Assembly: GCA_028820595.1 (NCBI GenBank)
Contig: JAPPIP010000041.1
Location: 1-33,043, forward strand
Length of the DNA: 33,043 nucleotides
DNA from: Nitrososphaerota archaeon
GTDB taxonomy: Archaea; Thermoproteota; Nitrososphaeria; Nitrososphaerales; Nitrosopumilaceae
Direction: 5' to 3'
Shown: positions 1 to 33,043 of the stretch, one piece after another
How positions within the stretch are numbered: position 1 is the stretch's first letter
Layout: the number at the start of each line of letters is the position of its first letter
Position numbers and translations under genes: made by a program
The notes under the pieces: generated by a model
What the model saw: the letters and a program-made list of their open reading frames with translations, nothing else
What the model was told of the DNA's origin: nothing
Databases searched by the model: none

Positions 1-1488
1 GTCCATCAGGTTTGTGTGCGTGGGCCCCGTCCTGATGAGCGACGGCGGCATGGCCCCGCCGCTCTCACTTCTTTTGCGCCGCCCAAAGAACCCCCCCGAG
101 TCGCTGTTCCTTATCGCGTCGTTTATCAGTCCGATGTCCACGCTCTCGTTTTCTGCAATGGCCCCTGCGTTTATGGAGTTGCCGTCGATTCCGTCCGTGC
201 CCGCCGACGCGATTACCAGCCTGCCCCCTCTTCTCTTCCTGCCCTGCCCCGCGGCGCCGCGCATCCTCTGGCTCTTTTTGAGGAGCCTGAGCACCATCTC
301 CTGGTTCCTGCCGCCGACGCCGCGCCCGAGTACCTTGATCGTGGCCTCCCCCCCGAATATGACGCACCTGCGCCCGTCAGGTGGTATCTCGCCATAAACT
401 GCGTCTGCAGCCTCTTTGATGTCGCCAAACACCTGGAGCGGCGTGGAACCGGACGGCCCGTACCCGAGCCTTTTGGCGGCCGCGACCATCGCCTCCAGGC
501 AGTCCCTGTTTCTTGCAATCACATAGTTTCCCATCATGCGGCCCGTGCCGGAACCGGCGGACTCTGCGGGGCCGTCACGCTGCGCCCGGGCCCTTTTGCC
601 GAGGTAGTCTATGACTGCCTTGTCCGCCTTTTTTGACAGCCCGTACCTGGCAATGACGCCAAGCGCCGCCTCGTACCTGTCGTGCCGCCTGCCGTCCTCG
701 CCGTCTGCGGCCTCTCCCCGGTACGTGGGGCCCGACGCTATGCTTGCAACGTCGTCGCCCTCGACGTCTGACATTATCAGGCTCACTGCGTCGCACCTGA
801 GTTGCCCCGCCAGCCTCCCGCCCTTTACGCCGGAGAGGGCGCTTCTCACGGTGTTGATCTCGCGTATCGGCGCGCCGCACCTGAGCAGCAGGTTGGTCAT
901 GTGCACCTTTTGGCCCAGCGTGATTCCGTCGGGAAGTGCAAGCAGTGACGATCCCCCCCCCGATATCAGGAATATCACGAGATCGCCGCGCCTCCTTGCG
1001 CGCAGAAACTTGATGGACTCCTTTGCGGCCCTGACGCTCGTCTTGTCCGGCACCGGGTGGCCCGCGTTGAATATCCGGAACTTTCTGCCCCTTACGGCGG
1101 ACCTGGACCCCCTTGGAATCGTTATGACGCCGCCGGACAGCCTGTCCTGCAGTATGCCGTTTGCGGCCCTGGTCATAGAGTCCGCCGCCTTGCCAAACGC
1201 CACCGTGTATACGCCGTTGTAGTCGTCCAGGCGCACGGTCGCGCCGGTGCCGGGCGCGCATATCCTGTCCTCCTTTACGTATCTTGGTATGTACATGGCC
1301 GGATCCGCCGCGGCCAGCCCCGCCTCCAGAATGGTGATGCAGTCCCTCCGCCTGTCGCTTTCTGCGATTATCTCCTCCCTGCCAGATATGGCTATGGTGG
1401 CGCCGGTGGCGGCGGCGACGGCGTCACCGACGCTGCCGCTGCCATTGTGGTTGTCGCCCCCGGACTGCAAGATATAATAATGAACCAC
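1..1488 (-). CDS. Glycerate 2-kinase, MOFRL family (3' end truncated by window edge)
   Basis: The complement strand has one open frame from position 1488 to the window edge, 496 codons. It reads as a glycerate kinase of the GckA/MOFRL type, which phosphorylates D-glycerate to 2-phosphoglycerate in the cytoplasm. Visible landmarks are DCITILEAGLAAADP near the N-terminus, AFGKAADSM, VIFLISGGGSSLLALP (the glycine-rich kinase loop), SDVEGDDVASIASGPT and, near the end, IASAGTDGIDGNS and IRTGPTHTNLMD. The last string matches the family C-terminus TGPTGTNV, so only a few residues should be missing. The start is uncertain: the only in-frame initiators before the conserved part are GTG at 1488 and TTG at 1470. 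The gene diverges from the iron-alcohol dehydrogenase, and the intergenic space is only about 13 to 31 bp. The first 40 or so residues are low-complexity and longer than usual for the family (about 430-450 aa). Confidence 0.88.
   Translation of the reverse strand, partial: MVHYYILQSGGDNHNGSGSVGDAVAAATGATIAISGREEIIAESDRRRDCITILEAGLAAADPAMYIPRYVKEDRICAPGTGATVRLDDYNGVYTVAFGKAADSMTRAANGILQDRLSGGVITIPRGSRSAVRGRKFRIFNAGHPVPDKTSVRAAKESIKFLRARRRGDLVIFLISGGGSSLLALPDGITLGQKVHMTNLLLRCGAPIREINTVRSALSGVKGGRLAGQLRCDAVSLIMSDVEGDDVASIASGPTYRGEAADGEDGRRHDRYEAALGVIARYGLSKKADKAVIDYLGKRARAQRDGPAESAGSGTGRMMGNYVIARNRDCLEAMVAAAKRLGYGPSGSTPLQVFGDIKEAADAVYGEIPPDGRRCVIFGGEATIKVLGRGVGGRNQEMVLRLLKKSQRMRGAAGQGRKRRGGRLVIASAGTDGIDGNSINAGAIAENESVDIGLINDAIRNSDSGGFFGRRKRSESGGAMPPSLIRTGPTHTNLMD
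1473..1480 (+). promoter_or_regulatory. TATA-like box for the iron-alcohol dehydrogenase
   Basis: TATAATAA lies about 25 nt before the ATG at 1502, the spacing expected for a leaderless archaeal transcript. It sits inside the first codons of the divergent glycerate kinase if that gene starts at GTG 1488. Confidence 0.6.
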
Positions 1489-1501
1489 ATCTCGGCCATT
1501 T

Positions 1502-2446
1502 ATGCACACCGTGCGCATCCCGAAGATCATCAACTTTGGCAAGGACGCCCTGTCCCAGACCGAGTATCCTAGGAACGCGCTCATAGTCACCACGGTCCCG
1601 CCGGAGCTGTCCGACAAGTGGACCTCCAAGATGGGGATAAAGGACTTTATGCTGTACGACAAGGTGACGCCGGAGCCGTCGATTGAGGACGTCAATGCCG
1701 TGATATCGCAGTTCAGGGACAAGGATCCCTCCGTCCTGATAGGGCTCGGGGGCGGGAGCTCGATGGACGTGGTAAAGTACGCGGCCCCCGAGATGAAAAA
1801 GGAGAAGATACTGATACCGACCACCTTTGGGACCGGCGCCGAGATGACCACCTACTGCGTGCTAAAGTTCGAGGGCAAGAAGAAGCTGCTCCGGGAGGAC
1901 AGGTTCCTTGCCGACATGGCGGTGGTTGACTCGTACTTTATGGACGGCACGCCGGAGCAGGTAATCAAGAACTCCGTGTGCGACGCGTGCGCGCAGGCCA
2001 CGGAGGGGTACGACAGCAAGATTGGAAACGACATGACAAGGACGCTGTGCAAGCAGGCGTTTGACATTCTGTACGCCGCCATCATGGAGGACAGGCCGGA
2101 GGACTACCCCTACGGCTCCATGCTCTCCGGCATGGGCTTTGGCAACTGCTCGACTACGCTCGGACACGCGCTCTCCTACGTGTTTTCAAACGAGGGAGTG
2201 CCCCACGGGTACTCGCTGTCGTCGTGCACCACGGTGGCGCACAAGCACAACAGGTCGGTATTCTATGATAGGTTCAAGGAGGCGATGGAAAAGCTCGGCT
2301 TTGACAGGCTCGAGCTAAAGGCAGACGTGTCAGAGGCCGCCGACGTGGTCATGACCGACCGCGGGCACCTGGATCCCAACCCGATACCGATATCAAAGGG
2401 GGATGTCGTAAAGTGCCTAGAGGACATCAAGGCCGGCAACCTGTGA
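1502..2446 (+). CDS. Iron-type alcohol dehydrogenase family; probable malonic/succinic semialdehyde reductase
   Basis: 314 aa, clearly Fe-ADH superfamily: a nucleotide-binding GGGSSMD at residues 83-89, IPTTFGTGAEMT at about 105-116, the metal-site region CDACAQATEGY at 160-170, and H222 and H235 (GHALSY, VPHG). It closely resembles, from memory, the Nitrosopumilus maritimus enzyme Nmar_1110, characterised as an NADPH-dependent malonic semialdehyde reductase of the 3-hydroxypropionate/4-hydroxybutyrate CO2-fixation cycle; the same role is inferred here. It is shorter than typical Fe-ADHs (about 380 aa) at the C-terminus. Compared with E. coli FucO, the ligand His200 is replaced by Gln165 and the catalytic His267 by Tyr226, so metal binding or chemistry may differ. 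Start chosen from the TATA box at 1473. A single transcription unit is likely, as about 190 bp separate it from the next gene. Confidence 0.88.
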   Translation: MHTVRIPKIINFGKDALSQTEYPRNALIVTTVPPELSDKWTSKMGIKDFMLYDKVTPEPSIEDVNAVISQFRDKDPSVLIGLGGGSSMDVVKYAAPEMKKEKILIPTTFGTGAEMTTYCVLKFEGKKKLLREDRFLADMAVVDSYFMDGTPEQVIKNSVCDACAQATEGYDSKIGNDMTRTLCKQAFDILYAAIMEDRPEDYPYGSMLSGMGFGNCSTTLGHALSYVFSNEGVPHGYSLSSCTTVAHKHNRSVFYDRFKEAMEKLGFDRLELKADVSEAADVVMTDRGHLDPNPIPISKGDVVKCLEDIKAGNL

Positions 2447-2638
2447 GCATCTGCCTTTTCTGGTCTTTTCCGCCGATTGCGTGATGGCGCCGTCTTCTTC
2501 TTCTTCTTCCGGTGCTTCCCGCGTCACCGGGGCCGCTGCCATTCATGTGCCATAATCTGCCCACAGGCCGCCCGCAAGCAGAACCTGCGCCCCTGCCTAT
2601 CGATACACTTTTGTATTCTCACGCAGGAGTTTTCATGA

Positions 2639-3742
2639 ATGGGCAGGACTGGGATAAAGTTTGGGATTCAAAACGGGCTGAATGTCGCCCGCGCCGGCTA
2701 TACGGAAGACCAGATCCTGACTGCCTGCACGCTTGCCGACAGGACCGGCTATGACTCCATATTCTACATGGATCATACGAACGTCCCGCAGTGGACCAAT
2801 GCCGTCGTGCTTGACCCCTGGGTCATGCTGTCCGCAATTGCGGCCGTCACTAACAACGTAGAGCTCGGGACGTGCGTAACGGATGCCATCCGCAGGCACC
2901 CCTCGAACATCGCCCTTGCGGCAATCACGCTTGATCGCGTCTCAAAGGGCAGGGCCATACTCGGCATAGGCGCCGGCGAGGCCCAGAACCTCAAGGAGTT
3001 CTGCATTCCGTTTGAAAAGCCCGTCTCAAAGTGGGAGGAGCAGATAGAGGTCGTACACACCCTCTATGACTCGACGCCGGACAACACCGTGGACTATGAC
3101 GGCAAGTACTACAAGCTGGAGGGGGCCTGCCTGCAGGCACCGCCGATCCGGAAGCCCAGGCCGCCCACGTACATGGCGGCTGGCGGCAAGCGCACGCTTG
3201 CCCTCACAGGCAAGCTCGGCGACGGCTGGCTTCCCATCGGGTACACTCCGGAGCTCTTCGAGGATCACGCGGGCCAGATCAAGGCGTCAATGGACGCAAG
3301 CGGCAGGACGCAGGAGGAGAAGGACAACTTTGAGTACGCGCTCGACATTGACGTGTACTTTTCAGACGACTCTGAGGAGTCGTGGGCGCGCATGAAGGAG
3401 GCCGTAAAGGTGAGCCTCTTCAAGCCCGAGATACTGCGCGTGCACGGGCTCAAGGAGATAGAGGGCTTTGACTTTAGAAAGTACTTTACGGAATACTCGA
3501 TGTCAAACCAGGACTGGATAGTAAAGATGAGGGAGGCCGCAACGAAGATTCCGGACCCGATCGCGCGCTCGTCCACCGCCGTGGGAACCCCCGACGACGT
3601 GATACCGGTATTCGAGAGGTTCATGGAGGCCGGCGTCAACCACTTTGTCATCAGGTTCTGGGGCAAGAACTATTTCGGCTCTATTGACAAGTTTGCAAGC
3701 CACGTGATGCCCGCCCTGCGCGAAAAGGCGGCCGCGGCGTGA
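2639..3742 (+). CDS. LLM-class F420-dependent oxidoreductase (Mer-like)
   Basis: 367 aa, a single luciferase-like TIM-barrel domain. Diagnostic strings are MGRTGIKFGIQ at the N-terminus, VELGTCVTDAIRRHPSNIA (family L-G-T-x-V-T-D with the downstream R-x-P), GRAILGIGAGEAQN at about 105-118, and PPTYMAAGGKRTLALTGKLGDGWLP at about 174-198. These place it with coenzyme F420-dependent enzymes related to methylenetetrahydromethanopterin reductase. Thaumarchaea carry several such paralogues; the substrate cannot be read from the sequence, so only the class is claimed. The ATG at 2635 is out of frame and opens a short shadow frame, so 2639 is the start. A GGAG lies 10 nt upstream (2627-2630). No strong TATA box is visible at the leaderless position. 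Full length and intact. Confidence 0.88.
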   Translation: MGRTGIKFGIQNGLNVARAGYTEDQILTACTLADRTGYDSIFYMDHTNVPQWTNAVVLDPWVMLSAIAAVTNNVELGTCVTDAIRRHPSNIALAAITLDRVSKGRAILGIGAGEAQNLKEFCIPFEKPVSKWEEQIEVVHTLYDSTPDNTVDYDGKYYKLEGACLQAPPIRKPRPPTYMAAGGKRTLALTGKLGDGWLPIGYTPELFEDHAGQIKASMDASGRTQEEKDNFEYALDIDVYFSDDSEESWARMKEAVKVSLFKPEILRVHGLKEIEGFDFRKYFTEYSMSNQDWIVKMREAATKIPDPIARSSTAVGTPDDVIPVFERFMEAGVNHFVIRFWGKNYFGSIDKFASHVMPALREKAAAA

Positions 3743-3792
3743 CTGCCACACCCGCGACATCAGCTCCCCGCGGCCCGTGCCTGCACATTTGA

Positions 3793-3798
3793 TTTATA
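3793..3798 (+). promoter_or_regulatory. TATA-like box for the split-barrel gene and probably uvrB
   Basis: TTTATA lies about 27 nt before the ATG at 3822. This spacing selects 3822 as the start over upstream in-frame candidates. Confidence 0.55.
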
Positions 3799-3821
3799 GC
3801 ACTATGCGGGGTACCGCCCCC

Positions 3822-4454
3822 ATGCAGCATGCGGGCATACTGCGCATCAAATCCCGGGAAAAGATGATCGAGTTCCTCAACTCTGAGCACATAGGGCGGA
3901 TCGCAAGCATAGACCGCGACGGGTACCCACAGGTCATACCGATGAACTTTGCGTATATTGACGGATCCGTGTACATGCACTCGCACACGCGCGGCGAGAA
4001 GCTAGACAACGTCGCCCGGAACCCGAGGGTCGGATTCGAGGTCGACAGGGAGCTGGAGTTCCTGCCGTCCTACTTTGAGGATCCGCTAGACGCGTCGGTT
4101 GCCGACACGCTGTACATCAGTGTCGTGATAAAGGGCGCGTGCAGCATCGTATCTGACCGAGGCGAGAAGGCGCTTGCGCTCAACGGCCTCATGACAAAGT
4201 ACCAGCCGGAGGGCCGTTACGAGCCGATCAGGCCCGACATGGGGGTGGTCGACGCTGTCGCCATCCTGAAGATCACGCCTGAGGTCATGCACGGCAAGTA
4301 CAAGATAGGGCAGCACATGAGCCGGGAGCGTCGTCGGGAGCTCGCAGGCCAGATACTCGGGCGCGGCTCCCCGACTGCCGCGGAGACGCTCCGCGTAATG
4401 GGGTTCGAGGTGACCGACGACGGGCCCCGGATGGTCGACGAGCCGGTGTGGTGA
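3822..4454 (+). CDS. Pyridoxamine-5'-phosphate-oxidase-like FMN-binding split-barrel protein
   Basis: 210 aa starting MQHAGILRIKSREKM. The N-terminal half is a flavin-binding split barrel: HIGRIASIDRDGYPQVIPMNFAYIDGSVYMHSH, followed by GEKLDNVARNPRVGFEVD and, further on, YISVVIKGACSIVSD. The arrangement recalls the NimA-like/PPOX-related family, which binds FMN, F420 or heme; the actual cofactor and substrate are not evident. The C-terminal 40 residues (RERRRELAGQILG to the end) are family-atypical and may form helices. The stop codon (4452-4454) is two bases before the uvrB ATG, so the two are almost certainly co-transcribed. A functional link to repair is not implied by the sequence. A longer reading from 3777 is possible but would place the start ahead of the TATA box. 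Confidence 0.82.
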   Translation: MQHAGILRIKSREKMIEFLNSEHIGRIASIDRDGYPQVIPMNFAYIDGSVYMHSHTRGEKLDNVARNPRVGFEVDRELEFLPSYFEDPLDASVADTLYISVVIKGACSIVSDRGEKALALNGLMTKYQPEGRYEPIRPDMGVVDAVAILKITPEVMHGKYKIGQHMSRERRRELAGQILGRGSPTAAETLRVMGFEVTDDGPRMVDEPVW

Positions 4455-4456
4455 TC

Positions 4457-6655
4457 ATGGGGCGCGCAAGAATTGTTGCTGCAGACGTGTCGGCTGCTGC
4501 CGCCCCCACCACCACCACCACCGACACCGCCACGGGCACGCCATTCTCCCCCCTGTATGATCATGCCCCCAAATTCGAGCTAGTCTCCCCGTTCGAGCCC
4601 ACCGGGGACCAGCCGCGGGCCGTGTCGGCGCTGGCGTCCGGCGTACAGAAGAACAAGAGGCAGACCCTTCTCGGGGTGACGGGCTCCGGAAAGACGTTTA
4701 CCGTGGCAAACGTGGTTGCCAAGTGCGGCAAGAACACGCTTGTAATATCGCACAACAAGACGCTCGCGGCCCAGCTGTATTCTGAGCTAAAGCAGTTCTT
4801 TCCGCGCAACAACGTGGGCTACTTTGTGTCATATTACGACTACTACCAGCCTGAGAGCTACATACCGCAGACTGACACGTACATTGAAAAGGACACGCAG
4901 GTCAACGAGAAGATCGAGAAGATGCGCCTGGAGGCCACCGCGATGCTGCTCTCCGGCGAGCCGACCATAATCGTCGCCACGGTGTCGTGCATATACTCCC
5001 TTGGAAACCCCCGGGACTGGGACAACCTGGCCCTGCGCGTACGCCGCGGCGACCAGCTGGGGCGCGGCGCGCTGATCCAGAGGCTCGTCGACGCGCGGTA
5101 CGAGCGCAACGACACGGAAGTCGCGCCCGGAAACTTTAGGGTCCGCGGCGACACGCTTGAGATCACGCCTGCGTACTCGGAGGACCTGGTGCGCATATCC
5201 ATGTTCGGAGACGAGATAGAGCGGGTGTCGATACTTGACAAGGTGTCGCGCGACGTGGTGCGGGACCTGCCGGAGCTCCGCATATTCCCGGCAAAGCACT
5301 ACCTCATTGCAAGCGACGTGCGGGCAAGCGCAATCCTGTCGATCAGGGACGAGCTTGCCGGCAGGCTGCCCGAGCTTGCGGAACTTGAGCGGCAGCGTCT
5401 GGAGTCCCGCACGACGTACGATCTTGAGATGATCGAGGAGCTCGGATACTGCTCCGGCATAGAGAACTACTCGAGGCACTTTGACGGCCGCAGGCCGGGC
5501 CAGCAGGCGTTCTGCCTGATGGACTTTTTTGACGAGGACTTTCTGCTGGTCATAGACGAGTCGCACGTGACGCTGCCGCAGCTGCACGGCATGTACAAGG
5601 GGGACCACTCGCGCAAGCGCGAGCTGGTGACGCACGGGTTCAGGCTGGACAGCGCGTACGACAACAGGCCGCTAAAGTTCGAAGAGTTCGAGGAGTACGT
5701 GATGAGGCACCCGACGATATTCGTGTCCGCCACCCCTGCCGCGTACGAGCGCGAGGTCTCCTCGGGGGTGGCCGAGCAGCTCGTGCGGCCCACGGGGCTG
5801 CTTGACCCCCGCGTGGATCTGCGGCCCACGCAGGGGCAGATGGACGACCTGATATCCGAGATAGGCGACAGGGCCGGGCGCGGCGAGCGGGTGCTTGTGA
5901 CCACGCTTACAAAGAGGATGGCCGAGGATCTGGCCGAGTACCTGTCGCGCAGGGACGTGCGCGTGCGGTACCTGCACTCTGAGATAGAGGGGCTGCAGCG
6001 CACGGAGCTGATACGGCAGCTGCGGCTGGGCGAGTTTGACGTGCTTGTCGGGATAAACCTGCTGCGGGAGGGGCTGGACATACCAGAGGTCTCGCTTGTG
6101 GCCATACTTGACGCGGACAAGGAGGGGTTTTTGCGCAACACCACGAGCCTCATACAGACGTTTGGCAGGGCGGCGCGCAACGCAAACGGCTCCGTCATAA
6201 TGTACGCGGACACCGTGACCGACTCGATGAGGGCCGCCATGGACGAGACTGAGCGCCGCCGGAGGAGGCAGTCCGAGTACAACGAGCGGCACGGGCTCGT
6301 GCCGAGAACCATAACCAAGGCAATCCCCGCGGGCGCCGAAGACTCGGGCAAGTTTGACGACTCGAAGACAAAGTCCGTACACGACATACACAGGGAGCTT
6401 GCAGACTTGGGGGCCAAGATGGAGCGGTATTCGCACGATCTCGACTTTGAGCAGGCCATAAAGTGCAGGGATACAATAAAAAGACTGACGGAGGAGCTCG
6501 AGTCAAGAAATGGTGAAAAGGGTGGCGGGGGCCGCGGACGGCAGAAAAAGAGGACCCGCGCTGGCAAGAAAAAGGACGGCGGGGGCCGCGGCAAGGACCG
6601 CAACGGTCGCGACGACACCGGCGGCGATGGCAGCATCAAAAAAGGGCGCCCGTAA
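4457..6655 (+). CDS. uvrB: Excinuclease ABC subunit B (UvrB helicase)
   Basis: 732 aa. UvrB receives damaged DNA from UvrA, verifies the lesion and recruits UvrC. The core begins near residue 40 (FELVSPFEPTGDQPRA), with Walker A GVTGSGKT at about 73-80, the beta-hairpin region YYDYYQPESYIPQ, Walker B LLVIDESHVTLPQ, motif FVSATPA, motif V/VI elements GINLLREGLDIPEVSLVAILDADKEG and QTFGRAARN, and a C-terminal UVR motif (HDLDFEQAIKCRDTIKRL) that contacts UvrC. Two oddities: an N-terminal extension of about 40 residues with a poly-Thr run encoded by ACC repeats, and a Lys/Arg/Gly-rich tail of about 50 residues after the UVR motif. An alternative start is GTG 4448 or 4451, overlapping the upstream stop. 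This bacterial-type repair system in archaea is generally regarded as acquired by transfer. Confidence 0.97.
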   Translation: MGRARIVAADVSAAAAPTTTTTDTATGTPFSPLYDHAPKFELVSPFEPTGDQPRAVSALASGVQKNKRQTLLGVTGSGKTFTVANVVAKCGKNTLVISHNKTLAAQLYSELKQFFPRNNVGYFVSYYDYYQPESYIPQTDTYIEKDTQVNEKIEKMRLEATAMLLSGEPTIIVATVSCIYSLGNPRDWDNLALRVRRGDQLGRGALIQRLVDARYERNDTEVAPGNFRVRGDTLEITPAYSEDLVRISMFGDEIERVSILDKVSRDVVRDLPELRIFPAKHYLIASDVRASAILSIRDELAGRLPELAELERQRLESRTTYDLEMIEELGYCSGIENYSRHFDGRRPGQQAFCLMDFFDEDFLLVIDESHVTLPQLHGMYKGDHSRKRELVTHGFRLDSAYDNRPLKFEEFEEYVMRHPTIFVSATPAAYEREVSSGVAEQLVRPTGLLDPRVDLRPTQGQMDDLISEIGDRAGRGERVLVTTLTKRMAEDLAEYLSRRDVRVRYLHSEIEGLQRTELIRQLRLGEFDVLVGINLLREGLDIPEVSLVAILDADKEGFLRNTTSLIQTFGRAARNANGSVIMYADTVTDSMRAAMDETERRRRRQSEYNERHGLVPRTITKAIPAGAEDSGKFDDSKTKSVHDIHRELADLGAKMERYSHDLDFEQAIKCRDTIKRLTEELESRNGEKGGGGRGRQKKRTRAGKKKDGGGRGKDRNGRDDTGGDGSIKKGRP

Positions 6656-6746
6656 CGGCTCCGCGAGAACTAGGCCCCTGGGTTCTGCATCCCTTTCCCC
6701 CTCTTCCCCCTCTTCCCACTTGCCCCGTCACCCGTACGGTTATGAC

Positions 6747-9722
6747 ATGGCATCCGACGGGATCGACCCTGCGCAGTATGCCGGAAGGCTCACCGTGCGG
6801 GGAGCCCGGCACCACAACCTCAAGAACATTACTGCAAGCATGCCGAAGAACAGCCTGGTGGTGATAAGCGGCCTGTCCGGCTCCGGCAAGTCGTCGCTTG
6901 CGTTTGACACCATATACGCGGAGGGGCAGAGACGGTACGTCGAGTCGCTCTCCGCGTACGCGAGGCAGTTTCTGGAGATGATGGAAAAGCCAGAGGTGGA
7001 CTACATCGAGGGGCTGTCCCCCGCAATCTCCATACAGCAGAAGACCACTGCAAAAAACCCGAGGTCCACTGTGGGAACCACCACCGAGGTATACGACTAT
7101 CTGAGGCTACTGTACGCGCGCATCGGCGTGCCGCACTGCACGGGGTGCGGGAGGAAGATATCGACGCAGTCCCTTGACGCCATATGCGATTCCGTGCTCC
7201 GTATGTACGAGGGGCGGCCGGTTCTGGTGCTGGCGCCCGTAATACAGCGCAAGAAGGGCACACACGAAAAGGTGTTTGATGATGCGAGGCGCGACGGCTT
7301 TTCGCGCGTCCGGGTCAACGGCGAGATGGCATCGCTTCTGGGTGGCGGCGGCGGGCGCCTCCCGGCGCTTGACAAGAAAAAGTGGCACGACATAGAGATC
7401 GTGGTGGACCGCATAACGCCCACCGTGCAGGAGCGCTCACGGCTCTTTGAGTCCGTACAGTCTGCGATAAAGGCGTCAAAGGGCACGGTTGTAATATCCG
7501 TCGCGTCATCGCGCGGTGCGGGCAGCAGCAGCAGCAGCAGCGGCAGCAGCAAGAACATCCGCACCCGCGGCCGCGCCAAGGATTCTTTGAAGGACGCGGT
7601 ATTCTCCCAAAAGAATGCGTGCCCGCACTGCGGGCTGAGCGTAGGCGAGATGGAGCCGCGCAACTTTTCGTTCAACTCGCCCTTTGGCATGTGCGACGAG
7701 TGCCACGGGCTGGGCGTCAACCTGCAGTTTGACGAGGATCTCGTGATTCCAGACCGGTCCATGTGCCTGCTCGAGTACCCGATCGTACCGTGGCGTAGCC
7801 AGTACTCTGCATACAAGACTGACAAGCTGATCGAGGTCGCGGAATACTTTGGGATCGACCTGACCACCCCGCTTGGGAACCTGGGCAAAAAGGAGATGCA
7901 GCTCCTGCTGTGGGGGGCCCCTGAGACCGGCCTGAGGCGGGAGAAGATGTCCACCCTGAAGGATCCCGATACGTACAGCGGGGTGATGAACGACATGTAC
8001 TACATGCTTGAGAACACCACGTCAGACTCGAAGAGGGACTGGCTTCGAAAGTTCATGCGCGACATACCGTGCGGCAGGTGCGGGGGCAAGAAGCTCCGGC
8101 CCGAATCGCTTGCAGTCAGGGTGGGCGGCAGGGGGATAATGGAGGTGTGCGACATGTCAATAGAGTCGTGCCACGAGTTCTTCTCCGATCTGCGACTCTC
8201 GGACATGGAGGCGTACATTGCGCGCGACATACTAAAGGAGATCACGGAGCGGCTGGAGTTTCTGATGAACGTCGGGCTCACCTACCTGACCCTTGACAGG
8301 CGGAGCTCCACCCTGTCCGGCGGCGAGTCGCAGCGCATCAGGCTTGCGACCCAGATAGGCTCCAACCTGACCGGCGTCCTGTACGTGCTCGACGAGCCCA
8401 CCATCGGGCTGCACCAGCGGGACAACGAGCGACTCATCCGCACGCTCACAAAGCTGCGCAACCTGGGAAACACGGTGATAATAGTAGAGCATGACGAGGA
8501 AGTCATACGCAGCTCCGACTATATCGTGGACCTGGGGCCCGGGGCCGGGATACACGGGGGGCACGTCGTGTTTGAGGGTACGGTCCAAGAGATGCTGGCC
8601 GACAGCCGGTCGCACACAAGCGCGTACCTGCGGGGGGAGATGACCGTATCGACTGAGGCGCGCAACGCAGACCCCGAAGGCGACGGCCGCCGCCACAGCC
8701 GCGCCGTCGTGATCCGGGGCGCCTCTGAGCACAACCTAAAGGGCATAGACGTGGAGATTCCGCTCGGGCGATTCGTCTGCGTGACCGGCGTGTCCGGCTC
8801 CGGCAAGTCGACCTTGGTCACGGAGGTTCTCTACAAGGGGTTGATGGCGTGTATGTACCAATCCACCGCCAGGGCGGGCGCGCACAAGAGGATAGACGGC
8901 ATGCAGCATGTCGACAAGGTGATAGAGATAGACCAGTCCCCCATAGGAAGGACGCCGCGCTCGAACCCGGCCACGTACATCGACGTGTTCACCCCCGTGC
9001 GCGTCATATTTGCCTCGACCCCGCTTGCGCGCACGCGTGGCTACGAGCCGGGCCAGTTCTCATTCAACGTCAAGGTGGGCCGGTGCTTTGCGTGCGAGGG
9101 GGCGGGCGTAAAGCAGATCGAGATGCAGTTCCTCTCCGACGTGCAGGTCACGTGCGACGAGTGCGGCGGCAAGCGGTACAATTCTGAGACGCTTGCAGTC
9201 ACGTACAAGGGAAAGAACATCACGGAGGTCCTTGACATGTCGATAGACGAGGCGCTCGAGTTCTTTGCAAACGTCCCCGCGGTGCGCTCAAAGCTGCAGA
9301 CCATGGCCGACGTGGGACTCGGGTACATCAAGCTGGGGCAGCCCTCCACCACCCTGTCGGGAGGGGAGGCGCAGAGGGTAAAGCTTGCATCCGAGCTGTC
9401 CCGCCCCAGCACGGGCAGGACCATGTACATACTCGACGAGCCCACCACCGGGCTGCACTTTGCAGACGTGCAAAAGCTGCTTGACGTGCTTGACCGGCTT
9501 GTCAGGATGGGAAACACCGTGGTGGTCATAGAGCACAACATGGACGTGATCAGGAACTCGGACTGGATAATAGATCTGGGCCCCGAGGGCGGCGAGGCGG
9601 GCGGCCAGATAGTGTGCACGGGGACGCCCGAGCAGGTGGCCGAGGTGCCGGAGAGCCACACGGGGCGGTACCTGCTCCGGGCGCTTGCCGCAAAAAGGCG
9701 CGGCAAGGCAGACAAGCAGTGA
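6747..9722 (+). CDS. uvrA: Excinuclease ABC subunit A (UvrA)
   Basis: 991 aa dual ABC-ATPase that scans DNA for damage and loads UvrB. First Walker [10 protein letters not shown] at about residues 46-54, second GVSGSGKST in the C-terminal half. There are two ABC signatures ([12 protein letters not shown] and [12 protein letters not shown]) and two Walker B/D-loops ([28 protein letters not shown]). Zinc-binding Cys pairs are seen at CTGCG, CPHCG with CDECHG, CGRCGG, and CFACEG with CDECGG. A Ser-rich insert at about 255-266, encoded by AGC repeats, precedes the insertion-domain zinc site. ATG 6747 was chosen because conserved sequence starts about 14 residues later; the open frame extends upstream into uvrB but with no family similarity. 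The gap to uvrB is 91 bp without a clear TATA box, so read-through from the uvrB transcript is likely. Confidence 0.97.
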
Positions 9723-9756
9723 TATTTGACATGGTTCTTGCAGTGACTGTTTTGAA

Positions 9757-11604
9757 ATGACGCCTGCTGACACCGCTGCCGCCTCCACTGCTAACGCGCC
9801 GCAGCACTCGCCACCACCACCACCCACACCGCAGCGGCCGTTTGACATGCAGCCTTCTGCGATACCCGACAGCCCCGGGGTCTACATAATGAAGGACGTC
9901 AAGGGGCGCATAATCTACATCGGCAAGGCAAAGAGCCTGCGCAAGCGCGTAAGGTCGTACTTTGGCAACAAGACGCACGATAACTACAAGACGCAGAGGC
10001 TGGTGGAGCTGGTGGCCGGCGTGGAGTTTGTGGTAACCGACACGGAGGGCGAGGCCTTCCTGCTCGAGTCCAACATGATAAAGCGGCACCGGCCGCGCTT
10101 TAACATCGAGCTCAAGGACCAGCAGCGCTACACGTACCTGCGGATATCAGATGAAAAATACCCGCGGCTGCTGGTGTCCAGGCGGACCCGGGACGGGCGC
10201 TTTCTTGGCAAGGGGCAGACCTTTGGGCCGTTTGTGCAGGGGAGCTCCAAGATACTCACAGTCGGGGCGCTGAGAAAGGCGTTTCAGATACGCATCTGCA
10301 AGACACTCCCAAAAAAGGTCTGCCTGGAGTACCACCTTGGAAACTGCGAGGGGCCCTGCGAGTTCGAGTCGGCCCAGAAGAGGTACCAGGGTCACGTCGA
10401 CGCCCTCAGGGACGTCCTTGCGGGATCCGACCAGCTAAAGATTTTCTCTGAAAAGCTGAGGCTGCAGATGAAAGAGGCTGCCGACGCGAGGCACTTTGAG
10501 CGCGCAATAGAGATACGGGACACGCTTGTCCGCCTTGACGGGCTGAACTCGGGCCAGAAGATGGAGCGCGTGAAGAGCTCCGACGAGGAGTACTTTGGCA
10601 TCGCAGTACGCGACCACACGGCCGTGGTCATGACGTTCCGCATGATTCACGGGGTGATTCGGGACAGCGACAAGTTCGTGTTTGACGCGATGGCCGACAA
10701 CACGTTTGCCGGGTTCCTGTACCAGTATTATACGACCAGGCGCATACCGCACCACATCGTACTGAGCGAGATGCCGCAGGACGCGGAACTCTTGGAGTCC
10801 CTGCTCTCTGAGCGCGCAGGCCACGCGGTGGACATGTCGGTGCCCCAGAGGGGCAGGCGCAAGGAGATGATTGACCTGATACTAAGAAACGTAGCGATAG
10901 TGCATGAAAGCGGCGCCGGCGATTATGACGAGGCCGGCGACTCTCTTGGCGCCGTGGACGGCCGTATTGGGAGCGGCCGCTTCCCACCATCTGCAGAGTC
11001 TCCCGGACTCTTGCAGCTGCAGGGCGCGCTCGGGCTCGCGCGCATCCCGCACGTAATAGAGTGCTTTGACGTTTCAAACCACGGCGAGGCGTTTGCGGTG
11101 GGCTCGATGTCGCGGTTTGTGGGGGGCGTTCCTGACAAGTCGGGGTACCGCAGATTCAGGATAAAGACCGTGGACGGCCGTGACGACTATGCGATGATAT
11201 CTGAGATTGTCCACAGGAGGTATCGCCGCATCCTGGACGGGAGGGCGGGTAGCCGCGGCGGCAGCGGCCGCGGCGATGCTGATGACAATGATGTTGCCCC
11301 TGCCGCCGACCCCGGCACGGACAAAAAGACAGCAGAGCTTCCCGACTTGGTGGTAATTGACGGCGGCAAGGGACAGCTTGGCGCCGCGCTAAAGTCGCTT
11401 TTCAAGCTGGGGCTGCACGACCTGCCCTGCGTCTCGCTTGCAAAGGAGAACGAGGAGGTGTACGTGCCTGGGCGCAGCGACCCGGTCGTGATCCCGAGAA
11501 GCGACCGGTCACTTAAGATACTGCAGCATGCCCGGGACGAGTCGCACAGGTTCGGCGTGTCGTACAACCGCGCCCTCCAGAAAAAGATGATGCAGAACCG
11601 GTAA
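9757..11604 (+). CDS. uvrC: Excinuclease ABC subunit C (UvrC nuclease)
   Basis: 615 aa dual-incision nuclease of the UvrABC system. The N-terminal GIY-YIG domain (GVYIMKDVKG, RIIYIGKAKSLRKRVRSYFG, about residues 41-70) makes the 3' cut. A Cys-rich segment (CLEYHLGNCEGPC) and a UVR motif (about 230-260) follow. The RNase H-like endonuclease core (IECFDVSNHGEAFAVGSM, LVVIDGGKGQL, VSLAKENEEVYVPG) makes the 5' cut. The protein stops at RDESHRFGVSYNRALQKKMMQNR and so lacks the C-terminal tandem helix-hairpin-helix of bacterial UvrC. The N-terminal 30 residues are a Pro/Ala/Thr-rich extension; ATG 9847 just before the conserved part is an alternative start. TATTTGA at 9723-9729 could be a weak TATA box for 9757. 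The gap to uvrA is only 34 bp. Confidence 0.95.
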   Translation: MTPADTAAASTANAPQHSPPPPPTPQRPFDMQPSAIPDSPGVYIMKDVKGRIIYIGKAKSLRKRVRSYFGNKTHDNYKTQRLVELVAGVEFVVTDTEGEAFLLESNMIKRHRPRFNIELKDQQRYTYLRISDEKYPRLLVSRRTRDGRFLGKGQTFGPFVQGSSKILTVGALRKAFQIRICKTLPKKVCLEYHLGNCEGPCEFESAQKRYQGHVDALRDVLAGSDQLKIFSEKLRLQMKEAADARHFERAIEIRDTLVRLDGLNSGQKMERVKSSDEEYFGIAVRDHTAVVMTFRMIHGVIRDSDKFVFDAMADNTFAGFLYQYYTTRRIPHHIVLSEMPQDAELLESLLSERAGHAVDMSVPQRGRRKEMIDLILRNVAIVHESGAGDYDEAGDSLGAVDGRIGSGRFPPSAESPGLLQLQGALGLARIPHVIECFDVSNHGEAFAVGSMSRFVGGVPDKSGYRRFRIKTVDGRDDYAMISEIVHRRYRRILDGRAGSRGGSGRGDADDNDVAPAADPGTDKKTAELPDLVVIDGGKGQLGAALKSLFKLGLHDLPCVSLAKENEEVYVPGRSDPVVIPRSDRSLKILQHARDESHRFGVSYNRALQKKMMQNR

Positions 11605-11981
11605 CTGGGGTCCCGTCACCTGCCCGAGTTGGGAATTCACTTGTGGGATGGCACTCGCGCCCTGCCCCACGTCCACCTGATTCCCGTACCGTCTATCTGT
11701 CCTGCGGCGCATTGCCTGCGCCCCTGGTGGTTCCGCGGATCCTGGCCGTGCGTGCTGCGCGGCGTCCTCTGGCGGGGGACTTGGCGTCTACGGGGCCGAA
11801 TCTGACGAACCCTGTCTTTTTTATGCGTGCCTGGAACGGTGCGGGGTGCAGGAAGTGCTGCGTTTGCCGGCATGCTGCCCGCGGGTTTTTGCCTGATGCC
11901 GTACACTGGAGCATGGCTGATCTTGGCGTAAATTCCGCGTGGTTGGCATATGCACGGGCCGCGCACGGCGCGCACCGCCGG
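11605..11981. other. Gene-free intergenic stretch
   Basis: About 380 bp between uvrC and the copper-protein terminator. Open frames of about 100-120 codons exist on both strands, but all are Arg/Ala/Pro-rich, lack family-like sequence and have no convincing promoter. No tRNA T-loop or other RNA gene is recognisable. Confidence 0.5.
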
Positions 11982-12003
11982 TTAAAAAACAAAAATAAAA
12001 AAT
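11982..12003 (-). terminator. T-rich terminator of the copper-protein gene
   Basis: Directly after the TAG stop of the blue-copper gene, the transcribed strand reads T6-A-T5-G-T6. Such U-rich tracts without a needed hairpin are typical archaeal termination signals. Confidence 0.7.
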
Positions 12004-12004
12004 C

Positions 12005-13033
12005 CTAGTTTACAGTTACCGTGCCTTCCATCCATGGATGGACCATGCAAAAGTACTCGATGGTGCCTGCCTCTTCAAACGTATACTCGAAGCCGGCGCC
12101 GACCATGACCAGACTGCTGTCAAAGATGCCTGTAGGTCCGTCCGTTGCACTGCCGCTGGTTATGGTGTGCGCCGCCGTGTCGGAATTGATCCATGATACT
12201 GTGTCTCCTACGTTGATTACAACATCTGCTGGTACGAAGCATGCGTCGTCTACCTCACATCCCGGCAATGCCGTTCCTTCTGGCATGTCGACTGTGACTG
12301 TCTGGGGTCCTGCCATGGTATCCTCTTTCTCAGCTGGCTCTGCATCCTTGTCCTCTTTTGCCATGCCGTCTCCATATTCAGAGTCGCCATCCTTTTCCTT
12401 CATTGCATCCTTGTCCTCTTTTGCCATGCCGTCTCCATATTCAGAGTCGCCATCCTTTTCCTTCATTGCATCCCTTTCTTTGTCCTTCATCATTTCTGAC
12501 TTTTCCATCACACTGTAGTCGTCTGTCTCTTCGCCGTCTACAAGTATGAGATCGACTACTTCAATGCCTTCTTTTGACTTGATGAGTATCAGCTTTCCGT
12601 CATCTGCTGCGTCGATTGCTATGACCACCGAGTTGTCCTCCATGTTGACGCTGGCGTCAGTTACCATTCCTCCCTTGATGTAGTACGGGACGCAATAGCC
12701 GCTGATTCCGAGCTTGTTTTCTGGACATTCGGTCTCTTCGTCGCTTAGCTCATACGATGGCGATATGAGTATCTCGATCGTCTCTGCTCCTGCTCCAAAT
12801 TGGATGGTAAGCGCCATCTTGTCCTCCATTGTCGTCTCTTTGTCCTTGTCCATCACCTCTGGCTCCGGTTCCATCACCTCTGGCTCAGGCTCCATGACTG
12901 GTGCCGGTCTCTCAACTGGTGCCACAGGCGCAAGCGTACTGCTCTGCGTCGTCTCTCCGGCCATTGCAAAGGCCACGCCTATCGCCACAATTGCAATTGA
13001 GAATCCGATTGCTGCCTTGTCAATTGCTGCCAT
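12005..13033 (-). CDS. Membrane-anchored blue (type I) copper protein, plastocyanin/halocyanin-like
   Basis: 342 aa. Residues 6-25 form one hydrophobic helix, either signal anchor or cleaved signal, placing the rest outside the membrane. A Glu/Pro-rich stalk follows with a 7-residue repeat (PEPEVME, PEPEVMD). The middle part (about 70-170) is a beta-rich region with two Cys (CPENKLGISGYC). Then comes a highly charged Lys/Asp/Glu linker made of two exact 21-residue repeats. The C-terminal cupredoxin domain (about 245-342) has the type I copper ligands H289 (AHTITSG), C329, H332 and M335 (YFCMVHPWM). Thaumarchaea use such copper proteins in place of cytochromes for electron transfer in ammonia oxidation; that role is inferred. 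A TATA box precedes the ATG and a T-rich terminator follows, so it is a single-gene unit. Confidence 0.93.
   Translation of the reverse strand: MAAIDKAAIGFSIAIVAIGVAFAMAGETTQSSTLAPVAPVERPAPVMEPEPEVMEPEPEVMDKDKETTMEDKMALTIQFGAGAETIEILISPSYELSDEETECPENKLGISGYCVPYYIKGGMVTDASVNMEDNSVVIAIDAADDGKLILIKSKEGIEVVDLILVDGEETDDYSVMEKSEMMKDKERDAMKEKDGDSEYGDGMAKEDKDAMKEKDGDSEYGDGMAKEDKDAEPAEKEDTMAGPQTVTVDMPEGTALPGCEVDDACFVPADVVINVGDTVSWINSDTAAHTITSGSATDGPTGIFDSSLVMVGAGFEYTFEEAGTIEYFCMVHPWMEGTVTVN
12341..12473. repeat. 63-bp direct tandem repeat, two full copies, inside the copper-protein gene
   Basis: The unit starting TGCATCCTTGTCCTC at 12341 repeats from 12404 and its first bases recur at 12467. The period is 63 bp, 21 codons, and it keeps the reading frame. 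The two copies appear identical at DNA level, pointing to a recent duplication or ongoing copy-number change. Confidence 0.9.
12850..12896. repeat. 21-bp direct repeat in the Glu/Pro stalk of the copper protein
   Basis: CCATCACCTCTGGCTC occurs twice 21 bp apart, encoding PEPEVM twice, and CCAT recurs at the end. It is a small in-frame expansion like the 63-bp repeat. Confidence 0.8.
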
Positions 13034-13058
13034 AATTACCCTGTGTATCTCTTCATAC

Positions 13059-13066
13059 TAAATAAA
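13059..13066 (-). promoter_or_regulatory. TATA-like box for the copper-protein gene
   Basis: On the minus strand TTTATTTA is centred about 29 nt before the ATG at 13033, giving a leaderless or nearly leaderless transcript. Confidence 0.65.
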
Positions 13067-13250
13067 CGTTCTAAACCTGATTCCCTGGTACATGCATGAA
13101 GGCCGCGCGGCAGCTGGCAACGCGCTGTACCGCCTACCCTTGCTGTCTCCAACATGTCTGCGCTTGGGCTTGGTCCGCCTTCCTTGGCACTTGCATGCGG
13201 CGATTCTCCCCTTCTGCCTTCGTCATCCTGATGTGCACCTGCTGGCAGAA

Positions 13251-13390
13251 GGGTTGGGGGGGGGGGGGGGGGGGCGCCCCGGGGGGAGGGGGGGGGGGAA
13301 CCCCCGGGGGGGAGGCCCGGCGGCCCCCCCCCCCCGCCCCGCCCCCGCGCCCCGGCCGCGCCGCGCGCCCGCCCCCCCCCCCCCCCCACG
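13251..13390. other. Extreme G-tract / C-tract region
   Basis: A 19-base run of G (13256-13274) is followed by further G runs of 6 to 12. Then come C runs, including 12 Cs (13324-13335) and 16 Cs (13372-13387). Almost no A or T occurs for about 130 bp. The G-rich half and C-rich half can pair with each other or form G-quadruplexes. It may be a real structure-forming element or an unresolved or mis-called stretch of the assembly; the sequence alone cannot decide. No gene is called across 13034-13571; the open frames here are artefacts of the composition. Confidence 0.8.
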
Positions 13391-13546
13391 ACAGGGGAGA
13401 ACAGTGGTGACAGACGCGGGGCTGACTGCCCTGCGACGGCTCGCGCCTCTCTGCGCCATCGCCTACCTCGTAGCGGCCGTGCTTCCCCCTCCCCCCCCCG
13501 CTTGTAACCTGCGATCAGCTCTTGTCAAAAAAATAAACTGCTTTTG

Positions 13547-13556
13547 TTTACATATT
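13547..13556 (+). promoter_or_regulatory. AT-rich promoter element for the small gene at 13572
   Basis: TTTACATATT lies about 20 nt before ATG 13572 and 48 nt before ATG 13599. It is the only TATA-like stretch nearby, but its spacing fits neither start perfectly. Confidence 0.35.
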
Positions 13557-13571
13557 TTGAATGCATGCCTT

Positions 13572-13802
13572 ATGGACTCTTTTTTTACATCTGGAGTCAT
13601 GAGCGACTCTTTCTTTACGGGTGTGATGGACGAGCTGGTCCAGACTGCCGACGACGACCCCGAACTGGCCGATGGGCTCAGATGGCTTGATGACCAGGCC
13701 CAGAGACGCGGCATCTCGTTTTACGACATGGCCTTTGAGGTCTTGTACCGTCGCGAACATTCCATGTCCGATCACAGGGCGTGGCTTGACAGCCGCAACT
13801 AG
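13572..13802 (+). CDS. Small acidic protein of unknown function
   Basis: 76 aa, not recognised as a known family. The N-terminus holds an imperfect duplication: DSFFTSGVM followed by SDSFFTGVM, from two similar 27-30 bp segments. So the start could be ATG 13572 or ATG 13599, the second copy. The remaining sequence (DELVQTADDDPELADGLRWLDDQAQRRGISFYDMAFEVLYRREHS) is acidic and likely helical. It has no signal peptide or membrane segment. It has codon use like its neighbours and a promoter-like AT-rich stretch upstream, which supports a real gene. The phrase GISFYD loosely recalls GLPFYD in the small protein at 15241, but the two are otherwise not alignable by eye. Confidence 0.6.
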   Translation: MDSFFTSGVMSDSFFTGVMDELVQTADDDPELADGLRWLDDQAQRRGISFYDMAFEVLYRREHSMSDHRAWLDSRN

Positions 13803-13939
13803 GATCCCGCATACCCCGCGTATGGTGGCAGGCGCTTGGGCGTGAACCGTCTTGCATCCGGATCTGCCTGACGTATCGGCGCGCTGCCGCCTTCTGCGGA
13901 CATTGTAATTACTGCCGCAACCCTGATCTGTCGCGCCGG

Positions 13940-15103
13940 CTAGCTGCGCAGGTCGATGGTCTTGTACTCGCACCCCTCGGGGCCGCAGTACTTGCCCACG
14001 TAGACTGCCTTTGGCCTGTACAGCGCGGGCTTGGGCGCGGCCTCTGCGAACTTTTCCTCTATTATGTGGGCGGCCCATCCCACTGAGCGCGATATTGCAA
14101 ATATCGGGGTGTTGAGGTCGACGGGTATGCCGAGCATATAGTATATCGACGCGCTGTACAGATCGACGTTGGGGTAGATGTCTATGCCCTTCTTCGTCTT
14201 CATCTCGGACATGGTGGTGGTCTCCACCCCCTCTGTCATGTCAAACCACCTCTGGCCGGTCTTTGCTGCAAGCCGCCTTGACATCTCCTTTAGCACCTGG
14301 GCCCTGGGATCAAACGTCTTGTACACTGCGTGGCCCATGCCCATTATCCTCTGGCCCTCCGACAGCCTCTCCTTTATCCACGTCTCTACGTTTTCCTGCT
14401 TGTCAATCTCAAGCAGCATCTTCATCACCTCCGTGTTCGCACCCCCGTGCAGCTCGCCGCTCAGCGCCCCTATTGCGGCGCTTGAGGCCGAATACATGTG
14501 GGCCCTGGTGGAGGCGACCTGCCTTGCCGTAAAGGTCGACGCGTTGAACGTGTGGTCTGCGTGCAGTATGAGGCACGTGTCAAATATCTTCTCGACCTCG
14601 GGATCCGGCCTGCGCCCTGACATCATGTATAGGAAGTTGCCCGCGTGCGTCAGGCTGGGGTCGGGATCTATTGTCTCCTCGCCGTTTCGGAGCCGCTGCC
14701 AGCTTGAGACTATGGTCGGCACCTTTGCGACGAGGTTGATCGCCCTGTCGTAGCTTGCCTCCTTTGTGGAGAACTCCTCGTCGTAGTATCCTGCCAGGGC
14801 TGCCACGAAGGCCTGCAGCATGTCCATGGGATCCGCGTCCTTCCTCCAGTTGGACATGTTACGCTGCATCTGCCTTGGTATGCTCCGCGCGTCTGACAGC
14901 TTTGACTTGAACTCGCTGAGCTGGTGCGTGGTCGGCAGGTGGTCGTAAATCAGTATGTACGCCGTCTCCTCGAACGTGGAGTACTTGGTGAGGTCGACTA
15001 TGTCGTATCCGCGGTATATCAGCTTGCCCTTCTCGCCGTCGATGTTGGATATCCTGGTGTCCGCAACCTCTATCCCCCTCAGGCCGATATTCTTGGTCTT
15101 CAT
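13940..15103 (-). CDS. gltA: Citrate synthase
   Basis: 387 aa, the usual length for archaeal and Gram-positive-type citrate synthase. It condenses acetyl-CoA and oxaloacetate to citrate at the entry of the (probably incomplete or oxidative) TCA route that supplies 2-oxoglutarate. Catalytic residues are visible: H219 in LSGELHGGANTEV, H258 in MGMGHAVYKTFDPRA and D314 in NVDLYSASIYY. Other family strings are GLRGIEVADTRIS, KLIYRGYDI and LILHADHTFNASTFTARQVAST. It is preceded by a good TATA box on the minus strand at the leaderless distance and stands alone between two small plus-strand genes. Nothing is missing. Confidence 0.97.
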   Translation of the reverse strand: MKTKNIGLRGIEVADTRISNIDGEKGKLIYRGYDIVDLTKYSTFEETAYILIYDHLPTTHQLSEFKSKLSDARSIPRQMQRNMSNWRKDADPMDMLQAFVAALAGYYDEEFSTKEASYDRAINLVAKVPTIVSSWQRLRNGEETIDPDPSLTHAGNFLYMMSGRRPDPEVEKIFDTCLILHADHTFNASTFTARQVASTRAHMYSASSAAIGALSGELHGGANTEVMKMLLEIDKQENVETWIKERLSEGQRIMGMGHAVYKTFDPRAQVLKEMSRRLAAKTGQRWFDMTEGVETTTMSEMKTKKGIDIYPNVDLYSASIYYMLGIPVDLNTPIFAISRSVGWAAHIIEEKFAEAAPKPALYRPKAVYVGKYCGPEGCEYKTIDLRS

Positions 15104-15125
15104 GCCACACGTATGGGCCGGCGTC

Positions 15126-15133
15126 TATTTATT
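15126..15133 (-). promoter_or_regulatory. TATA-like box for gltA
   Basis: Minus-strand AATAAATA is centred about 27 nt before the gltA ATG at 15103, consistent with leaderless transcription. Confidence 0.65.
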
Positions 15134-15213
15134 CTGTTTTGGAGCGCCCCGCCCGCGGCGCGCGGCTCTGCACCGCGAGTTACGTCAACAAACTTTAGCA
15201 AATGGCCTAATAG

Positions 15214-15219
15214 TTTAAT
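15214..15219 (+). promoter_or_regulatory. TATA-like box for the small gene at 15241
   Basis: TTTAAT is centred about 25 nt before ATG 15241, which favours that start over the in-frame ATG at 15232. Confidence 0.5.
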
Positions 15220-15240
15220 CTTCTGCCATAAATGCGCATA

Positions 15241-15483
15241 ATGGAAGAATGCGACATGACCCCTGATGAGCGCAGAAGACTTCAGGAGCTCGACGACATG
15301 GTGCTGGGAGCGTCACCGGACGAGCTCCGGCGCATACAGCAAGTGGACTACCGTACGCAGGTGGACGGCCTGCCCTTTTACGACGTGTGCGTGGACTCGA
15401 CTGCCCTTGTAAGCGGCCGGTACGGGGGCAGTGACAGCTATGCCTGCCAGCGCCACGGGCGCCGGCGGTTGCATTTTGATTGA
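15241..15483 (+). CDS. Small protein of unknown function
   Basis: 80 aa, family not recognised. Residues 1-40 (MEECDMTPDERRRLQELDDM, then SPDELRRIQQVDY) look like a charged helical hairpin. The second half contains GLPFYDVCVDSTALVSGRYGG and ends in a basic tail. No membrane segment or signal peptide. It diverges from gltA with 137 bp between, each gene having its own TATA-like box, and is followed by a T-run. The promoter, terminator and codon use make a real gene likely even without a function. Confidence 0.6.
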   Translation: MEECDMTPDERRRLQELDDMVLGASPDELRRIQQVDYRTQVDGLPFYDVCVDSTALVSGRYGGSDSYACQRHGRRRLHFD

Positions 15484-15487
15484 CTTG

Positions 15488-15496
15488 TGGTTTTTT
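15488..15496 (+). terminator. T-run after the small gene
   Basis: A TGG then T6 tract lies 7-13 nt after the stop at 15483, and before the TATA box of the next gene. It is a plausible short archaeal termination signal. Confidence 0.4.
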
Positions 15497-15515
15497 CGCA
15501 CATCCTGATTCTCCA

Positions 15516-15523
15516 TTTAAATT
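15516..15523 (+). promoter_or_regulatory. TATA-like box for the DHH phosphoesterase
   Basis: ATTTAAAT is centred about 27 nt before ATG 15547 and selects that codon over the GTG at 15535. Confidence 0.6.
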
Positions 15524-15546
15524 GAGGCGCCCTTGTGCGGTTCTGT

Positions 15547-16782
15547 ATGGCCTCTGCTGCCTCCCCAAAGCCGCCTGTTGGCCGCACTCCGACGGCATCT
15601 GCGTCCGCCGGGGCGCGCGCGGCCAAAAAAAGGGTTGCCGCTGCCACAGCGGTGTCATCTGGCAAGACTACGAGGGGCTCTGCTGCAAAGGCGTCCGGAA
15701 CCGCGCGGGCCGCTGCTGCCAAAAGGACGCCCCCGGCAGGCGCCGCGAAGACTGCACCCGCAAAAACCCGCAAGGCGGGGGCGCGCGCAGCCGCGCCAAA
15801 GCGCACCCGCGTCATATGCCTCTCGCACAGGGAGGACCTGGACGGGATAAGCGCCGCCGCGCTGGTAAAGCAGGCCCACGGCGGGGAGACGGTCCTGACT
15901 GACTACCCGGGGCAGATGAAGGCCCTCGAGGAGATTGCGGCCGAACCGTCCCTCAAAAAATTGTTCATATGCGATCTCGGACTCAGCAAGAAAAACCAGG
16001 ACGAGTTTGTCGATATCGTCTCGTCGCTTCGAAAAAAGCGCGTGCCTGTCACGTACGTGGATCACCACGCGATAGATGCCGGCGCGGCGCGGCGCCTCTC
16101 GAACCTGGGTGTGCGCATGATACACAACACGAACGAGTGCGCGTCGGTGCTCGTGTACGACTCGTTCAAGTCAAAGATGTCGGACCATGCGACGTTTGTC
16201 GCCTCGTGCGCCGCCATAACGGACTATATGGAGGACAGGCCCCTGGGCTCGCGGCTGCTGCAGATGTACGACAGGCAGTTTGCGCTGATCAGCGCGACGG
16301 TAATGACATACAATATCGTCGGGCACCAAAAGGATGGCGCATACCTGCAGTCGCTGGTCGACGCGCTGGCCGACTCGAAGTTTCCGCACGAGATCCCCGG
16401 CTCCTTTGAGTTTGCGCAGTCCCAGGTCGAGCGGCTCTCTGAGATGATAGCAAAGGTAAAGGCCGGCCTCAGAAGGACCAGGAACCTTGCGCACATGGAG
16501 ATAACCGACGCGGGGGCCGGCGGCGCCGTGAACTTTGTACTGGGCCTGTCCGGCAAGGACGTGGGCGTGGCATACAAGGCAAAGAAGAACGAGGACTTTT
16601 ACTCCGTGTCCGTACGCGGCTCTCGGTCCTGCAGGGTGCACCTGGGCAAGATTGTAAACGTGCTGGCCTCCGAGCTGGGGGGTTCTGGCGGCGGCCACGA
16701 CAGGGCATGCGGCGCGCTGATCCCGCTTGCAAAGATCAAAAAGTTCGTCTCGGAGCTTAACAGGCGGATCGCGGCCGCGTGA
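15547..16782 (+). CDS. DHH/DHHA1 family phosphoesterase with basic Ala/Lys-rich N-terminus
   Basis: 411 aa. The first 86 residues are almost only Ala, Lys, Arg, Thr, Ser, Pro and Gly with repeated AAKR/AKT-like units, resembling a histone-H1-type disordered DNA-binding tail. The catalytic DHH domain follows: HREDLDG (D97, D99), LFICDLGLS, and YVDHHAID (D172-H173-H174), all Mn-binding motifs. The C-terminal DHHA1 domain ends with GGSGGGHDRACGALIP, the substrate-binding GGGH element. The superfamily includes RecJ/GAN nucleases, nanoRNases and cyclic-dinucleotide phosphodiesterases. The order and size suggest an archaeal RecJ-like or NrnA-like enzyme acting on nucleic acid or small oligonucleotides. 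The substrate is not certain. The tail would favour DNA or RNA, which is inference. Confidence 0.85.
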   Translation: MASAASPKPPVGRTPTASASAGARAAKKRVAAATAVSSGKTTRGSAAKASGTARAAAAKRTPPAGAAKTAPAKTRKAGARAAAPKRTRVICLSHREDLDGISAAALVKQAHGGETVLTDYPGQMKALEEIAAEPSLKKLFICDLGLSKKNQDEFVDIVSSLRKKRVPVTYVDHHAIDAGAARRLSNLGVRMIHNTNECASVLVYDSFKSKMSDHATFVASCAAITDYMEDRPLGSRLLQMYDRQFALISATVMTYNIVGHQKDGAYLQSLVDALADSKFPHEIPGSFEFAQSQVERLSEMIAKVKAGLRRTRNLAHMEITDAGAGGAVNFVLGLSGKDVGVAYKAKKNEDFYSVSVRGSRSCRVHLGKIVNVLASELGGSGGGHDRACGALIPLAKIKKFVSELNRRIAAA

Positions 16783-16847
16783 TGCCGCATCCCGGGCCGT
16801 CTCCGCGAGTAGTGACTTGTGCGCGGCCTTCAGCCCCCGCTGCACTG

Positions 16848-17243
16848 CTATGCCGGCCCTGCAGCGTCGCGCGCGTCGTCAAGCTTTATTGCAAATGCAA
16901 AGAGCTCGCCCTTGCCGCCGGTGAGGGACCTTGCCAGGCGGGCCATCATTCCGTACTTTTTGTCCCGCGCCCTTACCGCCGCGTCAGTCTGCCCCCCGTC
17001 CAGTATGGCGGCCCCGCCTGACGCCCACGGCCCCTTGACCCTGCCCCTTATGGTGCACGGCGCAATCCTGACCCTGCTGTTGGCCCTGAGCCGCTTTGCC
17101 TTGCCCGTCTCGGATCTCGTGACCACGATCACCAGCCCGTCCCTGACGTGAAACCAGACCGGCGTCCTTACCGGCGTGCCGTCCCTCTTGTAGGTCTCTA
17201 CCGTGATGTACTTTTGCCGCTCCATCATGGCTGCAACGTCCAT
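16848..17243 (-). CDS. PPOX-class flavin/F420-binding split-barrel protein
   Basis: 131 aa starting MDVAAMMERQKYITVETYKRDG. The single split-barrel domain shows TPVRTPVWFHVRDGLVIVVTRSETGKAKRLRANSRVRIAPCTIRGRVKG, typical of the small F420-dependent PPOX-class (Rv2061-like) proteins. The partner cofactor cannot be proven from sequence. The start is set by a TATA box 28 nt upstream of ATG 17243; the upstream in-frame extension would contain the TATA box and is rejected. It is unrelated in position to the similar fold at 3822, and the two proteins differ in length and C-terminus. The gene lies just downstream of ridA on the same strand but has its own promoter. Confidence 0.8.
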   Translation of the reverse strand: MDVAAMMERQKYITVETYKRDGTPVRTPVWFHVRDGLVIVVTRSETGKAKRLRANSRVRIAPCTIRGRVKGPWASGGAAILDGGQTDAAVRARDKKYGMMARLARSLTGGKGELFAFAIKLDDARDAAGPA

Positions 17244-17267
17244 GCTGCCTGTGTGTACACGCCGCAC

Positions 17268-17275
17268 AATAAAAA
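17268..17275 (-). promoter_or_regulatory. TATA-like box for the small split-barrel gene
   Basis: Minus-strand TTTTTATT is centred about 28 nt before ATG 17243. Confidence 0.6.
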
Positions 17276-17327
17276 GCAAGGCTGCGCGGGTCCCTGAACC
17301 GGATCCGTCGGGCCGCGCGCCTTGCGG

Positions 17328-17345
17328 TAGCCGCGGGCGCGGCTA
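17328..17345 (-). repeat. Perfect 8-bp inverted repeat overlapping the ridA stop codon
   Basis: TAGCCGCG, a 2-nt spacer GG, then CGCGGCTA. The last three bases are the complement of the ridA TAG stop. It could form a stable hairpin at the end of the mRNA, but no T-run follows, so it is not called a terminator. Confidence 0.55.
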
Positions 17346-17819
17346 GCCCTTCGCCTGTATTGCGGCCCCTATCTCCGTCATGACGCCAAGCGGGAGGCTC
17401 GAGGCGCCAACTGCCATCCTGCTGTGGCTCCCCCTGTCGCTTCCGAATACCTCCACAAGCAGGTTGGATGCCGCGTTGATTACCTTGGGATGCTGTGTAA
17501 ACTCCGGTACGCTGTTGACAAAGCCTGTCAGCGACACTATCCTCTCGACCTTTTCGAGGTCGCCTAGGTGCGACTTTGCCTGCGCCAGTATGTTTATGGC
17601 GCATAGGCGCGCCGACTCCTGGGCTCTTGCAATGTTCGAGTCTGACACTTTTCCTGCAAACATTATCTTGCCGTCCCTCTGCGGGATCTGTCCTGAGACG
17701 TAAAGCAGGTCGCCGGATCTTACGACCGGGACGTACGAGCCGGCCGGGGGCGCCGGGGCGCCCGGCAGCACGATTCCCATCTCGCTTATCCTCTCCTCTA
17801 TCATGCTGCGACGTGGCAT
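17343..17819 (-). CDS. RidA/YjgF/YER057c family protein
   Basis: 158 aa. RidA proteins are small trimeric enamine/imine deaminases that protect PLP enzymes; this one is in the broader YjgF-like branch. Visible family strings are EMGIVLPGAPAPPAGSYVPVVRSGDLLYVSGQIPQRDGKI, ARLCAINILAQAKSHLGDLEKVERIVSLTGFVNS and PKVINAASNLLVEVFGSDRGSHSRMAVGASSLPLGVMTEIGAAI, with the conserved Arg in HSRMAVG. ATG 17819 and ATG 17804 are both possible starts. It lies 12 bp after the stop of the TrmB-type regulator on the same strand, so the pair probably share a transcript. An inverted repeat covers its stop codon. Confidence 0.88.
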   Translation of the reverse strand: MPRRSMIEERISEMGIVLPGAPAPPAGSYVPVVRSGDLLYVSGQIPQRDGKIMFAGKVSDSNIARAQESARLCAINILAQAKSHLGDLEKVERIVSLTGFVNSVPEFTQHPKVINAASNLLVEVFGSDRGSHSRMAVGASSLPLGVMTEIGAAIQAKG

Positions 17820-17831
17820 GTCGGTCTGTTT

Positions 17832-19061
17832 TTAGTTTTTGTCTATGCGTATATGGAACCTTTCGCCCGTGTCGCCGTGCTTGGGGGACGTATTGTTCTG
17901 CCTGACCGTCCTGATGGCATATCCGCGCCCGCGCAGGCATCCCTCGAGCATGGAGACCCAGGGAAGCGAACTGCTGCTGTTCTGGGGGGACTCTATCGTG
18001 ACGTTTCGGCCCCTCGCATCCATGCAGGCGCTCCCCGAGCACATGATCTGCATTATGGCATCGAACATGTCGAGCACCTCGCCGAGCGGCCTTTTGGAGT
18101 CTGGCGCTATTCCATCCCGCTCTAGCAGCCCGTACAGTCTTGCAGCATGGCCGCTGTTGCCGTTGCCGTCACCGTCACCCCCGTCGCCGTTCCTCGGATC
18201 TGCCCTGGCCATCTCTCCCAGCAGGTACTGCAGTCCGCCCGCGCCCGTCGTGCTTATGATGCGGCATATCTGGCGCGCATCCTCCGGGGCCATGTCCGCA
18301 AGGACGTCGACGGGCGTGGACTCCGACCACATCTTCTCAAATATCGCCGTATGCGCCGAGCCGAGCGTAGGGGCCGACTCGAACACTGCCCCGCGCCCGT
18401 CGGCTCCGTCAAGAATCATTACGTCCGTCCCGTCAAATACGATGCAGCTTCCCGACACGCCGTGAGAGGCCCTGGTCTCCACGCCGCGCGGCAGCGCCCT
18501 GTGCGGCTCGGAGCATACCTCGCCGTGCGGTATGACGCACCTGATCCTTACGTCCTTCTTCTGCGCGGCAAGCAGCTGGTCCCTGCATCCGGACAAGAGG
18601 CCCAGGCCCCCGTCGTCGGCAGTTATTATGATGGACGCCTCTGCACTGATCGTCATCTCCTGGAGCTTTGGAAGCACGCTGCCCGTCCCTATCTGCATGT
18701 AGCGCTTTTCCTCCGAGTCGCCTGCCCTCCTGTTCATCTCGCTTATGTTCTTGAGATCCGCCACGAGCGCGTTCATTGCGGTCACCTTTTGGATCTGCTC
18801 GTGTATGATGCCGTCAAAGGCGTCCTCCGGCCGGACCGCCGTGCACACCATCGCGGACTTTGTGTTGGAGGTTATGGCAAGGTTCTTGCTTGCAAGCTTT
18901 TTCATGGTGGAGTATATCTTGGCCCTCGGAATCTCCGAGTAGAACGCCAAGTCGCCTGCCGACATTGTCCCCTTTGTTATCAGGGCGACGTACGCGCGCG
19001 CCTCGTACCTGCTGAGGCCCAGCTCCTCCAGGCTGACTGTAAGCGCGCTCTCGCCCTCCAT
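17832..19061 (-). CDS. TrmB-family transcriptional regulator
   Basis: 409 aa. The N-terminal winged helix is the TrmB signature: LEELGLSRYEARAYVALITKGTMSAGDLAFYSEIPRAKIYSTMKKLASKNLAI, about residues 11-63. This is followed by a helical region (FDGIIHEQIQKVTAMNALVADLKNISEMN) and an effector-type domain with EASIIITADDGG and IRCVIPHGEV. A Gly/Asp/Asn-rich linker (DGGDGDGNGNSG, about residues 300-312) separates a C-terminal region of unknown type. TrmB proteins bind palindromic operators and respond to sugars or other metabolites; the ligand here is unknown. The TATA-like element at 19097-19105 rules out the GTG at 19079, so ATG 19061 is chosen. It diverges from the CdvB-like gene across a 14-bp palindrome and may control itself and that locus. 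Confidence 0.85.
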   Translation of the reverse strand: MEGESALTVSLEELGLSRYEARAYVALITKGTMSAGDLAFYSEIPRAKIYSTMKKLASKNLAITSNTKSAMVCTAVRPEDAFDGIIHEQIQKVTAMNALVADLKNISEMNRRAGDSEEKRYMQIGTGSVLPKLQEMTISAEASIIITADDGGLGLLSGCRDQLLAAQKKDVRIRCVIPHGEVCSEPHRALPRGVETRASHGVSGSCIVFDGTDVMILDGADGRGAVFESAPTLGSAHTAIFEKMWSESTPVDVLADMAPEDARQICRIISTTGAGGLQYLLGEMARADPRNGDGGDGDGNGNSGHAARLYGLLERDGIAPDSKRPLGEVLDMFDAIMQIMCSGSACMDARGRNVTIESPQNSSSSLPWVSMLEGCLRGRGYAIRTVRQNNTSPKHGDTGERFHIRIDKN

Positions 19062-19096
19062 ACATGTGTGTCGCAGCACCCATAACTAAGCTGCAA

Positions 19097-19105
19097 AGTT
19101 AAATT
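19097..19105 (-). promoter_or_regulatory. TATA-like element of the TrmB-family gene
   Basis: Minus-strand AATTTAACT is centred about 40 nt before ATG 19061, predicting a short leader of about 13 nt. It overlaps an imperfect inverted repeat (GTTAAA...TTGAAC, 19098-19114), a possible autoregulatory site. Confidence 0.45.
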
Positions 19106-19150
19106 CGTTTGAACAACTGATAAAAAATTTCCTAGTAACTGCGCCCGTGC

Positions 19151-19164
19151 GTGACCGCGGTCAC
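19151..19164. promoter_or_regulatory. Perfect 14-bp palindrome, candidate operator
   Basis: GTGACCGCGGTCAC reads the same on both strands. It sits in the 153-bp divergent intergenic region, about 90 bp before the TrmB-type start and about 50 bp before the CdvB-like start, and just upstream of the TATA-like box of the latter. It is a plausible binding site for a dimeric winged-helix regulator. Confidence 0.5.
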
Positions 19165-19186
19165 TCCGTGCGGAAGCACAGCCCGC

Positions 19187-19194
19187 TCAAATAC
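19187..19194 (+). promoter_or_regulatory. TATA-like box for the CdvB-like gene
   Basis: TCAAATAC is centred about 24 nt before ATG 19215. It is weak but the best element at leaderless distance. Confidence 0.4.
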
Positions 19195-19214
19195 GCGCCG
19201 CGCGACATGCATGC

Positions 19215-19880
19215 ATGCTGGCATCGGACTTGCAGGTGGGCATGAGGGGGCGCGCGGCCGCCGGGGGCGCCGTGCGCGGCGCCATCGTGGGGCGTGCGGG
19301 GCATGACACGGGCTCCCTGCGCTGGGAGGATCCCGCTGCAGTCGGCGCCGCCATCACTGCCTCTGGCATACTTACGAGGCTGGAACTTGCCACGGCCGCG
19401 CTTGACTCCGCGATTGCGTCCATAAGGGGGCAGGTGCGCGGCGTGCGCGCACGCAACAGGAGGCTGGCCCCCCGGTACGACCCCTGCAGCGAGGTGCACG
19501 CCAGGTCGATGGGACTGGAGCACGTGATGTCCGTCATGCTTGAGGCGCTGGACCGCGCCCGCCAGAGGATGGTGACGCCTGCCACGGCGCGCCATATGCC
19601 GCGCACGCTGCTGCCTGCGCTGTATGTGGTGCGCACCGCACACATGCAGCTGGCCCCGGACGCGGCACCCGAGTGCCAGAGGAGCCTGCACAGCGCGTCT
19701 GTCCACCTAGGCGGCATCATCCTGGACGCGGCCACGATATCGGGCTCCAACCTGAGCCTTGACCGGTCCAACGCGGAGGTCTCGGCAATATTTGATCAAG
19801 CAAAATTGATCGTCGACTCTAAATTAAGAAAGCAGTATGATAAACTAGAGATACCTGGAGCATGCAGACGATGCTGCTAG
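19215..19880 (+). CDS. Divergent ESCRT-III (Snf7/CdvB-like) protein
   Basis: 221 aa. From residue 51 the pattern matches thaumarchaeal CdvB proteins. It begins with a helix starting ILTRLELATAALDSAIASIRGQV. The helix MGLEHVMSVMLEALDRARQRMVT (99-121) corresponds to the CdvB helix with A-L-E-x-x-x-x-R. The LLPALYVVRTAHMQLAPDA segment (132-150) corresponds to L-x-P-A-x-x-V-x-x-x-x-x-x-L-x-x-x-x-P. Next come LGGIILDAATISG (165-177) and finally SNAEVSAIFDQAKLIVDSKLRKQYDKLEIP (185-214), equal to the CdvB ending N-x-D/E...I-L-x-E-A...P. The usual N-terminal basic helix is weak or replaced by a Gly/Ala/Arg-rich stretch. It likely polymerises at membranes and is remodelled by CdvC, two genes downstream. 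Assignment is by eye and needs a profile search. The last 19 bp overlap the next gene. ATG 19215 was chosen over ATGs at 19207 and 19211, which are out of frame. Confidence 0.62.
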   Translation: MLASDLQVGMRGRAAAGGAVRGAIVGRAGHDTGSLRWEDPAAVGAAITASGILTRLELATAALDSAIASIRGQVRGVRARNRRLAPRYDPCSEVHARSMGLEHVMSVMLEALDRARQRMVTPATARHMPRTLLPALYVVRTAHMQLAPDAAPECQRSLHSASVHLGGIILDAATISGSNLSLDRSNAEVSAIFDQAKLIVDSKLRKQYDKLEIPGACRRCC

Positions 19881-20599
19881 GCAAGATACGGCGCCCGGCG
19901 ACAAACAGGCAGGGGTTTGACGCGGCCGCCTCCCTGATTGGCCGGGAGAAGGCACGACGCGCGGCCGGAGACGACGCGGCCGGCGCCTCCACAAAGAGCG
20001 CCGCCTGCAGTTGCGGTGATGACAGTAAAAATAACTGCAACGACGCCGACCCCGCCGCAGCGCCCCGGTCGGCCGGAACGGAGGAGCCGTGCATCGACTT
20101 CATGTCCGCCGATGACATGCGGCGCCTTGATGATGGCGAGCTGGTGGACCTGGGCAGGCTCGTCTGGATTGCCGAGTATATCTCGACAAAGCATGCCGAG
20201 AAGGGAGCCCTTGGGGACGTGACAGGCCAGCTTATGTCCATAATACGCAACTCTGCAGAGTCCCTCGACGTCATAGAGGACGACGTGCAGGAGATGCTGA
20301 TCTCGGCGCAGGCGTCATTTGAACGCATAAGGGAGATGCACACGCGCATGTGCGGAGACGGATCCGATTCTCTAGGTGGCGGGATCAGATCCGGACCTGA
20401 GGCGGATCCCGATGTCGAGGCGGGGCCGGTGCCTGCCGTGACGTCTGCCGCAGGATCCGCCAAGGAGGCAGCCACCGATACTGCTGTTCACGCCACCGCC
20501 ACCGCCACCGAAGAGGAGCCGGCAAAAGAGGCAGCATCGTGCGGCAGCCTGGGATGCAGCGCAATGCCGAGCCTGGCCGACATCGAGATCAAGAACTAG
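19862..20599 (+). CDS. Unknown protein translationally coupled to the CdvB-like gene
   Basis: 245 aa, family not recognised. It starts MQTMLLGKIRRPATNRQGFD inside the upstream gene, with GGAG 4 nt before the ATG (a real ribosome-binding site is expected for a non-leaderless internal gene). The layout is a basic N-terminus, a low-complexity Cys/Ala/Asp region (about 35-75), a helical core CIDFMSADDMRRLDDGELVDLGRLVWIAEYIS to SAQASFERIREMHTRM (about 77-163), and a long acidic Ala/Glu-rich tail ending AMPSLADIEIKN. Its position between an ESCRT-III-like protein and CdvC suggests it is part of the same process, possibly through its C-terminal tail binding the CdvC MIT domain; that is speculation. 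An alternative start is ATG 19871. Confidence 0.7.
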   Translation: MQTMLLGKIRRPATNRQGFDAAASLIGREKARRAAGDDAAGASTKSAACSCGDDSKNNCNDADPAAAPRSAGTEEPCIDFMSADDMRRLDDGELVDLGRLVWIAEYISTKHAEKGALGDVTGQLMSIIRNSAESLDVIEDDVQEMLISAQASFERIREMHTRMCGDGSDSLGGGIRSGPEADPDVEAGPVPAVTSAAGSAKEAATDTAVHATATATEEEPAKEAASCGSLGCSAMPSLADIEIKN

Positions 20600-20740
20600 C
20601 CGGCGGCCTGCGGCCCTTGCATGGCCTAGTTGGCTTGCACGCCTGTGGTTACGCCTGCCCTTTGGAAGCAGTGCGACCCCCTATCCTTAGGACTCCGCGC
20701 GTATGTTGGCGCCTTTTTCCCGCATGCGCGTGGCAAAAAC

Positions 20741-20755
20741 CCCCCGAGTCGGGGG
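20741..20755. repeat. GC hairpin between the unknown gene and cdvC
   Basis: CCCCCGA, one spacer G, TCGGGGG: a perfect 7-bp inverted repeat preceded by AAAAA on the plus strand. On the minus strand it looks like a hairpin plus T5, but no minus-strand gene ends here. Confidence 0.5.
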
Positions 20756-20817
20756 CCGTCCGTACATGAATGGTGCAAAAAATTTGACATCTAGGTATGC
20801 GTTAGTTCACATTGCCT

Positions 20818-20826
20818 TATACTAAT
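20818..20826 (+). promoter_or_regulatory. TATA-like box for cdvC
   Basis: TTATACTAA is centred about 26 nt before ATG 20848, so cdvC is probably leaderless with its own promoter despite following two same-strand genes. Confidence 0.65.
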
Positions 20827-20847
20827 TGTACCGGGCATCACACAAAC

Positions 20848-22104
20848 ATGAGCCAGACTCCAAGCGATCCCGAGGTGCTGCGGCCGCCGATGGGGCCCTC
20901 CGACGACCCGTCCATGAGCGCGCCCCAGCAGCTGGAGCGCACCGCAAGCATGTGCGCAAACGAGGCCATAAAGTGCGACTCGCAGGGGGCGCGGGGCATG
21001 GCGATTACGTACTACCAGCAGGCGATAGACGCGCTGGTAAAGCTCATCAACCTGTACCCCTCAAGCAAGCTCAACCCGCTGTACAAGGACAAGTGCAACT
21101 CGTACCACGAGAGGATAACCGTGCTGCAGCAGGCCCACGGGGTGGAGCCGGCAGTGGACCCGTCTGCCACGCCCGAGGAGCAGAAAAAGTCGATACAGCG
21201 CCAGGAGGACGAGAACGACTTTGAGGATCTCATAATGCGGGACAAGCCCGACGTGACATGGGACCAGGTGGTGGGGCTAGAAGAGGCAAAGAGCTCTCTG
21301 CGCGAGTCGATCGTGTACCCCACAAAGCGCCCCGATCTGTTTCCGCTTGGATGGCCAAAGGGCATGCTCCTGTACGGCCCGCCCGGGACGGGCAAGACCA
21401 TGCTGGCCGCGGCCACCGCAAACGAGATGGACGGCTACTTTATCAGCGCCGACGCCTCCTCGCTGATGAGCAAGTGGCTTGGCGAGGCCGAAAAGAACGT
21501 CTCGAAGCTGTTCGACATGGCGCGCCACTACGCGGAGAAGGAGTCCAAGCCGGTGATCCTGTTCCTGGACGAGGTGGACTCCCTGCTCGGCTCGAGGCAG
21601 AACGAGATAGGGGGCGAGTCACGCTCCAGAAACCAGTTTCTCACTGAGATGGACGGCATCAACACGAAGGGCAAGGAGCTCATGCTGTATGTTATCGGAG
21701 CCACCAACAAGCCGTGGACGCTTGACTGGCCGTTCCTGCGGAGGTTCCAGAAGAGGATATACGTGTCGCTTCCCACCCAGGACGCGCGACAAAACCTGTT
21801 TGAGCAGTACACCGAAAAGCTGAAGACCGACTACCGGCTCAACAGCGCGGGGCTGGCAAAGCTGTTTGACGGGTACAGCGCAAGCGACATCAAGGACATA
21901 TGCCAGGCCGCGCAGATAATGACGGTCCATGAGATATTCGAGTCGCCGGACTACAAGGAGCCCGTGGAGGGAGACGAGCCCCCGCAGCCGAGGGACCTGA
22001 CGATGGCCGACTTTAGAAAGATAATGGAGCGCCGCAAGCCGAGCGTCTCGCCGGACATGATCCGCTCGTACCACCAGTGGAGCACCGAATACCAGGCGCT
22101 CTGA
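20848..22104 (+). CDS. cdvC: CdvC, Vps4-like AAA ATPase of the ESCRT/Cdv division machinery
   Basis: 418 aa. An N-terminal MIT domain (about 25-97; LERTASMCANEAIKCDSQGARGMAITYYQQAIDAL...) binds C-terminal motifs of CdvB proteins. A linker leads to one AAA domain: VTWDQVVGLEEAKSSLRE, Walker A GPPGTGKT (177-184), pore loop SSLMSKWLGEAEKNV, Walker B VILFLDEVDS (236-245), sensor VIGATNKPWTLDWPFLRRFQKRI with arginine fingers, and the Vps4-type C-terminus (SASDIKDICQAAQ, MADFRKIMERRKPSVSPDMIRSY). It disassembles ESCRT-III filaments during cell division or other membrane scission at the inner membrane face. The family is shared with Sulfolobales and eukaryotic Vps4. The start is set by the TATA box; an upstream TTG frame extension is rejected. 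It follows the CdvB-like gene pair, and carA comes next on the same strand. Confidence 0.95.
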   Translation: MSQTPSDPEVLRPPMGPSDDPSMSAPQQLERTASMCANEAIKCDSQGARGMAITYYQQAIDALVKLINLYPSSKLNPLYKDKCNSYHERITVLQQAHGVEPAVDPSATPEEQKKSIQRQEDENDFEDLIMRDKPDVTWDQVVGLEEAKSSLRESIVYPTKRPDLFPLGWPKGMLLYGPPGTGKTMLAAATANEMDGYFISADASSLMSKWLGEAEKNVSKLFDMARHYAEKESKPVILFLDEVDSLLGSRQNEIGGESRSRNQFLTEMDGINTKGKELMLYVIGATNKPWTLDWPFLRRFQKRIYVSLPTQDARQNLFEQYTEKLKTDYRLNSAGLAKLFDGYSASDIKDICQAAQIMTVHEIFESPDYKEPVEGDEPPQPRDLTMADFRKIMERRKPSVSPDMIRSYHQWSTEYQAL

Positions 22105-22222
22105 TGACGCCCTGCCGGCGTCCTCCCCCCCCGCAGGCGTCGGGCCTGCGTGGAACCCCAATCCGCCACGCTGCAGGCTGCATGCTGCCCGTCCCCCGGC
22201 GCCGGGCGGCGGCGATCAGTTT

Positions 22223-22241
22223 CATAAAATTTAAATTTAAA
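22223..22241 (+). promoter_or_regulatory. AT-rich promoter of the carAB operon
   Basis: A 19-bp AT-only-like stretch, CATAAAATTTAAATTTAAA, contains two overlapping TATA-like elements. The 5' one is about 20-24 nt before the TTG at 22247. The region is strikingly AT-rich for this genome. Confidence 0.6.
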
Positions 22242-22246
22242 CCGCC

Positions 22247-23557
22247 TTGACTCCACGAGGGTTAAAAATAACCATAAAGGAATCTAGTCACGCAGGAAAG
22301 CACGCAAAGCTGATCCTTGATGACGGAACCGTCCTTGAGGGAGATGGCTTTGGGAGTTCTACCACCGTATTTGGGGAGATCGTGTTCAATACTGGAATGG
22401 TCGGGTATACGGAGGCCCTGACCGACCCGTCGTACAACGGGCAGATACTCACGCTGACCTATCCGCTTGTGGGGAACTACGGGGTGCCTGACCCGTCCGC
22501 ACTCGACGCGGACGGCATACCGAAATTCTTCGAGTCGGACCGCATACAGGCCCGCGGGCTCGTAGTGCACGAGCTCTCTCTTGTCGCGAGCCATTGGAAC
22601 ATGCACATGACCCTTGACGAATGGATGCACGGGCAGGGCATCCCGGGAATATCCGGCCTGGACACGAGGGCCCTTACAAAGGGGCTCCGGACGGGCGGCG
22701 TGATGATGGCGGCCCTTGCCGTGTCCGATTCTGAGATTGACGCGGACCTGGTAAGGGCCAGACTTGCAGAGTCGCCCCGGTATACGTCCGAGCAGTTCAT
22801 GGATGCAGTGTCGACCAAGTCCCCGCGCTCGTACGGGTGCGGCGCGCAGCGCGCGGCCGGGGGAGGCAGCGGCGACGGAGGCGGGGAGAAAAAAAGGCCG
22901 ATCGTAGTGATTGACACGGGCGCAAAGCATGCGATACTGCGCAACGTGCGCTCGCTTGGATACGGCGCCATACTGGTTCCATGGAACACCCCGTACGAGG
23001 ACGTGATGTCGTACGACCCGGCAGGCGTCGTCATCAGCAGCGGGCCCGGAGATCCGGAGAAATGCAAGGAGACCATACAGACTGCCACGCGCCTGATGAA
23101 AGACGACGTCCCGACCCTGGGCATATGCCTGGGCGCGCAGATACTGGGCCTTGCGGGAAGCGCCCGCACGTACAAGCTAAAGTACGGACACAGGGGCCAG
23201 AACAAACCCTGCACCAACCTTGAGACCGGGCAGACGTACGTGACGAGCCAGAACCACGGGTACGGAATATCCCCCGACTCGCTGCGGGACTCTGAGTTTG
23301 ACCTGTGGTTCTCAAACGCCGACGACGACACGGTGGAGGGCATAAAACACAAGTCGAGCCGGTGCATCGCAGTGCAGTTCCACCCGGAGGCGTCGCCGGG
23401 TCCATACGACTGCCGGTTCGTGTTTGAGAACCTGAGGGACCTCATAGAGGGGCCGGGCGAGGCGGCCGGCGGCAACGGCGGCAGCAGCAGCAACACCCAA
23501 AAAACATCACGCTTGCAGGATGCAGAGGAGGTGATAACAGCAACTGCCAAAGAATGA
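22247..23557 (+). CDS. carA: Carbamoyl-phosphate synthase small subunit (glutamine amidotransferase)
   Basis: 436 aa. CarA hydrolyses glutamine and passes ammonia to CarB for carbamoyl phosphate, used in pyrimidine and arginine synthesis. The N-terminal domain has KLILDDGTVLEGDGFGS, VFGEIVFNTGMVGYTEALTDPSYNGQILTLTYPLVGNYGVP. The class I amidotransferase domain has the nucleophile Cys in LGICLGAQILGLA, the YVTSQNHGYG element and the His-Glu pair in VQFHPEASPGPYD. There is a Gly/Ser-rich insert (AAGGGSGDGGGEKK) between domains and a GGNGGSSSN triplet-repeat tract near the C-terminus. No ATG precedes the conserved part; TTG 22247 is the only in-frame initiator, so the start is tentative. The final bases overlap the start region of carB. 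Confidence 0.93.
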   Translation: MTPRGLKITIKESSHAGKHAKLILDDGTVLEGDGFGSSTTVFGEIVFNTGMVGYTEALTDPSYNGQILTLTYPLVGNYGVPDPSALDADGIPKFFESDRIQARGLVVHELSLVASHWNMHMTLDEWMHGQGIPGISGLDTRALTKGLRTGGVMMAALAVSDSEIDADLVRARLAESPRYTSEQFMDAVSTKSPRSYGCGAQRAAGGGSGDGGGEKKRPIVVIDTGAKHAILRNVRSLGYGAILVPWNTPYEDVMSYDPAGVVISSGPGDPEKCKETIQTATRLMKDDVPTLGICLGAQILGLAGSARTYKLKYGHRGQNKPCTNLETGQTYVTSQNHGYGISPDSLRDSEFDLWFSNADDDTVEGIKHKSSRCIAVQFHPEASPGPYDCRFVFENLRDLIEGPGEAAGGNGGSSSNTQKTSRLQDAEEVITATAKE

Positions 23558-26500
23558 GACGCTCAAGAAGATACTCGTGCTTGGAAGCGGGGCCATCAAG
23601 ATCGGAGAGGCCGGCGAAAGCCGCTGAAACGGCCGCCATTTCGACTACTCCGGCAGCCAGTGCCTCAAGGCCATACACGAGGACGGACTGGACAGCGTGC
23701 TGATAAACCCGAACATTGCGACAATCCAGACTGACACGCGGTTCGCAGACAAGGTATACCTGCTGCCCGTCACGCCAGACTACGTATCCTCCATAATAGA
23801 GGCCGAGCGGCCAGACGGGATAATGCTTGCGTACGGGGGGCAGACCGCGCTCAACTGCGGCGTCAAGCTTGACGAGTCCGGCGTGCTTGCCAAATACGGC
23901 GTACGCGTGCTCGGCACTCCGGTATCGGGCATCAAGAATACCGAGGACAGGCAGCTCTTCAAGGACGCCATGGGCGGGGCGGGGGTGCCCGTGCTGAGGA
24001 GCAAGACCGTGACAAACTTTGCAGACGCAAAGGCCGTGGCAGAGGAGCTCTCGTACCCCGTGATAATCCGGGTGGCGTACACGCTTGGCGGGCGCGGCGG
24101 GGGTGTCGCGTACAACGAGATCGAACTGCACGAGATTGTGGAGCGCGGCATAAAGGCGAGCCTGGTGGGGCAGGTGCTGATAGAGGAGTACGTGGGCGAG
24201 TGGAAGCAGATCGAGTACGAGGTCATGCAGGACTATTCGGGGAACAGCGTAATCGTGTGCAACATGGAGAACGTCCTGTCCATGAAGGTGCATACGGGCG
24301 ACAACATCGTGGTGGCGCCGTCCCAGACCATAGACAACGCCGAGTACCACATGCTGCGCTCGGCCGCCCTGCGGGCCACCTCGTACGTGGGGATTGTGGG
24401 AGAGTGCAACATACAGTACGCGCTGGCGCCGGACTCTGACCGGTACGTGGCAATTGAGATAAACCCGCGGCTCTCGAGATCCTCGGCGCTTGCAAGCAAG
24501 GCGACCGGATACCCGCTTGCGTACATGTCTGCCAAGATAGGGCTTGGGTACAAGCTGTCCGAGCTTGTCAACCGCATTACGAAAAGCACCACGGCCTGCT
24601 TTGAGCCGTCCCTTGACTACGTGGTCTGCAAGCATCCCCGGTGGGACTTTGCAAAGTTTGAGATGGCCAACAGGCGCCTCGGCCCCACCATGAAGTCCGT
24701 CGGCGAGGTGATGGCGGTGGGCCGCACGTTTGAGGAGTCGTTGCAAAAGGCGATACGCATGCTTGACATTGGGAACGACGGGCTGGCGCTGAACCGCGCG
24801 GACTATACAATATATGGCCACAATGAGGGCGGCGACGGCCGCGCCCCCGACGTCGAGGAGATAGAGGAGCGCCTCTCGCACCATGACGACCGCATACTGT
24901 ACAACGTGGCGGCCGCAATCAAAATGGGGATAAGCACCGAGCGGATATACAAGCTGTCCGCGATCGACCCGTGGTTCATAGAAAAGATACGGCACGTGGT
25001 GCAGGTTGCCGACAGGCTCGTCTCAAACGACGGCAAAGGCGGCAGAACCGGAGCCGATGACGACAACAGCAGCAGCAGCGGCGACAACAGCAGCGGCGAC
25101 AACAGTAGTGGCAGCAGCAGCGAGGTGCCCGCACGCCTCATGTGGGAGGCAAAAAAGGCGGGATTCTCCGACGCGCAGATAGCGCGTGCGCGCCAGACGT
25201 CCCCTGACGCCGTCCGAGAATGGCGCAAGTCGATGGGCGTCACTCCGTCTGTAAAGCAGATAGACACGCTGGCGGCCGAATGGCCCGCCGTGACAAACTA
25301 CCTGTACGTGACGTACGGGGGCGGCCACGACGACGTGCGCCTGTCCGGCCACGACGACCGCGGAATCGTGGTGGTGGGGGCGGGGCCCTACCGCATAGGA
25401 AGCAGCGTGGAGTTTGACTGGGGGACCGTAAACATGGTGTGGGGGCTGCAGGAGAACGGCGAGAAGAACGTGGTCGTAGTCAACTGCAACCCCGAGACGG
25501 TCTCTACCGACTATGACATCTGCTCCCGCCTCTACTTTGAGGAGCTTACGCAGGAGAGGCTGCTTGACATATCCGACTTTGAGAGGCCAAAGGGGGTCAT
25601 AACGTGCGTCGGGGGGCAGACTGCAAACAACCTTACGCTGGGCGCGGCGCGCCGCGGCGTCCACATCATGGGGACTGCCGCCTCCGACGTCGACAGGGCC
25701 GAGGACCGCTCAAAGTTCAGCGCCGAGCTTGACAAGCTGCGCATACGGCAGCCGGAATGGCAGGCGTTTGCCAGCATGGCAGACGCGCGCGCCTTTGCGT
25801 CCTCAGTCGGCTACCCGGTTATAGTGAGGCCCTCGTACGTGCTGTCCGGCGCCGCGATGAAGGTGGTGTGGTCCCGGGACGAGCTCAGCACGTATGTCAG
25901 GGAGGCGGCCGACGTCTCGCCCGACCACCCGGTCGTGATATCAAAGTTCATGCTCAACTCGCTGGAGGTCGACGTGGACGGCGTGGCCGACGGCAAGGAC
26001 GTGGTGATAGGGGCGATCGTGGAGCATATAGACAGCGCCGGCGTGCACTCGGGGGACGCCATGATGTGCATCCCGCCCTGGCGCCTGAGCAACAACACCG
26101 TAGACACCATCACCGAGTACACCGAGAAGATCGCCCTGACCTTTGGCGTGAGGGGCCCGTTCAACCTGCAGTTTCTGGTGAGCGACGGGCAGGTGTACGT
26201 GATAGAGCTGAACATAAGGGCCTCGCGGTCCATGCCGTTTGTCTCAAAGTTCGTGCGCTCAAACCTCATCGCGCTTGCGGCCCGGGCGATTCTCGGCAAG
26301 CCCCTGAGCCCCATACCCGAGGAGAAGTGGCGCCGCACCGCCACGTACGGGATAAAGGTGCCGCAGTTCTCCTTTATGCAGCTAGACGGGGCCGACATTG
26401 CGCTGGGAGTCGAGATGCAGTCGACGGGCGAGGCCGCCTGCTTTGGGAACAGCTTTTATGACGCCCTCTCAAAGGGGCTCACCTCCGTGGGCTACAACCT

Positions 26501-26945
26501 GCCCGATTCCGGGGCCGCGCTGGTGACGGTGGGCGGGGCCAGGAACAAGGAAAAGCTGATTCCGGCAATCGCAAAGCTAAAGGATCTCGGGTTCGAGATC
26601 ATGGCAACGGAGCACACCGCAGAGTTCATCTCCGAGGTGGTGGGGCCTGTCCGCACGGTCCACAAGATATCCGAGCCGGATCGCAAGCCGAACATCGCGG
26701 ACCTGCTGTACGAGCGCAAGATTGACTTTATACTCAACATACCGAGCACCTCGACCTTGGAAAAATACGTCGGGATGCTGGAGGACGAGTACCAGATCCG
26801 CCGCAAGGCGCTCGAGCTCGGGGTCCCGGTCCTGACTACAGTCGAGCTTGCAGACTCTTTTGTAAAGACTTTGGAGTGGCTGCGCACAAACAAGACGACA
26901 AGGGACCATCTGCCGCCGTATTCTGACGGCAGCGGCAATCGGTAA
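23544..26945 (+). CDS. carB: Carbamoyl-phosphate synthase large subunit, interrupted near the N-terminus by an in-frame TGA
   Basis: About 1,130 codons. CarB makes carbamoyl phosphate from bicarbonate, ATP and ammonia. Both ATP-grasp halves and the C-terminal MGS-like domain are present: GGQTALNCG, VIIRVAYTLGGRGGGVAYN, VAIEINPRLSRSSALASKATGYPLAY; then GAGPYRIGSSVEFDWGTVN, NPETVSTDYD, IVRPSYVLSGAAMKVV, ELNIRASRSMPFVSKF; and lastly ALVTVGGARNKEKLI...NIPST. Conserved N-terminal sequence begins PKNETLKKILVLGSGAIKIGEAGE from 23547, preceded by CTG 23544 where an ATG is expected. It then carries 21 extra bases (23619-23639) with TGA at 23625-23627 before FDYSGSQCLKAIHEDG resumes in the same frame. 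The uninterrupted part starts with GTG 23697. An ATG at 23554 overlaps the carA stop but opens a different, 49-codon frame. A Ser/Asp-rich linker (about 25066-25122) comes from AGC/GAC repeats. Enzyme function is not certain unless the stop is bypassed or an artefact. Confidence 0.85.
23619..23639 (+). other. 21-nt in-frame insertion with TGA stop inside carB
   Basis: Splits the conserved GEAGE/FDYSGS motif. Removing exactly these 21 bases restores GEAGEFDYSGSQ with frame unchanged. Bases 23613-23637 can fold: GGCG pairs with CGCC, AAA bulges out, GCCG pairs with CGGC around a CTGAAA loop. Confidence 0.85.
25066..25122 (+). repeat. Triplet-repeat tract (AGC/GAC/AAC) in carB
   Basis: Imperfect AAC-AGC-AGC-GGC-GAC units encode DNSSSSGDNSSGDNSSGSSS between the two CarB halves. 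It is a low-complexity linker expansion. Confidence 0.8.
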
Positions 26946-27139
26946 CTACGACGACGGCGGTCTGAGAATAGGCGCCGCCAAGCGCCGTGACGGCCGCGCG
27001 CGACGGACAGGGACACGCCCGCGGTGCGCAGGTGCCTTGCGGCTCCGCTGCCGCCGGACCCCCCGCCGGCAGCCCCCGCCGCCACGCGCTCCGCAAGCAT
27101 GGTGGGCCACCCCCGGGTATCCTTGGATGGGACATAGCG

Positions 27140-27145
27140 TTATAC
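27140..27145 (+). promoter_or_regulatory. TATA-like box for the SWIM-type gene
   Basis: TTATAC, the same hexamer as at cdvC, is centred about 25 nt before GTG 27168 but only about 10 nt before ATG 27153. It supports GTG as the leaderless start. Confidence 0.5.
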
Positions 27146-27167
27146 GCACCGCATGCGACTAACCGTT

Positions 27168-27527
27168 GTGAGCGCGCATGACTCTTCCTCGGCAGCCGCC
27201 GGTACGGAGGCCGACGCCCCCCCGGATTCCGCTGCAGCCAGGGCCCTCTCTACCGCGTCGGCAGGCAGGGTGAAGGTGCACCGGTTTGAACCGAGTGGGA
27301 GGAGCATAATGACCGTGGTGGGAAAGGGGGACGAGCACTGGGTGGACTCGGGCATGGGGTTCTGCTCGTGCCGCGCGTTCTATTTTGCGATGACGCGCGG
27401 CGGGAATCCGTCGTGCTACCACATAAAGTCGGCCCGCGTCGCGCTGGACTCTGGAAAGGCCGAGGTGATTGTGTTTGGCGACGAGGAGTTTGACGATTTT
27501 GTGCGGGGGCTCGTGCCGGAACTATAG
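27168..27527 (+). CDS. Small SWIM-type zinc-finger protein
   Basis: 119 aa from GTG 27168 (124 aa if ATG 27153). After an Ala/Ser-rich start, a beta-strand part (VKVHRFEPSGRSIMTVVGKGDEHWVDSGMGF) leads to CSCRAFYFAMTRGGNPSCYHIKSARVAL, the C-x-C...C-x-H arrangement of SWIM zinc fingers. It ends VIVFGDEEFDDFVRGLVPEL. Archaeal stand-alone SWIM proteins are mostly uncharacterised; DNA or protein binding is the usual suggestion. The GTG start is chosen from the TATA position. It is a single-gene unit on the plus strand after carB. Confidence 0.75.
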   Translation: MSAHDSSSAAAGTEADAPPDSAAARALSTASAGRVKVHRFEPSGRSIMTVVGKGDEHWVDSGMGFCSCRAFYFAMTRGGNPSCYHIKSARVALDSGKAEVIVFGDEEFDDFVRGLVPEL

Positions 27528-27621
27528 GGCGCCTGCGCCGCTGTCTCTGTAGGTGGTTGTCGCCGTTGGCGTGTCACGGGGGTGTCTGGTCATGGGCTGG
27601 CGCCCCTTCCCAAATGCCACA

Positions 27622-27629
27622 GTTAATAG
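27622..27629 (+). promoter_or_regulatory. TATA-like box for the small gene at 27675
   Basis: GTTAATAG lies about 25 nt before TTG 27651 and about 49 nt before ATG 27675, so either a leaderless TTG start or a short 5' leader follows. Confidence 0.4.
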
Positions 27630-27674
27630 GGTTCCTGCGCGTATCCATAGTTGACATGGAAGGAATGCGTGCAG

Positions 27675-27974
27675 ATGCCCGATGAGATCGGAATCAACTC
27701 AGAAGTGGAGAGACTGGCAAACCTGATGCTGCACGACGGGATCCCTGCCGACGAGCAGGACCACGGCAAGCTTGAGCCGTATGCGCGGCAGGTGCGCCTT
27801 GACGCATGCGGCATCTCGGAATCCGACGAGAACAGGGACGAAAAGGCGATGAACGTCGTATACGAGGCCCTCTTGTACCGGAAGATGAAGGCCTCTGATG
27901 AGGGCGGCGGCAGTCGCGGCCGGAGCACAAGCATACTTGACCGGGGCTCCGAGTTCGGGGCCGGCTTTAGCTAG
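27675..27974 (+). CDS. Small charged protein of unknown function
   Basis: 99 aa, not recognised. MPDEIGINSEVERLANLMLHDGIPADEQ opens a mainly helical, acidic protein with EKAMNVVYEALLYRKMKAS in the second half and a Gly/Ser/Arg-rich tail. No membrane segment. In-frame alternatives are TTG 27651, favoured by TATA spacing, and GTG 27669. The gene is convergent with the next one; only one base separates the two stop codons. Confidence 0.6.
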   Translation: MPDEIGINSEVERLANLMLHDGIPADEQDHGKLEPYARQVRLDACGISESDENRDEKAMNVVYEALLYRKMKASDEGGGSRGRSTSILDRGSEFGAGFS

Positions 27975-27975
27975 C

Positions 27976-28275
27976 TCACCCAAGCGGTATCGTATCTATC
28001 ACGTCGCTGGATACGCCCTTCCACAGTCCTATCATGCCCTCCGGCTCCACCTGCTCGACCTTTGTTATGCGCTGTATCTTTATGTGATCCGGGTTGGGCG
28101 GCATCCAGAGCATGGCCATGTAGTCGTCCACGTTCCCCACTGCATCGGGCCTTGCCATTGTTATCTTGTCCGCGCCAAATCCCGAGGATGTCAGGGCGGC
28201 CGTCGCCTTTTCCCTGAGGTCCATCCTGCCGTGCAAGAAGAGGTAGACATACTTTGTAGTGTCGTACTCTGCCAT
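27976..28275 (-). CDS. Conserved-looking small protein of unknown function
   Basis: 99 aa starting MAEYDTTKYVYLFLHGRMDLREKATAALTSSGFGADKITMARPDAVGNVDDYMAMLWMPPNPDHIKIQRITKVEQVEP. The alternating hydrophobic strands and helix look like a small alpha/beta ferredoxin-like fold, but I do not recognise the family. The start is set by a TATA-like box at 28298-28303; an in-frame upstream ATG at 28305 would precede it. No signal peptide. Its stop codon is next to that of the convergent plus-strand gene. Confidence 0.65.
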   Translation of the reverse strand: MAEYDTTKYVYLFLHGRMDLREKATAALTSSGFGADKITMARPDAVGNVDDYMAMLWMPPNPDHIKIQRITKVEQVEPEGMIGLWKGVSSDVIDTIPLG

Positions 28276-28297
28276 GCAGTGCGGTCGAGACTGGCGG

Positions 28298-28303
28298 TAA
28301 ATC
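28298..28303 (-). promoter_or_regulatory. TATA-like box for the gene ending at 27976
   Basis: Minus-strand GATTTA is centred about 26 nt before ATG 28275. Confidence 0.45.
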
Positions 28304-28574
28304 AACCTTTCTGACTGACGTGATCCGCGTGGCGGCCATACGCACCCCCGGGTCTATCCCGCATTCGTTTCCTGGCTCTCCATGTCCTGCCATTCTGGGT
28401 GTAGAACTTCAACGGCCTGAGCGTGAGCCGGCGGCCAACTGACGGACACAAGGGCGTGCGCACGGCCCTGATCCGTACCGGGATCCGCCTTGCGCATCGG
28501 GGTTCCAGAGCACATGCATGGTGCGCAAGGGGGAGGGGGCGATCCCCCTCGAAGACGGCGGCGGCCGCAATAGG
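28304..28574. other. Gene-free intergenic stretch with a GC hairpin
   Basis: Between divergent genes. No supported reading frame or RNA gene. It contains an inverted repeat at 28533-28550: GAGGGGG, loop CGAT, CCCCCTC. Confidence 0.5.
28533..28550. repeat. Perfect 7-bp inverted repeat with 4-nt loop
   Basis: GAGGGGG-CGAT-CCCCCTC, about 25 bp upstream of the atpF TATA box; a possible regulator site or structure. Confidence 0.6.
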
Positions 28575-28582
28575 GTTAAATT
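28575..28582 (+). promoter_or_regulatory. TATA-like box for the ATPase subunit F gene
   Basis: GTTAAATT is centred about 26 nt before ATG 28604. Confidence 0.55.
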
Positions 28583-28603
28583 GGAACGGGCAGTCGGCAG
28601 GGC

Positions 28604-28897
28604 ATGAAGGTAGTCACGGTTGGCAGCAAGTCATTTGTTACTAGCTTTCAGCTTGCCGGGGTCCAGGGCGTGATATCCGAGGATCCGCGCGAGGCGCTCG
28701 GGCACATACGCAAGCTGACCGACGACTCCGATGTGGGGCTGGTGCTGGTAAGCGACGACGTGACAAAGGAGATCGGGGACGCGCTGACGGCGCTGCGCGC
28801 AGAAAAGTCCGCCCTGGTGTTTGCACTGCCTGCGGCCGGAAGCGAAAAGACAGAGGTCGACTACAGGGCGATGCTAAAAAAGATCCTCGGGGTCTGA
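28604..28897 (+). CDS. atpF: A-type (V-type) ATP synthase subunit F
   Basis: 97 aa, the expected size. MKVVTVGSKSFVTSFQLAGVQGVI, then DVGLVLVSDDVTKEIGDAL and ALVFALPAAGSEKTEVDYRAMLKKILGV match the central-stalk subunit F (NtpG/AtpF) of archaeal A-type ATPases, with the conserved G-x-x-x-x-x-x-G-F-x-L-A-G start and the D-Y-x-x-M-x-K-x-x-L-G-V end. It couples rotation between the A1 head and the membrane ring. It stands alone here with its own TATA box; no other ATPase subunit is in the window, unlike the contiguous operons of most archaea. Confidence 0.85.
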   Translation: MKVVTVGSKSFVTSFQLAGVQGVISEDPREALGHIRKLTDDSDVGLVLVSDDVTKEIGDALTALRAEKSALVFALPAAGSEKTEVDYRAMLKKILGV

Positions 28898-28934
28898 CTG
28901 CCAGCGTCTGCTAGCGGTGGCCCGATTGGCATTC

Positions 28935-28941
28935 TATTTAT
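28935..28941 (+). promoter_or_regulatory. TATA-like box for the zinc dehydrogenase gene
   Basis: TATTTAT is centred about 29 nt before ATG 28967 and overlaps the alternative in-frame ATG 28940, which is thereby excluded. Confidence 0.65.
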
Positions 28942-28966
28942 GGCTGGCCGCGCGCATCCGATTCTA

Positions 28967-30046
28967 ATGAAGACCGTAACGGTGGCGGGGCCATCGCAGG
29001 TGAGGGTGCTTGATAATGAGGATGCCAGGCCGGGGCCCGGCGAACTCGTAGTCGAGATGAAGGCCTGCGGCATATGCGGCTCTGACCTTGAGAAGGTGTT
29101 CGGGCAGTACGGGCAGCCGTCGATGCGGCTCGGCCACGAGCCTGCCGGGGTCGTGGCGGACGTGGGGGGGCCTGCCGCCGACGGCCCCGATGGCGGCGCA
29201 CGCCCCGTAGGGTTCTCCAGGGGTGACAGGGTCTTTACGCATCACCACGTCCCGTGCTACTCGTGCCACCTGTGCGCGCACGGGCAGGAGACCATGTGCC
29301 CGAGATACTACGAGACCAACCTGTCGCCGTGCGGCCTCTCAGAACGGTACGTGGTTCCTGCATGGAACGTCTCGCACGGGGGCGTCCTGAAACTGTCTGA
29401 CTCCACCACGTTTGCCGAGGCCGCGATGATAGAGCCGCTTGCGTGCTGCGTGAGGGCGTGGCGCAAGATCGACCACCGTCCTGGGGACAGCGTGGCAGTG
29501 TACGGCGTGGGGCCGACCGGGATAATGCACGTCATGCTAGCGGCGATGCGGAACTCGTCGAGCATAACGTGCCTTGACCTGAACGACTACCGCCTGCAGT
29601 TTGCATCGGATGTAATGGGGGAGGACCACTCGCCCGCCGTACGGACGGCGCGCTCCGATGACGGCTCGCGGCGGGACGTGATACTGGGCCAGAGCGGGGG
29701 GCTTGGCGCCGACGTGTCGATAGTGGCCACGAGCAGCATTCAGGCCCTCGCGGACGCGATATCCATGACGCGCAAGGGCGGCACGGTGATGATGTTCGGC
29801 GTGCCGTCAAAGGGCGCGACGATGGAGGCGGACATGGCCGACATCTACTCGCGCGAGATCACCCTTCTTACAAGCTATGCCGCGTCCGACCGCGATACCG
29901 CCGAGGCGCTCGGACTGATCGAGTCTGGAAAGATCGACGTCGGCCGGCTCGTCACGCACTCCTACGGCCTGTCCGACTCGCAGAGGGCGTTTGAGCACGC
30001 GCGCGCGGGAGACGGGGCGATGAAGATAATTATAACGGGCGACTGA
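28967..30046 (+). CDS. Zinc-dependent medium-chain alcohol/threonine/sorbitol-type dehydrogenase
   Basis: 359 aa. The GroES-like N-domain has the catalytic zinc site CGICGSDLEKVFG and RLGHEPAGVV, and the structural zinc four-Cys loop (CYSCHLCAHGQETMC) followed by FAEAAMIEPLACCVRAW. The Rossmann domain begins VAVYGVGPTGIMHVMLAAM (GxGxxG). The C-terminus TRKGGTVMMFGVPSKG and FEHARAGDGAMKIIITGD is family-typical. Substrate is not clear; neighbours in the family act on threonine, polyols or aldehydes with NAD(P). Gene spacing suggests a single unit. The stretch ADVGGPAADGPDGGARP between the two zinc motifs is a lineage-specific loop. Confidence 0.9.
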   Translation: MKTVTVAGPSQVRVLDNEDARPGPGELVVEMKACGICGSDLEKVFGQYGQPSMRLGHEPAGVVADVGGPAADGPDGGARPVGFSRGDRVFTHHHVPCYSCHLCAHGQETMCPRYYETNLSPCGLSERYVVPAWNVSHGGVLKLSDSTTFAEAAMIEPLACCVRAWRKIDHRPGDSVAVYGVGPTGIMHVMLAAMRNSSSITCLDLNDYRLQFASDVMGEDHSPAVRTARSDDGSRRDVILGQSGGLGADVSIVATSSIQALADAISMTRKGGTVMMFGVPSKGATMEADMADIYSREITLLTSYAASDRDTAEALGLIESGKIDVGRLVTHSYGLSDSQRAFEHARAGDGAMKIIITGD

Positions 30047-30070
30047 CCCGCGGCGGCCACCCGCCTAGGC

Positions 30071-30080
30071 TTATATTTAG
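30071..30080 (+). promoter_or_regulatory. TATA-like box for the zinc-ribbon/LsrF fusion gene
   Basis: TTATATTTAG is centred about 42 nt before ATG 30117, predicting transcription start near 30102 and a short leader. GGAG (30104-30107) then lies about 10 nt before that ATG. Confidence 0.55.
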
Positions 30081-30116
30081 ACGGGCGGCATGCGTTCAGT
30101 GTTGGAGTGCAAGCAG

Positions 30117-31286
30117 ATGTGTGCCGATTCAAAGGCCTCCAAGCCGGCCGACGGCAGGGGCAGGTACGAGGTGGGGCAGCGCCGCTGCAACACGTGCGGC
30201 GTGTTCTTTGACACCGCGAACATGCACTGCCAGTGCTGCGGTACCAAGCTCAGGACAAAGCCGCGCTCAAAGGCGGGCAAGGAGAGGCTGGCGGCCGTCC
30301 ACTCCGGATCCGCCGCGACGGCCGCAGAGGCGGCGGCCCCGAATCCTGCCAAGACAAAACCCGCATCTGCCCCCGAGCCGAAACGGGCGGCAAAGACGTC
30401 GGACTCCAAGCCGCAGAAAGGACGGAACGGCGCTGCGACGACGACTGCCAAATCGGCCGCCGCTGTTGCCACCGCGCGCGGCCCGAATCTTGGCGGAATG
30501 GACTGGGGGCTTGCAAACAGAATGGCGTCCATAATCAGGCCCGAGGACAGCCGCGCCCTTATGCTTGCCGTGGATCACGGATACTTTCTAGGGCCCACTG
30601 AGAGGCTCGAGGAGCCCGACAGGGTCATAGCCCCCCTCTTGGAATACTGCGACTCGCTCATGCTGACGCGCGGAGTCCAGCGCACGTCGGTTCCTCCGAC
30701 CACCCGGACCCCGATGGTGCTCCGCGTGTCCGGCGGTTCTAGCATCATAGGGGAGGATCTGTCCCAGGAGGATGTCACGGTATCCATACAGGACGCCATA
30801 AGGCTCAACGCCTCGGCCCTTGCGCTCTCCATCTTTGTCGGCTCAAAGTACGAGTACCAGACCATAGCGAACCTGGGACGGCTTGTAGGCCGGGCGCAGG
30901 AGTACGGCATCCCGGTACTCGCCGTCACGGCAGTCGGCAAGGAGCTCGGCAAGGACGCCAGGTACCTGTCGCTTGCGTGCAGGATCGCCGCCGAGCAGGG
31001 CGCGCACATTGTAAAGACGTACTATTGCGAGGACTTTGAAAAGGTCACAAGGTCGTGCCCCGTCCCGATTATAGTTGCCGGTGGGAAAAAGATACCAGAG
31101 CGGGACGCGCTGGAGCTCACATACAATTCCATACGCGGGGGCGCGGTAGGGGTGGACATGGGGCGCAACATATGGCAGTCAGACCACCCGGTCGCAATGA
31201 TACGCGCGGTCCGCTCCATCGTTCACGGCACAAACGACGTGGACCGGGCGTATCGCATGTACCTTGACTTGGCAAAGCCCGGCTAG
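30117..31286 (+). CDS. Zinc-ribbon protein fused to an LsrF-like class I aldolase/thiolase
   Basis: 389 aa. Residues 1-55 (MCADSKASKP...GRYEVGQRRCNTCGVFFD...CQCCGTKLRTKPRSK) match the small stand-alone thaumarchaeal zinc-ribbon proteins, with Cys pairs near 24/27 and 38/41. An Ala/Lys/Pro-rich linker (about 60-120) joins a full DeoC/LacD-type TIM barrel. That barrel is strikingly like E. coli LsrF, 3-hydroxy-5-phosphonooxypentane-2,4-dione thiolase: AVDHGYFLGPTERLEEP (His154), LTRGVQRTSVPPTTRTPMVLRVSG, AHIVKTYYCEDF (Schiff-base Lys300), IIVAGGKKIPERDALE and GVDMGRNIWQSDHPVAMIRAV. LsrF acts on phospho-AI-2; in archaea related enzymes are fructose-bisphosphate aldolases or 2-amino-3,7-dideoxy-heptulosonate synthases, so the substrate here is open. 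Alternative starts are ATG 30090 and TTG 30102. Confidence 0.9.
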   Translation: MCADSKASKPADGRGRYEVGQRRCNTCGVFFDTANMHCQCCGTKLRTKPRSKAGKERLAAVHSGSAATAAEAAAPNPAKTKPASAPEPKRAAKTSDSKPQKGRNGAATTTAKSAAAVATARGPNLGGMDWGLANRMASIIRPEDSRALMLAVDHGYFLGPTERLEEPDRVIAPLLEYCDSLMLTRGVQRTSVPPTTRTPMVLRVSGGSSIIGEDLSQEDVTVSIQDAIRLNASALALSIFVGSKYEYQTIANLGRLVGRAQEYGIPVLAVTAVGKELGKDARYLSLACRIAAEQGAHIVKTYYCEDFEKVTRSCPVPIIVAGGKKIPERDALELTYNSIRGGAVGVDMGRNIWQSDHPVAMIRAVRSIVHGTNDVDRAYRMYLDLAKPG

Positions 31287-31329
31287 CGCGCGACGATGAC
31301 GAGGACGCCGGCAGCTTCTGACCTCTCTG

Positions 31330-31734
31330 TCAGTCCGTCCTTGAGAGGTGTATGTGGACTATCTTCCATGCGGCGCCATCCTTTATCAGCACGAACGTCG
31401 CTCGTCCCGACACGGTCATGTGCTTGCCTGTAAACGACTTGTTGTCTACCAGCATGCCGGCCTGCACCAGTTCTGCTGCCACCACCGCCGCGTCATCGTA
31501 CACGCTTATCTTTGGGTTCTTTATCTCGTATGAATAGTCCGATATGCTCACAAAGCGCAGCTCTTCGAGCTCGATGGTCTCCCTGTACCCCTTGAGGTCG
31601 TACGGCGGCAGGTCGCTGAAGCTCGAGAACCTCGAGTCGTCAAGCTGTATCTCCCCGAGCCTCGACAGGTCCTTTGTGATCCCCGCCCTGAAGAACTCCT
31701 CGATCACGCTGATTACGCTGCCGCTCTCGCCCAA
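31330..31734 (-). CDS. NTF2-like (SnoaL/DUF4440-type) protein
   Basis: 134 aa. The cone-shaped NTF2-like fold is visible as an N-terminal helix (VISVIEEFFRAGITKDLSRLGEIQ), then KISVYDDAAVVAAELVQAGMLVDNKSFTGKHMTVSGRATFVLIKDGAAWKIVHIHLSR, ending in the family-typical W-K-I-V-H-x-H-x-S. Such proteins are small-molecule-binding or isomerase-like; no function can be assigned. The start is TTG 31734, supported by the TATA-like box at 31761; no ATG lies upstream in frame. Followed on the plus strand side by the convergent LsrF-like gene. Confidence 0.75.
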   Translation of the reverse strand: MGESGSVISVIEEFFRAGITKDLSRLGEIQLDDSRFSSFSDLPPYDLKGYRETIELEELRFVSISDYSYEIKNPKISVYDDAAVVAAELVQAGMLVDNKSFTGKHMTVSGRATFVLIKDGAAWKIVHIHLSRTD

Positions 31735-31760
31735 GCCGCTGTTGTCACGCGCGGTATCGG

Positions 31761-31766
31761 TTTAAG
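31761..31766 (-). promoter_or_regulatory. TATA-like box for the NTF2-like gene
   Basis: Minus-strand CTTAAA is centred about 29 nt before the TTG start at 31734. Confidence 0.45.
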
Positions 31767-31910
31767 TCTTGTGAGCACGCCTGCCTTCTTTTTTGTACTG
31801 AAGGCGCCACCCTCGATATTGACAACGGGAGTTCTGTCGGCTGCCCTAACAAGCAAGTCTCACCCGGCCGGTCATGGACGCAAAGGCCGGGCGCGGCGGC
31901 AAGCGGCAGA

Positions 31911-32660
31911 TCACGGGCGCGGCACGTGCGGCCGCGGCTGCTTTTCCATGAACACGCGCTCAAATTCCTCATACGGCGGCAGTCCCAGGTCGTAGTCTAT
32001 CTGGAGGCTCCTGCTGATTACCTTCTTGGGGTCGCACGGCGACAGCTCTGGCGGCTGTGGCCATGTGTGGGCGGCCCAGAACTCCGCCATTGCCGTCCCG
32101 TCCCGGTCAAACGTTCCCGTGTACTCCACTATGTGGAAGACGTTTTGCCACTCCTCAAAGCATTCTACGTAGGTGTCACCGGGCGACATCTCGGCCACGT
32201 GGATTACATCGCCCCACCCGTCCGGCGCGTGGCCATAAAAGTTGACTGTAATTCTATCCGCCTGCCCGTCGACCAAGATCACCTCTCCGACATGGTAGGC
32301 GCCTGTATCGTTGCCGTCGGCCGCGACAACAAAGATTTCGCCGTGCGACCCGTTGGGCACCGCCACCTGCATGGATTGGTAGCCTTCCCTCCGGAGGTCG
32401 TCGGCCCCGCGCGGCGGCCGGCAGACGTACCTGTCCGGGCTGACCTCCACGCACGCATATCCTTCTTCATACTCGTCATACCGCCCGGTCGTGAAACTTG
32501 CCGCGCAGGCGGAGTCGCAGTAGGAGCCGTCGTCAATGCCGAGGCCCACCATGTGCCGGTGAAACTGGACGTAATCCCCGGCATAATGCAAAACCGGAAC
32601 AGTCACCAACACCGCCACAGCCGCGTAGATGGCGTTCTTGACGTTGGCATTCACTGGCAT
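31911..32660 (-). CDS. Membrane-anchored extracytoplasmic protein of unknown function
   Basis: 249 aa from MPVNANVKNAIYAAVAVLVTVPVLHYAGDYVQFH, with one hydrophobic helix at about 8-26 that anchors or exports the rest. The outside part has Cys residues (CDSACAAS, ACVEVSPDRYVCRPP, VECFEEW, SPCDPKK) suited to disulfides or metal binding, and many Asp/Glu. I do not recognise the family. The start is set by a TATA-like box 22 nt upstream; an open frame extends further 5' but without coding character. It ends PPYEEFERVFMEKQPRPHVPRP. Confidence 0.72.
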   Translation of the reverse strand: MPVNANVKNAIYAAVAVLVTVPVLHYAGDYVQFHRHMVGLGIDDGSYCDSACAASFTTGRYDEYEEGYACVEVSPDRYVCRPPRGADDLRREGYQSMQVAVPNGSHGEIFVVAADGNDTGAYHVGEVILVDGQADRITVNFYGHAPDGWGDVIHVAEMSPGDTYVECFEEWQNVFHIVEYTGTFDRDGTAMAEFWAAHTWPQPPELSPCDPKKVISRSLQIDYDLGLPPYEEFERVFMEKQPRPHVPRP

Positions 32661-32676
32661 GTTGTGGTCGTGTGGG

Positions 32677-32685
32677 ATTATTAAC
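32677..32685 (-). promoter_or_regulatory. TATA-like box for the membrane-anchored protein
   Basis: Minus-strand GTTAATAAT is centred about 21-22 nt before ATG 32660. Confidence 0.5.
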
Positions 32686-32839
32686 TGATGGTGATCTGCG
32701 GAAGGTGCCTCGATACGGTGACCTGGCGAAAGGCATCGGGCAATCGACCCATTCTGAACGGAAACGGCCTGCGTCGGTTTGCTCTCCGGCTGGCGGCCCT
32801 GTGACGCGCCGAATTGCTGACGGCTTTGGACTCTGCAGG

Positions 32840-32845
32840 TTATAC
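32840..32845 (+). promoter_or_regulatory. TATA-like hexamer before the partial frame at 32866
   Basis: TTATAC, identical to the hexamers at cdvC and the SWIM gene, is centred about 24 nt before ATG 32866. Confidence 0.4.
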
Positions 32846-32865
32846 GCGCCGTCCGGCCGCACCTT

Positions 32866-33043
32866 ATGCGTAGTATTCGGATTAAAGAACCGATAATTGG
32901 GCATGCCTGGCTAGGAGACTTTAGCCGTGTCACATTATCGGAACTTTATTCCGATCACTATGCGTCCCTGATGCGCGGCCATGCGTGTGTGCCATCGCGA
33001 CAAACTGGTATCTCAGCGGTTGCTTTTGACAGACGCCGACGGG
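32866..33043 (+). CDS. Possible partial gene running off the window end
   Basis: An open frame from ATG 32866 continues to the window edge without a stop (59 codons): MRSIRIKEPIIGHAWLGDFS, then VTLSELYSDHYASLMRGHA and a basic stretch at the edge. No family recognised. Support is the TATA-like hexamer at the right distance. Against it, codon use (ATT, TTA, CTA, CGT) differs from neighbours and a 7-bp inverted repeat (32937-32955) lies inside, so it could instead be an RNA or non-coding region. Confidence 0.35.
   Translation, partial: MRSIRIKEPIIGHAWLGDFSRVTLSELYSDHYASLMRGHACVPSRQTGISAVAFDRRRR
32937..32955. repeat. Perfect 7-bp inverted repeat with 5-nt loop
   Basis: ATCGGAA-CTTTA-TTCCGAT; a stable small hairpin inside the doubtful partial frame. 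Confidence 0.7.

Follow-up and report, generated by a model that had tools for sequence, protein, structure and literature searches.

Sulfoacetaldehyde reductase of Bifidobacterium kashiwanohense (BkTauF), a member of the iron-type alcohol dehydrogenase (Fe-ADH) superfamily, is described as binding zinc in its crystal structure through Asp192, Gln196, His261 and His275, of which Gln196 was termed atypical by the authors and gives way to His in several close homologues (PMC6616044). Its pocket is formed by Phe252, Thr257 and Phe265, the last being Tyr in a number of homologues, and the T257A and F265A variants are almost devoid of activity (PMC6616044). EDTA abolishes the activity of BkTauF, adding back zinc or iron brings it to 85% or 15%, respectively, and 3-hydroxypropionate, the compound that malonic semialdehyde reductase forms, supports 15% of activity (PMC6616044). 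Escherichia coli FucO, reported to be active only with Fe2+, has a pocket lined by Phe254, residue 259 and Cys362 and a His267 that hydrogen-bonds the catalytic water (PMC10324492); this His, whose counterpart in human ADHFE1 is Tyr334, does not act as a metal ligand (PMC5125639). In ammonia-oxidizing archaea (AOA), Nmar_1110 of Nitrosopumilus maritimus, also of the Fe-ADH family, is reported in citing literature as a malonic semialdehyde reductase.

The Fe-ADH gene, its protein and its predicted fold

The window, by which we mean the whole stretch of DNA analysed (33,043 nucleotides, positions 1-33043), carries a gene of this family close to its start:

1472-1479, + strand: TATA-like box ATATAATA, spotted by eye 23-30 bases upstream of the ATG
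1502-2446, + strand: Fe-ADH open reading frame, ATG to TGA, 314 aa; putative malonic semialdehyde reductase of the Nmar_1110 type

Pfam profile searches placed the protein among type III Fe-ADHs, with the curated cut-offs passed for both PF00465 (91.3 bits, E 7e-26, cut-off 31.3) and PF25137 (48.2 bits, E 1.4e-12, cut-off 27). Its top NCBIfam scores were to the AdhE, lactaldehyde reductase, PsrA and SarD models, and it reached no curated NCBIfam equivalog cut-off, scoring 77.5 bits against a cut-off of 700 for SarD (NF050025) and 78.7 bits against 423.7 for PsrA (TIGR03405).

An AlphaFold2 model computed from an input of 39 sequences (mean pLDDT 94.1, pTM 0.91) matched over residues 1-314 the type III ADH fold, composed of a nucleotide-binding and a helical metal-binding domain, with Z of about 40. 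In VIA-align comparisons the alcohol dehydrogenase domain of AdhE (Z 40.4) and FucO (1RRM; Z 40.1, 312 residues, 26% identity) ranked above BkTauF (6JKO; Z 36.8, 309 aligned residues, 23% identity). The archaeal chain is shorter than those of FucO (382 residues) and BkTauF (380 residues) and appears compact, with 58 residues from H235 to N293 compared with 89 in FucO; its metal Asp lies at position 161, against 195 in the FucO translation, and the fold match still spans residues 1-314.

The active site and its conservation

The residues aligned with the metal and pocket positions of FucO and BkTauF are the following:

1982-1984 (GAC), + strand: D161, metal ligand column; FucO Asp196, BkTauF Asp192
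1994-1996 (CAG), + strand: Q165, column of FucO His200; BkTauF Gln196, a zinc ligand in the crystal
2138-2140, + strand: F213, substrate-pocket column; FucO Phe254, BkTauF Phe252
2153-2155, + strand: T218, substrate-pocket column; FucO Leu259, BkTauF Thr257 (T257A almost inactive)
2165-2167 (CAC), + strand: H222, metal ligand column; FucO His263, BkTauF His261
2177-2179 (TAC), + strand: Y226, column of FucO His267; BkTauF Phe265, Tyr in some homologues
2204-2206 (CAC), + strand: H235, metal ligand column; FucO His277, BkTauF His275
2366-2368, + strand: H289, in an HLDxNP motif; aligned with the FucO pocket residue Cys362

FucO numbering follows the crystal literature, the translation NP_417279.2 being one lower (195/199/262/266/276). 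An earlier note on this DNA had aligned D161, Q165, H222, Y226 and H235 by eye with the FucO columns, within an interval (1982-2208) that indeed encloses all five codons from D161 to H235, and its pairing was right: the window/FucO letters D/D, Q/H, H/H, Y/H and H/H were unchanged under four MAFFT modes. An alignment artefact behind the substitutions was ruled out, the three additional modes having given identical columns. The Asp-His-His-His four-ligand set is thus incomplete in the window protein, which has D161, H222 and H235, with Q165 in the second column. Since BkTauF, an accepted Fe-ADH, departs in the same way, the four-ligand feature is not universal, and the window protein matches by column the complete BkTauF-type arrangement, both the Asp-Gln-His-His set (D161, Q165, H222, H235) and Phe252/Thr257/(Phe/Tyr)265 (F213, T218, Y226).

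The note had further supposed that these residues are common to thaumarchaeal homologues, and the alignment it proposed bears this out. The letters D-Q-F-T-H-Y-H at positions 161/165/213/218/222/226/235 were found in 126/126 orthologue loci, or 118/118 distinct sequences with the window included, and were identical in six of six paralogue loci. The orthologue loci comprise 80 from one set (the best 80 of 136 relatives, a set therefore biased to near relatives) and 46 from a second collection; because the two collections have species in common, they reduce to 117 distinct sequences (118 once the window is counted), and all are at least 59% identical. One orthologue (L062) ends at a contig end (271 aa), with the site positions covered. 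Recurrence of the same letters in all 126 loci means that the substitutions are not a single-assembly error, and the D-Q-F-T-H-Y-H trait looks fixed in the AOA sampled. Among the best 80 of 136 relatives, the closest by protein were those of the metagenome-assembled genomes 277c_18 and p16x60bins.31, at 97-98% identity.

How unusual the two substitutions are can be read from 76 Fe-ADH rows, which are search matches and thus a non-random sample. Column 226 held Tyr in 51, His in 18, Phe in one and other residues in six; after removal of the 20 AOA rows Tyr was still present in 31/56 (26/49 after thinning at 70% identity). Column 165 held His in 42 rows, Gln in 29, Asn in four and Thr in one, with Gln in 9/56 rows outside AOA (9/49 thinned at 70% identity). 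Likewise, 15 distant Thermoproteota Fe-ADHs had Tyr (10) or His (5) in column 226 and His (11) or Asn (4) in column 165; they come from 17 distant archaeal regions, and the counts leave out two of these, L145 and L147, in which tblastn found no match at 1e-3. The 76-row trees exclude seven fragments or near-copies (V_L185, V_L179, V_L180, V_L181, V_L184, V_L176 and V_L164), and five long AdhE-like rows were trimmed to their last 440 residues. Compared with the glycerol dehydrogenase-like three-ligand zinc enzymes (Asp plus two His), the window protein has Q165 where GldA has Thr.

By these letters, Tyr at column 226 is ordinary and Gln at column 165 is uncommon but known. Both substitutions on which the earlier note had built its reading, that of a metal ligand and that of the catalytic His, are real; FucO His267 is not itself a metal ligand. 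What falls away is most of the novelty of a changed active site: the BkTauF crystal already shows a Gln zinc ligand in the His200 column, and Tyr, which had been counted as a change from His267, is the commonest letter there among the non-AOA rows. FucO, which shares the fold and three of four metal ligands with the window protein and has His200, His267, Leu259 and Cys362 where the latter has Q165, Y226, T218 and H289, is a distant comparator of another sub-type, and because Tyr is so common at the His267 column, reading Fe-ADHs against FucO alone overstates differences there. A limited literature search met no comment on this archaeal Gln in passages of sources including PMC4510362, PMC5797428, PMC8287830, PMC8836905, PMC7826944, PMC7845616 and PMC6038301.

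Descent of the site and its viral relatives

In a quick tree built from all columns, the AOA enzymes grouped with TauF, phosphonoacetaldehyde reductase and viral rows (SH-aLRT support 98). With the seven site columns removed, the 76 rows placed AOA beside a haloarchaeal Fe-ADH (L195) with support of 27/15. When 11 rows were also dropped, a choice made after the 76-row tree, AOA, TauF, phosphonoacetaldehyde reductase, the viral rows and four archaeal Fe-ADHs came together (99/97); most of the dropped rows had been flagged as long, L195, L198, V_L187 and V_L175 had not. Only 20% of bootstrap trees separated the narrower group, lacking the four archaeal rows, from all other rows. As L195 is itself among the dropped rows, and the grouping is lost without the site columns on 76 rows, we do not claim a firm common origin with TauF; the site common to AOA and TauF may be either inherited or convergent. 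A stronger version of separate descent, in which AOA fixed a Gln-containing site for zinc and not for ferrous iron, which is sensitive to oxygen, together with a lineage-specific pocket residue, H289, for the substrate carboxylate, apart from the TauF and phosphonate enzymes, appears doubtful to us; if true, this ligand change would release from iron and from oxygen damage one step in an aerobic CO2 fixation cycle of high energy efficiency.

Nine Fe-ADHs from viral contigs share Thr, His, Tyr and His at columns 218, 222, 226 and 235, have Gln (7/9) or His (2/9) at column 165 and Ile at column 213 in all nine; eight are short (261-287 aa) and the ninth has 359 residues. Seven of the nine loci have a gene for PEP mutase upstream of the Fe-ADH, and six of those seven proteins have Gln in column 165. 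Among the neighbours scanned, pieces of TPP enzymes adjoin the Fe-ADH in L155, L157 and L175 (as split genes in L155) and cytidylyltransferases adjoin it in L155 and L160, compatible with an apparent phage island for phosphonate (2-hydroxyethylphosphonate) biosynthesis. This gene context suggests that the viral enzymes reduce phosphonoacetaldehyde; the virus-encoded genes named in the accessible text of PMC13188868 are for phosphonate degradation, not synthesis. In L155, L157, L158, L159, L160, L162 and L168 the Fe-ADH occupies about 1480-2370 of each locus, and in L158 and L159 a SU10 adaptor gene lies nearby, on contigs that are phage-like. A scan of viral contigs with a piece of BkTauF found no relative.

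The window protein resembles phosphonoacetaldehyde reductases of the HEPD/PsrA type (TIGR03405; Vibrio L192; viral L155-L168) in the Thr218 and Tyr226 columns and, in having Q165, those members of a type with either Gln or His there; the viral rows of this type that could be scored also have a basic residue before an NP motif (Vibrio L192 was not scorable). It differs from them in falling below the TIGR03405 cut-off and in its presumed substrate, and the viral rows differ from it in having Ile at 213.

This basic position, which is H289 in AOA, bears on whether a His elsewhere replaces the missing one. Only H222, H235, H247 and H289 are invariant His residues across 133 AOA rows. H247 was rejected as a replacement ligand: the AlphaFold2 model puts it in one helix (235-250) with H235, 12 residues further along, and it should for that reason sit far from the metal. 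An alignment or structure with another His in the ligand position had been named beforehand as the result that would overturn the reading of a changed site; no further invariant His is obviously so placed, and H289 is retained as a rival since it could serve in that role. According to this alternative, H289 would complete the metal site instead of Q165, or stand in for the catalytic His, in a rearranged site that is not TauF-like. The invariance of H289 (133/133 AOA rows) and its alignment with the pocket-lining Cys362 of FucO are in its favour. However, the FucO position is described as lining the pocket and not as a ligand (PMC10324492), and a basic residue here marks the Tyr type generally, proteins with His in the H200 column included. 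It was found 4-5 positions before the NP motif in 28/28 non-AOA rows with Tyr in column 226 and in 0/18 with His, a count of 46 non-AOA rows (66/83 rows were scorable overall, and some are near-copies) under a rule picked after looking at the rows. BkTauF, represented by residues 67-114 and 129-323, is not part of this count. Because the split follows clades and the tree offers one or two independent contrasts, it separates types and is not proof of coupling. We consider H289 as ligand or catalytic residue distinctly unlikely, and more naturally a pocket residue that would lie near the substrate carboxylate.

Probable metal, substrate and place in carbon fixation

The window protein is most probably, and we hold this with good confidence, a malonic semialdehyde reductase of the Nmar_1110 type whose Gln-containing site, probably with zinc, is suited to small anionic aldehydes. 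It shares with BkTauF (PDB 6JKO/6JKP) the D-Q-F-T-H-(F/Y)-H set, the superfamily fold and, on this reading, a small anionic aldehyde as substrate, and differs from it in low overall identity, in having Tyr in place of Phe265 and in that BkTauF acts on a sulfonate. Because small size and an anionic tail are common to sulfoacetaldehyde, phosphonoacetaldehyde and malonic semialdehyde, the site can be read as suited to such substrates, and a Gln (TauF)-type metal site predicts zinc rather than iron. By analogy with BkTauF, we infer that the metal, most likely zinc, would be held by D161, Q165, H222 and H235, a set in which Gln takes over from one His; that it would polarise the aldehyde, which would take a hydride from the nicotinamide and a proton from water; that Y226 would occupy the place where FucO His267 positions water; and that F213, T218 and H289 would line the pocket, favouring small aldehydes whose tail carries a negative charge.

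An enzyme that works without metal, in the manner of maleylacetate reductases and with a decaying metal site, would also account for the loss of one His ligand. One review makes the case that maleylacetate reductases function without metal and infers the same for some phosphonate-type members with Gln at the Asp position (PMC5125639), and zinc was present in only one of four BkTauF crystal subunits, so that ligation by Gln may be weak (PMC6616044). D161 nevertheless preserves the Asp that maleylacetate reductases characteristically lack, three of the four ligands are invariant in 118/118 distinct sequences, and BkTauF, with the same residues, is inactivated by EDTA and restored by zinc (PMC6616044). 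We regard metal independence as very improbable and the zinc-dependent reading as the better one.

An orthologue of the window protein was present in all 44 listed genomes of the family to which the window belongs (f1) and in 3/3 of a further family (f3), so that, like Nmar_1110, the window protein belongs to an iron-type ADH group of AOA, found here in all 47 f1 and f3 genomes. It was found in none of three f2 genomes, where one weak match was obtained at 9.2e-4, which, provided that f2 is the family of Ca. Nitrosocaldus cavascurensis, agrees with the absence reported for that organism. N. maritimus lies outside the named loci (the best 80 of 136 relatives), and we therefore infer orthology of the window protein with Nmar_1110 from this distribution among genomes. 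The enzyme would serve a carbon fixation step in very abundant marine archaea.

Alternatively, the gene might encode mainly a succinic semialdehyde reductase, or an enzyme for both malonic and succinic semialdehyde. In favour of this, a PF00465 search of the window genome (91.65% complete) gave the reductase gene and one other protein only, which is nearest to glycerol-1-phosphate dehydrogenase but scores 378.9 bits where that model requires 413. A paralogue (L130-L135; 44-49% identical, with the identical site), possibly of the Nmar_0161 type and a candidate succinic semialdehyde reductase, occurs in just 6/47 orthologue-bearing genomes. Nmar_1110 was reportedly much weaker with succinic semialdehyde in the 2015 work of Otte, which speaks against the succinic assignment, as does the characterised enzyme being reported as a malonic semialdehyde reductase. 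On the succinic side, KEGG places K18602 (succinate semialdehyde reductase) on both Nmar_1110 and Nmar_161, an assignment that the paper noting it calls wrong, and the N. maritimus enzyme for succinic semialdehyde is still given as unidentified in a paper of 2018. On balance a mainly succinic or dual role seems unlikely, and malonic semialdehyde remains the favoured substrate.

Downstream of the reductase gene and on the same strand lie genes for a luciferase-like oxidoreductase (2639-3742) and a pyridoxamine-phosphate-oxidase-like protein (3777-4454). These are followed on the + strand by consecutive genes with UvrB, UvrA and UvrC domains (4448-11604), in which the UvrB and UvrA frames overlap. 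The window has a G+C content of 61%, which is high for Nitrosopumilaceae.
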